Made by a program: the position numbers and the translations under genes. DNA of 64,000 nucleotides from Desulfobacca sp. (GTDB lineage: Bacteria; Desulfobacterota; Desulfobaccia; Desulfobaccales; Desulfobaccaceae): positions 1 through 64,000 of the forward strand of contig DYEV01000034.1 of assembly GCA_020725545.1 (NCBI GenBank). The letters run 5' to 3'. Of the stretch, positions 1-64,000 are shown one piece after another (position 1 is the first letter of the stretch; each line of letters opens with the position of its first letter). Below the pieces are notes generated by a model. It did not search any database, was not told the origin of the DNA, and saw nothing but the letters and a program-made list of their open reading frames with translations.

Positions 1-139
1 GACAGGGTTTCATCTTCTCGGCCCGGTCCCAAATGGTTTCAATACCCTCAGCCTGGGCCTTTTCGATCATTTCTACGGTTACCGGATCCACCGAACACGC
101 TTTTGGATCCAGTTTCTTCTCCTTTTTCTCCTCGGCCAT
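1..139 (-). CDS. acsA: Anaerobic CO dehydrogenase catalytic subunit, N-terminal fragment (cut by window edge)
   Basis: Only the first 46 codons lie in the window. They begin MAEEKKEKKLDPKACSVDPV and end with DRAEKMKPC. A lysine/glutamate-rich start, then a segment leading to a D-R-(x)n-P-C stretch, matches the region just before the cluster-binding cysteines of Ni-Fe CO dehydrogenase (CooS/AcsA). The family interconverts CO and CO2 and supplies CO to acetyl-CoA synthase. The ATG at 139 has a GGAGGA ribosome site about 8 bases upstream. It follows acsD on the same strand after 165 bases, as expected for a CODH/ACS gene cluster. The assignment rests on a short fragment plus context; the catalytic part is outside the window. 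Confidence 0.72.
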   Translation of the reverse strand, partial: MAEEKKEKKLDPKACSVDPVTVEMIEKAQAEGIETIWDRAEKMKPC

Positions 140-272
140 GTAACATCCTCCAAACGTAATGGGTTTCCTTCATGGACCCTTTTGGCCTGAAAGTCGGCGG
201 TGATATTTCCCTCCTTGGAAACTCCTCCGGCTTAACTTTCGGGGCTAGAACCTCGTGTTTCTCCTCATGACA

Positions 273-296
273 AGAGGCCGTTGGCAAGCGGCCTCT
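273..296. other. Perfect 8-bp inverted repeat between acsD and acsA
   Basis: AGAGGCCG and CGGCCTCT are separated by 8 bases, a few bases after the acsD stop codon. No T-run follows on the minus strand, so it is more likely an mRNA-processing or stability hairpin than an intrinsic terminator. Confidence 0.4.
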
Positions 297-304
297 CTGA
301 GGAA

Positions 305-1246
305 CTAGGATAACTCGTCAATCAGGGTCTTAACCATTTTGACCGTTTCTGGATGCCGGAGAATAACCAGGTCAGAGCCGGCCAGCAACAGAGAGGCAGC
401 AGTTACCGCCTCCATCATGATGCTTCTTTTGGCCTGGTCGCCCAATTCCGGCGCCTCGTCGTTGGTCAGGCGGCATTCCTTTACCTTCCAGACTTCCTGA
501 CCGATATAATTAATAATGGGCAGCATCAGCTTGTCGTCATCCTGGGTCAAGGCGGCCATGCGGATACGCTCCATGACCGAGTAGCTGTATTCCATGCCGT
601 AGCCCAAACCGCCGGTGGTGGGGTCAATGAGGATGCGGTTGTCGGGTACGCCCAGGTTTCCAAGGAGAATATTCAATTGTTTGGCCAAGTTGACGTCGAT
701 GGGGCTATTGGCCGCCACACTGTGGCCATAGGCCAGCGCCTGGGCGCCGATTTTCTTGAAATTCTTGTCCTGCAGCGGTCCGAGGACGATCTTCTTGTCG
801 GCGCAGGCTTCAGCCACCGCGGCCAAGACATCCGCGTCTTTGTCCACTGCGGAAGTGCCGTAAACAATGAGGGGCACGTCGATGGCCTCGGCCACTTTTT
901 TGGCGATGGCGGCGGCGGCTTCGGCCGGAGCGTCGTTGCCATTGGGGTCGGTGCTCTTCAGGATGAGGGCAATGGCATCGGCGCCATACTCTTTGACGCA
1001 CTTCTGGGCCCAGGCTACCGGGTCAGTCAGGACATCTTTAAAGGGCTCCAGGGCAGGGGCCGGCCACTCTTCGCTGGGATCCATATCCCAGACTTCCATG
1101 GCGATGCGGGGTTTGTTGGGCATCGCCCCTTCGAAGGTGTAAAAGGGGTAGGCGGTCTCACCGCCAAGGGTGAGGGGATTTTTGGCGCCAATGGTTTCTT
1201 GTTTGATGGCACCGCCGTACTTAATGGTCGGAATTTCAAAACCCAA
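305..1246 (-). CDS. acsD: Acetyl-CoA synthase corrinoid iron-sulfur protein, small (delta/beta) subunit
   Basis: The 313-residue product is the small subunit of the corrinoid Fe-S protein (AcsD/CdhD), a TIM-barrel-type protein that, with the large subunit, carries the methyl group from methyl-tetrahydrofolate to acetyl-CoA synthase. Recognisable segments are PNKPRIAMEVWDMDP near residue 45, the barrel stretch with GADAIALILKSTDPNG (about 90-105) and ILIDPTTGGLGYGMEYSYSV (about 205-225). The start is TTG at 1246 with AGGAGG 8 bases upstream; the ATG just after that ribosome site is in another frame. It is followed by the CO dehydrogenase gene. Length is normal for the family. The cofactor is a corrinoid, which links it to the B12 operon in this window. 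Confidence 0.9.
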   Translation of the reverse strand: MGFEIPTIKYGGAIKQETIGAKNPLTLGGETAYPFYTFEGAMPNKPRIAMEVWDMDPSEEWPAPALEPFKDVLTDPVAWAQKCVKEYGADAIALILKSTDPNGNDAPAEAAAAIAKKVAEAIDVPLIVYGTSAVDKDADVLAAVAEACADKKIVLGPLQDKNFKKIGAQALAYGHSVAANSPIDVNLAKQLNILLGNLGVPDNRILIDPTTGGLGYGMEYSYSVMERIRMAALTQDDDKLMLPIINYIGQEVWKVKECRLTNDEAPELGDQAKRSIMMEAVTAASLLLAGSDLVILRHPETVKMVKTLIDELS

Positions 1247-1945
1247 GGCAACATCCTCCTTATTTCAAGGTCTTATCTAAAACCTGCAAACTTCCGCCAC
1301 GCTATTGTGAAATATTTTTCAAAAGAAAGATTACTCCGTCACCCCCCAGAGTGTCAAGCAAAAAAAGCGGTTAGCCCTCCCCTGAACAAGGATTTTTTCT
1401 GTCTCTGGCCTTTCAGCTAATATACAATAATTATTATTATAATTTACTTAATATTTATTTTTTGCGGGCGCGCAAAAATTTCCTTTTTATTAACATAGGT
1501 TCTTAGATTTTTTCCCTTGCCCTTCCATGCAGGTGGTTGCCAAACCGCCGTGCTTGTCATCCTGAACAAAGTGCCGGGTCTCTATACTAGCTGGAAAGAC
1601 AAGATGCTCCGCTGCGCTCAGAGTGACCTGGAATCGGCTTTCAAGGTTTGGCAACAGCTTCTCCCCGCCGCCCCGCCCAAAAACGGCCTTGCCCCCGGCA
1701 GGCTCTTTAGGGTATGATGGTGGTTAGAGCATTCCGGCCAGCGCCACCCCCCGAGGAACACCCGCAATCCGAAAAATATGGTGTCATATTGGCGCCTTGC
1801 CGCGGTGAGCCATAATAATCCGCTTCTGCCGCTCAGGTCAAGCTCGGACGGGCCCGGAGACCCGTCCCACGACAAGCCAGCTTTATGAAAGGGAACTTGT
1901 CCAGAAACCGGAGATCAGAAACGCCCAACCTTTCAGGGGAACCCT
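1247..1945. other. Intergenic region between divergent acsD and dnaE
   Basis: No convincing gene. The first 260 bases upstream of acsD are AT-rich and should contain its promoter. A perfect hairpin with 8-bp arms (TTTTTGCG, 1459-1466; CGCAAAAA, 1471-1478) is flanked by A/T tracts. The middle holds a small palindromic element described separately (1536-1655). The last 200 bases before dnaE show no further structure I can support. Confidence 0.6.
1536..1655. repeat. MITE-like palindromic element, family B, copy 1
   Basis: An 11-bp perfect terminal inverted repeat (GTTGCCAAACC / GGTTTGGCAAC) encloses the internal inverted motif GTCATCCTGAAC ... CGCTCAGAGTGAC. The internal motif recurs near 21.33, 29.30 and 52.10 kb. 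No coding capacity. Confidence 0.6.
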
Positions 1946-4900
1946 ATGCCGCCTGCCGACTTTGTCCATTTACATGTCCACACTGCTTACAGCCTGTTGG
2001 ATGGGGCCATCCGCCTGCCGGATCTCGTTGCCACGGCTGCCGCTCTGGAGATGCCGGCCGTGGCCATCACTGACCATGGCACCATGTTCGGGGTGATGGA
2101 TCTATATACCAAGGCCCGCAAGGCCGGGTTGAAGCCTTTGCTGGGCTGCGAGGTCTATGTGGCGCCGGGCAGCCGCTTGGACAAAAGTGCCAAGGCCAAG
2201 GGCGAGAATCACCATCTGGTCCTGCTGGCGGAAAATTATGCCGGTTATCGGAACCTGCTGCGCCTGGTATCCAAAGGCCATCTGGAAGGTTTTTATTATA
2301 AGCCCCGTATTGACAAGGAGCTCTTGGCCGACCACCGGGAGGGTCTCATTGCCTTGAGTGCCTGTTTACACGGGGCGGTGGCCAGCCATATCCTGGCAGA
2401 CGACGTCAAGGGTGCCGAGGCCGCGGCCCGGGAGTATGCGGAGCTGTTCCCCCAGAGTTTCTATCTGGAGGTTCAGGCCAACGATCTGGCGGAGCAGCAC
2501 AAGGTCAATGCCGCCCTGCTGGAGTTGGGGCCGAAATGGGGCCTGCCCCTGGTGGCCACCAACGACTGTCATTACCTGCGGCCCGAGGATGCTCGGGCCC
2601 ACGACGTGCTCCTCTGCATTCAGACGGGCAAGACCATCCATGCGGCCAAACGCCTGCGCTTCCAGACCGATCAGCTCTATTTCAAAAGCCCGGCGGAGAT
2701 GGCCGCGGCCTTTCCTGGGCGACCTGACCTCCTGGCCCGGAGCCTGGAGATCGCAGCGCGCTGTCAGGTGGAACTGCCTCTGGGGGAATTCCATTTTCCG
2801 GTCTTCCCTTTAAAAGCAGGGCAGACCATGGAAGAGGAACTCCGCCGCCAGGCCCGGAAAGGTTTAGAACGCCGGCTGGAGCAGATGGTGCAGAGCCGGC
2901 CTCAGGCCGTGGAGCGGCTGGAGGCCTACCGGCAGCGTCTGGCGGAAGAATTGGACCTCCTCTGCCAGATGGGCTTTGCCGGCTATTTCCTGGTGGTGGC
3001 CGACTTTATTCATTACGCCAGGAAGCATGGCATTCCGGTGGGGCCCGGCCGGGGTTCGGCGGCCGGTAGTCTGGTGGCCTATGCCCTGGAGATCACCGAT
3101 CTGGACCCCATTCGTTATAATCTCCTCTTCGAGCGCTTCCTCAACCCAGAACGCAAGAGCATGCCGGATATCGACGTGGACTTCTGTTTTGAGCGGCGCG
3201 GGGAGATGCTGGATTATGTGGCCAGGAAATACGGCAAGGACCACGTCGCTCAGATTACTACCTTTGGCAGCCTCAAGACCCGGCAGGTCATCCGGGATGT
3301 GGGCCGGGCTTTGGACCTGCCCTACCCGGAGGTGGACAAGATCGCCAAACTGGTGCCCGATGTCCTGAAAATCGACCTGACCACCGCCCTGGAAAAAGAG
3401 CCCCGGCTCCGGGAGTGGCGGGATAAAGACGAGACGGTGCGGGATGTCCTGAACATTGCCGCGGCCTTGGAGGGCCTGCCCCGGCATGCCTCCACCCACG
3501 CGGCCGGCGTAGTCATCGCCGATCGGCCTCTCTGGGACTATTTACCTTTATACAAAGGCAACAAAGATGAAGTGGTGACCCAGTTTGATATGAAGGGTGT
3601 GGAGCAGGTGGGGTTGGTGAAATTCGACTTCCTGGGCCTGCGCACCCTGACGGTTCTGGAAAATGCCGCGCAGCTCATCCGCCAGACGAAAGACGAGAAG
3701 TTTGACTATCGGCAATTACCCTTGGACGATCAGCCGACCTTTGATCTGCTCTGCACCGGCAATACGGCCGGAGTCTTCCAGTTGGAGAGCAGCGGCATGC
3801 GGGAAAAACTGGTGCAGCTCCGACCCAACTGTTTTGAAGACCTCATCGCTCTGGTGGCCCTCTACCGCCCCGGCCCGCTGGAGAGCGGCATGGTGGACGA
3901 TTTCATCAAGCGCAAACACGGGGAGTTGCGGGTAACCTATGATCTGCCGGAGCTGGAGCCCATCCTCAAGGAGACCTACGGCATTATCCTTTACCAGGAA
4001 CAGGTCATGCAGATCGCCGGCGTTATCTCCGGCTATTCCATGGGGGAAGCGGACATCCTGCGCCGGGCCATGGGGAAGAAGGAACCGGCGGTGATGGCGG
4101 CCCAGAAGGAGCGCTTCGTCACCGGCGCCGTGCAGCGGGGCACGCCGGCGGCTAAGGCCGAGGTCCTCTTTCATCTCATTGAGAAGTTTGCCGGCTACGG
4201 TTTTAATAAATCCCACAGCGCCGCCTATGCCTATATCACTTATCAGACCGCCTATGTGAAGGCCCACTACCCGCTGGAGTTTCTGGCGGCCCTGTTTACC
4301 AGTGAAATCAACAACCCTACCACCCTGAGCAAACATATCCAGGAGGCCCGGGAAGACGGCGTAGCCCTGCTGCCCCCCAGCATCAATGCCAGTGAACGGG
4401 TCTTTACGGTGGAAGGCAATCAGCTCCGCTTTGGCCTGGCCGGGGTGAAAAATGTGGGGGAGACGGCCATCCGGGCCATCATCGATGCCCGGAAAAAAGG
4501 GCCGTTCACGTCCTTCAGTGATTTTTTGGAAAGACTGCACCAGACCCGGGTAAATAAAAAGGTTATCGAGGCCCTGATTCAGGCCGGGGCCTTTGACAGC
4601 CTGGGGATTGCCCGGGCCCGGCTCTGGCAGGGTTTGGAAATGGCCTTGGAGCGGACCCAGACCAGGATCAAACAACGACAGGCCAAACAGATGGATATCT
4701 TCGGCGGCCTGGGGCTGGCCAACGACCAGGACGGCGATGACTGGCTGCCGCAGGTGCCGGATTGGGACGAACAGGAGAAATTGGCCCGGGAAAAAGAGGC
4801 ACTGGGCATCTATCTCTCCGGCCATCCTTTGGAAAAATTCCGGCAGCACCTTCAAATCCTCACCGATCATGCCATTCCGGATCTGGAGGAGTATACGGAC

Positions 4901-5398
4901 AATGGACCGGTGACCATCGCCGGCCTGGTCCTGGCGGTGAAGGAGACCATGACCAAGAAAGGCGAGCGCATGGCCTTCGTCACCCTGGAAGACCAGTTGG
5001 GTTCCATCGAAGTCGTGGTTTTTAACGAAACCTATCAACGGGGCGGCGGGTTGTTGGCCCCCGGTCAGCCTATCCTAGTCCGGGGTTCGGTCTCCCAGGA
5101 GGAAAAGGGCACCAAACTCATTGCCCAGGATATCCGGTCTCTGGTCAGTGAGAGCGAAAAGCTTCCCACCGAGGTGCACCTGCACCTGCACCTGGAAGGC
5201 CTGGCCGAGGCAGGGCTGCGGCGCCTCCGGGAGGTCCTGGAGCGGCACCGGGGTCCCGTCCCGGCCTTTCTGCATTTTTTGGCACCGCCGGATCAGGAGG
5301 AAATCCTGGCCCTGCCCCGGGAGTTGCATCTGAGGCCCTCGGCCAGTCTAACCGAGGAAGTGAACCGCCTTTTCCCTTACCCGGCCCTGGAAAGTTAG
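1946..5398 (+). CDS. dnaE: DNA polymerase III alpha subunit
   Basis: The 1150-residue protein is the replicative polymerase DnaE (E. coli type, C-family). An N-terminal PHP domain starts with FVHLHVHTAYSLLDGA (about residues 6-21). The palm contains the catalytic aspartates in MPDIDVDF (about residue 405), preceded by GPGRGSAAGSLVAYAL. Further on are GYGFNKSHSAAYA (thumb/fingers) and an OB-fold domain (VTIAGLVLAVKETMTKKGER, about 990-1010). Length is typical (1100-1200). The ATG lies 7 bases after AGGGGA. It stands alone between two long non-coding stretches. All main motifs are present, so it is probably the main replicative polymerase. Confidence 0.97.
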   Translation: MPPADFVHLHVHTAYSLLDGAIRLPDLVATAAALEMPAVAITDHGTMFGVMDLYTKARKAGLKPLLGCEVYVAPGSRLDKSAKAKGENHHLVLLAENYAGYRNLLRLVSKGHLEGFYYKPRIDKELLADHREGLIALSACLHGAVASHILADDVKGAEAAAREYAELFPQSFYLEVQANDLAEQHKVNAALLELGPKWGLPLVATNDCHYLRPEDARAHDVLLCIQTGKTIHAAKRLRFQTDQLYFKSPAEMAAAFPGRPDLLARSLEIAARCQVELPLGEFHFPVFPLKAGQTMEEELRRQARKGLERRLEQMVQSRPQAVERLEAYRQRLAEELDLLCQMGFAGYFLVVADFIHYARKHGIPVGPGRGSAAGSLVAYALEITDLDPIRYNLLFERFLNPERKSMPDIDVDFCFERRGEMLDYVARKYGKDHVAQITTFGSLKTRQVIRDVGRALDLPYPEVDKIAKLVPDVLKIDLTTALEKEPRLREWRDKDETVRDVLNIAAALEGLPRHASTHAAGVVIADRPLWDYLPLYKGNKDEVVTQFDMKGVEQVGLVKFDFLGLRTLTVLENAAQLIRQTKDEKFDYRQLPLDDQPTFDLLCTGNTAGVFQLESSGMREKLVQLRPNCFEDLIALVALYRPGPLESGMVDDFIKRKHGELRVTYDLPELEPILKETYGIILYQEQVMQIAGVISGYSMGEADILRRAMGKKEPAVMAAQKERFVTGAVQRGTPAAKAEVLFHLIEKFAGYGFNKSHSAAYAYITYQTAYVKAHYPLEFLAALFTSEINNPTTLSKHIQEAREDGVALLPPSINASERVFTVEGNQLRFGLAGVKNVGETAIRAIIDARKKGPFTSFSDFLERLHQTRVNKKVIEALIQAGAFDSLGIARARLWQGLEMALERTQTRIKQRQAKQMDIFGGLGLANDQDGDDWLPQVPDWDEQEKLAREKEALGIYLSGHPLEKFRQHLQILTDHAIPDLEEYTDNGPVTIAGLVLAVKETMTKKGERMAFVTLEDQLGSIEVVVFNETYQRGGGLLAPGQPILVRGSVSQEEKGTKLIAQDIRSLVSESEKLPTEVHLHLHLEGLAEAGLRRLREVLERHRGPVPAFLHFLAPPDQEEILALPRELHLRPSASLTEEVNRLFPYPALES

Positions 5399-5884
5399 GT
5401 CTCAGGATTGGCAGGAGCTTGCCCAGGGGCTTTTGAGGAAGGTGACAGGGAGGCCGTGGACCCCTGCCCTCTCCCCCGCTCCCTCGGCTGAGAATTTTTG
5501 TCCTTACCCATAAACTTAGCAGCCACAGAGATAATATCCATCTCTGTGCCTCTCGGATGCCGACCTGGAGTTCGGCGCTGCCAGGTGTTTGCTTTTTCCT
5601 GTGGGGCAAGTGTCACAGAATTTTTTCTCTTATCAACAAGTTGTGCGATTGCCTTTGCTTCTCTCTCACTGGCAGGTAGTGCCAAGGCTGAGAATGGGCT
5701 TGGCCAAGGGCAAGAGATCATCTAATATTTTCCAACAGATGGAAGGGTGGTTCGGAGTTTTGCCACAGCCCTTTAGAGCTGGGCCCCCCTGAAATGAGCG
5801 GCCCTCTCCGGTGTTTTCCCTTGACGCTCGAGCGCCTATATGCTAATTTTTGGGATACTGTTGAAGAAAGAGGCTGCTTAACCT
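5399..5884. other. Non-coding region with hairpins between dnaE and paaK
   Basis: No supported gene. A perfect 9-bp inverted repeat (CACAGAGAT 5524-5532, ATCTCTGTG 5540-5548) is followed by a second hairpin built on GCCGACCTGGAGTTCGGC (about 5558-5575), similar in style to GCAGCCTGGAGGCTGC near 48.15 kb. These look like dispersed extragenic palindromes. The last 80 bases should contain the paaK promoter and ribosome site. Confidence 0.5.
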
Positions 5885-7186
5885 ATGATTTTCAATGAAG
5901 AATTTGAAACACTCCCCCGTGAGGCCCTGGAGGCCATCCAATTGCGGCGCCTCAAGGCCTTGTGTGAACGGCTCTATGCCCTGGTCCCTTTTTATCGGCG
6001 GAAATTTGACGAAGCCGGCTTGAAGCCTGGTGATATCCGGAGTCTCAAAGATCTCCCCCGCCTGCCTTTTACCACCAAGCAGGATCTGCGGGACAATTAT
6101 CCTTTCGGTCTTTTTGCCGTGCCCATGGAACAGGTAGTGCGGATCCACGCCTCTTCAGGTACGACCGGCAAACCCACGGTGGTGGGCTATACTCAACGGG
6201 ATATCAAGACCTGGTCGGAGCTCATAGCTCGAACGTTGGCGGCGGCCGGCGTGCAACGGGGGGATATTGTCCACAATGCCTATGGCTACGGCCTGTTTAC
6301 CGGCGGTTTAGGCTTCCATTACGGCATTGAATATCTGGGGGCCTCGGTCATCCCGGTCTCCGGCGGCAATACCAGACGGCAGATCATGTTGCTGCAGGAT
6401 TTCGGGCCCACGGTCATCACCTGTACGCCCTCCTTCTCCCTGCATCTTTATGATGTGGCCAAGGATATGGGGGTAGACTTTGCCAAGCTGCGGCTGCGGG
6501 TGGGCATCTGTGGCGCCGAACCCTGGTCCGAGGCCATGCGCCAGGAGATTGAAAGAAAGCTCGGCATCGATGCCCTGGATATCTATGGCCTGTCCGAGGT
6601 CATGGGGCCGGGCGTCAGCGTCGAATGTCTGGAGGCCAAAAACGGTCTGCACATGTTCGAAGACCACTTCCTGCCGGAGATCATCGACCCCGACACCCTG
6701 GAGCCGTTGCCGCCGGGTCAGCTCGGCGAGCTGGTCATCACCACCCTTACCAAAGAAGCCTTCCCGGTGCTGCGCTACCGCACCCGGGATATTTCCATGT
6801 TAAATCCGGAACCGTGCAAATGCGGCCGCACCTTGGTGCGCATGGGCCGCATCCAGGGCCGCAGCGATGACATGCTCATCATTCGCGGGGTCAACGTCTT
6901 CCCATCCCAGATCGAGGCGGTCCTCATGGAAGTGCAGGGGGTGGAACCCCACTACCAGATCGTCGTTGACCGGGTGGGACAGATGGACACCCTGGAAGTG
7001 CGGGTGGAAGTGGATGAAGCCGCCTTTTCCGATGAGGTGCGCCAGCTCCAGCACCTGGAAAAGAAGATCGAACATAATATTAAGGATTATTTGGGGGTCT
7101 CCGCCAAGGTGCGGTTAGTGGAACCACGCTCCATCCCCCGCAGCGAAGGCAAGGCGCAGCGGGTGATTGATAACCGGAAAAAATAA
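5885..7186 (+). CDS. paaK: Phenylacetate--CoA ligase family protein
   Basis: This 433-residue AMP-forming acyl/aryl-CoA ligase belongs to the PaaK family, which activates an aromatic acid such as phenylacetate to its CoA thioester using ATP. The ATP-binding motif is [15 protein letters not shown] (about 89-103), followed by [10 protein letters not shown] (about 237), YRTRD and [20 protein letters not shown] (about 328-347). The C-terminal catalytic lysine region is present as [11 protein letters not shown]. It heads a plus-strand operon with an ACT protein and livKHMG. That arrangement is common in anaerobes and suggests the transporter imports the acid that the ligase activates. The real substrate cannot be read from sequence. 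A paralogue without these lysines lies at 19111-20370. Confidence 0.92.
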
Positions 7187-7247
7187 GCCGGTGCGGCTCC
7201 GGCCCCTCCAGGCCGGCGGCGGGATCCGGCATGATTGGGAAGAAATT

Positions 7248-7679
7248 ATGAAAGTTGAACAGATATCTGTCTTTCTGGAAAACAAAGCTGGCCGTTTGGC
7301 CGAGGTCACCAAGGTCCTGGGGGAGGCCAAAATTAATATCCGGGCCCTGTCCTTGGCCGACACCACCGATTTCGGTATCCTCCGGCTCATTGTCGATCAG
7401 TATGACAAGGCCCGGGAGGTCTTGAAGCAGCACGGCTTTACGGTGGGCAAAACCGAGGTCGTGGCCATCGAAGTCCCCGATCGGCCCGGCGGTCTGGCCT
7501 GGGTCCTGCAGATCCTCTCCGAATCTGACATCAATGTGGAATATATGTACGCCTTTGTGCAACACAGCGGTAAGAATGCGGTGATCATCTTCCGCTTTGA
7601 CAACCTGGAAAAGGCCATCGAGCTCCTGCAAAAGCAGGGCGTCCGCATCTACACCGGCGAAGAGGTCTATCGGCTGTAA
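7248..7679 (+). CDS. Tandem ACT-domain amino-acid-binding protein
   Basis: The protein (143 residues from ATG 7248) consists of two ACT domains in tandem: [20 protein letters not shown] opens the first and [20 protein letters not shown] (about 72-91) opens the second. Free-standing double-ACT proteins sense small ligands, usually amino acids. This type is often found between paaK and liv genes, where a role in controlling the ligase or transporter is supposed but not proven. The frame is open further upstream, but the ATG at 7248 sits right after GGGAAG and where the family normally starts. It lies 61 bases behind paaK and 66 before livK, in the same operon. Confidence 0.88.
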
Positions 7680-7745
7680 AGTGTAAGGCAAAAGATTAAG
7701 GTATTTTCCTTATTCCCTGTTCCCTACTATTGAAGGAGGAAGGTT

Positions 7746-8921
7746 ATGCATCTGCTGAAATCCCCGGGTTCTTGGAGCCGTGCCCTCGGTTGGTTGGCGG
7801 CGGTCGTCCTGTTGACCGGCGCCATGTTAACCAGCCCTGCTCAGGCCGAAGACATCGTCATCGGCGGGCTGTTTTCCATCACCGGCCCCCAATCGTATTT
7901 AGGGGAACCGGAACGCAATACCTTGGAAATGGTGGTGGCCGAGATCAACGCCAAGGGGGGCATTAATGGCAAGAATGTCAAGGCCGTCATCTACGATGAT
8001 GAAGGAGATGCCAATAAAGCCCGACTCAATGCCAGTAAACTCATTGATAAAGATAAGGTCATTGCCATCATCGGCCCCAGCCTGACGCCCACCTCCATGG
8101 CTATCATCGACATTACCCAGCCGGCCAAAGTGCCCCTGATCTCTTGCGCCGCCGGGGTGAACATTACGTCGCCGGTACAGGAGCGGCCCTTTGTCTTTAA
8201 AACGGCCCAGACTGATCAGATGGCCGTGGCCCGGATTTATCAATATTTGCAGAAACAGAAAATTAATAAGATAGCCATCATTACCGTTTCCAGCAGTTTT
8301 GGGGTTTCGGGGAAAGATCAACTGATCGCCCAGGCCCCGCCAGCCGGTTTGGAAATCGTGGCCCAGGAAGTCTTTGGGGAAAAAGACACTGATATGACAC
8401 CCCAGTTGACCAATATTCGGACGACCCCAGCCCAGGCGGTGATCTGTTGGGGTACCGGTCCAGCTCCGGCTATCGTGGCCAAAAACATGAAACAATTGGG
8501 GCTGACCATTCCGTTGATCCAGAGCCATGGCGCGGCCTCGAAGAAATTCATTGAATATGCCGGGGAGGCGGCCGAAGGCATCATCCTGCCGGCCGGCAAA
8601 ATAGCTGTGTATAAGGATCTTCCTGACAGCGATCCTCAAAAGGCCGTTATCAAGAATTACGTGGAAAAATACGAAGCCCAGTTCAAGACCCCGGTCTCCG
8701 GCTTCGGTGGCTATGCCTATGACGCCTTTAACCTCTTGGCCCAGGCCGTCAGCAAGGCTGGCACCGACGGCACCAAGATTGCCCAGGAATTGCAGAATAT
8801 CAAGAATTTCCCAGGAGTCAGCGGCATCTTCAATATGAGCCCCGAAGACCACAACGGCTTGGGACCCGATGCCTTTGTTATGGTGAAAATCGACAAAGGT
8901 GAGTGGAAATTGGTGGAATAA
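7746..8921 (+). CDS. livK: Branched-chain amino acid-type ABC transporter, periplasmic substrate-binding protein
   Basis: This is a 391-residue type I periplasmic binding protein (Leu/Ile/Val-binding family). A signal peptide of about 35 residues ends at SPAQA-EDIVIGG. The mature protein begins with IVIGGLFSITGPQSYLGEP and contains the typical INAKGGINGKNVKAVIYDDE (about 69-88). It should capture a substrate in the periplasm for LivH/LivM. Placed next to an aryl-CoA ligase, the ligand could be an aromatic acid instead of an amino acid; this is inference. The start has AAGGAGG upstream. A second family member lies at 17909-19048. Confidence 0.93.
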   Translation: MHLLKSPGSWSRALGWLAAVVLLTGAMLTSPAQAEDIVIGGLFSITGPQSYLGEPERNTLEMVVAEINAKGGINGKNVKAVIYDDEGDANKARLNASKLIDKDKVIAIIGPSLTPTSMAIIDITQPAKVPLISCAAGVNITSPVQERPFVFKTAQTDQMAVARIYQYLQKQKINKIAIITVSSSFGVSGKDQLIAQAPPAGLEIVAQEVFGEKDTDMTPQLTNIRTTPAQAVICWGTGPAPAIVAKNMKQLGLTIPLIQSHGAASKKFIEYAGEAAEGIILPAGKIAVYKDLPDSDPQKAVIKNYVEKYEAQFKTPVSGFGGYAYDAFNLLAQAVSKAGTDGTKIAQELQNIKNFPGVSGIFNMSPEDHNGLGPDAFVMVKIDKGEWKLVE

Positions 8922-9059
8922 CACTCCAGCAATTCCTTCCCGGTTACATCGTCCCCAATTGAGCGGGGTGGGTCGGTGGCGCCGCCCTGCCCCGCTTTTT
9001 TCTGGACAGAACAACAGTGTGCCGGCGGGCCGGGCTCGCCGCTGATTTCTGGCATTCCC

Positions 9060-9941
9060 TTGGAAAAACTGGCCGAACTTTTACAATATCTCTTTTCCGG
9101 TCTCACCAATGGGGCCATTTACGCCCTCATTGGCATCGGTTTCAGCATTATTTTCAACGCCACGGCGATTATCAACTTTGCCCAGGGCGAGTTTGTCATG
9201 CTGGGAGCCCTGGTGGCAATCGCCCTGCATTCCCTGGGTCTCTCTCTACCCTTGGCCTTTGGGTTGGCCGTCAGCGCCGTCACCCTCATAGGTCTGGTTT
9301 TCGAGCGGCTAGCCATCCGCTCGGCCCGGGAAGCCACTGCCATTAGTCTCATTATCATCACGGTGGGCGGCGGCGTCTTGATCAAAGGATTGGCCATGCT
9401 TATCTGGGGGAAGGACGCCTACACCCTACCCCCTTTCAGCGGTCAGGAACCCCTGGTGTTCGCAGGGGCCACCATTCTGCCCCAGAGTCTCTGGATCATG
9501 GCCCTGACCATCCTGCTGGTGGTGGGCTTGGAGGCCTTCCTCCACTTTACCATCCTGGGCAAGGCCATGCGAGCTGCCTCATTCAACCCGGTGGCGGCCC
9601 GCCTGGTGGGCATCCGGGTGAGTCAGATGGTGCAGTTCTCTTTCGCCCTGAGCGCCGCTTTGGGCGCGGCCGCCGGCGTCTTGATTGCCCCCATCACCTT
9701 GGGGGTCTACGACATGGGCACCATGTTGGGCCTGAAGGGTTTCTGTGCCGCGGTCATTGGCGGCTTGGGCAGCATCTTCGGCGTGGTCCTGGGTGGTCTG
9801 CTTTTGGGCGTGGCCGAAGCCCTGGCCAGCGGCTTGATTTCGTCGGGCTACCGGGACGCGGTGGCCTTTCTCATCCTCCTGTTGGTCCTCTTTTTCCGGC
9901 CCCAAGGCCTCATCGGCCGCCGTCCCTCGAGATCGTCTTGA
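9060..9941 (+). CDS. livH: Branched-chain-type ABC transporter permease LivH
   Basis: The hydrophobic permease has about eight membrane spans. The family start LEKLAELLQYLFSGLTNGAI is followed by YALIGIGFSIIFNATAIINF, and FNPVAARLVGIRVSQMVQFS (about 180-200) contains the conserved cytoplasmic loop that contacts the ATPase. I chose the TTG at 9060 because family members begin here. The frame is open back to a GTG at 8976, but those 28 residues look like noise. There is no strong ribosome site, so the start is uncertain. Its TGA overlaps the livM ATG (TGATG), showing translational coupling. Confidence 0.9.
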   Translation: MEKLAELLQYLFSGLTNGAIYALIGIGFSIIFNATAIINFAQGEFVMLGALVAIALHSLGLSLPLAFGLAVSAVTLIGLVFERLAIRSAREATAISLIIITVGGGVLIKGLAMLIWGKDAYTLPPFSGQEPLVFAGATILPQSLWIMALTILLVVGLEAFLHFTILGKAMRAASFNPVAARLVGIRVSQMVQFSFALSAALGAAAGVLIAPITLGVYDMGTMLGLKGFCAAVIGGLGSIFGVVLGGLLLGVAEALASGLISSGYRDAVAFLILLLVLFFRPQGLIGRRPSRSS

Positions 9942-10897
9942 TGGTACGCTATCAGCGTTGGCTGCAAGCAGGCGCTTTTTACTTTCTGGTGGCCATCACT
10001 GGCAGCCTGCTGCCAGGCACGTACTACGTCACCCTCCTCAACCTCATCGGCCTCCATATTATCATTGTTTTGGGGTTGAATCTGCTGATGGGCTACGCCG
10101 GTCAGATTTCTTTAGGGCATGCCGCCTTTTTTGGGCTGGGGGCCTATACTTCGGCCATCCTCACCACGACTTATAAAGTGGACCCGGTTCTGGGCCTGTT
10201 GGCCGGCCTGTTGCTGAGCGGCTTGGTGGCAGTGGTCGTCGGCATTCCAGCCCTGAAACTGAAAGGGTATTATCTGGCCATGGCGACTCTCGGTTTTGGT
10301 ATTATCGTTGCCATTGCCTTTCAACAGATGGACTGGCTGACCGGCGGCCCTTCGGGGTTTATGGGCATACCGCCCTTCCGCCTCTTGGGTTGGTCCTTCA
10401 AGACTCCTACAACCGGCTTTTTCTTTGTCTGGACGGTGGTTGGCCTCATCCTCTTTTTAAGCCTGAACATAGTTGACTCCCGGATCGGCCGGGCTTTGCG
10501 GGCCATTCACGACAGCGAAACCGCGGCTCTGGCCATGGGGGTGGACGCCCAGCGCCTCAAACTCCTGATCTTTGTGGTGAGCGCCCTCTACGCCTCACTG
10601 GCCGGCAGCCTCCTGGCCCACACCACCAACTTCATCGCCCCTTCCTCCTTCGGCTTCATGTTCTCCATAAAGCTGGTCACCATGGTGGTGGTGGGTGGCA
10701 TGGCCAGCATCTGGGGGTCACTCCTGGGCGCTGCGGTCTTAACAATCTTGCCGGAGCTGTTGGCTGTCTTCCATGACCTGGAAGTGGTGATTTTTGGCCT
10801 CATCCTCATGGTGGTGATGATTTTTCTGCCCCGGGGGTTAGTGCGCGGTCTGTTGGACCTCTGGGAGTTCCGGCAGCGCAAACAGCAAGGTCGTTGA
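9941..10897 (+). CDS. livM: Branched-chain-type ABC transporter permease LivM
   Basis: The second permease (318 residues from ATG 9941) is rich in membrane spans. NLLMGYAGQISLGHAAFFGL (about 47-66) is the signature start of the LivM core, and DSRIGRALRAIHDSETAALA (about 180-199) is the coupling-helix region. It pairs with LivH to form the channel. The start codon overlaps the livH stop by one base, and livG begins 7 bases after its own stop. Confidence 0.94.
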   Translation: MVRYQRWLQAGAFYFLVAITGSLLPGTYYVTLLNLIGLHIIIVLGLNLLMGYAGQISLGHAAFFGLGAYTSAILTTTYKVDPVLGLLAGLLLSGLVAVVVGIPALKLKGYYLAMATLGFGIIVAIAFQQMDWLTGGPSGFMGIPPFRLLGWSFKTPTTGFFFVWTVVGLILFLSLNIVDSRIGRALRAIHDSETAALAMGVDAQRLKLLIFVVSALYASLAGSLLAHTTNFIAPSSFGFMFSIKLVTMVVVGGMASIWGSLLGAAVLTILPELLAVFHDLEVVIFGLILMVVMIFLPRGLVRGLLDLWEFRQRKQQGR

Positions 10898-10904
10898 GGG
10901 AATT

Positions 10905-11681
10905 ATGGATCCACCGGCTCTGCTCACTCTCAAGGACGTCGGCATCTCTTTCGGTGGCCTCCAAGCCGTGAAACAGGTCTCGTTTCAGGTCCAGGAGGGG
11001 CAGATCAAGGCCCTCATCGGCCCGAACGGCGCCGGCAAGACCACCCTGTTCAATCTTATTACCGGCATGCTGACGCCGGATCAGGGCGAGATCCTTTTCC
11101 ACCGTCAGGCCATCCAGGGACTGCCGCCCTTCCAGATTGCGGCGCGGGGCATCTCCCGGACCTTCCAGATCGTCCAACTTTTCGGTCATATGACGGTAGT
11201 GGAAAACGTCATGGTGGGGCGACATATTCGCACCCGAGCGGGGCTCTTGGCCGCAGCCCTGCGGCTGCCCTGGAGCCGGCGGGAAGAGGCGGCCATCCGG
11301 GCGCAAAGCCTGGAGTGGCTGGCTTTCGTCGGCTTACAGGCCCGGGCCGACGACTATGCCGCCAACCTGCCCCTGGGTCATCAGCGCCTCCTGGAGATAG
11401 CCCGGGCCCTGGCCACCGACCCCAAACTTCTCCTGTTGGACGAACCCGCAGCCGGGTTGGATATGACCGAAACGGAACGCCTGAAGGATCTCATTTTCGC
11501 CATTCGTGAAAAGGAGATCAGCGTCCTGTTGGTGGAGCATGATATGAGCCTGACCATGGAAGTGGCTGACGAAATCGTGGTCCTGGATCACGGCGAGCTC
11601 CTGGCCGAAGGCCCACCCCGGGAGATCCAGCGCCATCCTGCCGTCATTGCCGCTTATTTGGGCCGGGATTGGGAGAAGTAG
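10905..11681 (+). CDS. livG: Branched-chain-type ABC transporter ATPase LivG
   Basis: This 258-residue ABC ATPase has a Walker A motif GPNGAGKTT (about 38-46), a Q-loop region with GISRTFQIVQLFGHMTVVEN, a signature-like NLPLGHQRLLEIARAL (LSGGQ replaced by LPLGH, usual in LivG) and Walker B LLLLDEPAAGLD. It energises LivHM. Its partner LivF is not next to it, as is usual, but at 20375-21112 on the other strand. The operon ends here, and the next gene (pal) is unrelated. Confidence 0.94.
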   Translation: MDPPALLTLKDVGISFGGLQAVKQVSFQVQEGQIKALIGPNGAGKTTLFNLITGMLTPDQGEILFHRQAIQGLPPFQIAARGISRTFQIVQLFGHMTVVENVMVGRHIRTRAGLLAAALRLPWSRREEAAIRAQSLEWLAFVGLQARADDYAANLPLGHQRLLEIARALATDPKLLLLDEPAAGLDMTETERLKDLIFAIREKEISVLLVEHDMSLTMEVADEIVVLDHGELLAEGPPREIQRHPAVIAAYLGRDWEK

Positions 11682-11908
11682 CGGGCTTGGCCGGTTTTAT
11701 CACCGCTGACCGAGCTTGGTGCGCCAATACTCCGGCGTCCCGGCACCGCCCCTTTTCAGAAAAGCATTTTTTTCCCATGAATAAATATGCTATTATTTTT
11801 CCATTATCTGGGTGCGGCGAGACCGCGGCTTAACCATGGCCTTTCCCCCAATATCCTCTGCGCCACCAAAGATAAAACTGTTTCATCTCTCCAAGGGAGT
11901 TGAACATT

Positions 11909-12481
11909 ATGAGTAAAACAAAACTGCTGCTGTTTGCTTGTGCCGTTGTGCTTCTCCTCTTCATCTGCGGTTGTGCCAAGAAAAAAGTCGTGGCCACCAC
12001 TGGGCCGGAAGGCGCCGAGGCCCAACCTGGGCAGATTCAAGAGGAAACTTTGGGTGGCGGCTTGCCTGGGGAACGACTGGGCCGCGCCCGCCGGGGAGTT
12101 TCGGCCCGGGCCCAGGCCTATGGTCCCGAGGGCATCGCCTTTGAGAGCGAAGACGTGCATTTTGAGTTTGACCAGGCCACCCTGACGCCGGCATCGCGGC
12201 AGATTCTCCAGAAAAAAGCCGCCTTCATGCAGAAACATCCGGAAGTGCAGATCACCATTGAAGGACACTGCGACCAACGGGGCAGCAGTGATTATAACCT
12301 GGCCCTGGGGCAGCGCCGGGCTGACGCCGTCAAAAATTACCTGGAAGATTTAGGGATCGCCGGCAATCGCATGGCCACGGTCAGCTACGGCAAGGAACAG
12401 CCCCTGGATCCGGAGATGACTGAAGCCGCCTTTGCCCGCAACCGCCGGGCCCATCTGGCCATCGGCGGCTTAACTGATTAA
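11909..12481 (+). CDS. pal: Peptidoglycan-associated lipoprotein Pal
   Basis: The 190-residue OmpA-family lipoprotein starts at ATG 11909 with AAGGGAG 9 bases upstream. Signal peptide MSKTKLLLFACAVVLLLFIC leads to a lipobox with Cys22. After a short linker the OmpA domain covers about residues 75-190: DVHFEFDQATLTPASRQIL, then ITIEGHCDQRGSSDYNLALG and the peptidoglycan-binding RRADAVKNYL and GKEQPLDP. Pal links the outer membrane to peptidoglycan and binds TolB. It is followed by cpoB and separated by about 9 kb, in opposite orientation, from tolQRAB. A repeat sits between it and cpoB. Confidence 0.93.
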   Translation: MSKTKLLLFACAVVLLLFICGCAKKKVVATTGPEGAEAQPGQIQEETLGGGLPGERLGRARRGVSARAQAYGPEGIAFESEDVHFEFDQATLTPASRQILQKKAAFMQKHPEVQITIEGHCDQRGSSDYNLALGQRRADAVKNYLEDLGIAGNRMATVSYGKEQPLDPEMTEAAFARNRRAHLAIGGLTD

Positions 12482-12483
12482 CC

Positions 12484-12577
12484 CAAATCAGGCGATTTGC
12501 AGCCACAACCTTTAGTTCTGAGCGCAGGCTAAAGCCTGCGGCTACCAAGCGCTTTCTTCAACAATCGCTCAATTTTA
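12484..12577 (-). repeat. Dispersed repeat family A, internally deleted copy
   Basis: This copy matches, in inverted orientation, the repeats at 21161-21286 and 59490-59617. It keeps the core palindrome built on GCAGGCTAAAGCCTGCGGC and the end TTTCTTCAACAATCGCT, but lacks about 35 bases of the middle (the part containing the GTTACTGCTACC-type stretch). It fills most of the gap between pal and cpoB. Confidence 0.65.
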
Positions 12578-12631
12578 GATTAGTTCTGTTAGAAAATAAG
12601 GGGTGGCTATCCCTTCCCAAAAACACTGGCA

Positions 12632-13579
12632 ATGTTTACGCAGAAAAACTTGCACCCTCAGGATATGGCAAAAATCTTCGCCCCTCGGACAAGAAAGCCG
12701 AACCGGACGGGGGTAAAGTGGCTGCGGTCGGCAACGGTCCTGTTGCTCGCCCTGATCCTCGTCCTGCCGGGCTGCGGCGATCTACCCTTTGCCAAAAAGT
12801 CCCCGCCGCCAAACGCGGAACCGGTCTTTGAACCGCCGCCGGCGCCGCTGGAACCGCTGCCGCCGCTGCGGGCCAACCCGTCATCAGGCGCAATTTCAGG
12901 GGGTGCCCCTGTCCTTGACAGCCGTCTCGCTGATTTAGCGAGTCAGGTTGAGGCCTTGCGAGTCCGCCTGCAGGCGGTGGAGGGCAAACTGGCGGAGCAG
13001 GAACATCAACTGCAACAGTGGAGTCAGACCGGCGGCCCGCAACAGTCCCAGACCCGGGAGCGCCTCGTGGGGCTGGAGCGGGATCTGGCTGCGGTCCAGG
13101 AACGATTGGCCCGGTTGGAAGGCCAACGGGCGGCCCCGGCGCCCCGGGTGGAATCTCCTCTCGAGGCTCCCACCATTCGCGAAGTACCGCCGCCGGCCGC
13201 CGCCAAACCTAGCAGCGACCCCTTTGGGGAAGGCATGACCCTCTATAAGAAGAAATCCTACCCCGCAGCCCGGGAGCAGCTGCAGCAATTTTTAAAAGAG
13301 CACCCCAGGGGCGACAAGGCCATCGAAGCCCGCTATTATCTGGCGGATTGTCTCCTCCAGGAAAAAAGATATGATGAAGCCGTTGTGGAATTCAACAAAA
13401 TTGTGGAAGGCCATCCCAAAAGCGCCTTGGCCCCGGCGGCCCTCTTGAAACAATCCCAGGCCTTCAAGGCCCAGGGCAAGACCAAAGTCGCCAACCTGGT
13501 GTTGGAGAAGCTCGTGGCCGATTATCCCAAAAGTCCCGAGGCCGCCCATGCCAGGAAATTGCTGGGCAATCGCCCTTAA
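12632..13579 (+). CDS. cpoB: Tol-Pal system protein CpoB/YbgF
   Basis: This 315-residue envelope protein contains a hydrophobic stretch ending in a lipobox (LVLPGC, Cys about 48), so it may be a lipoprotein here. A proline-rich linker follows, then a coiled coil (about 90-160, heptad-like with many Q/E/R/L) and a C-terminal TPR domain (about 195-310) with DPFGEGMTLYKKKSYPAARE, PRGDKAIEARYYLADCLLQE and AAHARKLLGNRP. CpoB coordinates Tol-Pal with cell-wall synthesis during division. It follows pal, as in most Gram-negatives. The long positively charged N-terminus before the hydrophobic stretch means the true start could be the ATG at 12665. Confidence 0.88.
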   Translation: MFTQKNLHPQDMAKIFAPRTRKPNRTGVKWLRSATVLLLALILVLPGCGDLPFAKKSPPPNAEPVFEPPPAPLEPLPPLRANPSSGAISGGAPVLDSRLADLASQVEALRVRLQAVEGKLAEQEHQLQQWSQTGGPQQSQTRERLVGLERDLAAVQERLARLEGQRAAPAPRVESPLEAPTIREVPPPAAAKPSSDPFGEGMTLYKKKSYPAAREQLQQFLKEHPRGDKAIEARYYLADCLLQEKRYDEAVVEFNKIVEGHPKSALAPAALLKQSQAFKAQGKTKVANLVLEKLVADYPKSPEAAHARKLLGNRP

Positions 13580-13600
13580 GAAAGAAAAAAGGAAACCGCT

Positions 13601-15490
13601 GTGTTAAAATTCATGCGCAAACACGCCAATTCCTGGCTGGTGGGCCTGATTATCGGTGCCATTATCGTTGTCTTCGTCCTCTGGGGCATCGGCACCTTCC
13701 GGTCGGCCCAGTTTCAGGTGGTGGCCAAAATCAATGGCACCAGCATCTATATGCCTGAGTATATGCGAGCCTATCAGAATCTGCTGCGCACCTATCAAGA
13801 GCGGCTGGGGGGCGATTTTAACGAAGAGGTGGCCAAAGCCCTCAATCTGCCGGCCCAGACCTTGAATCAGCTCATCGATGAGCTGCTCATTCGCCAGGCC
13901 GGCGAGCGTTTGGGGTTGACCGTCACCGATGCGGAACTCCGCCAATACATCCAGCGGAATCCCGTCTTTGCCGATGAACGGGGTTTCAGCGAAAAACGCT
14001 ACTATCAGATCCTGGCCCGCCAGCGGCTGCCGGCGTCTGATTATGAGGCCTATGAACGGCAACGCTTAGCCCTCCAAAAGGTCATCGGCTTTATCACCTC
14101 TTTTGCCAAAGTCACCGAAACCGATCTGGAGGAGGCCTACCGGTTGGAACATGAGGCGGTGCGGGTAGATTACCTGGTGCTGCCACCGACGCGGTTCATG
14201 AAACAGCAGCAGGTAACCCCGGCCGAAGTGGAGGAATTGTATAAAAGCCAGGCAGAGCGTTTCCGGGAGCCTGAGAAGTTTCGGGCCGCTATTCTCTTTC
14301 TGCCCTTTGCTGATTTTGCCAAAAATCTGCAACCTGACCCCCAAAAATTGGAAAGTTTCTTTTACGACCATCTGGAGCAATTTTCCCGACCCCAGGCCGT
14401 GCGGGTCCAGGAAGTGAAGCTGGCCATCCCGGCCCAAGCCACGCCGGCTGATCGCCAACGTCTACAGGAAGTGGCTGCCACTATTCTGCAGGGGGCCCGC
14501 CGCAGCCTGCCCTTGGACCAACTCCTGCGGCGTGCAGCTCTGCCACCGGGGCTGCGGCCACAGGTGGAAGATTTGGGAGTGGTGCAAAGAGGACAGAAGC
14601 CGGCGGAATGGGAAGCCGTCGTTTTTGGCCTGAAAAAAGGCGAGGTGGGGTTGGTCACCACCCCCGCGGGCCTGCATCTGGTCCAGGTGGTGGACATTGT
14701 GGAAACCAAGGCTCCAACCCTGGCGGCGGTGCAGCCCCAGGTGGAGAAGGCCTGGCGGGAAGCTGAGGCCGTGCATCTGGCCCAAGAGCGTGCGGCCGCA
14801 CTGCGCCAGCAGATGGTGAGTACCTCATTGGCTGAGGTTGCGAGACAGCATAACTTGCCTTATCAGCAGACCCCTTTTCTCGCCCCCCAGGAGCCTCTTC
14901 CGGGGTTGGGACTGCAGCCTGCCGTTTCCCAGGCTGCTTTGGCCCTGAAACCGCAGGAGGTCAGCAAACCCATTGCCCTCCGGGATGGCATTGCCTTGGT
15001 GCAGCTGGTGGAACGGCGAGAGAGCGTTATCCCTCCCTTGGAACAGATCAAAGACCGGGTGGCGGAGGCCGTGCGTCTGGAAAAAGCTAAGAGCGCGGCC
15101 GCTCAGGAAGCCAAGAACTTACTGGCCCGCTTGCAGAAAGGCGAGCCGTTGGCCAAAGTGGCGGCCCAGGCGGATCTGCCCGTAAAAGACAGCGGTTGGT
15201 TCACCCGGCCCCAAGGGTTCCCAGGATATCCTCAGAATCAAGACTTGGTTACCACGGCTTTCACCCTGTCGACCCAGCAGCCGCGGCCCCCAGAGCCCAT
15301 CAGCGTGAACGGCGACCATGTGATTCTGGTGTTGAAAGACCGACGCCAGCCCAGTGCCGAGCAATTTGCCCAGGACAAGGAACAGCTTCAGCAAGCCTTG
15401 CTGGAGATGAAACGGCAGATGGTCTTCACCCAATGGTTGGCCGAGGAACGCCAACGGGCCAAGATCAAAGTATACGACCTGCCATCCTAA
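13601..15490 (+). CDS. ppiD: PpiD/SurA-type peptidyl-prolyl isomerase, membrane-anchored
   Basis: The 629-residue periplasmic foldase starts at GTG 13601, with GGAAA upstream. One N-terminal membrane anchor (about 14-33, LVGLIIGAIIVVFVLWGIG) is followed by a SurA-like N domain (NGTSIYMPEYMRAYQNLL) and PpiC-type rotamase regions (for example GVVQRGQKPAEWEAVVFGLK and GEVGLVTTPAGLHLVQVVDI, about 325-370). The architecture matches PpiD, which assists folding of exported proteins at the Sec exit. It follows cpoB by 21 bases and is probably cotranscribed. Confidence 0.87.
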   Translation: MLKFMRKHANSWLVGLIIGAIIVVFVLWGIGTFRSAQFQVVAKINGTSIYMPEYMRAYQNLLRTYQERLGGDFNEEVAKALNLPAQTLNQLIDELLIRQAGERLGLTVTDAELRQYIQRNPVFADERGFSEKRYYQILARQRLPASDYEAYERQRLALQKVIGFITSFAKVTETDLEEAYRLEHEAVRVDYLVLPPTRFMKQQQVTPAEVEELYKSQAERFREPEKFRAAILFLPFADFAKNLQPDPQKLESFFYDHLEQFSRPQAVRVQEVKLAIPAQATPADRQRLQEVAATILQGARRSLPLDQLLRRAALPPGLRPQVEDLGVVQRGQKPAEWEAVVFGLKKGEVGLVTTPAGLHLVQVVDIVETKAPTLAAVQPQVEKAWREAEAVHLAQERAAALRQQMVSTSLAEVARQHNLPYQQTPFLAPQEPLPGLGLQPAVSQAALALKPQEVSKPIALRDGIALVQLVERRESVIPPLEQIKDRVAEAVRLEKAKSAAAQEAKNLLARLQKGEPLAKVAAQADLPVKDSGWFTRPQGFPGYPQNQDLVTTAFTLSTQQPRPPEPISVNGDHVILVLKDRRQPSAEQFAQDKEQLQQALLEMKRQMVFTQWLAEERQRAKIKVYDLPS

Positions 15491-15554
15491 GTATTGCCGA
15501 TTTTCCGGCCCACAACACCCGATTCACGGCTGACTTTTATCAAGGAGCGTCCAG

Positions 15555-16274
15555 ATGATCAATTTCTTTAACAACTACCTGCTTACCCCTTATGTGCAGG
15601 CAGTCTTATTTTTCCTCCTCATCGGCCTGTTCTTCCTGCAATACCGCCGCCGTGCGACCCTGGTCAGCACGAGCCTGAGCTGGCTGCGGACCATTATCCT
15701 GCTGGTGCTCTTCCTCTATTTTGCCTGGAACTGGGCCAGCGAGATTCCCTCGTCGCTCCGGGCCGCCAGTGTTTTCGGCATGTTCTTGATCAACCTGAGC
15801 ATGATCTTCAATCTGATCCTGGGGAGCTTCGAAGAACGATATCGGCAGGCTTTGGAGGCCTACAGCCGGGAGGCCACGAATAAGGCCCTGCTGGAGAAGG
15901 TGTGGAGTGCTGGCCGAAGGTATCTGCGGACCCGCTTTTTTCTCGAAGCGCTCTTCAGCGGTCACTCACCCGGTACCTTTCTGCAGGGAATCATGAATTA
16001 TCAGATCCCCTTGGACATCAAACTTGCATTGGCTAAGCAGGGCGTGGCCGCAGAAGTAGTGACCCACCAGACCCTGCTGACCTTCCTAGCGGCCCGCCTG
16101 GCCCAATCCACCCTGCTGCCCGCGGAACTGAAGAAAGCCATCGCCCAAACCCTAAAACAGTTTGCCGAACATGCCTGGCTCCAGGAAAAGGTGGATGATT
16201 TCCTGCATCTGGCCATGACCGATCCGAAGAAACTGACCGACTTGTCGGGACCGGAGCCGCCGGAGGATCACTAG
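15555..16274 (+). CDS. Membrane protein of unknown function
   Basis: I do not recognise this 239-residue protein. Three hydrophobic segments lie in the first 95 residues (about 13-27, 45-61 and 73-91), followed by a soluble, mainly helical region of about 140 residues. There are no cysteine motifs, nucleotide-binding loops or obvious catalytic signatures. The start ATG 15555 has AAGGAG upstream. It is 64 bases behind ppiD and may share its transcript. The topology, a short membrane anchor with a helical cytoplasmic tail, would suit a structural or scaffolding role, but this is only a description. Confidence 0.7.
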   Translation: MINFFNNYLLTPYVQAVLFFLLIGLFFLQYRRRATLVSTSLSWLRTIILLVLFLYFAWNWASEIPSSLRAASVFGMFLINLSMIFNLILGSFEERYRQALEAYSREATNKALLEKVWSAGRRYLRTRFFLEALFSGHSPGTFLQGIMNYQIPLDIKLALAKQGVAAEVVTHQTLLTFLAARLAQSTLLPAELKKAIAQTLKQFAEHAWLQEKVDDFLHLAMTDPKKLTDLSGPEPPEDH

Positions 16275-16364
16275 GAGGTTATTGCAAAAATTCTTTGAAG
16301 GGAAGGGGCCGGGGGGCGCTGCCCCCTCCCCTCTCCCCGCAAACCCCTCCCTCAACCCCGACGT

Positions 16365-16389
16365 GGCCTTTTGGCGAGGCCAAAAGGCC
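16365..16389. other. Perfect 11-bp hairpin upstream of lutB-like gene
   Basis: GGCCTTTTGGC and GCCAAAAGGCC are separated by GAG. The hairpin lies between the unknown membrane-protein gene and the LutB-like gene, beside a GC-rich stretch with further short palindromes (16308-16335). No T-run follows. It may be an extragenic palindrome or an operator. Confidence 0.4.
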
Positions 16390-16480
16390 AGCAAACCTGC
16401 TGCAAGTCCTTAGCCTGCCCTGCGGGCCAATATTTTTTTAAGATAACGACGCCGAGACGTCCGGCGAATCGGTCCTCACC

Positions 16481-17851
16481 ATGCAACCACCGAGCTTTTC
16501 CTTTGAAATCCCTGCCATCCGAGCCGCCGCCCAACGGGCTCTGGCGGCCCGGGAGAAGATAGTTACCGCCGCTCCGGACTGGGATACCTGGCGGCAGCAG
16601 GCCCATGCCATCAAGAGGGAAGTCATCACTCATCTGGATGCATATCTGGCCGAACTTCAGACCAAGGTGCAGGGTTGGGGTGGGCGGGTGCTGGACGCTG
16701 CTGATGCCAGACAGGCCAACGAATGCCTTACGGCTCTGGCCCGCCGCCATGGGAGCCGGCTGGTGGTCAAGGCCAAGTCCATGACCAGCGAAGAGATCGG
16801 CCTTACCGCCGCCTTGACCGCGGCGGGGATGGAGGTGGTGGAGACTGATTTAGGGGAATTCATCGTCCAGGTGGCCGGCGACACGCCGTCGCACCTTACC
16901 GCCCCGGCCATGCATCTGAACCGCCGGGATATCGCCCGGCTGTTTGCCGAGCGCCTGCACCTGCCCCGGCAGACGGAACCCGAGGCCCTCTCCCGCCAGG
17001 GTGCCGGCTATCTTCGCGGCCGCTTTTGGCAGGCCCAAATAGGCATCACGGGGGTCAACTTTGCCGCCGCGGCCAGCGGCCACTTGGTGATGTTGGAAAA
17101 TGAGGGCAACCTGCGCCTCTCGGCTTCGGCCCCGCCGGTACATGTGGCCTTGATGGGGCTGGAGAAGATTATTCCCAGCCTGGACGATTTGGCGGTCTTT
17201 TTACGCCTGCTGCCCGCCAGTGCCACCGGCCAACGTCTCACCGCCTACGTCAATTTCATCGCCGGTCTGAAGCCGCAGCCCCAGGGCCAGCAGGCCTTTT
17301 ATCTGGTGCTCTTGGACAACGGCCGCCGGCGCCTGGCCGCGGACCCGCTCCTGCGGGAAGCCTTATATTGTCTGCGCTGTGGCGCCTGTCTGAACATCTG
17401 TCCCATTTTCCAAATAGGCGGCGGCCATCTCTACGGCCAGGTTTATCCAGGCGCCATCGGCATCATCTTGGCTGCTTATCTGGGCGGCCATGCCGATCGC
17501 ACCGACCTGTGCACCCAATGCGGTGCCTGTACCCGGATCTGCCCCGTCGGCATTGATCTGGCCGCGCACATTGCCCGGTTGCGGCGTCGCAGCCGCAGCC
17601 ATCCCTGGCTACGGACTGCCATGCAAGGTGCTGGTTTTATCCTCCAACACCCCTCCCTCTATCGAGGCCTCACGCCCCTGGGACGCTGGCTCTGGCGACG
17701 GCTGCCGCCGGGGCGCCAGGCTGCCTGGAGGGGGGGGCACCGGCAGCCGCCCACCGTGCCGTCCCGCAGTTTTTTTGAGCTGCTCCAGTCAGAGAGTCAA
17801 ACAGACCGGTCAACCGCCGGAGATCCGGAAACAAGGGCTGAAAAGCATTGA
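16481..17851 (+). CDS. lutB: LUD-domain iron-sulfur protein, LutB-like
   Basis: This 456-residue protein combines a LutB/YkgF-type LUD domain (about 60-290, with KSMTSEEIGLTAALTAAGME and the FAAAASGHLVMLENEGN-type stretch) with two 4Fe-4S motifs, CLRCGACLNICP (about 297-308) and CTQCGACTRICP (about 344-355). The family is the Fe-S subunit of L-lactate oxidation and related dehydrogenases. LutA and LutC partners are absent nearby, so the substrate is uncertain. The C-terminus is arginine-rich. Its TGA lies inside the arm of a bidirectional terminator shared with livK2. Confidence 0.85.
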   Translation: MQPPSFSFEIPAIRAAAQRALAAREKIVTAAPDWDTWRQQAHAIKREVITHLDAYLAELQTKVQGWGGRVLDAADARQANECLTALARRHGSRLVVKAKSMTSEEIGLTAALTAAGMEVVETDLGEFIVQVAGDTPSHLTAPAMHLNRRDIARLFAERLHLPRQTEPEALSRQGAGYLRGRFWQAQIGITGVNFAAAASGHLVMLENEGNLRLSASAPPVHVALMGLEKIIPSLDDLAVFLRLLPASATGQRLTAYVNFIAGLKPQPQGQQAFYLVLLDNGRRRLAADPLLREALYCLRCGACLNICPIFQIGGGHLYGQVYPGAIGIILAAYLGGHADRTDLCTQCGACTRICPVGIDLAAHIARLRRRSRSHPWLRTAMQGAGFILQHPSLYRGLTPLGRWLWRRLPPGRQAAWRGGHRQPPTVPSRSFFELLQSESQTDRSTAGDPETRAEKH

Positions 17852-17874
17852 GGCGGCTAGCGAGCCGCCTCAAT
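17847..17874. terminator. Bidirectional intrinsic terminator between lutB-like gene and livK2
   Basis: Perfect 12-bp arms (ATTGAGGCGGCT / AGCCGCCTCAAT) enclose the 4-base loop AGCG. TTT follows on the plus strand, and a CTTTT stretch follows a few bases on for the minus strand. The position between two converging genes fits termination from both sides. Confidence 0.8.
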
Positions 17875-17908
17875 TTTGCCACTTAGAGAGCGACCGGCTT
17901 GCCCTCAG

Positions 17909-19048
17909 CTATTTCACCTTCACGTATTTGCCATCCTTCACTTCAAACAAAGCCACGTCGCCCTTGACCACGTCATGATCCGGGTTGAACGACAGCCGGC
18001 CCGTGACGCCGTCGTAATCTTTCACTTCATCCAGGAATTTCTTGATGCCGTCCGGTGTGGGGCCATACTTCTTCATGCCCTCGGCCACCAGGTTGGTCAT
18101 GTCATAGGTGAGGGCGGCGAACATGATGTTTACCGGTTCATTGGGAATGGCTTTCACCAGGGCATAGTAGGCCTCTTTGAACTCCTTGTTCCTGGGCGTG
18201 TCATACTCTTCATGATATTCGCTGGCCACCAGGTGCCCCTCGGCGGCCTTGCCGGCCAATTCAATATAAATGGGGGCAATGTCGCCGTAAACCCCGACAA
18301 TCCGTTGGTTGAGGCCCAACTGCCGGGCCTGGGCCGCGGCCGGGGCGGTCTCCTGATAATAACCGGGGATGAAGAGGATATCCGGGTTGGCGGCCTTAAT
18401 ATTGGTCAACTGAGCCTTAAAATCCTTGGCACCCCGCATGAATGATTCGGTGGCCACCACCTTGATGCCCAATTGTTCGAAGTATTTACTAAACAGATCG
18501 TTGCAGCCTTTACCGTAGGGCTCATTGGAGTAAAGAATCCCCACGGTCTTGGGGTTATAGGTTTGGGCGATATACGTCGTCAGGGCCTCGGCTTGCTTGT
18601 CGATGCGGGAACAGCCCCGATAGATGTAAGCCCCGGCGCCGCTGACCTTAGGAGAGGTAGCAGTTGGGGTAATCATGGGGATCTTGGCTTCGTTGGCCGA
18701 GGGTGCCGCGGCCAGGGCGGCGCCGGAGGTCATGGGGCCGATGATGGCGACGACTTTATCCACGTTGATTAATTTCTGGACGGCATTCACGGCACTGGTG
18801 GGGGAATCTTTTTCATCCTCGAAGATCACCTCCAGCTTCTGACCATTGATGCCGCCGGCCTTGTTGATGGCGGCCACCGCCAACTCAACGCCCCGTTTGG
18901 CCGGCAGGCCGTCTTCCGCCCCCGCGGAGAGCCGCAGGACCGAACCGATTTTAATGGGAGCAGCCGCCTGACCTACCTGTGGCGACAGAACCAGGCTGCC
19001 CAGCAAACCTATGGAAATCACTAAAATACTGAGCTTTTTCAACGACAT
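17909..19048 (-). CDS. Branched-chain-type ABC transporter substrate-binding protein, second copy
   Basis: The 379-residue periplasmic binding protein starts at MSLKKLSILVISIGLLGSLV. The ATG at 19048 has AGGAGG 6 bases before it, whereas an earlier in-frame ATG directly abuts that site. The signal peptide ends at VGQAAA; the mature part begins PIKIGSVLRLSAGAEDG and contains the family motif INKAGGINGQKLEVIFEDEK. It is the same family as the protein at 7746-8921 but clearly diverged. It is the last gene of the minus-strand group livF-paaK2-livK2 and ends at a shared terminator. It probably feeds the same LivHM/GF transporter with another ligand (inference). Confidence 0.92.
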   Translation of the reverse strand: MSLKKLSILVISIGLLGSLVLSPQVGQAAAPIKIGSVLRLSAGAEDGLPAKRGVELAVAAINKAGGINGQKLEVIFEDEKDSPTSAVNAVQKLINVDKVVAIIGPMTSGAALAAAPSANEAKIPMITPTATSPKVSGAGAYIYRGCSRIDKQAEALTTYIAQTYNPKTVGILYSNEPYGKGCNDLFSKYFEQLGIKVVATESFMRGAKDFKAQLTNIKAANPDILFIPGYYQETAPAAAQARQLGLNQRIVGVYGDIAPIYIELAGKAAEGHLVASEYHEEYDTPRNKEFKEAYYALVKAIPNEPVNIMFAALTYDMTNLVAEGMKKYGPTPDGIKKFLDEVKDYDGVTGRLSFNPDHDVVKGDVALFEVKDGKYVKVK

Positions 19049-19110
19049 TGCCATCCTCCTTGCGTGTGATGGTGCTATGGTTACAAAGGTGCCGAAAAAA
19101 TGCAACAGAA

Positions 19111-20370
19111 TTATGAAGAACCGGGGGAAATTTTTTCCACCAAGCCGACCCGCGAGTCAATACCCAGGTTTTCCCGCAGATAACGGCGCAGACGGCGGCT
19201 GATGGCCTCCAGACATTTCACCTCATCGGAAAACAGGATTTCATCCATCTGAATCTCGATATCCAGATAGGTCAGACCGGCATCCTGGCCCAGACGGAGC
19301 CGATACCGGGGGGTATGGCCAGAGAGGATTTCCTGAATGGCGCTGCCGACCTGATCCGGATGGATCTTGATGCCGCCCACGGAGAAGATCCGGTCGCAGC
19401 GGCCGACGATGTCCCCCAGACGGATGAGAGGGCAGCCGCAGGGACAGGCACCTGGTTGCAGCGAGGTGACATCGCCGGTGCGAAACCGCACCAGCGGGAA
19501 GGCGGTGGTGGACAGGGTGGTAATCACCAATTCCCCAGGCAGCCCCCGAGCACAGGGTGCGCCGCTTTCAGGATCAACGATTTCGGGGAGAAAATGATCT
19601 TCGGAAAAATGCAGGCCGTCATCGTGAGGACAACTGAAGGCCAGGCCGGGTCCCAAAACCTCGGTGATACCATAGGCCGTACTGATGCTCACCTGCAAAC
19701 CTGCGGCTATTTCCCTGCGGACCGCCGGGGTTAAGGGCTCTGCCACCAGAATGGCCCGTTTCAGGCTGAAATCCGCGGCTACCAGCCCCATGGTTTCCAT
19801 GACGTCGATGAGGTGTCGGGCATACGAAGGGGTCGTCACCAGGATAGAAGTCTTGTAATCCCGCATAACCATGAGCTGCTTGGCAAAATTGAGATTGGCA
19901 AACGGGATGACCGAGGCCCCCAGATGTTCGGCGCCGTCCTTTAGGTCCCGGGCCCAGTTATTCAGCCCGGCGGCCAGGATGATCTGGACGATATCGTCTT
20001 TGCCCACATCGGCGCTGCGGTACAGGCGGGCCGTCAACTCCCGCCAAAACCGCAGGTCGCTGACGGTATAGCCCACGACCACGGGATTGGCCGTGGTCCC
20101 GGGCGACGACTGGATCCGCACCACTTCCCGCAAAGGCACGGCAAAGAGGCCATAGGGATAATTGTGGGACAGATCAGTCCGGGTGGTAAACGGCAGTCTG
20201 GCCACCTGGGTCAGCTCCTGAATGTCATTGGGCCTAATCTGCTGTTCGTCAAATTGTCGCCGATAAAACTTCACCTGCCGGTAAGCCCGATTCAGGGTGC
20301 TTTGCAGCCGTTCCAACTGCAACAGTTCCAACTCTTCCCGGGAGGGGATTTCCTGGCGCCAGTCTGGCAT
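19111..20370 (-). CDS. PaaK-like protein lacking key lysines, possibly non-catalytic
   Basis: This 419-residue homologue of the ligase at 5885-7186 shares the fold motifs PFTTRTDLSHNYPYGLFAVP, YGITEVLGPGLAFSC and FLPEIVDP. The ATP-binding motif SSGTTGKPT has become SSPGTTANPV (about 90-99), with glycine displaced and lysine lost. The C-terminus stops at GLVEKISPGSS without the GK-x-x-R-V-I-D segment that carries the catalytic lysine. It may therefore be a regulatory or binding paralogue, or a decaying gene; the frame is intact. It starts 4 bases after livF and lies between livF and livK2 in one operon. Confidence 0.85.
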   Translation of the reverse strand: MPDWRQEIPSREELELLQLERLQSTLNRAYRQVKFYRRQFDEQQIRPNDIQELTQVARLPFTTRTDLSHNYPYGLFAVPLREVVRIQSSPGTTANPVVVGYTVSDLRFWRELTARLYRSADVGKDDIVQIILAAGLNNWARDLKDGAEHLGASVIPFANLNFAKQLMVMRDYKTSILVTTPSYARHLIDVMETMGLVAADFSLKRAILVAEPLTPAVRREIAAGLQVSISTAYGITEVLGPGLAFSCPHDDGLHFSEDHFLPEIVDPESGAPCARGLPGELVITTLSTTAFPLVRFRTGDVTSLQPGACPCGCPLIRLGDIVGRCDRIFSVGGIKIHPDQVGSAIQEILSGHTPRYRLRLGQDAGLTYLDIEIQMDEILFSDEVKCLEAISRRLRRYLRENLGIDSRVGLVEKISPGSS

Positions 20371-20374
20371 GGCC

Positions 20375-21112
20375 TTATCTCCCTTCGGTAAACTCCTTAT
20401 AATCTTTGCCCAAATAAGCGCGCGTCACCTGCCGGTCGTGCAGCAATTCCGCGGCCGGGCCGCTCAGCAGAATGCGGCCGGTTTCCAGGACATAACCCCG
20501 ATCGGCAATGCTCAAAGCCGTGCGGGCATTCTGTTCCACCATCAGGATGGTGACGCCTTGTCGGCGCAGATTGACGATGGTCTCGATAATACTGTCGACA
20601 ATGACAGGGGCCAGACCCAGGGAGGGTTCATCCAACAGGAGCAGACGCGGTCTGGCCATGAGGGCCCGGCCGATGGCCAACATCTGTTGTTCGCCGCCGC
20701 TGAGAGTACCGGCCGCCTGCTGCCGGCGCTCGTACAACCGTGGAAAAAGGGCGTAGACCTTTTCCAGGTCAGCGGCGATCTCGTGCCGCTGACCGCGGCG
20801 CTGGCGCAGATAGGCCCCCAATGCCAGATTCTCCGCCACGGTTAACGGGGCAAATATCTGCCGGCCTTCGGGTACCTGGGAGATACCCCGGGCCACAATC
20901 CCCTCCGGCGGCACCGACAGCAGTGATTCGCCGTGAAAGGTTACCTTGCCCCTGGCCTGGACCAGACCGCAGAGGGCGTTCAGGAGAGTGGTCTTGCCAG
21001 CGCCGTTGGCGCCGATCAGGGCCACAATCTCCCCCTGATTGACGTGACAGGAGACCCCGGAAAGGGCTTCAATCTTGCCATAGTAGGCATAGAGATTGCG
21101 AATCTGGAGCAT
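20375..21112 (-). CDS. livF: Branched-chain-type ABC transporter ATPase LivF
   Basis: This 245-residue ABC ATPase has Walker [11 protein letters not shown] (about 33-42), the Q-loop segment [20 protein letters not shown], the signature [16 protein letters not shown] (about 137-152) and Walker [14 protein letters not shown]. The [20 protein letters not shown] pattern is typical of LivF, not LivG. It is the missing partner of livG at 10905-11681, but on the opposite strand 9 kb away. It heads the group livF-paaK2-livK2. Confidence 0.95.
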
Positions 21113-21160
21113 GAAAAGGTTTCTGGTTTCTCGTTTCTGGTAAGTGGTTGACTAATAGCT

Positions 21161-21286
21161 AAATTGAGCTCTTGCTGAAGAAGTCGCTTGGTTGCCGCAG
21201 GCTTTACCCTGCGTTCAGAACGACCTGATTGACAGCAGTCACTTAGCGCCATCTAAAGATTGCGGCTACAAATCGCCTAATTGAGA
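21161..21286 (+). repeat. Dispersed repeat family A, full copy
   Basis: This element of about 125 bp matches 59490-59617 along its whole length. Shared landmarks in order are TTGCTGAAGAA, GCCGCAGGCTTTA, CAGAACGACCTGAT, AGCAGT, GCGCCATCT and AAAGATTGCG. It lies between livF and tolB, at one predicted breakpoint of the inversion discussed in the findings. Confidence 0.75.
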
Positions 21287-21299
21287 TAATAGTCGAGGT

Positions 21300-21419
21300 T
21301 TTTGCAAAGTCCATTTGTTCTATTCTTTGTCATTCTGAGCGCAGCGAAGAATCTAATGTTTATCGGTAATCAAGAGCCCTCACTTCGTTCAGGATGACCA
21401 TAACAACCATTTTGCAAAA
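21300..21419. repeat. MITE-like palindromic element, family B, copy 2
   Basis: Terminal inverted repeat TTTTGCAAA (21300-21308) / TTTGCAAAA (21411-21419) encloses GTCATTCTGAGCGCAGCGAA ... CTTCGTTCAGGATGAC. It is the clearest internal match to the copy at 52103-52178. The rest of the livF-tolB gap (to 21528) shows nothing else I can support. Confidence 0.65.
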
Positions 21420-21528
21420 GGCTCAGTCTTTTTGCTTTAAGGTTGCCGGTCGAGGCGAATCCTGGGAACGGCCGGGGCCCACGGCCCACCTGACGAAAAA
21501 AGCTTTATGCCCCCATCCCCCGTTCCTC

Positions 21529-22851
21529 TTAATTGGGGGCCCAGGCCGGCTGAGTCTGCGCGCCGGGCAGGTTTGTCGCCCGGGTGGCAGCGCCGGTCTT
21601 GACGTTGATCACATAAATGGCCGGTTTGCCATCCCGGGTGGAGCTGCAGGCAAGAAAAGCACCATCTGGCGAAAAGGAGGGACTTTCGTTGCTCCCTTCC
21701 TGGGTGATCTGCCGGGGGCTGCCACCCTGGGGGGAGATGACAAAGATCTGGAAGCCACCAGCCGTTCGACCGGCATAGGCGATGAGATCGCCTTTGGGCG
21801 ACCAGCAGGGGGAGACATTGTAAGACCCGTTCATGGTTAGGCGCCGGGCTTGGCCGCCGCTGCTGGACATGATAAAGATCTGGGGACTGCCGGCCCGGTT
21901 GGAGACAAAGGCGATCTGGCTGCCGTCCGGCGAGAAGGTGGGCGAGACATCAATCCCCGGGCTGTTCGTGAGGCGTTGTCTGATGTTGCCCTGTTTGTCC
22001 AGAAGATAAATCTCCTGGTCTTTGTCCTGGTTCAGCGTGGCTGCCAAAAGGCCCCCCGGTCCCGCCGCCGGCGTTATATTCAGGGTGCCATGACTGGCCA
22101 GCTTCCGGATGCTGCCGGAGCCGGGGTTGATGGCATACAGGGCCGGAAAACCGCCCCGGTAGGAACAGAAGAAGATTTCACTGCCATCCCGGGCCCAGGC
22201 CGGGGTAAGGGTCAGGGTACCCAGGCGGGTCAGTTGCTTGGGTTGGCCGCCCAGGTCCATAAGGTAAATCTCTTTTCTATCGGTACCGCCGCTGACAAAG
22301 GCCAGACGTCCTTGGGGGAGGCCCCGTTCGCCGGTCAGATAGAGGACGATTTCATTGACGAATTGGGACATCATGCGGGGGCCGTCGTTCATGCCGCCCC
22401 GGTAGCGTTTGCCCAGGAGCATTTTGCCGGAGCCGGGTTCCAGCAATCGTAAATCCAGGATCAGCTGCTGGCCTTCCTGCTGCCAAGCCCCGGCGATGAC
22501 CAGATTGCTGCCTAAGGCTGCCAAGGCGCTCAATTTGGCAGTGCTGGGCGACGGCCCAATGGGACTGGCGTCAAAGGCAGCGGGGTCCAGCACGGTAAAG
22601 TGGCCGGACACTTTGAGGTCGCGGTTGGCCTGGGCCGCCAGGGCGGTGCCCAATTCCGGCCCGGCCCCGCCCGGCCCCTGTAGAGTGGGGACGGCAATGA
22701 CGTATTTCTGGGCCAGGGGCGCTTTGACGTCCACATATTCCCGGCCCTGGGCCGGCAGCAAGGCGGGCCGCAGGAGTATGCTGAGGATCAGCAGGGAGAG
22801 AACGACCGTTGGACTGCTTACGTTGAACTTGCGCAACCTGTTGCTTCTCAT
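21529..22851 (-). CDS. tolB: Tol-Pal system periplasmic beta-propeller TolB
   Basis: This 440-residue protein has an N-terminal signal, an N-terminal domain (about 40-170) and a C-terminal six-bladed propeller with repeated motifs such as PTFSPDGSQIAFVSNRAGSP, PCWSPKGDLIAYAGRTAGGF and PSFSPDGAFLACSSTRDGKP. TolB works in the periplasm and binds Pal. The ATG at 22851 overlaps the tolA stop by one base (TAATG). An earlier in-frame start exists but would lie inside tolA. Its usual neighbour pal is missing downstream and is found at 11909. Confidence 0.94.
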   Translation of the reverse strand: MRSNRLRKFNVSSPTVVLSLLILSILLRPALLPAQGREYVDVKAPLAQKYVIAVPTLQGPGGAGPELGTALAAQANRDLKVSGHFTVLDPAAFDASPIGPSPSTAKLSALAALGSNLVIAGAWQQEGQQLILDLRLLEPGSGKMLLGKRYRGGMNDGPRMMSQFVNEIVLYLTGERGLPQGRLAFVSGGTDRKEIYLMDLGGQPKQLTRLGTLTLTPAWARDGSEIFFCSYRGGFPALYAINPGSGSIRKLASHGTLNITPAAGPGGLLAATLNQDKDQEIYLLDKQGNIRQRLTNSPGIDVSPTFSPDGSQIAFVSNRAGSPQIFIMSSSGGQARRLTMNGSYNVSPCWSPKGDLIAYAGRTAGGFQIFVISPQGGSPRQITQEGSNESPSFSPDGAFLACSSTRDGKPAIYVINVKTGAATRATNLPGAQTQPAWAPN

Positions 22852-24080
22852 TATGAACTTGCCTTCCATTCGGGAGTAAAGGTAATGCCGATTTCGATCT
22901 TCTCCTGGCCCGGCGGCAAGGGGGGCAAGGGGCTGGAACGGGTGACGGCGTTCATGGCCGACTGGTCAAAGAGGCGGTCGCCCGATTCTTTTTCAAACCA
23001 GGACGCCGCGATGGTGCCGTCGGCTTGAATGCGGACTACGATAACTGCTTTTAAGTTCTGCAGGTTACTGCGCTGCAGGCAGTTGGGCTGCCAGTGGCGC
23101 CGGACCACCGTGGAGATCTGGGCGCCGTAAGCCGCGGTCTGGGCCGGTCCCATGCTGCCGCCGCCCCCCCCGCTGCCGCTGCCTTTGGCAGCTTTGGCGC
23201 TCACCTTGCCGGCGCTGATCCGGGCGGCCGCTTGGCCCACCGCCTCTTTATAGGCCTGATCCCGGGCCTTGGCGGCCAGGCCTTTCTCCACCCCCCGGAC
23301 GGACTCCTGAATCTGCCGTTCCCGGGCTGCGGCTGCGGCCTTTTCCTGGGCGGCCTGGAGCTCCTTGGCCAGCTGCGCGGCCCGGGCCTTGTCGGCCGCA
23401 GCCTTGGCCTCTGCGGCCTGCTTGGCGGCCTCGGCTTTCTGAGCCTCGGCTCTTTGAGCCTTGGCGGCCGCTTCCGCAGCCGCCTGCTTGGCATGGTCTG
23501 CGGCGGCTTTGTTGTCAGCGGCGGGTTTGGGGGCTTCCACCTTTTTTACCGCCGGCGCTGGTTTGGGGCCGGGGACCGGCAGCGGCGGTTCAGCCGGCGG
23601 CGGTGCCACTACCTTGGGAGCCGGTTTGGGCGCCGGCGCCTTGGCCGCCGCCGGCGGTGGCGCTACCGGTTTTACGGGAGCCGCCGGTTTTGCCGGCGGG
23701 ACCGGTTTTTCCGGGGCCATTGCTTTGGCCGGCGGCACCGGGGCCTTTTCCACTATCGTCGGTTTCGGCACCGCCGCCTTGGGCGGTTTGGGCATCGGCG
23801 CTGCGGCCGGCCCAGACGGGGGCTGGACCTCACCCTTGGGGGTGATGGCCGGGGCCGGCGGCCCGGGTGCGGGGGTAGTCTCAGTCTTCGGACCTGGCGG
23901 CGGCACGGGCAGATTGACCAGATCCACCGTGTAGGTAGGCACCACCGGTTTGGGCGGCACGGTTTTGGCATTATACCACACTAAGGCGCCGAAAACCGCC
24001 AGATGAAAAACCATGGAAATGAGCAGCATCCGGCCCAGATGATCGCCAGGGGCCGGTTCGGGAAGATCACCGTTGGGCAT
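22851..24080 (-). CDS. tolA: TolA-like envelope-spanning protein with TonB-type C-terminus
   Basis: The 409-residue protein has a short cytoplasmic N-terminus, one membrane span (about 18-37), a proline-rich stretch, then a long Ala/Lys/Glu-rich helical region (about 180-290) typical of TolA. A glycine/serine linker (KGSGSGGGGGSMG) leads to the C-terminal domain (about 315-405: VVRRHWQPNCLQRSNLQNLK and GDRLFDQSAMNAVTRSSPLP). It connects inner-membrane TolQR with TolB/Pal. It has a normal position between tolR and tolB. Low-complexity DNA here also produces long meaningless frames on the other strand. Confidence 0.92.
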   Translation of the reverse strand: MPNGDLPEPAPGDHLGRMLLISMVFHLAVFGALVWYNAKTVPPKPVVPTYTVDLVNLPVPPPGPKTETTPAPGPPAPAITPKGEVQPPSGPAAAPMPKPPKAAVPKPTIVEKAPVPPAKAMAPEKPVPPAKPAAPVKPVAPPPAAAKAPAPKPAPKVVAPPPAEPPLPVPGPKPAPAVKKVEAPKPAADNKAAADHAKQAAAEAAAKAQRAEAQKAEAAKQAAEAKAAADKARAAQLAKELQAAQEKAAAAARERQIQESVRGVEKGLAAKARDQAYKEAVGQAAARISAGKVSAKAAKGSGSGGGGGSMGPAQTAAYGAQISTVVRRHWQPNCLQRSNLQNLKAVIVVRIQADGTIAASWFEKESGDRLFDQSAMNAVTRSSPLPPLPPGQEKIEIGITFTPEWKASS

Positions 24081-24088
24081 GCGCCTCC

Positions 24089-24508
24089 CTAGCCTTCGGT
24101 GGGCGCCGGCGGCTCCGTGACCATGCCTAATTTTTCCACGCCGGCTGCCTTGAGCGCCCCCATAACCTGTATTACGACGCCGTAGGGCACGGTTTTATCC
24201 GCCTTTAAAAAAACCTGGGGTTTCGTCTGGCCGTGGTGTTCAGCCTGCACGGCTACGGCTAAACGGTCCAGCGAGATCCGCTGCTCGTTGACATAGATAT
24301 CACTCTGACCGGTGATGGAGACAATAATGGGAGGCGTGCTTTCATCCAAAGCCCCCCCTTTGCTCTGGGGCAGGTTTACGTCCAGACCGGTGGTCATCAT
24401 CGGGGCCGTCACCATGAAGATGACCAGGAGCACCAACATGACGTCCACCAGCGGCGTGACGTTGATTTCTGACATGGGGCCGTTGCCGGAACCGCCGCCC
24501 ATGGCCAT
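24089..24508 (-). CDS. tolR: Tol-Pal system protein TolR (ExbD family)
   Basis: This is a 139-residue ExbD/TolR protein. A short cytoplasmic start ([20 protein letters not shown]) leads into the single membrane span, which carries the conserved membrane aspartate that takes part in proton-driven force generation. The periplasmic domain follows (about 45-139), with [20 protein letters not shown]. It starts 3 bases after tolQ ends and 8 before tolA begins. Confidence 0.95.
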
Positions 24509-24511
24509 GGC

Positions 24512-25303
24512 TTAACGCTCCCCGCCTTGGGCCCGCCGCAACAGGTCCCGTTCGATGATATTGAGAAAATCATGGCTGAAATTGCCCATTTCCGTTTCCA
24601 AGACCTTGACTTTACTTAGAAAATAGTTATAGGCAACCACCGCCGGGATGGCTGCGGCCAGCCCCACGGCCGTGGCCACCAGGGCTTCGGAAATACCCGG
24701 AGCCACTACCGCCAGACTGGCACTGCCCTTCAGGCCGATGCCCCGGAACGAGGTCATGATGCCCCAGACCGTGCCGAAAAGGCCGATGAAAGGGGCGGTA
24801 TTGCCAGTGGTCGCCAAAAAGGTGATGGCCCGGGAGAGCCGGGCGCTTTCGGAATTCATGGCCCGGCGCAGGGAGCGATGGACGTTTTCCAGACCTGCGC
24901 CCCGCACGGCAATGGTGCCGAGGGGGTCCCGGTCACCGCTGTCGCCATGACTTTGGGTCTGCATCAGTTTGCCCAGCTCCTGGTAGCCCAGGCGGAAGAT
25001 GGCCGCCACCGGCGAGGCCTCCAGATGCCGGGTCTCGTGGTAGGCGGTGGAGAGGTTGCGGGCTGACCAGAAAATATCCAAAAATTCCGCAGTCTGCTGC
25101 CGGGCCCGGGACAACTGGATGAGCTTGGCAAAGATGATGCCCCAGCAGGCAACGGAAAAAAGGAGCAAGACCAGCATAACCGCCTTGACCACCGGACCGG
25201 CATTGAGAATCAGCGGAATGATGTCCAGATCAGATACGGCGACGCCGGGGGGCGTAGCGGCCCAGGCTTGGTCCACCAGACTTAAAAAGTTAACTATTTC
25301 CAT
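24512..25303 (-). CDS. tolQ: Tol-Pal system protein TolQ (MotA/ExbB family)
   Basis: This 263-residue inner-membrane protein has three spans: about 37-57 ([20 protein letters not shown]), then two C-terminal spans beginning with [20 protein letters not shown] (about 170-190) and [20 protein letters not shown] (about 207-226). With TolR it forms the proton-driven motor. It follows metF on the same strand after 64 bases and heads tolQRAB, though it may also read through from metF. Confidence 0.95.
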
Positions 25304-25367
25304 AGGTTTTCGTGAATCTTATTGTATGCCCCTCTCTCAGGCTTGTCAAGCGGGTGGTGGCTGGCGC

Positions 25368-26252
25368 TCACATTTCCAGCAGCCCTTCGTGGCGCAGACG
25401 GGAGACAATGGCGGAGGTGGCCTGGCTCCGGTCCATGGTATAAAAATGCAGTCCCACCACGCCGGCCTGGAGGAGCTCCCGGCACTGGTCCGTGGCAAAG
25501 TCGATGCCGAATTGGAGCAGTCCTTTTTGATCCCCTGCAGGCAAAGCAGCCAGCCGTTCCTCCAGAGTCGCAGGAATGCTGGCGCCGCAGAGTTTGGCCA
25601 ACTGCCGCATCATCTTCAGGCTGAAGATGGGCATGATGCCGGGCAAGATGGGCAACGTGATCCCCAGGGTCCGGCAGTTTTGGACAAAATCAAAGAAAAA
25701 GCGGTTATCATAGAAATAATTGGTGATAATGAACTCCGCGCCCTGATCCACCTTGAGTTTGAGATAGGCCAGGTCTTGCTCCCGGCTTGCCGCGTCAATG
25801 TGGCCTTCCGGATAGCCGGCCACCCCCAGGCAGAAGGGAAATTCCGGCCGGATAAAGGCCATGAGGTCGGAGGCATGGGCAAAACTCTGGGGATGAGGCT
25901 TGAAATCAGGCTGGCCGTGCGGCGGGTCTCCTCGGACCACCAGGACGTTTTCCACCCCCAATCCCTGATAATCCTCCAAGATCAGGTGGATGTAATCCGG
26001 AGGCAGACCGTATCCGGCAAAATAGGCGACCACCTCCATGCCTCTGTCATTGAGGAGCTTGTCCACCAGGAGGCGGGAGCCTTCCCGGGTGGAGCCGCCG
26101 GCCCCGAAGGTGATGCCGAGAAAATCGGGCTCCAAGAAACATAACTGATCGATGACCCGCTCCAGGGTTGTCGCGGCTTCCGGGGTGCGGGCCGGGAAGA
26201 GTTCAAAAGAGACCGTGGGGCGTTTTTTCTTCCAGATGTCGGTCAATCGCAT
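25368..26252 (-). CDS. metF: Methylenetetrahydrofolate reductase
   Basis: The 294-residue TIM-barrel flavoenzyme starts at ATG 26252, with GAGGAGG 8 bases upstream. Motifs: VSFELFPARTPEA (about 14-26), FLGITFGAGGSTREG (about 45-60), VLVVRGDPPHGQPDF (about 105-120) and LPILPGIMPIFSLKMMRQLA (about 200-220). It reduces methylene-THF to methyl-THF. In an organism with CO dehydrogenase/acetyl-CoA synthase it belongs to the methyl branch of the acetyl-CoA pathway as well as methionine synthesis. It lacks the extra C-terminal Fe-S-type domain and is of the short bacterial kind. Confidence 0.95.
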   Translation of the reverse strand: MRLTDIWKKKRPTVSFELFPARTPEAATTLERVIDQLCFLEPDFLGITFGAGGSTREGSRLLVDKLLNDRGMEVVAYFAGYGLPPDYIHLILEDYQGLGVENVLVVRGDPPHGQPDFKPHPQSFAHASDLMAFIRPEFPFCLGVAGYPEGHIDAASREQDLAYLKLKVDQGAEFIITNYFYDNRFFFDFVQNCRTLGITLPILPGIMPIFSLKMMRQLAKLCGASIPATLEERLAALPAGDQKGLLQFGIDFATDQCRELLQAGVVGLHFYTMDRSQATSAIVSRLRHEGLLEM

Positions 26253-26361
26253 GGTCGTCAACCTCCTCAAAACACAAAAAAACCTTTCCTAACCCTCAAT
26301 GGCTGAGCAATAAACTCGACGGGGGCAGGTTGCATCCGCCAACGGACCTGACTATAATACC

Positions 26362-26486
26362 CGAATTGGGCGATTTGTAGGCGCATCCTTTAGATTGCGC
26401 GAAGTTACTGCTACCAATCAGGTCGTTCTGGGCGCCGGCTAAGGCCTGCGGCTATCAGGCGATTTCTTCAACAAGCGCTAAATTTA
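26362..26486 (-). repeat. Dispersed repeat family A, full copy (inverted)
   Basis: This is the reverse complement of the 21161-21286 and 59490-59617 elements: GGCGATTTGTAGGCGCA at the left, GGCTAAGGCCTGCGGCTA in the middle, GATTTCTTCAACAAGCGCT at the right. It occupies much of the 333-base gap between divergent metF and the thioesterase gene. The remaining bases show no gene. Confidence 0.75.
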
Positions 26487-26585
26487 GGTAATAGATAATC
26501 TTTATAGCAAAAAAACTCCCAAGACAATCAAAATAACCGGCCAAACGCTCAGAAGACGGCGGCGTCTTGGCCATACTCACTACCG

Positions 26586-26996
26586 ATGCCTATACCTACT
26601 TTTGATGATTACTGTTTTGCCTGCGGCAAGAGGAATCCCATCGGCCTGCACATGCAGGTCACCTATCGGGAAGAAGACCCAACTGCGGAAAGCCGTCTGA
26701 CCTTAGCACCGGAATTTGTCGGCTGGCAGGAGATCATCCACGGCGGCATCCTGGTCACCCTGTTGGATGAGATCATGACCCACGCCATCTGGCACTTTGC
26801 CGGGCCGGTGGTGACCCTGGGGTTGGATGTCCAGTTCCGCCAGCCCTTGGCACCCGGTGACCCTATCCTGGTCCGCGGCCGACTTACTGAGACCAAAGGC
26901 CGCCGCCTCAAGGGCCAAGGCGAGATCATCCGGCTGGCCGACAATCGCCTCATCGCCAACGCCCAGGGGCGCTTCCTGTTGCAGAACGGGGCCTGA
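26586..26996 (+). CDS. Hotdog-fold thioesterase (PaaI-like)
   Basis: The 136-residue protein has the hotdog thioesterase layout. It starts with a YCFACGKRNPIGLHM motif (about 10-24), seen in a subgroup of PaaI/4HBT proteins, and has the active-site helix segment IIHGGILVTLLDEIMTHAIW (about 50-69), followed by VQFRQPLAPGDPILVRGRL. It should hydrolyse an acyl- or aryl-CoA; the substrate is unknown. It lies 22 bases before rlmH. Confidence 0.82.
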   Translation: MPIPTFDDYCFACGKRNPIGLHMQVTYREEDPTAESRLTLAPEFVGWQEIIHGGILVTLLDEIMTHAIWHFAGPVVTLGLDVQFRQPLAPGDPILVRGRLTETKGRRLKGQGEIIRLADNRLIANAQGRFLLQNGA

Positions 26997-27018
26997 CCGG
27001 CTCGGCGGACGGCATTGC

Positions 27019-27498
27019 ATGGCAGGTTTAGCGGTTATCCTTCTGATGGTGGGCAAGACCCGCAGCGCCTTCGTGCAGGCGGGGGTGGCCTTTTATGCCA
27101 AGCGCCTCCAACCTTACCATCCCTTGGAGTTAGTGACGGTGCGGGAGGAAAAGCCCGAGGGTGGACTAACACCGGAGCAGATCAAAGAACGGGAGGGCGC
27201 CAGAATCCTGGCCCGCCTGCCTAAACCCGGCCGGGTCATTGCCCTGGAGCCAACAGGTCAAGAGTTTACTTCCGAGGGCTTGGCGCAATGGCTGGAACAC
27301 TTGGCCCAGGCCGCCTCAACTCCCTTAATCTTTGTCATCGGCGGCCACCTCGGCTTGGCTGCCGGCGTGAGCCAGGCCGCCCACTATCATCTCTCCCTGT
27401 CCCGCCTCACCTTTACCCACGAGATGAGCCGCCTTATCCTGCTGGAGCAGCTCTACCGGGCCGCGACGATCCGGGCCGGCCATCCTTATCATAATTGA
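27019..27498 (+). CDS. rlmH: 23S rRNA pseudouridine-1915 N3-methyltransferase RlmH
   Basis: The 159-residue SPOUT methyltransferase has the C-terminal knot motif FVIGGHLGLAAGV (about 111-123) and the family ending LTFTHEMSRLILLEQLYRA. It methylates pseudouridine 1915 in helix 69 of 23S rRNA. ATG 27019 fits the family start (AVILLMVGKTRSAFVQAG). It converges on cobQ with a 32-base gap. Confidence 0.95.
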   Translation: MAGLAVILLMVGKTRSAFVQAGVAFYAKRLQPYHPLELVTVREEKPEGGLTPEQIKEREGARILARLPKPGRVIALEPTGQEFTSEGLAQWLEHLAQAASTPLIFVIGGHLGLAAGVSQAAHYHLSLSRLTFTHEMSRLILLEQLYRAATIRAGHPYHN

Positions 27499-27530
27499 GT
27501 CAGTTCTGGATTGCCGCTGGTGGCCAGGGG

Positions 27531-29051
27531 TCAGGATGGCGGCTCGATGATTTTCCTGAGAAAATCCAGATCAAGATGGCGGCGCACCACCGCGGCCAAA
27601 CGGTCAAACTGTTCTTCCTGGAATTGGGCGAAGGTATAATCATTGAGTGTGTCGGCCGCCAACCCCTTTTCCTGCCGCAATGCCGCCAGCCAGGCCCGAC
27701 GGCAAGCATCGCTGTCGAAGAGGCCGTGGACATAGGTTCCCCAGACGCGGAAGTCCGGCGTCGCCCAGCCGTCCAGAAAAGCCCCCGCCCCCTCCAGACC
27801 TTGGTCAAGTTGGCAGACCGCCCTCCCCTCCCCTTTTGGCTCTGTCACCCCCATGTGGATTTCGTAGCCTTGGACAGATGGTTGGGACGGCAGCCCCAGG
27901 AAGCGGCCGGTCACCTGCGTGGTGGTTTTCTCTGCGGCCATGGTGGTGATCACCGGCAGGAGTCCCAGGCCGGCCGCCAGCGGCTCCGGCCCTTCCACCC
28001 CCAGGGGGTCCCGCACCTCCAGCCCGAGGATCTGGAAGCCGCCGCAGATGCCGATGACCCGCCCCCCGGCTTGGGCAAAGGCTTTGACTCTGTGGGCAAG
28101 GCCGGTCTGGTGCAGATACCTGAGATCGGCGATCGTGTTCTTCGTGCCGGGCAGGATGATCAGGTCCAAGTCGTCCACAGAATCGTGGTGGTCCAAGTAG
28201 TGCAGGCTCACCCCAGGTTCCTGTTCCAAGGGATCAAAGTCGGTGTAATTGGAGATATGGGGCAGACGGATGACACCGATCTGGAGGTTGCCAATCGCCG
28301 AGCCGGCAGCCTGAGCCATCTTCCGTTCCAAAGCAACGCTGTCCTCCTGGGGCAGGAGCAGATCCTTGATAAACGGCACAACCCCCAGGACCCGTTTCCC
28401 GGTGCGTTGCTCGATAATCGCCACGCCATTGTCGAACAGGGAGATATCGCCCCGGAATTTATTGATGATGAAGCCCTGCAGGAGTTGCCGTTCCCGGCGG
28501 CTCAGGAGGTGATAGGTGCCGATGGTGGCCGCAAAGACGCCGCCCCGATCGATGTCGGCCACCAAGAGGACTGCGGCGTTGGCCCGTCTGGCCATGCTGA
28601 AGTTGACCAGATCGTTGGGCTTCAGATTCAGTTCAACGGCACTGCCGGCCCCCTCTAAAATAAGCAGCTCATGGGCCGCGGCCAGGCGCCGATACGAGGC
28701 CATGACCTGGCGCACCAGTTTGGGTTTATGCTCATAATAATCCCGAGCCTTCAAGTTGCCGTAGACCTTGCCATGGACGATGACCTGGCAGCCCACCTCG
28801 CTGCTGGGTTTCAGGAGGATAGGGTTCATGTCCACGTGCGGGGTGAGACCGGCTGCCTGGGCCTGCACCACCTGGGCCCGCCCCATCTCCCCACCCTCGG
28901 GGGTAATGAAACTGTTTAAAGCCATATTCTGGGCCTTGAAAGGCGCCACCCGGATGCCCTCCTGGCGGAAGATGCGGCAGAGGGCCGCCACCAGGATGCT
29001 TTTGCCGACGTCGGAGCCGGCGCCCAGGATCATGAGGGGACGGTATCTCAT
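27531..29051 (-). CDS. cobQ: Cobyric acid synthase
   Basis: The 506-residue amidotransferase (CobQ/CbiP) adds four amide groups to adenosyl-cobyrinate diamide using glutamine and ATP. The N-terminal P-loop-like part is MILGAGSDVGKSILVAALCR, followed by PFKAQNMALNSFIT. The C-terminal glutaminase has the nucleophile in RVIGICGGFQILGLEV (about 330-345) and a downstream WGTYVHGLFD histidine motif. It is separated from cobJ by 437 bases containing a palindromic element, so it may have its own transcript. Confidence 0.96.
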   Translation of the reverse strand: MRYRPLMILGAGSDVGKSILVAALCRIFRQEGIRVAPFKAQNMALNSFITPEGGEMGRAQVVQAQAAGLTPHVDMNPILLKPSSEVGCQVIVHGKVYGNLKARDYYEHKPKLVRQVMASYRRLAAAHELLILEGAGSAVELNLKPNDLVNFSMARRANAAVLLVADIDRGGVFAATIGTYHLLSRRERQLLQGFIINKFRGDISLFDNGVAIIEQRTGKRVLGVVPFIKDLLLPQEDSVALERKMAQAAGSAIGNLQIGVIRLPHISNYTDFDPLEQEPGVSLHYLDHHDSVDDLDLIILPGTKNTIADLRYLHQTGLAHRVKAFAQAGGRVIGICGGFQILGLEVRDPLGVEGPEPLAAGLGLLPVITTMAAEKTTTQVTGRFLGLPSQPSVQGYEIHMGVTEPKGEGRAVCQLDQGLEGAGAFLDGWATPDFRVWGTYVHGLFDSDACRRAWLAALRQEKGLAADTLNDYTFAQFQEEQFDRLAAVVRRHLDLDFLRKIIEPPS

Positions 29052-29218
29052 GGGAGTTTCTGCTTTTCGTCTCTGGTTTCCCGGTCAGCGTTCTTCAAGT
29101 CGGGAGCTGGCAGTCGATTTAAAGGTACGGGGCCACATATCAAGATTAAGGAGAGAAGATTATCATAATTCTGCTGCTCTTTTTTCTCCTTCTTGATAAT
29201 TCACCGCTAACCTCATGC

Positions 29219-29427
29219 GTGTCCGGTAGACTTCTTGCAGGGGGTTATAACCTTCCCCGAAAGGGGGAAAATCTTTTCCAATGAAGGGTGCATCTCATCT
29301 TGTCATCCTGCGCGCCACGCCGGATCAAAGATTCTTCGGTCGCGGTGCTCCCTCCGAATGACAAAATGGGCCAGCTTGAGAAAAATTTGGAGCGCTCCGG
29401 GCTGCCTGCAAAAACTTTACCGGACAC
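29219..29427. repeat. MITE-like palindromic element, family B, copy 3, with long terminal inverted repeats
   Basis: The ends 29219-29241 and 29405-29427 are 23-base inverted repeats with only a few differences (shared outer GTGTCCGGTA and inner TTGCAGG). Inside is another inverted pair, TTGTCATCCTG ... CCGAATGACAA, the family B core, plus a small hairpin CCCCGAAAGGGGG. The element is about 210 bp with no coding capacity, in the 437-base gap between cobQ and cobJ. Confidence 0.7.
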
Positions 29428-29488
29428 TCCTGCACTAACCTCTTACAACTGGCCACTGGCCACTGACTACGTCCTAGCGGCCTCTTTT

Positions 29489-30451
29489 TTACCCGCCGTG
29501 TCCCCCCATCTCGTATTTGGCCAGATAGCCCCGGGGAGTCACCAGATAATCGCCATAGGCATAGGTCTGAGAGTTGCCGATAAGTACGATGGTCTGCATA
29601 TCCACAGCAGATTGGAGCATGTCGGCCAGGGTGGTGATGGTTACGGTCTGGCCCGGCCGCATAGCCCGGCTGACGATGCCCACGGGGGTTTCCGGTGGGC
29701 GGTGTCGCAGGACAAGATCGCGCACCGCCCCTAATTGCCAGTGTCGTTTTTTGCTCTTAGGGTTGTAGAGAACCAGGACGAAATCGGCCGCGGCCGCGGC
29801 ACCGACCCGCTGTTCGATAACTTCCCAGGGCGTCAGAAGATCGCTCAGGGAAATGACGGCGAAATCATGCATCAGGGGAGCCCCCAGGAGGGCTGCGCCG
29901 GCCGCCAGGGCGGGAACGCCGGGAATAATCTCGAGGGGAAGATCCACCTCCGGACCGCCGGCAATGGGTCCCGGCCGGAGCCGGCGCTCCCGGCAGATTT
30001 CCAGGACTAGCCCGGCCATGCCGTAAATGCCCACATCGCCGCTGGAGATCAAGGCTACGGCGTCGCCGGCCAAAGCCCGGTCGATGGCCAGCTGGCAGCG
30101 CTGCACCTCCCCCAGCATACCGGTGGCCAGCACTTCCTGACCAACCAGCAGAGGAGCAATGAGCTCCACATAGGTTTTGTAGCCCACCACTACCCGGGAC
30201 GTGGCCAAGGCTGTCCGGGCCTGCGGGGTCAGGTGCGCCGGCGCGCCCGGACCTAAGCTGACGAGCCGGAGCCAACCTGGGCGATGGCCAGGGTAACGTT
30301 GGCAGTCTTCTGTTTGGGGACCAGCAGGATGTTGCTGCCCGCCGCCCTCAGGGCCGCGGCTTCGCAGACACTGGCCACCCCCATATGGCGCTGTACCACT
30401 GGCGACGGATTGGGAACCTCGATGAGAGCCAGTTCCTCGGGAGGGAAGCAT
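29489..30451 (-). CDS. cobJ: Precorrin-3B / cobalt-factor III C17-methyltransferase (start unclear)
   Basis: The conserved protein begins with LRLVSLGPGAPAHLTPQA at about 30271 and continues with SRVVVGYKTYVELI, ALISSGDVGIYGMAGLVLEI and VLYNPKSKKRHWQL, all typical of CobJ/CbiH ring-contraction methyltransferases. The only ATG, GTG or TTG in this frame upstream of that point is ATG 30451, which would add about 60 residues that simply read through cbiG out of frame. The coordinates given use that ATG, but the biological N-terminus is probably at about 30271 or the product is fused to CbiG by a -1 shift. It converts precorrin-3-type intermediates in anaerobic B12 synthesis. Confidence 0.85.
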   Translation of the reverse strand: MLPSRGTGSHRGSQSVASGTAPYGGGQCLRSRGPEGGGQQHPAGPQTEDCQRYPGHRPGWLRLVSLGPGAPAHLTPQARTALATSRVVVGYKTYVELIAPLLVGQEVLATGMLGEVQRCQLAIDRALAGDAVALISSGDVGIYGMAGLVLEICRERRLRPGPIAGGPEVDLPLEIIPGVPALAAGAALLGAPLMHDFAVISLSDLLTPWEVIEQRVGAAAAADFVLVLYNPKSKKRHWQLGAVRDLVLRHRPPETPVGIVSRAMRPGQTVTITTLADMLQSAVDMQTIVLIGNSQTYAYGDYLVTPRGYLAKYEMGGHGG

Positions 30452-31317
30452 TGTAACGGTACTCCTAACCTGCGGGCCGCGGCAATGAGGCCCGCCTCGT
30501 CTTGTTTGAGGGTGATGGTAGCCAAGCTGCTCAGACAGTGCCGAGAGAGGCGCTGCCGGGACAAGGTTTGCTCAAGCAACGCCAGAATTTCACCAACTGG
30601 CGTGCCTTTGTTGCAGCCCACGCCGGCCACCAGATTTTTGGGGCGCAGGCGCAGCCAGTCGGCGGGCCAGGAATATTCCCGGCAGCCCACGTATACCGCC
30701 GGGCCGGGTTGGCGCAAACTCTGGGGCTCCTCCGGCTCCAGACTGATGAGATCGGGCCAGCCGGTCAGGACTGGGCTGAGGTAGCCCTGGGGATCCACCA
30801 GGCGCACCTTCTCACCGGTGAGCCAGGCCATCTGGATGACTTTGATCTGGGGCAGATTTTCTATAAACAGGTCCAGACCGGTGGCCAGGGTATCCAGGGC
30901 TGGCAGCCCCTGGACATCGGAGGCCGTGGTAATGACCGGCGTCGCCCCCACTACCGCAGCCACTCTGGCGGCCAAGGCGTTGGCGCCGCCCAGATGGCCG
31001 GACACCAGGCTGATGGCAAAGCGGCCCCGCTCATCCATGACCACCACGGCCGGGTCCACGTCTTTCCCCTGGAGCAGGGGTGCCAGGTGCCGGACGACGA
31101 TACCCGTGGCCATGATGGCCACCACGGGCAGACGCTGTTGAAACGCCAGGGCCAAAACGGCCCCGAGGGAAGCAAAGCCCTGGCCCTGCCGAGAATGGCA
31201 CTGCAGCTTGGTCGGCAGGTGCAGCTGCGCGCCCGGGAGATGTTGGCAGAGGCGCTCCCCTAAGGCCGCGCCGGCCGGGGTCAGGGCGATGATCTGGATG
31301 GGCGCCGCGGTGCTCAT
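30253..31317 (-). CDS. cbiG: Cobalt-precorrin-5A hydrolase
   Basis: The 354-residue CbiG opens the delta-lactone ring of cobalt-precorrin-5A, a step specific to the anaerobic B12 route. The core motif GIVVRHLAPLLQGKDVDPAV (about 73-92) is followed by ISLVSGHLGGANALAARVAA. The C-terminal domain carries GVGCNKGTPVGEILALLEQT and ends with VPKQKTANVTLAIAQ, a family ending. The last residues (VGSGSSA) overlap the region where CobJ homology begins in the -1 frame. It overlaps cobM by 4 bases. Confidence 0.95.
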   Translation of the reverse strand: MSTAAPIQIIALTPAGAALGERLCQHLPGAQLHLPTKLQCHSRQGQGFASLGAVLALAFQQRLPVVAIMATGIVVRHLAPLLQGKDVDPAVVVMDERGRFAISLVSGHLGGANALAARVAAVVGATPVITTASDVQGLPALDTLATGLDLFIENLPQIKVIQMAWLTGEKVRLVDPQGYLSPVLTGWPDLISLEPEEPQSLRQPGPAVYVGCREYSWPADWLRLRPKNLVAGVGCNKGTPVGEILALLEQTLSRQRLSRHCLSSLATITLKQDEAGLIAAARRLGVPLQCFPPEELALIEVPNPSPVVQRHMGVASVCEAAALRAAGSNILLVPKQKTANVTLAIAQVGSGSSA

Positions 31318-32093
31318 GGTTTACTGGACTGGCGATAGCCGTGGCTAAAGGTTGGGTCATAGAGTTTGGAGCGAACCGCCGGGCCGTCCTCAGGGGCCAG
31401 GGCTCGACCGACCAAAATAAGGGCCTGGCGTCTGATCCCAGCCGCTTGCACCTGGTCGGCAATGGTGGCCAAGGTGCCTCGAATGACCTGTTCATCCGGC
31501 CAACTGGCCCGGTACACCACTACCACCGGCGTCTCTAGTCCATAGTGGGGCACGAGGCTGGCCACCAGCTTTTCCAGGAGGTGGCTGCTCAGGTAAATAA
31601 CCAAGGTGGCCCTGTGACTGGCCAGACGCTCCAGCGACTCGGCTTCGGGTACGGGCGTGCGCCCTGCCGCCCTGGTGTAGATGACGGTTTGGGTGATGCC
31701 GGGCACGGTCAACTCCTGTCCCAGGGTGGCTGCGGCCGCGGCGCCGGCCGTAACGCCAGGGATGACCTGATAGGGCACCTGGGCCTGACGGAGTAAGGCA
31801 ATCTGTTCCTGGATGGCACTATAAAGGCTGGGGTCGCCGGTATGCAGCCGCACCACCCGCTGGCCGGTCTCGTGGCCGACAATAAGGCGCCGGACAATAT
31901 CTTCCAGATCCAGGCCGGCGGTATCCACCCGCGCGGCCGCCGGTTGGGCGTGGACCAGGAGGGCCTCCGGGATCAGGGAGCCGGTGTAGAGGATGAGATC
32001 GGCCTGGGCCAGAGCCCTTTGCCCTTTGACGGTAATCAGCTCCGGATCGCCGGGGCCGGCGCCGACAAAGAGGATGGGGAAGCGCTCTTGCAT
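31314..32093 (-). CDS. cobM: Precorrin-4 / cobalt-precorrin-4 C11-methyltransferase
   Basis: This is a 259-residue SAM-dependent tetrapyrrole methyltransferase with ILFVGAGPGDPELITVKGQR at the N-terminus and LILYTGSLIPEALL (about 33-46), characteristic of CobM/CbiF. It contains RLHTGDPSLYSAIQEQ and IPGVTAGAAAAATLGQELTV. The start has AGGAG 8 bases upstream and lies 58 bases inside the end of cbiE/T. It acts between CobJ and CbiG in the corrin pathway. Confidence 0.95.
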   Translation of the reverse strand: MQERFPILFVGAGPGDPELITVKGQRALAQADLILYTGSLIPEALLVHAQPAAARVDTAGLDLEDIVRRLIVGHETGQRVVRLHTGDPSLYSAIQEQIALLRQAQVPYQVIPGVTAGAAAAATLGQELTVPGITQTVIYTRAAGRTPVPEAESLERLASHRATLVIYLSSHLLEKLVASLVPHYGLETPVVVVYRASWPDEQVIRGTLATIADQVQAAGIRRQALILVGRALAPEDGPAVRSKLYDPTFSHGYRQSSKP

Positions 32094-33310
32094 ATATCTG
32101 CTCCTGGTGGTGTGGCAGTGATAATCCAGACGGGGTTCAGGGCCTGGAAATAGAGGCTGGCGGCCAAAGGCCGGGAGCGGCTGACCTGCACCTGACAGAC
32201 CTCCACTTCCCAGCCGGCGGCTTGCAGATCATCGCTGGCCGCCTGCAGGCTGGCCAGCAGAGTGGCTGTCAGGACCAACCGCCCATGCGGCTTGAGTCGG
32301 GGCAGCACCGCGGCCAGAATATCGCTGAGGCGGCGGCCGCCGCCGCCCACAAAGACTCGGTCCGGGGCCGGGAGAGTGTTGAGACAGTCTGGGGCGACGC
32401 CACAGATCACTTCCAGATTGCCTACCCCAAACCGCTGCTGATTGGCCCTGATCTGGCGTACCCGCTCCGGCTGCTGTTCAATGGCTAGGACGCGCCCACC
32501 CGGCAGCAACAGGCTGGCTTCCAACCCCACCGAGCCGCAGCCGGCCCCCACATCCCAAAGAACCTGCCCCGGCCGCAATTGCAGCTTGGCCAGGACCACA
32601 GCCCGGATCTCGGTTTTAGTGATCAGACCGGCTTCATGGTCCAGGACCGCCTCGGGCAGGCCCAGATATAAGGGGGCCTTGGCCGCATTTGGCTTTTTGA
32701 GGAGGACCACCAAATTCAGAGGGGCAAAGGTTCTGGCCACCGCCTCGGCCGGTTGCAGCCAAGCAACCTGCTGATCGGCTTGCCCCAAGTTCTCCGCCAC
32801 GGCCAGGCGATACTCGGGCAGTCCGGGAGTTAACAGGAGCCGGGCTATTTCATGGGGCGTTTCGGCCCCGGCCGTATAGACGATGATCTTCTCAGCCCGC
32901 CCCAGGACCGCGGTCAAGGCTGCCAAGCCCCGGCCATGCAGGCTGACCACCGTGGCATCATCCCAGGAGAGGCGCAGCAGAGCGCAGACGCTCTGGACCG
33001 CAGTAATGTTGGGATGGAGGACGACGTTCTCCGGCCCCAGAAACTCCGTCAGCTTCGGACCGATGCCAAAAAAATTGGGATCGCCAGAGGCCAACACCAC
33101 CACCTGCTTATGGGCTGCCGCCTCTTGAACAGCCGCCAGGAACTGAGGCAAATCGCGGCCGATGACAATCCTGTCACCGGGATGATTGGGAAAATAGGCC
33201 AGATGGCGCCGGCCGCCAGCCAAGACCTGAGCGCCGTCGATGAGTTCCTGCATGGTGGTGGTCAGATCAGCCGGCGACATGCCCAAGCCAATAATGTGCA
33301 CCGGGTGCAT
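32036..33310 (-). CDS. cbiET: Fused CbiE-CbiT precorrin-6B methyltransferase/decarboxylase
   Basis: The 424-residue fusion has CbiE-type C5-methyltransferase at about 1-215 (VHIIGLGMSPADLTTTMQEL; VVVLASGDPNFFGIGPKLTE) and a CbiT-type C15-methyltransferase/decarboxylase at about 220-400 with the SAM motif VLWDVGAGCGSVGLEASLLL. The combination equals CobL. Length is normal for the fusion. The final 20 residues are encoded in DNA overlapping the cobM start and look unconserved. It follows cbiD by 5 bases. Confidence 0.95.
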   Translation of the reverse strand: MHPVHIIGLGMSPADLTTTMQELIDGAQVLAGGRRHLAYFPNHPGDRIVIGRDLPQFLAAVQEAAAHKQVVVLASGDPNFFGIGPKLTEFLGPENVVLHPNITAVQSVCALLRLSWDDATVVSLHGRGLAALTAVLGRAEKIIVYTAGAETPHEIARLLLTPGLPEYRLAVAENLGQADQQVAWLQPAEAVARTFAPLNLVVLLKKPNAAKAPLYLGLPEAVLDHEAGLITKTEIRAVVLAKLQLRPGQVLWDVGAGCGSVGLEASLLLPGGRVLAIEQQPERVRQIRANQQRFGVGNLEVICGVAPDCLNTLPAPDRVFVGGGGRRLSDILAAVLPRLKPHGRLVLTATLLASLQAASDDLQAAGWEVEVCQVQVSRSRPLAASLYFQALNPVWIITATPPGADICKSASPSSLSAPAPAIRS

Positions 33311-33315
33311 CAGCC

Positions 33316-34452
33316 TTACCCTTTAACCTGCAAGCGGCCCACCTCGCTCAGACCCCGCCAGAGGAGCGGGCCGTCCGTGGCAAAGATGAGCGCTTCGAGG
33401 CGCAACGGCCGGTCTGGAAAGGTGCCAAGAGTTCGGAGCATCTGTTCTCCCACGTGGGCGACCACCTTGTCGGCCTTGGCTGCCAAGAGGAGTGCCAATG
33501 CCTCCCGGGCGGTATTGGCCTGGCCGACGGCGGCGGCCAGGGCCGAACTGCCGGTCAATTCCTGGGTCCAGCGGGCCAAGAGCCGCAGGTCCACGTCCCC
33601 GTGGGCGGCGTGGGTCTGCCCCAAGCCTTGGGCCATCTTCAGGGCCTTGCCGAAAAAGGCGGCTATGGTCAGGTGGCCGAACCCCAGACGTCCGGCCAAA
33701 CGGACGGCGAAACGGACAAAATCACCCATCTGCACCAAGCCTGCGGCCGGCAGAGACGGGTTCAGGGCCTGGGCGAATGCCTCGCTCTTGCCGCCGGTGC
33801 TCAGGATCACCTGCCGCAGCCCGGCGGCTCGGGCCACCTTCAGGGCCAGGGCAATGGTGGCCCGATAGGCTTGGTGGGAAAAAGGTTTTACCAGCCCCGT
33901 GGTCCCAAGGATGGAAATGCCGCCCAGGATGCCCAGACGGGGGTTCAGGGTCTGGCGAGCCAGTTCCTCGCCGTCAGGCACAAAGATGGTCACCGCCAGG
34001 CGCAGGGGCCGCCCTGGAAACAACTCGGGCCACCAACGGTTGATGACCTGGTGGAGAATTTTTCGGGGCACCGGATTGATGGCCGGCTCCCCGACCGGCA
34101 CCGGCAGGCCCGGTTTAGTCACCAAACCGACGCCAGGCCCCCCACGCAAGATAATTTGGCCTGACGGCGCCGACCCGTTCAGGATCTGCACTTGGGCACC
34201 GATGACGGCACCGTGGGTGACGTCTGGATCATCACCGGCATCTTTAATGACTCGGGCTTCAGCCTGCGGTCCCCAAAGGCCCTGGTAGGCCAGCGGTACG
34301 GCGATGACGCCCCCGCCCGGCAGTGGCACCTCAAGACATGGCGGCGCCGGCCTTTCGGCCAAAGCCAGGAGTGCGGCGCTGACCGCACCGGCCGCAGCGC
34401 TGCCGGTGGAAAATCCGGTGCGCAGACTTTTTTGTTTACCCCTTTGGTGCAT
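33316..34452 (-). CDS. cbiD: Cobalt-precorrin-5B C1-methyltransferase
   Basis: The protein has 378 residues from ATG 34452. The frame is open back to a TTG at 34482, but the family begins near LRTGFSTGSAAAGAVSAALL. CbiD methylates C1 and is diagnostic of the anaerobic pathway. Further motifs are GGISILGTTGLVKPFSHQAY (about 210-230) and LSTGGKSEAFA. It lies 61 bases behind cobI in the same direction. Confidence 0.94.
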   Translation of the reverse strand: MHQRGKQKSLRTGFSTGSAAAGAVSAALLALAERPAPPCLEVPLPGGGVIAVPLAYQGLWGPQAEARVIKDAGDDPDVTHGAVIGAQVQILNGSAPSGQIILRGGPGVGLVTKPGLPVPVGEPAINPVPRKILHQVINRWWPELFPGRPLRLAVTIFVPDGEELARQTLNPRLGILGGISILGTTGLVKPFSHQAYRATIALALKVARAAGLRQVILSTGGKSEAFAQALNPSLPAAGLVQMGDFVRFAVRLAGRLGFGHLTIAAFFGKALKMAQGLGQTHAAHGDVDLRLLARWTQELTGSSALAAAVGQANTAREALALLLAAKADKVVAHVGEQMLRTLGTFPDRPLRLEALIFATDGPLLWRGLSEVGRLQVKG

Positions 34453-34513
34453 GGCGGCAATCTGACCTGCGGCGCCGGACAAGAGACCTAGTTTCTGACC
34501 GGCTTTCCGGACA

Positions 34514-35236
34514 CTACGACCTTCGCCCCTGCTTTTTGATGATGAGCAGCGACAAGTATGGCATCTTCTGATCTTTCAAGGACCTGAGATCGTGGACCAC
34601 CGTTTCTTCGGGCAGACCGCAGCGGACGATGCAGGTGGTGCAATCCAGCAGCTCCAGATTTTCCAAGGTCTCATAGATCTTATCAAAATACCGATAGGTT
34701 TTCAGCATGACGATGTTGTCGCTGGCAGCCAGGGCCTCTTTGAGGCGGTCGCCGCCCCGGGCCCCGGAGACCAGATAGAAGGACTCCTCCCCTTCCGTCA
34801 AGGGGATGTTGGCCAACGCCGCGGCTGCATTATACGAGGTAATGCCGGGGATCGTCCTGGCCTCAATGTCCGGGTTGAGCTTCTTGATGGTCTTGAGGAG
34901 ATAGCCATAGGTGGAATAGGTTAAAGGATCGCCGATGGTGATGAAGGCGGCATCCTGCCCCGTCTCCAGGACCGCCAGGACGGTGCGCGCATTGTTATCC
35001 CACGATGCCGCCAAAACCTGCGGATCGTTCGTCATGGGAAAAAAGAGGGGCTGCACCTCAGCCTTTTTTATATGGTGACGGACGATGTTGAGGGCCAGAC
35101 TGTAATCGTTTTTGGTGGAGGCGGCGGCATAGACGTAGGGCACCTGTTCCAGGACCCGGAGGGCCTTCAGGGTGAGCAACTCCGGATCCCCCGGCCCCAC
35201 GCCGATGCCATAGAGGATGCCTCGGGTGGCAGTCAT
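34514..35236 (-). CDS. cobI: Precorrin-2 / cobalt-factor II C20-methyltransferase
   Basis: The 240-residue methyltransferase (CobI/CbiL) begins with ILYGIGVGPGDPELLTLKAL and contains YVYAAASTKNDYSLALNIVR, AAFITIGDPLTYSTYGYLLK and IPGITSYNAAAALANIPL, typical of CbiL. It performs an early methylation of the corrin ring. It overlaps cbiC by 4 bases, showing tight coupling. Confidence 0.95.
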   Translation of the reverse strand: MTATRGILYGIGVGPGDPELLTLKALRVLEQVPYVYAAASTKNDYSLALNIVRHHIKKAEVQPLFFPMTNDPQVLAASWDNNARTVLAVLETGQDAAFITIGDPLTYSTYGYLLKTIKKLNPDIEARTIPGITSYNAAAALANIPLTEGEESFYLVSGARGGDRLKEALAASDNIVMLKTYRYFDKIYETLENLELLDCTTCIVRCGLPEETVVHDLRSLKDQKMPYLSLLIIKKQGRRS

Positions 35237-35865
35237 CGGGATAGTTCCTCCTCGGCCAGAATGGCCAGGGCATTGAGGGCACTGGCAGCCAGGGCCGAGC
35301 CCCCCTTGGGACCAACCATGGTAATGTAGGGACAGGCGACTGCGCTCAGGGCCTCTTTGGCCTCGGCGGCATCGACAAACCCCACCGGCAGGCCGATGAT
35401 CAGAGCCGGCGGGGCCATGCCCTCTTCCAAAAGAGCCAGGAGCTGGCGCAGGGCCGTGGGCGCGTTGCCGATGGCCACGATACTCCCTGGCAGGTGGGCC
35501 GCAGCCTGCAACACCGCCGCGGCTGAACGGGTTAGACCCCTCTCCCGGGCCAGTGCAGCTGCTCCCGGATTATCCAGGAGACAGGTGACGGGAACGGCCA
35601 AACGCTGCAGGCGGCCGCTCACCCCGGCCAACACCATGCGGGTATCGGTAAAAACCGGCCGCCGTTGTTTTAAGGCCGTGACGCCGGCCGCGAGGGCCTC
35701 CGGATGAAAACGCACGAGCCCGGCCAGTTCCAGATCAGCCACCGCATGGATCATGCGGCGCACCACGGCCCATTGGGACGGCGGCAAGCCGTGCTCCCGG
35801 ACAGCCGCCTCAATGCGCCGAAAACTCTCCTGTTCAATCTCCTGGGGTAACAGGACGGCAGTCAT
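35233..35865 (-). CDS. cbiC: Precorrin-8X / cobalt-precorrin-8 methylmutase
   Basis: The 210-residue CbiC/CobH moves the C11 methyl group to C12. Recognisable parts are RRMIHAVADLELAGLVRFHP with the catalytic histidine (about 40-59), TRMVLAGVSGRL, and the C-terminal LIIGLPVGFVDAAEAKEAL. It overlaps both neighbours by 4 bases (cbiA upstream, cobI downstream). Confidence 0.95.
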   Translation of the reverse strand: MTAVLLPQEIEQESFRRIEAAVREHGLPPSQWAVVRRMIHAVADLELAGLVRFHPEALAAGVTALKQRRPVFTDTRMVLAGVSGRLQRLAVPVTCLLDNPGAAALARERGLTRSAAAVLQAAAHLPGSIVAIGNAPTALRQLLALLEEGMAPPALIIGLPVGFVDAAEAKEALSAVACPYITMVGPKGGSALAASALNALAILAEEELSR

Positions 35866-37247
35866 GGATTCTCCTTATATCTACAACAATAATCAACAAA
35901 ATGGCGGGCCAGCAGGGGATTGCTGCCAAAATGCAGGTGCACGTAACTGGCCAGAGTGCGGTAGCGGCAGTATCCCTCCCGACCGGCGCCGCTGCCGCCA
36001 CGTCCCGCCAATTCGTACGAAGTCGCCAATACCTCGGTGCCGCTGACAATTTCCGAATAGTGGAACTCATGCCCCCGGGCCCGGGTGCCGACCGGCCCCA
36101 GGAGGCCAGGGGCTGTGACGATGATCTCCCGATAGCCCAATGCCTTGAGCCGCGGCAGCATCCGCACCTCCAAGGGCAGCACCCCGGCCAGGGCCAGGCG
36201 CTGGCCGGTCAGCGTCGTCAGTCCTTGGCTCAAATACATGAGGCCGCCGCATTCGGCGTAAATGGGCAGTCCCGCCGCGGCGCGCTCCCGGACGGCGTCC
36301 AGCAGGGTCGTGTTGCCCGCCAATTCCTGGGCAAAGACCTCGGGATAGCCGCCGCCGAAGTAGAGGCCGTCCAGGTTTTCCGGGAGGGCGCTCTCCCGCA
36401 AGGGCGAGAAGGGCACCAGTTGGGCGCCGGCCTGCCGGAGCAGTCGGAAGTTTTCCGGGTAATAGAAACAAAAGGCCTCATCCTGGGCCACTCCGAGGCG
36501 CATCCGGACCGGCGCCGACCTGTCCTCGTGGTCTCGCTCAGCCCTTGCTGGTATGATGGGAAGGACTTCCCACAATGCCTCCAGATCAAGATGGCGCTCC
36601 ACCAGGTCGGCTAATTCCTCCAGATACGCCGGGGTTAAGGGATGCTCCTGGGCCGTCACCAGCCCCAGATGGCGTTCCGGGATGGCCAGAGCCTCCTGGC
36701 GGGGCAGGCCTCCGAAGCAGGGCATGCCCGGTAATTGCGCCAAAGCCTGCTGCAGATACTCCAGGTGTCGGGGGCTGCCCACTTGATTCAAGATAACGCC
36801 AGCCAAAGGCAGATCAGGATCAAAGGTGGCAAAGCCGTGGACCAGAGCCGCCACACTGCGGGCCAGGGACCGGGCCGCCACCACCAGGAGCACGGGCAGA
36901 CCCAGCCACTTGGCCATCTGAGCCGTGGACCCGGCTTCGCTGGCCCCGTCATAGCCGTCGAAGAGGCCCATGACCCCTTCCACCAAAGCCAGGTCCGCAT
37001 CCCGGCAATGACGGCTGCACAGATCCTGGTTGGTCTCCCGGCTCAGCAGCCAACCATCCAAGTTGACTGCAGCACGGCCCGCAGCTTGGGCGAGATGCCC
37101 CGGATCGATGAAGTCAGGCCCCACCTTGAAGGGCTGCACCACCAGACCCCGCCGTTTGAACGCGGCCAGCAGTCCGAGGGCCACGGTGGTTTTGCCCACG
37201 CCGCTGTGCACCCCGGCGATGACCAGACCCCGGCAAGACTTGGTCAC
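35862..37247 (-). CDS. cbiA: Cobyrinate a,c-diamide synthase
   Basis: The 461-residue protein starts at GTG 37247, six bases after GAGG. An N-terminal ATPase-like domain (VIAGVHSGVGKTTVALGLLA) is followed by PFKVGPDFIDPGHLAQAAG. A C-terminal glutaminase domain carries the nucleophile in LPIYAECGGLMYLSQG and the ending GHEFHYSEIV. It amidates the a and c side chains of cobyrinate. It is the first gene of the operon, directly behind the riboswitch and attenuator. Confidence 0.95.
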   Translation of the reverse strand: MTKSCRGLVIAGVHSGVGKTTVALGLLAAFKRRGLVVQPFKVGPDFIDPGHLAQAAGRAAVNLDGWLLSRETNQDLCSRHCRDADLALVEGVMGLFDGYDGASEAGSTAQMAKWLGLPVLLVVAARSLARSVAALVHGFATFDPDLPLAGVILNQVGSPRHLEYLQQALAQLPGMPCFGGLPRQEALAIPERHLGLVTAQEHPLTPAYLEELADLVERHLDLEALWEVLPIIPARAERDHEDRSAPVRMRLGVAQDEAFCFYYPENFRLLRQAGAQLVPFSPLRESALPENLDGLYFGGGYPEVFAQELAGNTTLLDAVRERAAAGLPIYAECGGLMYLSQGLTTLTGQRLALAGVLPLEVRMLPRLKALGYREIIVTAPGLLGPVGTRARGHEFHYSEIVSGTEVLATSYELAGRGGSGAGREGYCRYRTLASYVHLHFGSNPLLARHFVDYCCRYKENP

Positions 37248-37308
37248 TCTAACCTCACGGCAATGCGTATTTGAACTATTTTCATGGCGCTGTGAGATGC
37301 GGTTGGTC

Positions 37309-37343
37309 AAAAAAAATCCTTAAGCCCCCGAAGAGACTTAAGG
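37309..37343 (-). terminator. Attenuator terminator of the cobalamin riboswitch
   Basis: On the minus strand CCTTAAGTCTC pairs with GGGGCTTAAGG around a TTCG tetraloop (an 11-bp stem with two G-U pairs; 37318-37343). It is followed after one A by eight T residues (37309-37316). An upstream GCTTAAGG (37366-37359) can pair with the 5' arm instead, forming an antiterminator. It lies about 60 bases upstream of the cbiA GTG. Confidence 0.9.
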
Positions 37344-37379
37344 AAAACCCGCTTTTATCCTTAAGCAGCTGGCCGGCTC

Positions 37380-37580
37380 GGCTTGACCGCGTGCCTCTGG
37401 CCGACAAAGTTGTTGGGCAGGTCTTCTGGCTCCCGGCTCAACCTACTCTCTGCGCCTTCCCGCCCCGCGAGGGGCAGTGGCTCCTGGCAGATTTCGTCCC
37501 CGGTCACAGCGGGGGGTCCGCGACGGCTCAACCGTCTTCCCTTTTAAACCTTCTGGGTACCCATTGCGCATATACTATCG
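37380..37580 (-). promoter_or_regulatory. Cobalamin (B12) riboswitch aptamer
   Basis: On the minus strand, in order: AAAAGGGAAGACGGTTGAGC, a CCGCTGTGACCGGGGACGAA segment, the B12-box region CTGCCAGGAGCCACTGCCCC, CGGGAAGG, and the closing GAGCCGGGAGCCAGAAGACC. These are the conserved blocks of the cobalamin riboswitch, in the right order and about 190 nt long. Placed upstream of cbiA with a terminator after it, adenosylcobalamin binding should favour termination and so lower B12 synthesis (family knowledge). Ends are approximate. Confidence 0.93.
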
Positions 37581-37728
37581 ACGGCAGAGCGCTTTTGTCA
37601 ATGCCCTTTTGCGTTCTATCACAATTTCACATAATCTCATCAAATTCTAACAATTAAGAAGCCTGGATTTAACGATATCTGCTTAATATATTTCGAAAGA
37701 AGACACGCAGAAACCTGGAGGCATAACC

Positions 37729-37932
37729 ATGGAACGAAAAGTTGTTTATCCCGCCGACAAGACCGATGTGGCGAAACTATTAGGAATTTCTGAGGATTTG
37801 GCCTCAGCCTGCCTCGCCAACGGACACATCATCCTCACCGACGACACCCGGCAGACCTTCATCCGCCTGCGGGATCTGTATCAGGTCCTGCGGCAGACCT
37901 CCCGTGGCCGGGGGTTGAAAGCCACCGCTTAG
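37729..37932 (+). CDS. Small protein of unknown function
   Basis: This open frame encodes 67 residues, MERKVVYPADKTDVAKLLGI at the start, with GGAGG 8 bases before the ATG. The middle (VAKLLGISEDLASACLANGH) could be a small helix-turn-helix, followed by a charged C-terminus (RQTSRGRGLKATA). The family is not recognised. It stands alone between the B12 riboswitch, which is transcribed away from it, and the tRNA gene. The good ribosome site and regular codons support a real gene. Confidence 0.6.
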   Translation: MERKVVYPADKTDVAKLLGISEDLASACLANGHIILTDDTRQTFIRLRDLYQVLRQTSRGRGLKATA

Positions 37933-38093
37933 ACCTTTCCTTACTGCATATGCCCTTCCTTAACACGCTCCTTGGCAAGGAAAAGGGAGAGGTTTGCCCT
38001 TGCACGGCCAACCCTAATCCAGTCGTCTTTTCTCCTACTTCCTCCCAAGACTTGACAGCCACCGAAAAAATAGATAAACAATGAACTGACAAA

Positions 38094-38169
38094 GGGGATG
38101 TAGCTCAGCTGGGAGAGCGCTAGCCTCGCATGCTAGAGGCCAGGGGTTCGAATCCCCTCATCTCCACCA
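38094..38169 (+). tRNA. tRNA-Ala (anticodon CGC)
   Basis: Acceptor GGGGATG pairs with CATCTCC (one G-U). D arm GCTCAGCTGGGAGAGC. Anticodon stem CTAGC/GCTAG with loop CTCGCAT, giving anticodon CGC. T arm AGGGGTTCGAATCCCCT. Discriminator A and encoded CCA. All arms are complete. It is followed by a hairpin and an AT-rich segment. Confidence 0.96.
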
Positions 38170-38186
38170 AAAAAGGCAAGTAATTA

Positions 38187-38221
38187 GCGGGAGTTAACAG
38201 GCAGGACCTGTTGACTCCCGC
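38187..38221. other. 15-bp hairpin just downstream of tRNA-Ala
   Basis: GCGGGAGTTAACAGG (38187-38201) pairs with CCTGTTGACTCCCGC (38207-38221) with one G-U, loop CAGGA. There is no clean T-run on the plus strand; on the minus strand a TTTTTT tract lies about 15 bases after it. It may be the tRNA transcript terminator or processing signal. Confidence 0.5.
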
Positions 38222-38400
38222 TTGCTTTGGGGGCCGCCGCCCTCTTTGCCATTTAACTGCCGTTATCCATTGCCATAATGTCATGGTGATATAGATGATT
38301 GAAAAGATGATTCCCGCTGATAGGCTGGAAACGGTCATGCTAAAAATTAACCTGCACCCGAAACTCATAATTTTCCCTTGAATGAAAAAACGGTCAGAAA

Positions 38401-38580
38401 TTACGCTTGATTTGCTACCGCGGCAACCCGCCTGCTCTGCAAATATTTTTCCTGGTTTTGCTCGTCAAACTTAATCCGGCCAGCGATGCGATAATAAGGC
38501 AACTTAGCCTCCCGTATCCAGCGTCGCAAAGTGCTTTCACTTATACTTTGCCGCTCTGCCCCCCCTTTAATGCCGATCAT
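38401..38580 (-). CDS. Excisionase-like small helix-turn-helix DNA-binding protein
   Basis: This 59-residue protein starts at ATG 38580, with AAAGG a few bases upstream. SISESTLRRWIREAKLPYYR (about 12-31) followed by AGRIKFDEQNQEKYLQSRRV is the MerR-like/excisionase HTH seen in Xis-type recombination directionality factors and in helix-turn-helix partners of mobile elements. A longer frame to 38634 starts with TTG and adds no homology. The gene sits about 230 bases from tRNA-Ala in AT-rich DNA, but no integrase is present. It is probably a leftover or a small regulator from a mobile element. Confidence 0.7.
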   Translation of the reverse strand: MIGIKGGAERQSISESTLRRWIREAKLPYYRIAGRIKFDEQNQEKYLQSRRVAAVANQA

Positions 38581-38777
38581 ATTTACCTTTGGAATATTGG
38601 CTAGAAATGACCAACTATCCCCGTAACTTAACAATATGATTAAGAATAAAAATAATTAAATTTATTTCATTGTATCACCCTTACTTAATAAGATCGATAG
38701 CATCATAACACTGATAAAAATTAATGATATAAATCAAAAAAATGCTGGCCTATCATTATCCATCCCGCCTTAAAAAC

Positions 38778-38882
38778 AAAAAACCGAATCGCCCATTTCA
38801 GGCAACCCGGCTTTCTTCCCATCCCTGTCAGACCCGTAGTGTTCCGCTCTACGTCCCTGTCGGCGTCTTTTTATGTAGGTAT
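38778..38882 (-). ncRNA. Putative structured leader or small RNA with intrinsic terminator
   Basis: Reading the minus strand from about 38882: a hairpin with arms GACGTAG and CTACGGGTC (two-base bulge), then GACAGGGATGGG, which repeats GACAGGGA seen before the hairpin. A strong final hairpin follows (CCGGGTTGCC, 38810-38801, with GGGCGATTCGG, 38794-38784), directly followed by TTTTTTGTTTTT. A promoter-like sequence precedes it. Fragments such as GGGAC, ACGGGTCT and AGCCGGGTTGCC resemble parts of GEMM-type (c-di-GMP) riboswitches, but the GGCAAACC block is missing, so I do not claim that class. Confidence 0.5.
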
Positions 38883-38883
38883 T

Positions 38884-38913
38884 ATTCTATCGATATGCAC
38901 ATAAGCCGGTCAA
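38884..38913 (-). promoter_or_regulatory. Sigma-70-type promoter for the structured RNA
   Basis: On the minus strand, TTGACC (38913-38908), an 18-base spacer and TAGAAT (38889-38884). Transcription would begin at about 38878, just before the hairpin unit. Spacing is slightly long but acceptable. Confidence 0.5.
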
Positions 38914-39080
38914 GTATAAACTATTGCAAAGAAACTTGGACTATATCATAATAGTAATTTGAGTATCGTCAAAATAGGCCAGGGAAGCGGTTCGGGTGAT
39001 CAATTTTTTGCTTTTGGCACAACCTCAAGGCATGCCTGTGGTTGGGGGGAGGTTTGAGGGGGAGGAGGCCGGGGGCTGTG

Positions 39081-39130
39081 CTCCCTGGCAGCAGCCCTTA
39101 AAAGCCCTTTTTCAAGAACCTGCCAGGGAG
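39081..39130. other. Perfect 11-bp inverted repeat downstream of HAD phosphatase gene
   Basis: CTCCCTGGCAG (39081-39091) and CTGCCAGGGAG (39120-39130), separated by 28 bases. It lies 31 bases beyond the end of the minus-strand HAD gene and may help terminate it. The rest of 38914-39160 is AT-rich at first, with no supported gene. Confidence 0.4.
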
Positions 39131-39160
39131 GTCCCTTATTCTTGCTGTGCTCTCTGGCCG

Positions 39161-39799
39161 TTAGAGAGAGCCTGGCGGCAGCAGGGCGAAAATCTGTCGA
39201 TGATCATCGATATGGGCCAGGGCCGGCAGCTGGGGGTTTTTATAGGCCACAAAAGGGACCCCAACGGTCGCGGCCAATTGGGCATCGACGTCGGCATCCC
39301 CCACATAGAGGGCCTGGTGGGGCGCCAAGTCAAAGGTGGTCAGAATAATCTGCAGGTAGCCGGGATGGGGTTTGGGAGACTGCACCTGGGCGCTGCTGAC
39401 CGTAAGGTCAAATAATGATTCCAACCGGTGGTGCGCCAAGACCAGGGGCAGGCTCTTGCCCCGATTGGTGGCAATGGCGGTGCGGTAGCGGCGGCGCAAA
39501 GCCACCAGGATCTGACGGACATGCGGCTCCAGACGGATTAGGGGGATGATGCCCTCGTTATCCAATTGTTTCTCATAGGTCCGGGCCGCCGCGGCCAAGG
39601 CGGCATCAGGAAAGAGATGCTCGATGACCTCCCGGGAGGTGCGGGTCTGGATGATCTCCAGGTGTTCGGCCCGGACCGGCCCCATGCCGAAGTGCTGCAG
39701 CAAACGGTTGTAATAGGCCACGTTGGCCTCTAAAGAATCAACCAGCACGCCGTCCAGATCATAGATCACGGCCCGGATGTCTTGGGGGCTTTGTTTCAT
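39161..39799 (-). CDS. HAD-superfamily phosphatase (phosphoglycolate phosphatase-like)
   Basis: The 212-residue haloacid dehalogenase-type hydrolase starts at ATG 39799. Motif I AVIYDLDGVLVDS (about 10-22) holds the nucleophile Asp; motif II is in RTAIATNRGKSLPLVL; motif III/IV regions are SSAQVQSPKPHPGYLQ and ALYVGDADVDAQLA. This layout fits Gph/PGP-like phosphatases or beta-phosphoglucomutase relatives; the substrate is not predictable. Genes around it are unrelated. Confidence 0.87.
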   Translation of the reverse strand: MKQSPQDIRAVIYDLDGVLVDSLEANVAYYNRLLQHFGMGPVRAEHLEIIQTRTSREVIEHLFPDAALAAAARTYEKQLDNEGIIPLIRLEPHVRQILVALRRRYRTAIATNRGKSLPLVLAHHRLESLFDLTVSSAQVQSPKPHPGYLQIILTTFDLAPHQALYVGDADVDAQLAATVGVPFVAYKNPQLPALAHIDDHRQIFALLPPGSL

Positions 39800-39950
39800 A
39801 AAATATTTCTTTTCTGGGACTGCGATTTTCTGCCAAGGGCGCCGGCAGAACAAGCCAATGGGAAAACTTGCAAATTTTTCAAAAAAAATTTATGCTATCA
39901 TTACATTTTCGGCCGGGTAGTTGACGGCCAGACCAAAAGGAGGAAGCATC

Positions 39951-40163
39951 ATGGGAAAAGAACAGGTAGCACGGGTGACGGAAATCATCGCTGAGTCACC
40001 CGTCGGCTTCCGGGAAGCCGTCAACGTCGGCTTTGCCCGGGCCTCCAAGACGCTGCGGGGCATCACCGGCATGCGGGTCGTGGAGCATCGGGTCTCCGTC
40101 AAGGACGGCAAAATCGACACGTATCGGGTCCGGTTGGAAGTTATCTTCATCCTGGATGATTGA
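39951..40163 (+). CDS. Dodecin family flavin-binding protein
   Basis: The 70-residue protein starts at ATG 39951 with AGGAGG upstream. The pattern EIIAESPVGFREAVNVGFAR (about 11-30) followed by TLRGITGMRVVEHRVSVKDG and a final YRVRLEVIFILDD strand is the dodecin fold. Dodecins form hollow dodecamers that store flavins or CoA. It is 8 bases before rtcA, so the two are likely cotranscribed. Confidence 0.9.
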   Translation: MGKEQVARVTEIIAESPVGFREAVNVGFARASKTLRGITGMRVVEHRVSVKDGKIDTYRVRLEVIFILDD

Positions 40164-40171
40164 TTTTCCCC

Positions 40172-41209
40172 ATGCTGGTTCTCGACGGGTCGTATGGCGA
40201 AGGGGGCGGTCAGATTGTCCGCAGCGCCTTGGCTCTGGCTGCCCTCACCAGGAGAACGGTACGTCTTGAGAACATCAGGGCCGGTCGTCCCAAACCCGGC
40301 CTCCGTCCCCAGCACCTCACCGCGGTCCGGGCGTTGGCCGAGATCACCGGCGCCACCATAAGCGGCGCGGACCTCGGCTCCTCCACCCTCACCTTTTCGC
40401 CCCAAGGCATCTTTCCCGGCACCTACCGTTTTGATGTGGCCCAACAGACCGGCAGTGCCGGCGCCGTTACCCTCTTGGCCCAAACCCTCCTGCCTTTGTT
40501 GGCCTTGGCCTCGCAGCCATCTTCCCTGGTCCTGCTCGGCGGCACCCATGTCCCCTGGAGTCCGCCGTTTCATTATTTGGCCTGGGTCTTTCTGCCGGCT
40601 GTGCAGCAGATGGGTCTGGCGGGGACCGCCGAGATCCGGCGCTGGGGTTTTTATCCCCGGGGTGGGGGCGAGATCCACCTGCGCCTGACGCCGGTGTCCC
40701 AGCTGCAAGGCGTGGATTGGACCACACCGCCGGCGCCCACGGCTTTTCAAGGGCTGTCGGCCGCCGCCAACCTCCCCGAGCACGTGATCCGGCGCCAGAG
40801 CCAATCCCTGCGAGAGCACCTGCCCTGGCCCCTGACCATCCGGGAAGAGAAAGCCCCGAGTCCGGGGCCGGGAAGCTTTGTCTTCCTGTGGGGACCGCAG
40901 GCCGGGTTTTCTTCCCTGGGAGCCAAGGGCAAACCGGCTGAACAGGTGGCGTTGGAGGCTGTCCAGGCTTTCCAGGGCTTCCGCCGTACCGCAGCCGGCG
41001 TAGACCGTCATCTGGCCGATCAGATCCTGCTGTATGCGGCTTTGGCTGCCGGCCCGACAACCCTGAGCACCGAAGCCATCACCCTGCACCTGTTGACCAA
41101 TATCTGGGTCATTCGCCAATTCCTGGACGTATCCATCGAGGTTAAGGGCGACCTGCAGCAACCAGGGACTATCCGGATACAAGGGCTTGGCTACCGTTCC
41201 AGCAAATAA
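40172..41209 (+). CDS. rtcA: RNA 3'-terminal phosphate cyclase
   Basis: The 345-residue RtcA converts RNA 3'-phosphate to a 2',3'-cyclic phosphate with ATP. Motifs: LDGSYGEGGGQIVRSALALA (about 4-23), RPKPGLRPQHLTAVRALAEI, RRWGFYPRGGGEIHL and the catalytic histidine in VDRHLADQILLYA (about 278-290). ATG 40172 has no good ribosome site and probably depends on coupling with the dodecin gene. RtcB and the RtcR regulator are not seen here. Confidence 0.94.
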   Translation: MLVLDGSYGEGGGQIVRSALALAALTRRTVRLENIRAGRPKPGLRPQHLTAVRALAEITGATISGADLGSSTLTFSPQGIFPGTYRFDVAQQTGSAGAVTLLAQTLLPLLALASQPSSLVLLGGTHVPWSPPFHYLAWVFLPAVQQMGLAGTAEIRRWGFYPRGGGEIHLRLTPVSQLQGVDWTTPPAPTAFQGLSAAANLPEHVIRRQSQSLREHLPWPLTIREEKAPSPGPGSFVFLWGPQAGFSSLGAKGKPAEQVALEAVQAFQGFRRTAAGVDRHLADQILLYAALAAGPTTLSTEAITLHLLTNIWVIRQFLDVSIEVKGDLQQPGTIRIQGLGYRSSK

Positions 41210-41243
41210 GGCGATTCTCTCCGCCTGCCTTTCAAAATGCCGC

Positions 41244-44048
41244 TCATGGTACTACCCCCGTCAGCTGGACCCTGCCCTCGCCATTGGGGTTGAGGGGACT
41301 GCCGGCTTCCGCCTCTACAGGACGATTCCCCAGTATCTCGGCGATCTTCTGAGACAGGGCAGCAATGCGCGAGGGTTTCTGCAGGAAGCCCAGGGCTCCT
41401 TTTTCCAGCATGAGATGCACATCTTCGTCGATGCTGTGAGCGCTGTAGAGCAAGACTTTGATCTGGGGCTGCAGTTCCTGCAGCCGTTGGAAAGTTTCCC
41501 GGCCGCTCCAACCCGGCAGGACCATATCAAGGACGACCAGATCAACGGGTGCGCCGGCCTTGATGATCTCATAGGCCTGGGGGCCGCTGGCCGCTTGGAT
41601 CACTTTATACCCCAGGCGCTCTAAAATTCGGGCGCCGATGACACGCACGTGATCTTCATCATCCACCAGGAGGATTGTCCCAGAACCACGCACAAACCGC
41701 AAGGGCTGGGTTTCCGACGGCGCGATGGCCCTTTTTGAAACGGGCAGGTAAAGATGGAACGTGGTGCCAAAAGAGGCCTCGGAATCCAGTTCGATAATTC
41801 CTTGATGATTCTTCATGATGGAGTAGACCGAGGCCAGGCTGGGACGGACTTCCAGGCCGATGTCATCCGTGAGCACAAAAGGCTCAAATATTTTGCTCTT
41901 TAGGCCTTCGTCCAAGACTAACGTTGGCACATGCAGGGAGATATAAAGGTAGGGACCCGGCAGCCGGCCGTATGGCTGACAGAATTCCTCCGTCAAGACC
42001 GTCTGCTCGGTCGTAATGATCACTTCCCGGGCCTTGCCCCCCTGGGGCCGGACCATGAGCAAGAGGTTGACCAATACCTGCTCAATATGGCTGGAATCAA
42101 CTTCGGCCGGTGGCAAGGCCGGGGCTAACTGGCGCTGGATACGCAGATTTTTATGGGAGAAACGGAAAAGTTTGACCACCTTATCGATGAGCAGGTTGAG
42201 ATCCAGGGGTTTGGGGCTGAACCGGCGTCGGCCCAGAGACAGCAATTGATCGATGAGGTCGGCTCCTCGGCTCACTTCCTGCTCGATCTGCTTTAAATCG
42301 GCATGGGCCGGCTCCCCTTCTTTGGTCTCGGCCAACAGTAAGCCGGTGATAATCATGATATTTACCAAAATATCATTAAAATTGCGCCCCCAACCCTCGG
42401 CCAGGGTCGCCATGGCCTCCAGTTGCTGCTGTTGCATGAGTTGGCGCTCCATCTTTTTCATGGCGGTGATATCATGCAACATGGCGAAGGCCCCCACAGA
42501 ACGACCTTCCTCGATGATGGGCACCGAACTCATGATCACGGCGACGGGCTCCCGCTGCGGGGTCAGAAGTTCCAGTTCTTGTTGGGCCACCTGGCCTTTT
42601 TTATTCTGGGCCAGCATATTGGCCAGGATTTTGCGGTTCTCTCGTTCGAAAAAGGCAAAAATCTCCCGGCCTTCAGGGTGAGCCTCACCAATGATCTCCC
42701 TGAGGCGCTGATTGGCAAATTTAATCGTCCCCTCTTCATCGATAATCCAGATGCCCTCATAGGCATTCTCCACCAATTCCTGATAGCGCCGCTCAGATAC
42801 CTCCAGCTTGCGGTGCAGGAATGCACTATCCAAGGCCATGGCGATCTGATGAGCAAAGTTCATGACCATTTCTTTGTCAATCTCGGTGATTTTTGGATCC
42901 TGATAAACGCGATCGGCCAGGATCACGCCGATCACTTTGCCCCGGACGGCGATGGGGGCCAGGATAAAGGCCTTGGGCTGAAACAGGCGGATGAGGGGAT
43001 TGTCCTTATTGATGCGGCTATGGGCCACATCATTAATCACCAGGGGGATGCCATTGATGGCCACCCGAGCCACCACATTATCCACTTTGGTAACCGGGAT
43101 TTTGTAATCTTTCACTTTTTCATAGAGCTGCGGATCAATGCCGACGCCGCAATGGATCTCCAGATGATTGGTCTCTTCATTGAGCAAAAAGACGCCGGCC
43201 CGGTCCAGTTTCACAAAGCGGACCAGAAAGCTCAGGGTGACATGCAACAATCCCCGAACATCCACGGCAGTCAGGGCCGCCATGCAGGTCTCGGGGAGGG
43301 TCATGAGCTGGTCGATCTTCTCCTTTAACTGCAAATTCAGATGATGCACTTCGTCATATTTCTTTTTCAGCAGGTCCTTGTCCCGTTCTAATTCTTGGAT
43401 GGTATCCCGCAGGAGGCGCCAGGGGAGAAAGAGTCTGCGCAGCCATTTTTTCAAAACCGCCCGCTCTTCCCAGGTGCACTGGTATTCACAGTAGTCATCC
43501 CCGTGAAAATAGCAGCGGGTCTCCGCCACGCTGCCGGGCGGCAGGTGCCAGATAGTGGGCATGGCCTCCAGAATGCCTTGATTATACAGACAGAAATCTA
43601 TGTCGGCGGGGATATGCCGAAAATATCGGAATCGGATGGTGGCCTGACGTCTGCCGGTGAAAAAAACCTCGACGGTCTTATTGCGGTTAAATTTATCGCT
43701 GATGCTCTGGATCCGGCGCAAGGCATGCCGCGGCGTGCCGAAGAAATGGACCAAAATCCTCTGAATATAGCCGAATTTTTGGTGGGTCGCAGCATAACTG
43801 CCGATTTTCCGGGCGATCTGCTCATCTTGCGAGAGCCTCCGGGCATTTTTGAAGAGGGCCATGACCACTTCGCTGGACACCCAGTTGTGGCTGTCCGAAA
43901 GAAATTCCTGAGGATTGTCCAGGCGGTCAATTTCTGGATGCAGATCGTGGAGGAGGGCCGGCACCAGGTCTGGAAAATATTCCTGGAAATAATCGATGAC
44001 CACTTTGGTATTGACACAGCCATGGTGCTTTTCCATGTTCATCGCCAT
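41244..44048 (-). CDS. Degenerate hybrid sensor kinase: V4R-like, GAF, PAS, kinase-like and receiver domains
   Basis: Layout of the 934 residues: an N-terminal domain (about 1-220) with a V4R-like cysteine motif (CYFHGDDYCEYQC, about 190); coiled linker; GAF (about 260-405); PAS (about 415-530); kinase-like region (about 540-765); receiver (about 785-905). The phosphoacceptor site reads EGWGRNFNDIL where kinases have a GIAHDFNNIL-type sequence, so His is replaced by Arg (codon near 42384). The N-box is NLLLMVRPQG and the G-boxes are eroded. The receiver keeps VDDE, VVLDMVLPG (Asp) and FLQKP (Lys). It may be a signal input for a receiver phosphorylated by another kinase. Start could also be ATG 44042 or 44036. 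Confidence 0.87.
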   Translation of the reverse strand: MAMNMEKHHGCVNTKVVIDYFQEYFPDLVPALLHDLHPEIDRLDNPQEFLSDSHNWVSSEVVMALFKNARRLSQDEQIARKIGSYAATHQKFGYIQRILVHFFGTPRHALRRIQSISDKFNRNKTVEVFFTGRRQATIRFRYFRHIPADIDFCLYNQGILEAMPTIWHLPPGSVAETRCYFHGDDYCEYQCTWEERAVLKKWLRRLFLPWRLLRDTIQELERDKDLLKKKYDEVHHLNLQLKEKIDQLMTLPETCMAALTAVDVRGLLHVTLSFLVRFVKLDRAGVFLLNEETNHLEIHCGVGIDPQLYEKVKDYKIPVTKVDNVVARVAINGIPLVINDVAHSRINKDNPLIRLFQPKAFILAPIAVRGKVIGVILADRVYQDPKITEIDKEMVMNFAHQIAMALDSAFLHRKLEVSERRYQELVENAYEGIWIIDEEGTIKFANQRLREIIGEAHPEGREIFAFFERENRKILANMLAQNKKGQVAQQELELLTPQREPVAVIMSSVPIIEEGRSVGAFAMLHDITAMKKMERQLMQQQQLEAMATLAEGWGRNFNDILVNIMIITGLLLAETKEGEPAHADLKQIEQEVSRGADLIDQLLSLGRRRFSPKPLDLNLLIDKVVKLFRFSHKNLRIQRQLAPALPPAEVDSSHIEQVLVNLLLMVRPQGGKAREVIITTEQTVLTEEFCQPYGRLPGPYLYISLHVPTLVLDEGLKSKIFEPFVLTDDIGLEVRPSLASVYSIMKNHQGIIELDSEASFGTTFHLYLPVSKRAIAPSETQPLRFVRGSGTILLVDDEDHVRVIGARILERLGYKVIQAASGPQAYEIIKAGAPVDLVVLDMVLPGWSGRETFQRLQELQPQIKVLLYSAHSIDEDVHLMLEKGALGFLQKPSRIAALSQKIAEILGNRPVEAEAGSPLNPNGEGRVQLTGVVP

Positions 44049-44507
44049 CCTGGTGAGAAAAACTGTGCAAGGGCAGAGGCCATCCTTGCCTCTTTGGAAC
44101 TATCTGGCTATCAATCAACGTTGGCATGGGCACGAGAGCCGTGCAGACCTTGCGACGTGGAGTTGCCCGCAGACAAAGGCACAAGGTTTCAGAAATTTGA
44201 ACATTGCTGCTGAACAATGTTCACTTAGATTAACTTTTCTGTTCTTAGAGTACTGCTAAAATTTAATTTGTCAAGAAATATCAACATGAAGGTTTCTATA
44301 ATTTAACATCTCCTCCCGAAGTTTGCTCTCCCTCGCCAAGAAACCTCGAGGTGCCCGTCTGTGGCACCGGCAGCCGTCTCCGGCCGGCTCCTGCCTCTGC
44401 CAGGCAGGTTTGTGACAACTGTCCCATCTGTTCTGTCTAACTTGCTGAGATAACAATAGAATCCTGGCTAACAACTCACCCGGACTTACCGGCCACGGAG
44501 GATAGCC
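44049..44507. other. Intergenic region between divergent kinase and lpxL-like genes
   Basis: No gene supported. It contains the palindrome at 44198-44223 and, closer to the lpxL-like gene, a GC-rich part with short palindromes (about 44360-44405). Promoters for both flanking genes should lie here; no certain -35/-10 pair was identified. Confidence 0.5.
44198..44223. promoter_or_regulatory. Operator-like perfect palindrome
   Basis: TGAACATTG (44198-44206) and CAATGTTCA (44215-44223) form a perfect 9-bp inverted repeat with 8-base spacer, about 150 bases upstream of the sensor gene. The symmetry and spacing suit a dimeric regulator. The binding protein is unknown. Confidence 0.4.
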
Positions 44508-45485
44508 ATGGAGAGACCTGCCAAGTCAGCGCGCAACCTCAGCAAGTTCTGCCAGATGCCATTGAGTCGGCATCTGAGCCAGCGTTTACCCTTCGGGGTT
44601 TCCCAAAGTTTTGTCAGCTTTTTGGGCCACCTCTATTACTGGCGGCATCCGTCGGAGCGGGAGTTGATCTGCCGCACCATCGACCGGGTGTTTCACGGCT
44701 GGCCGCAGCACCGGCGCCGTTTGCTCCACCGCCGCACTTTTCAAGGCATTTATCGCCATTATCAGGAGAAGTTGTTCCTGGCCTACGCCCGTGAGACCAC
44801 GGTCCAAAATTATTTGCACAAACGCCTGGACCTGCGGGGCGGTGTGGAGCTTCTGGCCGCCCTGGGCCAGGGGCGAGGAGTGATCATGGTTACCGGCCAC
44901 TATGGCGCCGTGGAATTCTTGCCGGCTGCCCTGGGACTCCAGGGCTACCCGGCCGCCGTGATTGTCCGCCCCCAGACCCAGGCTTTGGCCGAATCCATGG
45001 CCAAACGGGCGGCTTTGGTCAACCTCACCCTCATCTTTCCAGAAAATGGCAAGGTGCTGCCAGCGGCGCTGCGGGCCTTGCGGGAGGGACGGATCCTCAT
45101 CACCGAGATGGACGAATTCGAAATGTGGCGGGGACAGGGGGATTATACCGTCAATTTCTTGGGATTCTCCCTGCCCGGGGATCGTACCCTGGATGTCTTG
45201 CACAAACGGTCCCAGGCGCCGCTGTTCACGGCCCTGGTTCATCGCCAACCGCAGCGGCGTTACACGGTGGACCTGCAGCCGACCGCGGCGCCGCCACCGG
45301 GGCAAGGGATCGGCAGCCAATGCCTCCGGCGCTTGGCACAAGCCATCTGGTCGGCCCCCGAACAATGGTACCAGTGGAAGGAATTCGGCAAACTGCTCTC
45401 CACCCTGCCGGTCCGGGAGCGGCCCGAACCCAAGATGCTGGAGACCTTGCCGCAAACACAGGTGGCCCAGTTGGTCCATGCCTAA
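44508..45485 (+). CDS. LpxL/HtrB-like lysophospholipid/lipid A acyltransferase, copy 1
   Basis: This 325-residue protein of the lipid A biosynthesis acyltransferase family has the active-site H-x4-E in VTGHYGAVEFLPAAL (about 129-143), then VIVRPQTQALAESMAKRAAL and ILITEMDEFEMW (about 195-206). It has no obvious N-terminal membrane span, but a hydrophobic N-terminal region (QSFVSFLGHLYYW). It should transfer an acyl chain to a lipid. ATG 44508 with GGAGG upstream. It precedes a FabF-like gene by 42 bases. A related gene (50101-51084) shares the order of motifs and the NLSKF start. Confidence 0.85.
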   Translation: MERPAKSARNLSKFCQMPLSRHLSQRLPFGVSQSFVSFLGHLYYWRHPSERELICRTIDRVFHGWPQHRRRLLHRRTFQGIYRHYQEKLFLAYARETTVQNYLHKRLDLRGGVELLAALGQGRGVIMVTGHYGAVEFLPAALGLQGYPAAVIVRPQTQALAESMAKRAALVNLTLIFPENGKVLPAALRALREGRILITEMDEFEMWRGQGDYTVNFLGFSLPGDRTLDVLHKRSQAPLFTALVHRQPQRRYTVDLQPTAAPPPGQGIGSQCLRRLAQAIWSAPEQWYQWKEFGKLLSTLPVRERPEPKMLETLPQTQVAQLVHA

Positions 45486-45527
45486 CACCGGTAGTGCAGC
45501 AGAGCAAAACGAGAGGAGAGACCAAAA

Positions 45528-46865
45528 ATGTTGAGCGGCAAAATCATCAATCTGAGGCGGGTGGTGATTACGGGTCTGGGCTTGATATCGCCGTTGGGCA
45601 ACACCGTTGCCGCCTCCTGGCAGAATTTGGTAGCCGGCCGGTCAGGCATTAACCGGATCAGCAAATTCGCCGCCACCACGGCCGCCTTTCGGGAACATTA
45701 CAAGGCCCCGGAGGATTTTCCCCTGATTGCCGGCGAAGTGAAGGATTTTGATTTCAAGGAATTACTGGCGGCCAGCAAACCCGATCTGACCAAAGAAGAT
45801 CTGAAGCTGGTCAAGTATACCGATGCTTTTACCCAATATGCCTTGTGTGCCAGTTACGAAGCCCTGCAGCAGGCCAGGTTGCAACCCAGGGCCGTGGATC
45901 CGGAGCGGTTGGGGACCATCATCGCCACAGGGATGGGCGGGGTTGCCAGTTGGGAGGAGGCTTACCGCCGCTTGGAAGAAGGTGGCGTGAAAAAAGTTTC
46001 GCCCTTCATGGTGCCCCGCTTGCTCCCCAACCTGGCGGCTGGCAATGTGGCCATCAGCATCGGCGCCCAGGGGCCGAACACGGCCTTGTCCAGTGCCTGT
46101 GCCGCTGGTGGCCAGGCCATCGGCGCCGCCTTCCGGTCCATCCAGTTGGGCGAAGCAGACGTTATGCTGGCCGGCGGCGCCGAAGCCGCCATCACGCCGC
46201 TGACCATCGCCGGCTTCTATCGCATGGGTGCCTTGGCCACCGGCTACAACGATCATCCCGAGGCGGCCAGCCGGCCCTTTGATCGGGAGCATGCCGGTTT
46301 TGTCATTGCCGAGGGCGCCGGCATCCTGGTCCTGGAGGAGTTGACCCATGCCCTGAACCGCGGGGCGCCCATCTTGGCGGAACTGGCCGGTTTCGGCATG
46401 TGCGGCGACGGCCACCATATCACCGATCCTGATCTGTATGGCGCCATCCGTTGTATGAGCCGGGCCCTGGCCGATGCCGGCCTCCAACCCCAGGAGATCG
46501 ATTATATCAACCCCCACGCCACTTCCACACCGGTGGGAGACCGCAATGAGGCCCGGGCCATCGGCCAACTCTTTCCGCACCGGCCTCTGGTCAGTGCCAC
46601 CAAATCCCAGACCGGCCACCTCCTGGGCGCCGCCGGGGCCCTGGAGGCCATCTTCACCGTCATGTCCCTGCGGCAGGGAATCATCCCGGCTACGCTCAAT
46701 CTGGAACAGATAGACCCGGAATGCGCCCATCTGGCGGTGCCAGCAAGGCAGCCAGTCCAGCGCCCCATCCGCGCCGCCCTGTCCAATTCTTTCGGTTTCG
46801 GCGGCACGAATGCAGCTCTGGTGTTCAAACAATATCAGTATGACCACGGGGTCGAAGCAGAATAA
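45528..46865 (+). CDS. fabF: 3-oxoacyl-ACP synthase II (FabF-like)
   Basis: This 445-residue KAS II-type condensing enzyme has the nucleophilic cysteine in ALSSACAAGGQAIGAA (about 185-200) and two histidines in DYINPHATSTPVGD (about 329) and SQTGHLLGAAGALEA (about 366). The N-terminal VVITGLGLISPLGNTVAASW and the C-terminal SNSFGFGGTNAALVF are standard. Start has GAGGAGA upstream. The neighbours are an acyltransferase and an hydroxyacyl-CoA dehydrogenase-like protein instead of the usual acpP/fabG, so it may serve a special lipid. Confidence 0.93.
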   Translation: MLSGKIINLRRVVITGLGLISPLGNTVAASWQNLVAGRSGINRISKFAATTAAFREHYKAPEDFPLIAGEVKDFDFKELLAASKPDLTKEDLKLVKYTDAFTQYALCASYEALQQARLQPRAVDPERLGTIIATGMGGVASWEEAYRRLEEGGVKKVSPFMVPRLLPNLAAGNVAISIGAQGPNTALSSACAAGGQAIGAAFRSIQLGEADVMLAGGAEAAITPLTIAGFYRMGALATGYNDHPEAASRPFDREHAGFVIAEGAGILVLEELTHALNRGAPILAELAGFGMCGDGHHITDPDLYGAIRCMSRALADAGLQPQEIDYINPHATSTPVGDRNEARAIGQLFPHRPLVSATKSQTGHLLGAAGALEAIFTVMSLRQGIIPATLNLEQIDPECAHLAVPARQPVQRPIRAALSNSFGFGGTNAALVFKQYQYDHGVEAE

Positions 46866-46878
46866 GAAGGAGGCGACA

Positions 46879-47811
46879 ATGCAGACGTCTGAGATGAAAA
46901 AAGTTTTGGTGCTCGGGGCCGGGCTCATGGGACGCCAGATTGCCATGCAATGCGCCCTGTTTGATGTGGACGTCGCCATCTATGGCCGGTCGGAAATCTC
47001 CTTGGCCAGAGCCCGCCGGCATCTGCAACGCTATGCCCAGTACTTGGTTCAGGGTGACTATATCACGACCGATTGGGCCGCCAGGGCCTTGGCCAGGATC
47101 ACCCTGACCCTCGATCCGGTGGCCGCAGCCGACGGGGCGGACCTGGTGAGTGAATCGGTCAGCGAGGATCTGGCCGTAAAACGGCAGGTGTGGCGTCAGT
47201 TCGGCCCTCTCCTGCCCCCGCCGGCGATCCTCACCACCAACTCTTCGGTCATCTTCCCTTCAGAGATGGCCGAGGCCAGCGGCCGACCGGAACGGTTCCT
47301 GGGCTGGCACTTCCATCAGCTCTGTTACATCAAAAATGTGGTGGATGTGATGCCCCACAAGGGGACGGATCCGGCCTGCGTGGCGGCCGTAGTGGAATTC
47401 TCGCGGGCCCTGCAGCTCCACCCCATTGTCTTGCGGAAAGAACACCGGGGCTATGTCTTCAACGCCATGCTGGTCAGGTTTCTGGCCGCTGCTCTGGAAT
47501 TGGCCGTGGCAGATGTGGCCGGGATTGAGGATATTGACCGGGCCTGGATGACCGTCATGCAGACCTCCCAGGGCCCCTTCGGCATCATGGACAGCGTCGG
47601 GTTGGATACCGTGGCCAATATCCTCCGCGTCGGCTTGGCAGTGGAATCTGACAATCCCCTTTACCCCCGGGCTCTGGCCTGGCTGCAGCCGAAGCTCGAC
47701 CAGGGGCACTTGGGGCAGAAATCAGGGCAGGGATTTTATAGTTACACCCGGCCCAAAATGCCCCGGGAACGGCGGCAACGGTCGGCCGGTAAAGAATTGG
47801 CAGCCGGCTGA
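46879..47811 (+). CDS. 3-hydroxyacyl-CoA dehydrogenase family protein
   Basis: 310 residues; start ATG 46879 with AAGGAGG upstream. The N-terminal Rossmann fold has VLVLGAGLMGRQIAMQCALF, followed by LTTNSSVIFPSEMAEA and the family catalytic region FLGWHFHQLCYIKNVVDVMP (about 140-160). The C-terminal domain contains EHRGYVFNAMLVRFLAAALE and GPFGIMDSVGLDTV. The family oxidises or reduces 3-hydroxyacyl-CoA; the motif differs from the usual HFFNP, so another hydroxy substrate is possible. It lies 13 bases behind the FabF-like gene and is clearly cotranscribed. Confidence 0.88.
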   Translation: MQTSEMKKVLVLGAGLMGRQIAMQCALFDVDVAIYGRSEISLARARRHLQRYAQYLVQGDYITTDWAARALARITLTLDPVAAADGADLVSESVSEDLAVKRQVWRQFGPLLPPPAILTTNSSVIFPSEMAEASGRPERFLGWHFHQLCYIKNVVDVMPHKGTDPACVAAVVEFSRALQLHPIVLRKEHRGYVFNAMLVRFLAAALELAVADVAGIEDIDRAWMTVMQTSQGPFGIMDSVGLDTVANILRVGLAVESDNPLYPRALAWLQPKLDQGHLGQKSGQGFYSYTRPKMPRERRQRSAGKELAAG

Positions 47812-48361
47812 CGATTATCACGCCGGAGGAGGAACGCCCATATCTAATAAGTTATGGAAAAATACCTCATGCTCTTTTCTAAACATTACCCATAAGTTTA
47901 CCACTCATGGGGGTCCATCCGAAAAGCCCTTCGTTGCCTCTCCCCGCCTGGCGGGGAGAGCGACTGTCTTACCTTGTCAAGGGTTAAGTGGTGCTGGGGA
48001 CTCCAGGGTTGAAGATTTTTGGCATGGCATCATAGGGCGTGCCGTGCACGCCGTTGCCGGCAGCCAGAGGCCGCCCTCTCTTGCAGGTCCATCCGGCAGG
48101 TCTGGAATCCTTCCCCGGGTGGCGCCGGAAAAAAGTTGCGTCGGTAGTCGCAGCCTGGAGGCTGCGTCACAGTAACCCACCGGCTGGGTGTTATTGTTCG
48201 CAGGCTGAAGCCTGCGGCGACAGCAGACAATTTTACTCGCTAGCCACCCGGCAAGCCTTGAAATCCCCTCTCCGCCTTTGGGAGTGAGGGATCGGCTGGG
48301 TGGATAATAAAACCTGCGCCTATGCCACGCTGCCCCCTAAGAGCCCTTTTACAACAACCCG
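47812..48361. other. Non-coding region with extragenic palindromes
   Basis: No supported gene. It contains CTCCCCGCCTGGCGGGGAG (about 47940-47958), GCAGCCTGGAGGCTGC (about 48150-48165), CGCAGGCTGAAGCCTGCGGC (about 48200-48220) and a further short palindrome near 48250-48290. These match the style of the family A core and of palindromes elsewhere in the window. The dehydrogenase and FadL-like genes converge on it, so some may act as terminators. Confidence 0.55.
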
Positions 48362-49594
48362 CTAAAACTTATAGGCTAAGGAAAACCCCAGCGAATGATT
48401 ATCACTCTTGTATTTGCCATTGGCCTGGAGGCCCGGCGGCAGCGGCACCCCATTGATGGTCAGCACATTGGCCTTGGACCGATTTTCAGAGAGGATATAG
48501 TTATAAGCAAAACCGAGAACAAAACGCTGAATCTCCAGGTCTCCGCCCAAAGTGAAAATGTGGCGATTGGCATCCGGCACTGTGGGATCGAAAGTGCCGC
48601 TGGGCACCGGCGTCAGATCATAAATATACCCGGCCCGGATTTTCATCCCCGGGCGGACCTGGTAGTTGCCGCCCAACCGGAAGGCCCAGGCATCCCGCCA
48701 GCGCTTTTCCTGTAAGATGGTGGTGGTGGGCCCCGGGAGAGGTTGCGTCAGATCCAGTCGCAGGTAGTCATAGGAGGACCACCCGGTCCAGGTGACGTCA
48801 AATTCCATGACCAGGGGCTGCCAGTAGCTCACCGCCACCCCCCAGGTGAGAGAGGGAGGATAAACGACCACGGCATCGCCCCCCACCGGGGCCAGCCAGG
48901 CCAATTTGAGATCTCCCCCATGGTTTACCCGAATCTCGCTGCGATACGCCAGCCCCAGCTTCACCCCTGACATCGGCTCATACAGCAGACCAAAGTTATA
49001 TCCCAGGCCGACGCCGTCGCCCTCGAAGTCGCTTTTCAGCTCGGTAAACGGTCCCAAAAAGGTGCGCCGTTGGATATTCACCTTGGACCACATGACATTA
49101 AAACCAACGGCAATGGAAAAATTGTCCATGACCTTGAACGCCGCCACCGGATTGACGTTAAAGGTTTGCAGATGGGACAGGGTGGTCAGATACCGCCCAG
49201 CCCAACTGGGTGGCCAGGTTGTGCCCAGACCAAAAGGCGAAAAGACTCCCAGACCAAAAACGAGGCGATCGGTTACTGGCAGGACGCCATAGGTGGCGGG
49301 TATGGCGAAGATTTTATGTTTCCCAGTGGTATAGCTGCCCAGAGGTGAGATGTAAGCGCGGTTGGTGGAACTGAAGACGGTTAGGGCATAAATCTGGGGA
49401 CGCCGCAGTTGGGTCAACCCGGCGGGATTGTAGAAAATGGCGGAGGGATCATCAGCTTGGGCCACAAAGGCATTGCCCTGGGCCATGGCTGCCGTTCCTT
49501 GCTGGAGGATGGCAAACCCTGCCGCCCAGCCGGAGCCGGCCAGACACACAACTAAACCCAAGACGAGGGCAAGGATACCAACATCTCTGGACAC
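48362..49594 (-). CDS. FadL/OmpP1-type outer-membrane transporter
   Basis: The protein has 410 residues from GTG 49594 (GAGGAG about 8 bases upstream). From there a clear signal peptide runs VGILALVLGLVVCLAGSGWA, cut before AGFAILQQG. Hallmarks of the FadL family follow: AQGNAFVAQADDPSAIFYNP (NPA motif, about 45-64) and a beta-barrel rich in aromatic, alternating strands ending with LGFSLAYKF, a C-terminal aromatic typical of outer-membrane barrels. The family takes up long-chain fatty acids or hydrophobic compounds. The frame is open further to 49669, but that start would bury the signal peptide. Confidence 0.9.
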   Translation of the reverse strand: MSRDVGILALVLGLVVCLAGSGWAAGFAILQQGTAAMAQGNAFVAQADDPSAIFYNPAGLTQLRRPQIYALTVFSSTNRAYISPLGSYTTGKHKIFAIPATYGVLPVTDRLVFGLGVFSPFGLGTTWPPSWAGRYLTTLSHLQTFNVNPVAAFKVMDNFSIAVGFNVMWSKVNIQRRTFLGPFTELKSDFEGDGVGLGYNFGLLYEPMSGVKLGLAYRSEIRVNHGGDLKLAWLAPVGGDAVVVYPPSLTWGVAVSYWQPLVMEFDVTWTGWSSYDYLRLDLTQPLPGPTTTILQEKRWRDAWAFRLGGNYQVRPGMKIRAGYIYDLTPVPSGTFDPTVPDANRHIFTLGGDLEIQRFVLGFAYNYILSENRSKANVLTINGVPLPPGLQANGKYKSDNHSLGFSLAYKF

Positions 49595-49931
49595 GATTCG
49601 ACTCCTCTTGACTCCGGGGTTTCTGCAGGCTGGGAAATTAATCATGTTCCTTACCATATTTTTAATCATCTGGCAAATAATATTTTAGCAATTTTTAAGA
49701 TATTCTGCTGCTGATGCACTTTTTTGGGCGGCGGCCAGATTGGCAGCTGGCAGAATCTAACTAGAAAAATAAGCGGTCGTGAAATGAACTTGGACATTGT
49801 TTATATCTTCTTAAAATAATTGATTTTTAATGATTTCCCCGGCCCCTCCGGGAAATTAATTTTTTTTCCTTTTTTACCGATAAAAATTGTAAAAAATAAT
49901 TCCCAAAAAAAAGCAAACGCGGTATATTAGA

Positions 49932-50037
49932 CACATCCCAGCAGAGTCAGGTTTGCCTGGATGTGATCATCCACGTCTGTTCCAAGGGAGGTGCCTAAAA
50001 AACCTCCCCGGGGCAAAGAGTGGTGGAGTGTTCCCCG
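49932..50037 (+). promoter_or_regulatory. Three-hairpin leader upstream of second lpxL-like gene
   Basis: Consecutive hairpins: CACATCC (49932-49938)/GGATGTG (49959-49965); GGGAGGT (49986-49992)/ACCTCCC (50002-50008); CGGGG (50009-50013)/CCCCG (50033-50037). The unit ends about 60 bases before the start codon and lies in an otherwise AT-rich region. Further upstream, near 49840-49875, a hairpin around TTTCCCCGG/CCGGGAAA is followed by T8. Function not known; no T-run follows the third hairpin. Confidence 0.4.
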
Positions 50038-50100
50038 AAAAGGTAAAGTTTAATTTTTAATATTCTATCAATTTATTTAGCTAGTTAATGGGAGGCCGCC

Positions 50101-51084
50101 ATGATGTCACAACAATTTGCGTTCTTGCGTCGAAACCTGAATCTGAGCAAGTTCCTTCAGATGAGGCTGAACAGTTGGCTCATCCGGTTTTTGCCCTTTT
50201 GGCTGTCACGCCTATACCTCATGTTTTTGGGCCGGCTGTACTATTGCTTCAACCGCAAAGAGAAAAAACTTATTGAAAATACTATTCAATTCGTCTTGGG
50301 GAAAAAACTTCAGGGCCGAAAGCTGCGCCGCGTCAAACGGCAAACCTTTCATGGTATATTCGACCACTATCATGAAAAACTTTATTTAGCCTATACCCCC
50401 TTCAAGCGTCTAAGAAAATTTTTTGCCAAAAAAATGCGTTTTGAAGGTGAGGAGGCTCTGCAGGAAGCCCTGGCTTTGGGCAAAGGGGCCATTTTGGCCA
50501 CGGGACATTTCGGCGCAGTGGAGTTTTTGCCGGCCGCCCTGGCTTTTAAAGGCTATAAAGTGGCCATTATCTGTCGGTTTCAGACCAGTCGGCTGCGGGA
50601 CTCGCTGGTGGCCCGGGCCCAACAGGTGGATCTGGAAGTGATCGACTCCGATAAGGGCAATTGTCTCCTGGCAGCCCTCAAAGCATTAAAACAGGGCCGG
50701 ATTATTATCACCGAGGCGGATGAGTTTGACGAGTGGAAGGCCAAAGACGACCATGAGATCACGTTTTTGGGGGCCAGACTGGATTATGATCGGGCCCTGG
50801 ATATCCTGCGCAAACGGTCGGGCGCGCCCGTGGTCTCCGCCTTAGTGAGCCGTCAAAACCGCGGCTATGCTCTCCACCTGAAACCGGTGACGGCCCAAAT
50901 CACTCCGACCCAGCGCGTCGGCGAAAAATGCCTGGAGATCCTGGAAGAAATGTGTTGGGCGCTGCCCACCCAATGGTATCAATGGAAGAAATTCGGCAAG
51001 ATGATCACCCCGCAGCTGGAAGAGGCCCTGGCGGGGGCTCCGTTGGCTACCAAACCGCTGGATCTGGCTTACCAATATGCCTAG
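50101..51084 (+). CDS. LpxL/HtrB-like acyltransferase, copy 2
   Basis: This 327-residue paralogue of the 44508-45485 product has the same landmarks in order: NLSKFLQMRLNSWLIRFLPF, MFLGRLYYCFNRKEKKLIEN, the H-x4-E site in ATGHFGAVEFLPAALAFKGY (about 135-154), IIITEADEFDEW and ALPTQWYQWKKFGKMI. GGGAGG lies before ATG 50101; ATG 50104 is possible. It stands alone between a hairpin leader and a long non-coding stretch. Codon use is more AT-rich than in copy 1. Confidence 0.85.
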   Translation: MMSQQFAFLRRNLNLSKFLQMRLNSWLIRFLPFWLSRLYLMFLGRLYYCFNRKEKKLIENTIQFVLGKKLQGRKLRRVKRQTFHGIFDHYHEKLYLAYTPFKRLRKFFAKKMRFEGEEALQEALALGKGAILATGHFGAVEFLPAALAFKGYKVAIICRFQTSRLRDSLVARAQQVDLEVIDSDKGNCLLAALKALKQGRIIITEADEFDEWKAKDDHEITFLGARLDYDRALDILRKRSGAPVVSALVSRQNRGYALHLKPVTAQITPTQRVGEKCLEILEEMCWALPTQWYQWKKFGKMITPQLEEALAGAPLATKPLDLAYQYA

Positions 51085-51757
51085 TAATTACGTAATTATA
51101 TATATTTTTATATTTACATTTTATTAAAACTCTGTATATTTAACCAAATGTTTTTATTATAACCTTTTGCCGGATGAACATTGCCGAAACCACACTCTCG
51201 TAGTTTCCTGCTTGGCAAACCCTTCAGGGAGCCGCCGCAGGAGTGTTCAGGAAAGGAGGTACTTTTCGCCAATTCTCTTCCAAGGCGACGGCGCCACCGG
51301 TACGGCCCCGTTGACCCAAATTTTGAGAGTTTACAGCAGTAGTTATACGAACAGCAAAGAGCAACTATTTTTCCCTGAAGCTCCCAAAAAGGACCGTTTG
51401 TTGCGACCAGAAGGGATTTTTCTCATGACCACGGGCGGGTCAGGCAGTATCCAGCATCTCGGAGTCCGCACTGGTGCGGCATCTCCTTCCCAATTATCAT
51501 CCCACCACCTTCAACCTGGGATAGTTCCTCATCCCATCTATCCCTTCCCCCCTGCCCGCAGGTCACACTCCTGGTCGGCGCCAAGCGGCCCTGATGGCAA
51601 GACGTCGGTCCTGACATCTTCTTGGGAGGTCAGAGGCCGCCGCTCGGCTTCGGGACAAAATTTCTGGCAACCTCGAACCAAAGGAGGTCAATGACGTAAG
51701 AAGACACCCTGTCAGGAAACATTGCGGCCACCGGCCAGACTAAAGCCAGGCGGCCCT
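51085..51757. other. Long non-coding stretch after second lpxL-like gene
   Basis: It starts AT-rich for about 85 bases, then is mixed. A 175-codon frame exists at 51167-51694, but its composition (Ser/Pro/Arg-rich, no domain or signal) argues against a gene. Ribosome-site-like GGAGG stretches occur at about 51256 and 51683, the latter followed only by ATG ACG TAA. Hairpin-forming pieces are frequent but I cannot assign them. Confidence 0.45.
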
Positions 51758-51976
51758 GGGTAACGTTCGCCCCGAAAACCGATCAGACAGGATTCGGCAA
51801 AGGGGGAAGTATGTCCTAAATCCAATCCCTGCCGGATCTGGCCAGGGGAGAGGTCTGTCCAGATACTTATCCCTCGGAATTCGGCCGAGGGGGAGGTCTG
51901 TTCTCAATCCAATCCCTGCTGGATTTGGACAAGGGAGAACTATGTCCTGAAGCCAATTGCTGCCGGCCGCAGGGCA
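51758..51976 (+). repeat. Tandem imperfect 44-bp repeat, four clear units plus a degenerate first unit
   Basis: Units start at 51802, 51845, 51889 and 51933, i.e. 43-44 bases apart. Each begins with a purine block (GGGGGAAGTATGTCC, GGGGAGAGGTCTGTCC, GGGGGAGGTCTGTTC, GGGAGAACTATGTCC), then AATCCAATCCCTG or a variant, then GGATCTGG / GAATTCGG / GGATTTGG. A degenerate unit at about 51758-51801 ends with GATTCGGCAAA. Within units the middle can fold into small hairpins. There are no unique spacers between units, so it is not a CRISPR array. It is not in a supported frame. Confidence 0.75.
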
Positions 51977-52102
51977 GGCCGGCTGCCTGCTGGCATCTCC
52001 GGGGCGTGCTGAAGAGGTCTATCTCCTCGGAAAAAAACCAAACCTTCCCATAACTTGTAGCCGCTTATGAGAACCACTTGTAAGACCCCGAAAGCCGATT
52101 CC

Positions 52103-52178
52103 AATTCATCCTGAGCGCAGCGAAGAACCTTGTCTTGCAGCCTAAATTGAGAGCCTTCACTTCGTTTTGGCTGACAAG
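52103..52178. repeat. MITE-like palindromic element, family B, copy 4
   Basis: TTCATCCTGAGCGCAGCGAA at the left and GAGAGCCTTCACTTCGTTTT then GGCTGAC at the right align with the core of 21300-21419. Terminal inverted repeats are not clear here. It lies 90 bases beyond the end of the NUDIX gene. Confidence 0.6.
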
Positions 52179-52267
52179 ATAGGTCGCGCCCACTTCCAGG
52201 GCCCCCCGCAACGTCGACCTCCAGGTCGGCGGCCATATTGTGGCTAAGGACAAACCCCCTGGGGAGG

Positions 52268-52687
52268 TTAGGGTCTACCCTGGCCGGCGCCGCCTTGTTG
52301 CAAAATTTGCTGCGCCTGGGCAAGGAGCGCCCGGGTATCGGGGAAGGTCAACAGGGCACCGGCGGTCTCAAAGGGTTCCCAGCGGCACTGCCGAATTTCC
52401 AGGGGCTGGCTCTCCCCCCGGTAAGCCAACAGGTAGATGATGGCAGCAACCGGCTCGCCCCGATAGACAAACCGAAGAGTTCCCAAGGATGCGATAATCT
52501 CGGCTTCTACCCCGGTTTCTTCCCGGATTTCTCGCCGGGCGGCTTCCTCCGGGTCTTCCCCTGGTTCGATATGGCCTTTGGGGAGCACCCAATGTTCCGG
52601 AGTCGGCTTCGCCTGCACCAATAAATAGTAGATCTTGTCCTGCTGCACCCGGTAGACAATGCCGCCGGCGTGGGTATATTGAGTCAA
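52268..52687 (-). CDS. NUDIX hydrolase (Ap4A/diadenosine-type)
   Basis: The 139-residue protein contains the full NUDIX box: GHIEPGEDPEEAARREIREE then TGVEAEII (about 38-65, G-x5-E-x7-R-E-U-x-E-E-x-G-U). The N-terminus HAGGIVYRVQQDKIYYLLVQ and WVLPKGH place it near the diadenosine polyphosphate/MutT-like group. It removes nucleoside-diphosphate-linked compounds; the exact substrate is unknown. It diverges from the large symporter-kinase gene. Confidence 0.92.
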   Translation of the reverse strand: MTQYTHAGGIVYRVQQDKIYYLLVQAKPTPEHWVLPKGHIEPGEDPEEAARREIREETGVEAEIIASLGTLRFVYRGEPVAAIIYLLAYRGESQPLEIRQCRWEPFETAGALLTFPDTRALLAQAQQILQQGGAGQGRP

Positions 52688-52884
52688 AGCGCAGTCCTCC
52701 TTTCAGCCTGGACGAATATTTTCCTCGGTTGGCAACCCGAACTTGCCTCGGCGCCGCTTCCCCCTTGTTTTACTGCTGTGGCCGTAATATGATCAAAGGA
52801 GAGGAGTGTGGGCGTGTCGAGCTCAAGAGTCGCCGGCCGGCACCGCCCATCTGCAACGGTTCCGAGGCGTGCTGAGGGGTTGTC

Positions 52885-55800
52885 ATGCTCTCCCCCCTGT
52901 TCGTGGCCCTTGTGGCCCTTAGTTATATGCTGGCCCTCTTTGCTTTGGCCTTTTACGGCGACCAGCGGCGCGCCCAAGGCCGCAGTCTGATCGATAATCC
53001 CTATATCTATACCCTTTCTCTGGCAGTCTATTGTACATCCTGGACGTTCTATGGCAGTGTGGGCAAGGCCGCTACCAGCGGGCTAATTTTTTTGGCCACC
53101 TATCTGGGGCCGACCTTGGCAGCCACTACCTGGTGGTTTATTCTGCGCAAACTCCTGCGTCTTTGCAAAGCAAATAATCTGACCACCTTGCCTGATTTCC
53201 TCGTCCTGCGGTATGGCAAGAGCTCAGTGTTAGGGATGGTGGCTACCCTCGGCATCCTCCTGGCGGTGGTGCCGTATATCGGTTTACAGCTCAAAGCCGT
53301 GGCCGACACCTTTACCATTCTGGTCAGCCATGGCACCAGTACTGAGGCGCCCTCTGCGCCATACCACACAGGGTTTTATGTGGCCCTGATCTTGGCGGTC
53401 TTCGGCATCTTATTCGGTGCCCGGCATCTCGACCCCACCGAGCGGCATGAGGGCATGGTGGCAGCCATCGCCTTCGAATCCGTGGTCAAACTGGTGGCCT
53501 TCCTGGCCGTAGGTCTGGTGGTCTCGCTGGTGTTATTCCCCGGCTGGGGGAGTCTGTTCGGAGCCGTCTGCCGGCGTGCTGATCTCTGCAATCTGCTCCG
53601 CTTTGATGGCGGTCCTGAAAATAATTTTCAAGTCTTTTTTGTCAAAACGATTCTGGCCATGGGAGCCATCCTGCTGCTGCCCCGGCAATTTCACATGGCG
53701 GTGGTGGAAAACGTCCGGGAGCGGCATCTATTGACCGCCATGTGGCTCTTGCCCCTTTATTTGTTGCTCATCAATTTATTTGTGTTGCCCATTGCTTTTG
53801 CCGGTCTTTTGTTGGATCTGCCAGTCTCCCAGGCAGATACTTTTGTCCTGCGCCTCCCCCTCCAACACGGCTATCCCATCCTGGCCCTCGTAGTCTTTCT
53901 CGGCGGTCTGTCAGCCGCCACAGCCATGGTGGTAGTGGCCTCCGTCGCTGTCAGTACCATGCTCTTAAACAATCTAATCATGCCGCTCGCCCTGCGCCTG
54001 CGCTTGGCCGACAGATTTTCAACCCATCTCCTCCAGGTAAAGCGTTTGGGGATCGTTGTCGTCATTCTTTTGGGTTACCTGAGCTATCGAGTGATCGGCA
54101 TCACTCTGATGCTCGTTGATATGGGGCACATTGCCTTTCTGGGAGTCATGCAGTTGGCTCCGGTGGTTTTGGGGGCGATGTATTGGCGGGAGGCCAATCA
54201 GAAGGGGGCCCTGGCCGGCTTGAGTGGTGGTTTGGCTGTGTGGTTTTACACATTAGTGGTGCCGCCCACCGTGGCCGCCGGTTGGCTGCCGGAAACCCTC
54301 CTGGCGCAGGGCCCCTGGGGGCTGGCTTGGCTGAAACCCACAGCTTTATTTGGCCTCAGCGGCTTAGACCACCTGTCCCACGCTTTTTTCTGGTCATTGT
54401 GTGTGAATATTACCCTTTTTGTTTGCGTTTCCTTATTGACCGAGCCGACTCCTCTGGAAGAAGAACAGGCCGTCAGATTCGTCCAAGCCTTATCGGCCGA
54501 AACGATTCCCACCCGGGAGATGCGTTTCACCTACCTGCCCTCCTCCGAGCAGTTGACTAATTTTATGGCAAAATTTATCGGCGCCGACCGGGCTGAGGAA
54601 GCCCGCCAGACCTTTCTGGAGGAGATCAAAATCGCCGAAGATGATTGGGGGGATCGGGAAAAAAGGCAATTGGCCGAATTTGTGGAGCGCACCATTGCCG
54701 GCTCCATTGGCCCGGCCGCGGCCCGCATCATTATGGACGGCTATCTTTCCTCGGTGGGTTCGCGGATGGAGGAGGTTTTCGATCTTTTCGGCCGCGTGAC
54801 CAGCTCTTTGGAAGAGAGTCAGGAGCAGTTGAAACGCCGAGTGGCTGAACTCTCCGTCCTCTATGAAGCCGCCCGCAAATTGACTTCTTCTTTATACATG
54901 CCGGAGTTAATGGAGGGAGTGCTGGACCTCTTGGTGGACCGCCTGGGGGTGGAACGCTGTGCCATTCGGTTGTTGGACGACGACGGCTATCTGCGGATCA
55001 AAAGCTATCGCAATCTGCCCCCGGCCGTGCAGGAAGTGGCCATCAAACCGGACATGCGGCCGCTACTGGGGCAGTGTCTGCTTACCCCTCAGGTGATTTC
55101 GGTGGCCGACAGCTCCATTGTCTGGGATAGATTGCAGGGCCTGCACGAATCCGAGACCATGGCCTCCCTTGTTCTGGCCCCCATTGCCACGGAAACCATG
55201 TCCTTGGGGGTCTTAAGTGCAGCCAGCAGCCAGAAAGGGTATTTTGCCAAAGAACACGTGGAGTTTTTCCAATCTCTGGCCGGACAATTGGGCTTGGCGG
55301 TGCGCAGTGCCCAGTTGGTAGCCCATCATATCCGCAATCCCTTGGTCGCCATTGGCGGTTTTGCCCATCGTCTTTACAAAAAGCTGCCCCAGGGGTCGGT
55401 CACCCAACAGTACGCCGAAATCATCATCAAAGAGGCCGAACGCCTGGAGCAGATGGTGCGGGATATTGTCGAGACCACCGTGGTGGCGATCCCCCGGGAG
55501 GAGGAGCAGGATCCCAATCAGGTGGTGCGGGGCGCCCTGGGAATCCTGAAGGAGACCTTTGCCGAAAAAAAGATCAGGCTGAAGGTGCATCTGGCCCCGG
55601 ACCTGCCGCCCTTGATTATGGATGTAGGCAACCTGAAACGGGCCCTCCTGCAAGTCATGGCCAATGCCTTGGAGGCCATGGCCACGGGCGGGACCTTGGA
55701 GATCACTACGGCCCATGAGAATAACCATGTGGTCATCCGTATCACTGACGACGGCAGGGGCATTCCCGCCGCCATTTTGCCCCACATTTTTGATACATTT

Positions 55801-55947
55801 TTTTCCACCAAGCCGGCCGGCCCGGGTTTGGGTCTGCCCATCGTGCACCGCATCGTCACCCAACACCGGGGGCAGATTACCATCGATAGTCAAGAACAGG
55901 TGGGCACGACAGTTACCATCAAACTCCCGGCCTTGAGGCCCGGCTAA
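52885..55947 (+). CDS. Sodium:solute symporter fused to a histidine kinase (CbrA-like)
   Basis: 1020 residues. About residues 1-520 form an SSS-family transporter with some 13 membrane spans (TSWTFYGSVGKAATSGLIFL; LPDFLVLRYGKSSVLGMVAT; VVVASVAVSTMLLNN). A linker of about 120 residues and a coiled coil (LEESQEQLKRRVAELSVLYE, about 645) lead to a GAF domain (about 665-805). The kinase has H-box LVAHHIRNPLVAIGG (His about 814), N-box MANALEAMA, DDGRGIP and FSTKPAGPGLGLPIVH. It is probably a sensor coupled to uptake or nutrient detection, as in CbrA. No response regulator gene is nearby. Confidence 0.92.
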   Translation: MLSPLFVALVALSYMLALFALAFYGDQRRAQGRSLIDNPYIYTLSLAVYCTSWTFYGSVGKAATSGLIFLATYLGPTLAATTWWFILRKLLRLCKANNLTTLPDFLVLRYGKSSVLGMVATLGILLAVVPYIGLQLKAVADTFTILVSHGTSTEAPSAPYHTGFYVALILAVFGILFGARHLDPTERHEGMVAAIAFESVVKLVAFLAVGLVVSLVLFPGWGSLFGAVCRRADLCNLLRFDGGPENNFQVFFVKTILAMGAILLLPRQFHMAVVENVRERHLLTAMWLLPLYLLLINLFVLPIAFAGLLLDLPVSQADTFVLRLPLQHGYPILALVVFLGGLSAATAMVVVASVAVSTMLLNNLIMPLALRLRLADRFSTHLLQVKRLGIVVVILLGYLSYRVIGITLMLVDMGHIAFLGVMQLAPVVLGAMYWREANQKGALAGLSGGLAVWFYTLVVPPTVAAGWLPETLLAQGPWGLAWLKPTALFGLSGLDHLSHAFFWSLCVNITLFVCVSLLTEPTPLEEEQAVRFVQALSAETIPTREMRFTYLPSSEQLTNFMAKFIGADRAEEARQTFLEEIKIAEDDWGDREKRQLAEFVERTIAGSIGPAAARIIMDGYLSSVGSRMEEVFDLFGRVTSSLEESQEQLKRRVAELSVLYEAARKLTSSLYMPELMEGVLDLLVDRLGVERCAIRLLDDDGYLRIKSYRNLPPAVQEVAIKPDMRPLLGQCLLTPQVISVADSSIVWDRLQGLHESETMASLVLAPIATETMSLGVLSAASSQKGYFAKEHVEFFQSLAGQLGLAVRSAQLVAHHIRNPLVAIGGFAHRLYKKLPQGSVTQQYAEIIIKEAERLEQMVRDIVETTVVAIPREEEQDPNQVVRGALGILKETFAEKKIRLKVHLAPDLPPLIMDVGNLKRALLQVMANALEAMATGGTLEITTAHENNHVVIRITDDGRGIPAAILPHIFDTFFSTKPAGPGLGLPIVHRIVTQHRGQITIDSQEQVGTTVTIKLPALRPG

Positions 55948-56092
55948 CTCTGGCGCGGTTCTCCGCCTCACCAGCCAGACCGCTGGCCTGTTGGCCCTAA
56001 GTTTTCATAGAGAGACAATACCAGGCTTTCCGGCGAATATTACCAACCGGCCATCGCCTTTCCTGGGTATTGGAGCGACAACCGAGAGTGGC

Positions 56093-58021
56093 ATGAATCC
56101 CGTAATCCTTTTAATCTTATCCTTAGCCTGTCAAATATGGGCGGCGGCCATGGCGTTGCGCCTTATCCGCCTGACCGGTCGGACCTGGGCCTGGTTTCTC
56201 ATTGCCCTGGCTTTGGTGCTGATGATTCTGCGACGGTCGCTGACCCTTTACGATGTGCTTTATTTCGGAACCAGCCCCCTGGAAGCATCCACTGAACTGG
56301 TGGGTCTGGCGGTGTCCTTTCTCTTGGCCGTCGGCATCGCCGGCATCGATCCCACGTTCCGTGCCATCCAGGGTGCCCAGGAATCCCTGCGCCTGAACGA
56401 AGCTCGCCTGGCCGCGGTCTGGGAACTGAGTCAGATGGCCTCGGCGTCTTTACAGGAGGTTACCCAGTATACCCTGCAGGCCGGGGTTGAATTGACCAGA
56501 AGCGACGTGGGGTTTGTGGGGCTCATCGATCCCGCTGAAGTTAATCTGCAGATCCTGTCCTGGTCGGACAAGGTGATGTCAGAGTGTGGGGTCCATGAGC
56601 GGCCTCTTACTTATCCTTTGGCCACGGCCGGACTGTGGGGGGAAGCGGTGCGACGCCGCCAGGCTCTTGTCATTAATGACTATGCCACGACGACAGAAGC
56701 GAAAAAAGGGGTTCCCCCGGGTCATATCGGCTTACAGCGCTTGCTGGTGGTACCGGTCGTGGAGGAGCAGCGGGTGGTGGCGCTGGCCGCCGTGGCCAAC
56801 AAACGGGAACCCTATGATGCGCGGGACCAACGTCAGTTGACCCTTCTCCTTCAAGGCATGTGGCAGCATCTGCGCCGGCAGCGCTCCCAACAGGCCATGG
56901 CCCACGAAATCGAACGGATGCATCAGTTTCAAGCCAAACTCATCCAGACCTCAAATGACGGCATCATTGCCAGCGACCGGCAAGGCAACATTCTGATTTT
57001 CAATGCGGGAGCGGAAAAAATCTTGGGCTACCGACACGAGGAAGTGGTCGGCAAAATGAAGGTCCAGGACCTCTATCCCCCCAATCAGGCCAACAAAATT
57101 CTCAAGATGTTATTCTCGCTCCAGTCAGGCGGCCGCGGCCGCCTGGTCAATTACGAAACGCTGGTGCGAGGCAAAAACGGCAGCCTCATCCCGGTGGAAT
57201 TATCCGCAACCTTCATTATGGAAGATCATACCATCATGGCCGTTGTGGGCTTCTTCCGCGACCTGCGAGAGCGCCTGATTCTCCAGGAAAAGGCTCTGCA
57301 AAACGAGCGTCTGGCTGTCTTAGGGCGGATGGCCGCCCATATCAGCCATGAAATCAAAAACCCCCTCATGGTCATCGGCGGCTTCGCCCGCCAGGTCCGG
57401 GACAGCCTCGCCGGTCAGCAAGAGAAAATTATTGATAAATTGAATATTATTATTGATGAAATCAGACGCCTCGAGGACTTCCTGGTGGAAGTGGGCCGCT
57501 TTACCAAATTCTCTGATCCCCGCCTGCAAGTGGGAGACTTGAACGCCCTTTTACAGGACACCTGCCGGTTCCTGGAACCGGTCTTAACGGAAAAAGGCAT
57601 CAGTCTGTCCCTGGCATTGGCGCCTGATCTCCCCTCTTTTCCCTTTGATGCCGATCATATCCGTCAGGTTTTTCTGAATCTCCTGAAAAACGGCATTGAA
57701 GCCATGGAATCGGGGGGCAACTTGACGGTTTCAAGCCAGGTCAAGGATAATGCCATCCAGGTGGTCATGGCTGATACCGGCCCTGGGATACCCCCAGAAC
57801 TTCTGAGGAAGATTTTTCGCCCCTTTTTTTCCACCAAACCTCGCGGCTCTGGCCTGGGGTTGGCCATCTGCCAGCAGATCATGGCGGCCCATGCCGGTGA
57901 AATCCAGTTGCAGAGCCAGCTTGGCCAGGGGACTAGGGTCACCCTGGTTTTCCATCTGCCGGAAACCACTCCCAGTCAAGCCGGCGCCGCCGGTCAGGAT
58001 CCTGCCAAAACGGTTGCATGA
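56093..58021 (+). CDS. Membrane-bound sensor histidine kinase with GAF and PAS domains
   Basis: 642 residues from ATG 56093; an open frame to 55991 adds nothing conserved. Two to three N-terminal membrane spans (about 3-80, including ILLILSLACQIWAAAMALRL), then a GAF domain (about 125-290; QRLLVVPVVEEQRVVALAAV), PAS (about 290-410; ASDRQGNILIFNAGAEKILG), HisKA with HISHEIKNPLMVIGG (His about 417) and HATPase (LLKNGIEAM, DTGPGIPPELL, STKPRGSGLGLAICQ). It starts 145 bases after the symporter-kinase and may be cotranscribed with it. Confidence 0.92.
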   Translation: MNPVILLILSLACQIWAAAMALRLIRLTGRTWAWFLIALALVLMILRRSLTLYDVLYFGTSPLEASTELVGLAVSFLLAVGIAGIDPTFRAIQGAQESLRLNEARLAAVWELSQMASASLQEVTQYTLQAGVELTRSDVGFVGLIDPAEVNLQILSWSDKVMSECGVHERPLTYPLATAGLWGEAVRRRQALVINDYATTTEAKKGVPPGHIGLQRLLVVPVVEEQRVVALAAVANKREPYDARDQRQLTLLLQGMWQHLRRQRSQQAMAHEIERMHQFQAKLIQTSNDGIIASDRQGNILIFNAGAEKILGYRHEEVVGKMKVQDLYPPNQANKILKMLFSLQSGGRGRLVNYETLVRGKNGSLIPVELSATFIMEDHTIMAVVGFFRDLRERLILQEKALQNERLAVLGRMAAHISHEIKNPLMVIGGFARQVRDSLAGQQEKIIDKLNIIIDEIRRLEDFLVEVGRFTKFSDPRLQVGDLNALLQDTCRFLEPVLTEKGISLSLALAPDLPSFPFDADHIRQVFLNLLKNGIEAMESGGNLTVSSQVKDNAIQVVMADTGPGIPPELLRKIFRPFFSTKPRGSGLGLAICQQIMAAHAGEIQLQSQLGQGTRVTLVFHLPETTPSQAGAAGQDPAKTVA

Positions 58022-58063
58022 CTGGCCCACAAGTGGCCAGAGAAGAGGAATTGAGAACTGACC

Positions 58064-59329
58064 ATGAATATTTCCACTCATCCAGTTGTCATTATCGGGG
58101 CCGGGGTAGCTGGCCTCTGTTGTGCCCGGCGGTTACAACAACTGAAGGTTCCTTGGGTCATTCTGGAGGCCAGCGATGGCATCGGCGGCCGGGTCCGCAC
58201 CGACCGTGTGGACGGCTTCCTTTTGGACCGAGGCTTCCAGGTCTTGCAGACCGCTTATCCGGAGGCCCAGAGAGAATTGGATTACAGCACTCTGAAGTTG
58301 CATCCCTTTCATCCCGGCGCGCTGATTTATTATCAGGGCCGGTTGCACCGCGTCGCCGATCCCTTCCGACAGCCCCAGCATCTTTGGGCCACAATCTTTT
58401 CGCCTATCGGCACGTTGGGGGACAAACTGCGAGTGGCCAGGTTGCGGTACCGGGTTAGTCAACCATCTCTGGCCGAGCTGTTCCAGCAGCCAGAGAGCAG
58501 CACCCTGGCATACCTAAAAGCCCAGGGATTTTCCGACAATATCATCGAACGTTTCTTCCGGCCGTTCTACAGCGGCGTCTTTTTTGAAAAAGAGCTGGCT
58601 TCTTCCAGCCGTATGTTCGCCTTTGTTTTCCGGATGTTGTCTGAAGGCGAGGCGGCCCTGCCGGAGGGAGGCATCGGTGCCATTGCCCACCAATTAGCTG
58701 CCCCCTTGCCCCCGGAGGCTATCCGCCTGCACAGTCGGGTAGTGGCTGTGGATGATGGCCGGGTGACACTGGCCGATGGCAGTGGGCAAGCTGCCCGAGC
58801 CATAGTCATTGCCACCAATGGACGCCAGGCGGCCGCACTGTTGCAGGAGGATCGGCAATTTGCGACTACGGCCACCACGAATATGTATTTTGCTGCCGCT
58901 GCACCTCCCGTACGAGAGCCGACGCTGGTCTTGGATGGGGAGAATCAGGGACCTGTGACCAATCTGTTGGTTCCCAGTCAAGTCTCGCCATCTTACGCCC
59001 CACCAGGCCAGGCGCTCATCTCGGCCACCATTATCGGCATTCCCAGAGAAGATGAGCAACAACTGGAAAAAGCGGTCAGGCAGCAGCTCAGCCACTGGTT
59101 CGGACCCCAAGTCCGAACCTGGCGGCATCTTCGGACCTATAGGATCGCCGAGGCCTTGCCCAGTCAACTGCCTCCCACCCCGAACCCCTTCGCTCCCCGG
59201 GTGCGGGTGCGACCGGGTATTTTTTTGTGTGGTGAATATGGCAGTCTTTCCGGCTTGCAGTGGGCCATGGTATCCGGCCGCTTGGCCGCCGAGGCCGTCG
59301 TTGCCGACCTCGCCTCTGCCGAGATTTAA
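58064..59329 (+). CDS. FAD-dependent amine oxidase/phytoene desaturase-like oxidoreductase
   Basis: This 421-residue flavoprotein has the N-terminal dinucleotide-binding motif VVIIGAGVAGLCCARRLQ (about 8-25), then LEASDGIGGRVRTDRVDGFL (about 34-53), an extended GG motif. The C-terminal FAD contact is IFLCGEYGSLSGLQWAMVSG (about 386-405). The middle (RFFRPFYSGVFFEKELASSS) resembles carotenoid/protoporphyrinogen-type desaturases. The substrate is unknown. It sits 42 bases after a sensor kinase gene and is followed by a repeat. Confidence 0.88.
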   Translation: MNISTHPVVIIGAGVAGLCCARRLQQLKVPWVILEASDGIGGRVRTDRVDGFLLDRGFQVLQTAYPEAQRELDYSTLKLHPFHPGALIYYQGRLHRVADPFRQPQHLWATIFSPIGTLGDKLRVARLRYRVSQPSLAELFQQPESSTLAYLKAQGFSDNIIERFFRPFYSGVFFEKELASSSRMFAFVFRMLSEGEAALPEGGIGAIAHQLAAPLPPEAIRLHSRVVAVDDGRVTLADGSGQAARAIVIATNGRQAAALLQEDRQFATTATTNMYFAAAAPPVREPTLVLDGENQGPVTNLLVPSQVSPSYAPPGQALISATIIGIPREDEQQLEKAVRQQLSHWFGPQVRTWRHLRTYRIAEALPSQLPPTPNPFAPRVRVRPGIFLCGEYGSLSGLQWAMVSGRLAAEAVVADLASAEI

Positions 59330-59489
59330 GGTGGCCGGCGCAACATGACCATTCGTGCCGGTTGTCGAAGGTTTTCTTAGCCGGCCACGGCGGCTCGCCC
59401 CCCCGGAAAGAGAATGGGAATCGAAAAACAGCGAGGTAGGTTTCCGAGGAACACCCGCAGCAAGGTGTCTTTACAACATTTCTCAGACC

Positions 59490-59617
59490 TAAACTGAGTT
59501 ATTGCTGAAGAAATCGCCTGATAGCCGCAGGCTTTAGCCTGCGCTCAGAACGACCTGATGGGTAGCAGTAACTTCGCGCCATCTTAAAGATTGCGCCTAC
59601 AAGTCCCCTAATTTGGG
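59490..59617 (+). repeat. Dispersed repeat family A, full copy
   Basis: This is the best-preserved copy: TTATTGCTGAAGAAATCGCC, GCCGCAGGCTTTAGCCTGCG, CAGAACGACCTGATGGGTAG, CAGTAACTTCGCGCCATCTT and AAAGATTGCGCCTACAAG follow one another. The core GCAGGCTTTAGCCTGC is a perfect palindrome. It fills much of the 338-base gap between the oxidoreductase and the next kinase; the rest has no supported gene. Confidence 0.8.
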
Positions 59618-59667
59618 TAGAACAGCAACGGCATTCCCTGATCATAAAATGGAAAGCGGCAACCACT

Positions 59668-62121
59668 ATGTCTGAAAGTCATGTCCTTTGGGCAAACGGC
59701 AAACCCCTGGACGGCCAACCCCAAGCCGACGCCACCGGGCCCTCCCTGCGGGAATTGCTGTTATTTAACGAAATCGCCACGTTGAGCAGCCGCAACCTGG
59801 AGATTGCCGAAGTCTTGGAACTCTTGCTCCAGCAGATCATGCGCTTTTTACGGGTGGCCGCGGGGATGCTGCTCCTTTGGGATGCCAAGAGCGGTCGTCT
59901 GTCCTATGCGGCAGCCCAAGGGTTTCCTAAGGATTATTTAGCCAAAATCGATGCCGTCCATCTGGCCGAAGCGGCCGGCCCGTATCTCATGAACGCCAAT
60001 ACGCCACTGATCATTGAGGATGCCACCACCGATCATCGCCTAGCCACCTCCACGTTTTCAGAACTTATCCGGGAGACTTCGCCTTTTCGTTCCCTGGTGA
60101 GCATACCGCTCCGCCACCGCCGCCAATTGATCGGCTTTTTGAATCTGGCCCATACCTCGCCGGCGCCATTCCCCCGGGAACGCCAGAGTTTTTTTGCCAT
60201 TCTGGGTAACCAGATCGGCATGGCCATTCAGAATGCCCGGTTGAACCAGGAATTGCGGCTGTCGGAACGGCGCTACCGCCGCATTTTTGAAGGTTCCAAT
60301 GATATGATCCTGGTGGCCGACCCCGATGGCCGCTTGCAGGATATTAATCCGGCCGGGGTGGCGATGTTGGGTTTTGGGAACAAGGCTCAGGCCCTCGCTT
60401 CCCTGAGGCTCCCGGAATGTTTCTACTCCCCCCGAGATTGGCAACGCTGTTGGCAACACCTCCAGACCCAGGGGAATATTCATGATTGGGAAGTAACCTT
60501 CCAGAAACGGGATCGAGGTACGGTCCAGGTCATCCTCAGCGTCATCTCCCGGCGCAGTCGGTCCGGCCAATTGGTGGGTTTGGACGTGATTGCCAAGAAT
60601 ATTACGGAAAGGACCCGCATTGAGAGGACCATTTTGCAAGAGAAGAAGACCACGGAAGGTATCCTCGAGGGTCTACCGGTGCCGGTTTTTGTTATTGACC
60701 GGCAGCACCGTATTACCCACTGGAATCGGGCCTGTGAAGAGTTAACCGGCTACCCCCGGCAGCAGATGATCGGCAGCACCAGAACCTGGCTACCTTTTTT
60801 TACGGAAGAACGCCCCACTCTGGCCGATCTGGTGGCAGATCAGAATATTAAGGCTCTGGAATACTTTTATCAGGGGCAAAAATTGCGTCCCTCCCCTCAT
60901 CTGCCTGGGGCGTTTGAGGCCACCCTGCGTCTACCACAGCCTGCCGGGGGGACGCAACACCTGTTTGTGGTGGCCTCCCCGATCTTTAGTGACCAGGGGC
61001 AGATTATCGGTGCGGTGCAGGCCATGATGGATATTTCCGAACGGGAGCGTCTAGCCCGGGATCTGCAGGAGTCAGAAGAAAAATACCGGCAGTTGGTGGA
61101 AACTTCCCTGGATGGCATCGCCTTACATACCCGCGATCGGGTGCTCTTTGCTAATACCGCCTTTTTGCATATGTTCGGCTACAGGAAACCCACGGAGTTG
61201 GCCGGCGTCCCCCTCCTGCGGCTCATCAGCCCCGTTTATCATGGCCCGTTGCTGCGCCATCTGCGGGAAATCTCCCGGCGCTTCCACCGGGCTCGCATCT
61301 TTGAAATCAAGGGACTGAAAAAGGATGGCACGGAATTCGACATTGAAGTGGGATCGTTGCCGACGCGCTACGAAGGCAACCTGGTTTTTCAGACCCATGT
61401 TCGGGATATTACCGATAAAAAACGGTTAGAGGAACAATTAGCCCGCTCTGAAAAACTGGCAGCCGTGGGCCAATTGGCGGCCGGCGTGGCCCATGAAATC
61501 AATAATCCCTTGGGCGGCATTCTGGTCTACAGTTATTTGCTCCTGGAGGATCTGCCCCCCAGCCAACCGGAGCGCAGCCAAGTGGAAAAGATCATCCGGG
61601 AGGCCACCCGCTGTAAAGAGATCATCAAAGGCCTTTTGGACTTCTCCCGGCAGGTCCCTGCTGGCGTGGAAACCGTGGATATCAATGCCGTCCTGCTGGA
61701 TCTCTTGTCTCTGATCGAAAACCATTTGGATTTTCAGAACGTCGATATTCAGACGCAGTTGGCCCCGGACCTGCCCTTGGTGCAGGGGGGTAAGAGTAAA
61801 TTGGAACAAGTCTTCCTGAATCTTTTTATGAACGCCGGCGAAGCGATGGCCGGGCACGGCACCCTGACAGTCAGCACCCGCCGCAATCCCGTGGGAGCCG
61901 TGGAGATTCGAGTCAGCGATACCGGCCCGGGCATTCACCCTGATCATCTGCCCCGCCTCTTTGATCCATTTTTCACTACCAAAGCAGTGGGACGGGGGGT
62001 CGGTTTAGGGCTGTCAGTCAGTTATGGCATTATTAAACAACATCGGGGCCGTATCTATATCGATACCAAAGTCCCCATCGGGGCCACCTTTGTTATCGAA
62101 CTACCGGCCGCCAAGTCTTGA
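59668..62121 (+). CDS. Soluble multi-PAS sensor histidine kinase
   Basis: This 817-residue kinase without membrane spans has a GAF domain (about 35-195; SLVSIPLRHRRQLIGFLNLA), three PAS domains (about 205-320, 330-460, 470-590; for example VADPDGRLQDINPAGVAMLG and VIDRQHRITHWNRACEELTG), HisKA with AAGVAHEINNPLGGILVYSY (His about 609) and HATPase (FMNAGEAMAGHGTLTV, DTGPGIHPDHLPRLF, FTTKAVGRGVGLGLSVSYGI). All catalytic boxes are intact. There is no partner regulator nearby. Confidence 0.93.
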   Translation: MSESHVLWANGKPLDGQPQADATGPSLRELLLFNEIATLSSRNLEIAEVLELLLQQIMRFLRVAAGMLLLWDAKSGRLSYAAAQGFPKDYLAKIDAVHLAEAAGPYLMNANTPLIIEDATTDHRLATSTFSELIRETSPFRSLVSIPLRHRRQLIGFLNLAHTSPAPFPRERQSFFAILGNQIGMAIQNARLNQELRLSERRYRRIFEGSNDMILVADPDGRLQDINPAGVAMLGFGNKAQALASLRLPECFYSPRDWQRCWQHLQTQGNIHDWEVTFQKRDRGTVQVILSVISRRSRSGQLVGLDVIAKNITERTRIERTILQEKKTTEGILEGLPVPVFVIDRQHRITHWNRACEELTGYPRQQMIGSTRTWLPFFTEERPTLADLVADQNIKALEYFYQGQKLRPSPHLPGAFEATLRLPQPAGGTQHLFVVASPIFSDQGQIIGAVQAMMDISERERLARDLQESEEKYRQLVETSLDGIALHTRDRVLFANTAFLHMFGYRKPTELAGVPLLRLISPVYHGPLLRHLREISRRFHRARIFEIKGLKKDGTEFDIEVGSLPTRYEGNLVFQTHVRDITDKKRLEEQLARSEKLAAVGQLAAGVAHEINNPLGGILVYSYLLLEDLPPSQPERSQVEKIIREATRCKEIIKGLLDFSRQVPAGVETVDINAVLLDLLSLIENHLDFQNVDIQTQLAPDLPLVQGGKSKLEQVFLNLFMNAGEAMAGHGTLTVSTRRNPVGAVEIRVSDTGPGIHPDHLPRLFDPFFTTKAVGRGVGLGLSVSYGIIKQHRGRIYIDTKVPIGATFVIELPAAKS

Positions 62122-62491
62122 GAGTCTAAAACTTATTTCAAAACCTCCTTTTGCATGAAGTGAAGCGCTGGCTGGTAGAAAAATGTCTATTCATCCTTTA
62201 ATTTCCTCTCCCCCTGAGGAGGAGAGGATTGAGGTGAGGGGTTTTGCAACAGCTTGTAACTGTCTGCCTCGGCAGGGGGCCAGAATATTCCGGGAAATTA
62301 CCCCCAATCAATCAAACTTTTGTCATTTTCCTCATTTTTTAAGTATGTTACCAATCTCCCCGGTCGAGGCCGGCAGACTGCTTGGGGTCCGGAAATTTCC
62401 TGAAAAAAAGATTGACTTCAAGGGAACGGTGTGATATTCCCTTTTGTGAGTTTTTGCACGAATAAGAAGCCTCGCTGGCGGGGAAAGGTAT
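62122..62491. other. Intergenic region before the ATP synthase operon
   Basis: No gene supported. A palindrome of the CCTCTCCCCCTGAGGAGGAG type lies at 62207-62226, followed by GGTGAGGGGTTTTG; such sequences are common extragenic repeats. An 83-codon frame through it is not credible. The promoter of atpZ should lie in the last 100 bases (TTGACTTCAAGG at 62411 is a possible -35). Confidence 0.5.
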
Positions 62492-62716
62492 TTGAAGGAA
62501 GATACGAAACAATTTCTCAAGGAGCTGTTTTCCGGCGGCTATAAGGCCAGCGCCATTGGCTTTGCTCTGGTCTTCGCCATCGCCATCGGCGGTGGCATCG
62601 GTTATTGGCTCTCCCAGTATTTCAATAATATGCTCTTTTTTTATTTAGGCCTCATTATTGGCATCATCGCTGGTTTTCGCAACCTCTACGTTATGGGCAA
62701 ACGTACCAAGATGTAG
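62492..62716 (+). CDS. atpZ: AtpZ/AtpI-like F0F1 ATP synthase accessory protein
   Basis: This 74-residue, two-span membrane protein starts at TTG 62492 (AAAGG just upstream). GFALVFAIAIGGGIGYWLSQ and MLFFYLGLIIGIIAGFRNLY are the two helices; the glycine-rich first helix and the end LGLIIGIIAGFRNLYVM are typical of AtpZ. It is thought to help ATP synthase assembly or Mg2+/Ca2+ handling. It is directly followed by atpI. Confidence 0.88.
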   Translation: MKEDTKQFLKELFSGGYKASAIGFALVFAIAIGGGIGYWLSQYFNNMLFFYLGLIIGIIAGFRNLYVMGKRTKM

Positions 62717-62718
62717 TT

Positions 62719-63147
62719 ATGACAAGAGATTTATTGACGCCTCGCTCCATGAAGATCACCAGTTGGCTGGTTCTGGCTATCCTCACCGTGGCCGGCTGGT
62801 TGGCCTTTGGCCGGCACGTGGCTGGCGGTATCCTGGTGGGTGGCCTTTTGGCGGTTATGAATTTTCATCTCATGGCCCATATCCTGATTTCGGTGTTAAA
62901 TCGGCCAGGCCGCTCCCAGGAGGAGTGGCAGACCGCCGGGCGTCAGGCCGTTTCTTTTATGACGCTCCGTTACATCCTGCGTTTTGTTGCCTTGGTGGCC
63001 ATTATTTTCTTGCTGATTAGAAGTGGTTGGGTGCACATCTTCGGCCTCATTATGGGCCTGTCTACCATTGTCATTACGTTGCTGATTTTGGGAATCTTAG
63101 AGTCGCGCAAGATTTTTTTTTCTAAAGTTTCGGAAGAATTCTTATAA
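62719..63147 (+). CDS. atpI: ATP synthase subunit I (AtpI)
   Basis: The 142-residue AtpI protein has four membrane spans: about 12-28 (WLVLAILTVAGWLAFG), 33-55 (GGILVGGLLAVMNFHLM), 83-103 (YILRFVALVAIIFLLIRSGW) and 106-127 (IFGLIMGLSTIVITLLILGI). AtpI helps assemble the c-ring. It starts two bases after the atpZ stop and ends 17 before atpB. Confidence 0.88.
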   Translation: MTRDLLTPRSMKITSWLVLAILTVAGWLAFGRHVAGGILVGGLLAVMNFHLMAHILISVLNRPGRSQEEWQTAGRQAVSFMTLRYILRFVALVAIIFLLIRSGWVHIFGLIMGLSTIVITLLILGILESRKIFFSKVSEEFL

Positions 63148-63164
63148 GGAGGCGCTAGCAGTTC

Positions 63165-63842
63165 ATGGAACATCCAATTCTTTTTCTCGATGTCCTGACC
63201 GGCATGCTGGGACTGCACATTCCCCCGCACGTGACCTATGCCTGGCTCATCATGGCCCTATTGGTGGGGTTGGGTTATCTGGCGGCCAAACCCCGGGCCC
63301 TGGTACCCGCCGGCGGGCAGAGCTTTTTCGAACTGGTGATCGGCGGATTGGAAGAATTCATGGTGGACATCACCGGTGAGGAAGGTCGGGCCTTTTTCCC
63401 GTATATCGGCACCCTGTTCCTTTACATCTGGGTCTGCAACCTCATCGGCCTGATCCCCGGCTTCTTTTCACCCACGGCCAATATTAATACCACGTTATCC
63501 ATGGCTCTGTGTACTTTTATCTACACCCATTATCTGGGCATCAAGTTTCATGGGGCCAAATATATCAAACATTTCTTGGGACCCGTCCCGGCTCTGGCGC
63601 CGTTGTTCCTGCCCATCGAGATCGTCGGCCACCTGGCCCGGGTTATGTCCCTGACTTTACGTCTTTTCGGGAATATTATGGGTGAAGACCTGGTTCTGGC
63701 CATCCTGCTCATGCTGGCCGGCGCCTTCCTGGCTCCCCTGCCCATGATGTTCCTGGCCATTTTCACCTGCACGGTGCAGGCGTTTATCTTCTGCCTACTG
63801 TCCATTATGTATTTCACCGGCTCCATGGAAGAAGCCCACTAA
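63165..63842 (+). CDS. atpB: ATP synthase F0 subunit a
   Basis: The 225-residue proton-channel subunit has the essential arginine in VMSLTLRLFGNIMGEDLVLA (about 161-180), plus VCNLIGLIPGFFSPTANINT (about 90-109) and the C-terminal LAIFTCTVQAFIFCLLSIMY helix. AGGAGG is 12 bases before the ATG. It is normal for a short bacterial subunit a and lies before atpE. Confidence 0.96.
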   Translation: MEHPILFLDVLTGMLGLHIPPHVTYAWLIMALLVGLGYLAAKPRALVPAGGQSFFELVIGGLEEFMVDITGEEGRAFFPYIGTLFLYIWVCNLIGLIPGFFSPTANINTTLSMALCTFIYTHYLGIKFHGAKYIKHFLGPVPALAPLFLPIEIVGHLARVMSLTLRLFGNIMGEDLVLAILLMLAGAFLAPLPMMFLAIFTCTVQAFIFCLLSIMYFTGSMEEAH

Positions 63843-63895
63843 CACTCGGAAGAAGGCCACTTCACTATATACTTATTATCAGGAGGTTTGTTGGA

Positions 63896-64000
63896 ATGAA
63901 GAAACTGATGATTGCCGGAATGACCCTGTTGTTCACCCTGGGACTTGCTACCCTGGCGCTGGCTGCTGAAGCTGCCGGCGGCGCCCCCGGCTTGGGCGGC
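63896..64000 (+). CDS. atpE: ATP synthase F0 subunit c, N-terminal fragment
   Basis: Only 35 codons are present: MKKLMIAGMTLLFTLGLATL, then ALAAEAAGGAPGLGG. The N-terminus looks like a signal or leader peptide with an ALA-A cleavage-like site, a form of subunit c seen in some deltaproteobacteria. AGGAGG lies upstream. The position directly after atpB fixes the identity; the proton-binding helix is beyond the window. Confidence 0.85.
   Translation, partial: MKKLMIAGMTLLFTLGLATLALAAEAAGGAPGLGG

Follow-up and report, generated by a model that had tools for sequence, protein, structure and literature searches.

Some 80 nt between a promoter-like site and an intrinsic terminator, on the minus strand of the window (the whole 64,000-nucleotide stretch of Desulfobacca sp. 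DNA that was analyzed), read like the latter half of a GEMM aptamer, and share a detectable common descent with c-di-GMP-I (GEMM-I) riboswitches, the origin being a c-di-GMP-I ON switch. The degenerate aptamer (38796–38876, minus strand) has lost helix P2, retains an intact terminator, and has a different neighbor in an insertion-like setting. We consider it probable that this element is a decayed, orphaned riboswitch which yields a short terminated leader.

A preliminary description of this region had proposed a promoter, a bulged hairpin, a repeated block and a strong terminator, and had left open a new riboswitch. The promoter sequence TTGACC-18-TAGAAT is indeed present at 38913–38884 (minus strand, 10 of 12 consensus matches) and presumably still works; because eight promoter-like sites occur in the region 37600–40000 (2.9, sd 1.5, in shuffles), this motif alone is weak evidence. 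The terminator with its T tract occupies 38816–38771 (minus strand), comprising a hairpin at 38816–38778 (18 pairs in a scan, 17 in the fold) and the tail TTTTTTGTTTTT; terminator-like sites as such occur at chance level (4 vs 3.6). The segment 38775–38882 of the minus strand folds far better than its shuffles (z −3.94, 0/200 as good), an excess that we attribute to the terminator since the minimum free energy structure contains no P3 pairing. An element on the plus strand was rejected, its fold being at chance (z −0.12). The bulged hairpin can be drawn as GACGTAG / CTAC-GG-GTC, yet its stability is only −3.1 kcal/mol and the minimum free energy structure does not contain it. The repeated block, GACAGGGA, is found twice as described (38861–38854 and 38829–38822, minus strand); such repeats are ordinary, a repeated 8-mer occurring in 209 of 1278 100-nt windows of the sequence. 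The GEMM-like pieces ACGGGTCT and AGCCGGGTTGCC could likewise be located, with GGCAAACC absent, as already stated there.

The Rfam search suggested in that description as a check stayed below gathering. RF03167 (c-di-GMP-I-GGC), the best-scoring Rfam model for the stretch, gave 14.3 bits where gathering requires 59, and RF01051 (c-di-GMP-I) gave 15.6 bits where 35 are required (E about 1–2.4). An order-specific model was therefore needed to show the GEMM-I relation. We built this model, R1, from an alignment (A1) of 36 terminator-coupled GEMM-I riboswitches from the same order, drawn from other genera only. Ninety-three matches were taken forward (89 over the cut-off and 4 below it, other weak rows being omitted), of which 37 were kept by a filter that excluded genus copies, classical type members, hybrids and broken copies by rule, and one further match as too short; L225, the aptamer of which equals that of L223, was also removed. 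A1 supports the structure: 92.5% of its cells are paired and 29 cells show two-sided changes, with 0/500 shuffles as high.

R1 scores the element at 29.5 bits, the best match in the window (E 1e-6; E 4.6e-5 for the genome). A second match (17.8 bits, 44938–45001) falls inside a coding ORF at noise level and was dismissed as a riboswitch candidate; such a chance match indicates that the R1 E-values are somewhat optimistic. Together with the low Rfam scores, it is also what could be said for a chance resemblance unrelated to GEMM, a reading that we regard as scarcely credible: the 29.5 bits come from an independent training set, R1 returns no match at E ≤ 0.05 in 8 of the 29 genomes of the order (a GEMM-I match over the cut-off being present in 25 of the 29), and DNA-level matches to two other copies already contradict it. 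The first of these copies is a bona fide c-di-GMP-I riboswitch (C34:73760–73842, 48.7 bits with Rfam) located 35 kb away, to which the element is 75% identical (E 3.9e-9 to 4.0e-9); the second lies in a genome of the same genus, G003 (78% identity, E 1.6e-11). With homology to GEMM-I this clear, the suggested new riboswitch class was rejected.

Alignment under R1 (n = 15) reveals what the aptamer has kept and what it has lost. The element can form 2/4 pairs of P1, 2/2 of P1b, 0/6 of P2 and 9/11 of P3, and retains 28 of 42 near-invariant positions, the lowest number among the 15 aligned. Using Vc2 numbering (mapped via PMC3764141), the equivalents of G20, C21 and C22 lie at 38862–38864, the latter two pairing with G46 and G45, respectively, to form P1b; the equivalents of C44, G45, G46, A47 and A48 are kept at 38842–38846. 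These eight preserved letters, more than a long-dead element should have, count against the decay reading; if there was decay, it was presumably recent. The intervening stretch (38847–38861) replaces the J-loop adenines and P2, such that neither a P2 helix nor its GNRA loop can be found (the loop letters are missing in the alignment), and contains at 38856–38851 the motif GGACGU, common to four copies. The J-loop AAA now reads GAC, two of three adenines being lost, and the places of A23, A25 and A49 read G, C and C. PMC3764141 describes A23, A25, A49 and the GNRA loop as highly conserved, and a GNRA-capped P2 that docks on P3. The letters of G20, A47, A48 and C92 are present, with the assignment of G20 depending on the alignment chosen for the broken 5′ part and C92 placed by hand following the numbering in PMC3764141.

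The P3 strands run from 38840 to 38830 (5′ strand) and from 38816 to 38804 (3′ strand, which doubles as part of the terminator 5′ arm). Although 9 of 11 P3 pairs are possible, they have a pair probability of 0.00 at −4.0 kcal/mol; the aptamer fold as a whole is worth −3.1 to −4.0 kcal/mol, with P2 and P3 both at a pair probability of 0.00, whereas the 36 relatives average −19.0 kcal/mol (range −24.7 to −9.6). Several canonical members (e.g., L021) likewise have poor folds when taken by themselves, and a low pair probability is therefore no proof of loss on its own. In PMC9262584, Cd1 RNAs carrying A24-26U or C81A are reported to show no binding, making loss of binding in the element plausible.

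Despite this erosion of the aptamer side, the element retains the layout of an ON switch: the 5′ arm of the terminator and the 3′ strand of P3 overlap, and a T tract follows. This arrangement is shared with the terminator-coupled RF01051 type (36 members), as are the order of promoter, aptamer and terminator, the P3 strands ACGGGTCT and AGCCGGGTTGCC, and the pairs C21–G46 and C22–G45; the element differs in lacking P2 and its GNRA loop, in the J-loop change to GAC and the A49 to C change, in its near-zero aptamer fold, in its scores below Rfam gathering (RF03167, the closest model, included), and in its downstream gene. The Geobacter pilM c-GAMP riboswitch (PMC9262584) is similarly an ON switch with mutually exclusive aptamer and terminator, but has a working aptamer where ours is degenerate. 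As a side observation, the terminator-coupled type of this order carries C21–G46 where the classical type has G21–C46, the classical members of the order reading GGCAAAC..GACGCAAAG.

These features can be rationalized as follows. In intact relatives, the aptamer is made first and bound ligand holds P3, keeping its 3′ strand (CCGGGUUGCC) from the terminator 5′ arm; with P3 so held, no terminator forms and the downstream gene is read. In the element, the promoter survives together with most of P3 and the complete terminator, whereas P2 with its GNRA loop, two J-loop adenines and A49 have been lost, leaving an aptamer that can hardly compete with the terminator. Without P2 and the J-loop adenines, termination should prevail regardless of how much ligand is present, and the expected product would be a terminated leader RNA of ~100 nt with little read-through.

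A discrete RNA of this size, with a promoter-like site close upstream and a strong terminator, is also what would be predicted for an independent small RNA with its own function, whether of GEMM origin or not. We judge that reading very unlikely: a dead or OFF riboswitch gives the same product, no conserved feature was found outside the GEMM-derived parts, and the stretch matched no small-RNA family of Rfam. The preliminary description had set a divergent GEMM relative, a decayed one and an independent small RNA side by side; GEMM-I homology stands, decay is the best supported, and the pieces can be accounted for without invoking a small RNA.

The decayed switch would also be an orphaned one, given the gene that it precedes. 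The PEP-CTERM kind of gene is absent and its place is taken by an ORF for an HTH_17/excisionase-like protein of 77 aa (38401–38634, minus strand; PF12728 28.7 bits; phrog_66, excisionase and transcriptional regulator), not the kind of gene usually regulated by the family. The ORF starts ~145 nt past the terminator, so that the element lies upstream of it. It lacks close relatives in the order, with a match in 5 of the 29 genomes, its own included (best other, 36% identity). Two other genus copies (C34:73760 and G003:2468170) directly precede PEP-CTERM genes. Our survey of downstream genes covered 29 loci, 27 of which gave an ORF (the other two having too little sequence); PEP-CTERM was flagged by pattern in 6 of the 29, the three genus copies included in the survey being among these six, and in two more by eye. 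The distance from aptamer end to ORF is 162 nt, within the 2–419 nt of the 27 relatives with an ORF, so that control of the excisionase-like ORF by the element is still conceivable.

Element and ORF lie in a stretch between tRNA-Ala(CGC) and a HAD gene (38170–39178) that is AT-rich around the element and measures ~1.0 kb in the window and only ~0.1 kb (~105 bp) in G001, the nearest relative examined (blastn of the window against the G001 locus, the tRNA being present in both). A search of the inserted stretch for two PEP-CTERM genes gave no trace of a remnant. A duplicated tRNA 3′ end, as a candidate att site, was also sought; allowing up to five mismatches, the window gave no match besides the tRNA. 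Nearby, an ordinary cobalamin riboswitch (37399–37579, minus strand, 101 bits) lies upstream of a CbiA/CobB-like gene (35862–37310, minus strand).

The GGACGU motif in place of P2 led us to weigh a functional, lineage-specific GEMM-I variant, in which the four copies sense a cyclic dinucleotide and the element controls the excisionase-like ORF via its terminator. The motif occurs in this position in four copies; of the 395 genomes searched across the phylum only two have it, and a control read backwards gave none. A second model, R2, scores the four at 98.5–106.9 bits and the next match at 62.9, the four being its own training set. Two of the copies precede PEP-CTERM genes, and GGACGU could itself represent a rebuilt P2. 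The G003 copy has an intermediate fold (−14.4 kcal/mol) with P1, a 6-pair P2 (loop ACAA, not GNRA) and P3, P1b being lost; the C34:73760 copy has −10.3 kcal/mol on the alignment and, folded free, forms P1, P1b, a short P2 and P3. At 78%, the identity between element and G003 copy exceeds the neutral expectation (0.42 at fourfold sites of one gene compared between the genomes), which indicates that selection acted until recently or still acts.

Against this, the element itself forms neither P2 nor a stable P3, and the pairing of the GGACGU segment differs from copy to copy. Covariation across four copies is at chance, being matched by 120/500 shuffles for an anti-P3 helix and 500/500 for P3. 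This anti-P3 helix, with 7/7 pairs in the element and C34:73760 copy and 6/7 in G003, was dropped as a switching device special to the genus, since 28 of the 36 canonical members reach 6/7. Nor is the element closer to the other genus copies (gap-free identity 0.74–0.77) than to the best canonical members (0.83, 71 columns); a subclade with the G003 copy (0.74) was rejected on the same grounds. A functional variant that includes the element is thus unlikely in our estimation, and we consider it rather less likely still that the four copies form a GEMM-I variant peculiar to the genus, in which P2 has been rebuilt and the preferred ligand may differ, and that the element places an excisionase-like regulator beside tRNA-Ala under cyclic-dinucleotide control. 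Such a variant may possibly still work in the other copies; for the element, decay is the better reading. A pattern scan for the variant in genome contigs returned 99 stretches, none a relative by record title and many from one Rokubacteria MAG, which we take as chance; viral contigs gave none in a strict scan and five candidate stretches (L338–L342) in a looser one.

The nearest described system is the c-di-GMP-I/c-AMP-GMP cluster of D. acetoxidans (PMC9481103), which belongs to the same family as the element and probably the same genus. Its copies are ON switches (the mode being predicted) with intrinsic terminators, before PEP-CTERM genes, and aptamers from the cluster bound c-di-GMP or c-AMP-GMP; P1b, P2 and P3 are nearly complete there, whereas the element is without P2. 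In G003, three cobalamin and four c-di-GMP-I matches fall within ~6.5 kb, an arrangement as reported for D. acetoxidans in that text, and at 907011 lies a copy in which an A replaces the G20 of the others, matching the c-AMP-GMP aptamer described there. G003 is therefore most likely this species, and the window would come from a congener. The cluster most likely corresponds to the copies at G003:900580–907086. G003 carries a further divergent GEMM-I-like element (G003:C1:3270590–3270672, minus strand, L269:4001–4083; R1 30.5 bits), and two PEP-CTERM-like genes lie downstream of it.

A second degenerate copy is present in the genome of the element (C22:64316–64402, plus strand, L007:1498–1584; R1 35.2 bits); its terminator is weak, and from there to the contig end no gene follows on the same strand. 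Shortly before it lies a tandem array (L007:1215–1322; period 43, 2.5 copies, palindrome CGCCGATCTCCAGATCGGCG in each unit). In two genomes of the same genus, G001 and G002, neither RF01051 (E ≤ 1) nor R1 (E ≤ 0.05) finds a GEMM-I match, whereas elsewhere in the order a genome can contain as many as 12. The lack of matches in these two genomes and the degenerate state of the C22:64316 copy suggest that the GEMM-I regulon is being lost in this lineage.

A search of the literature on degenerate or pseudo-riboswitches found nothing relevant. Degenerate and lineage-specific GEMM-I copies escape the Rfam thresholds but are recovered by a model specific to the order. Were the variant reading true, it would add a GEMM-I riboswitch whose P2 has been rebuilt and would connect cyclic dinucleotides to a mobile-element regulator. 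The element looks like the remnant of a known riboswitch kind rather than a new one; if decay is indeed its history, it would provide a readable case of riboswitch death, in which the sensing part is lost first, promoter and terminator stay, and a regulated leader is turned into one that is always terminated.
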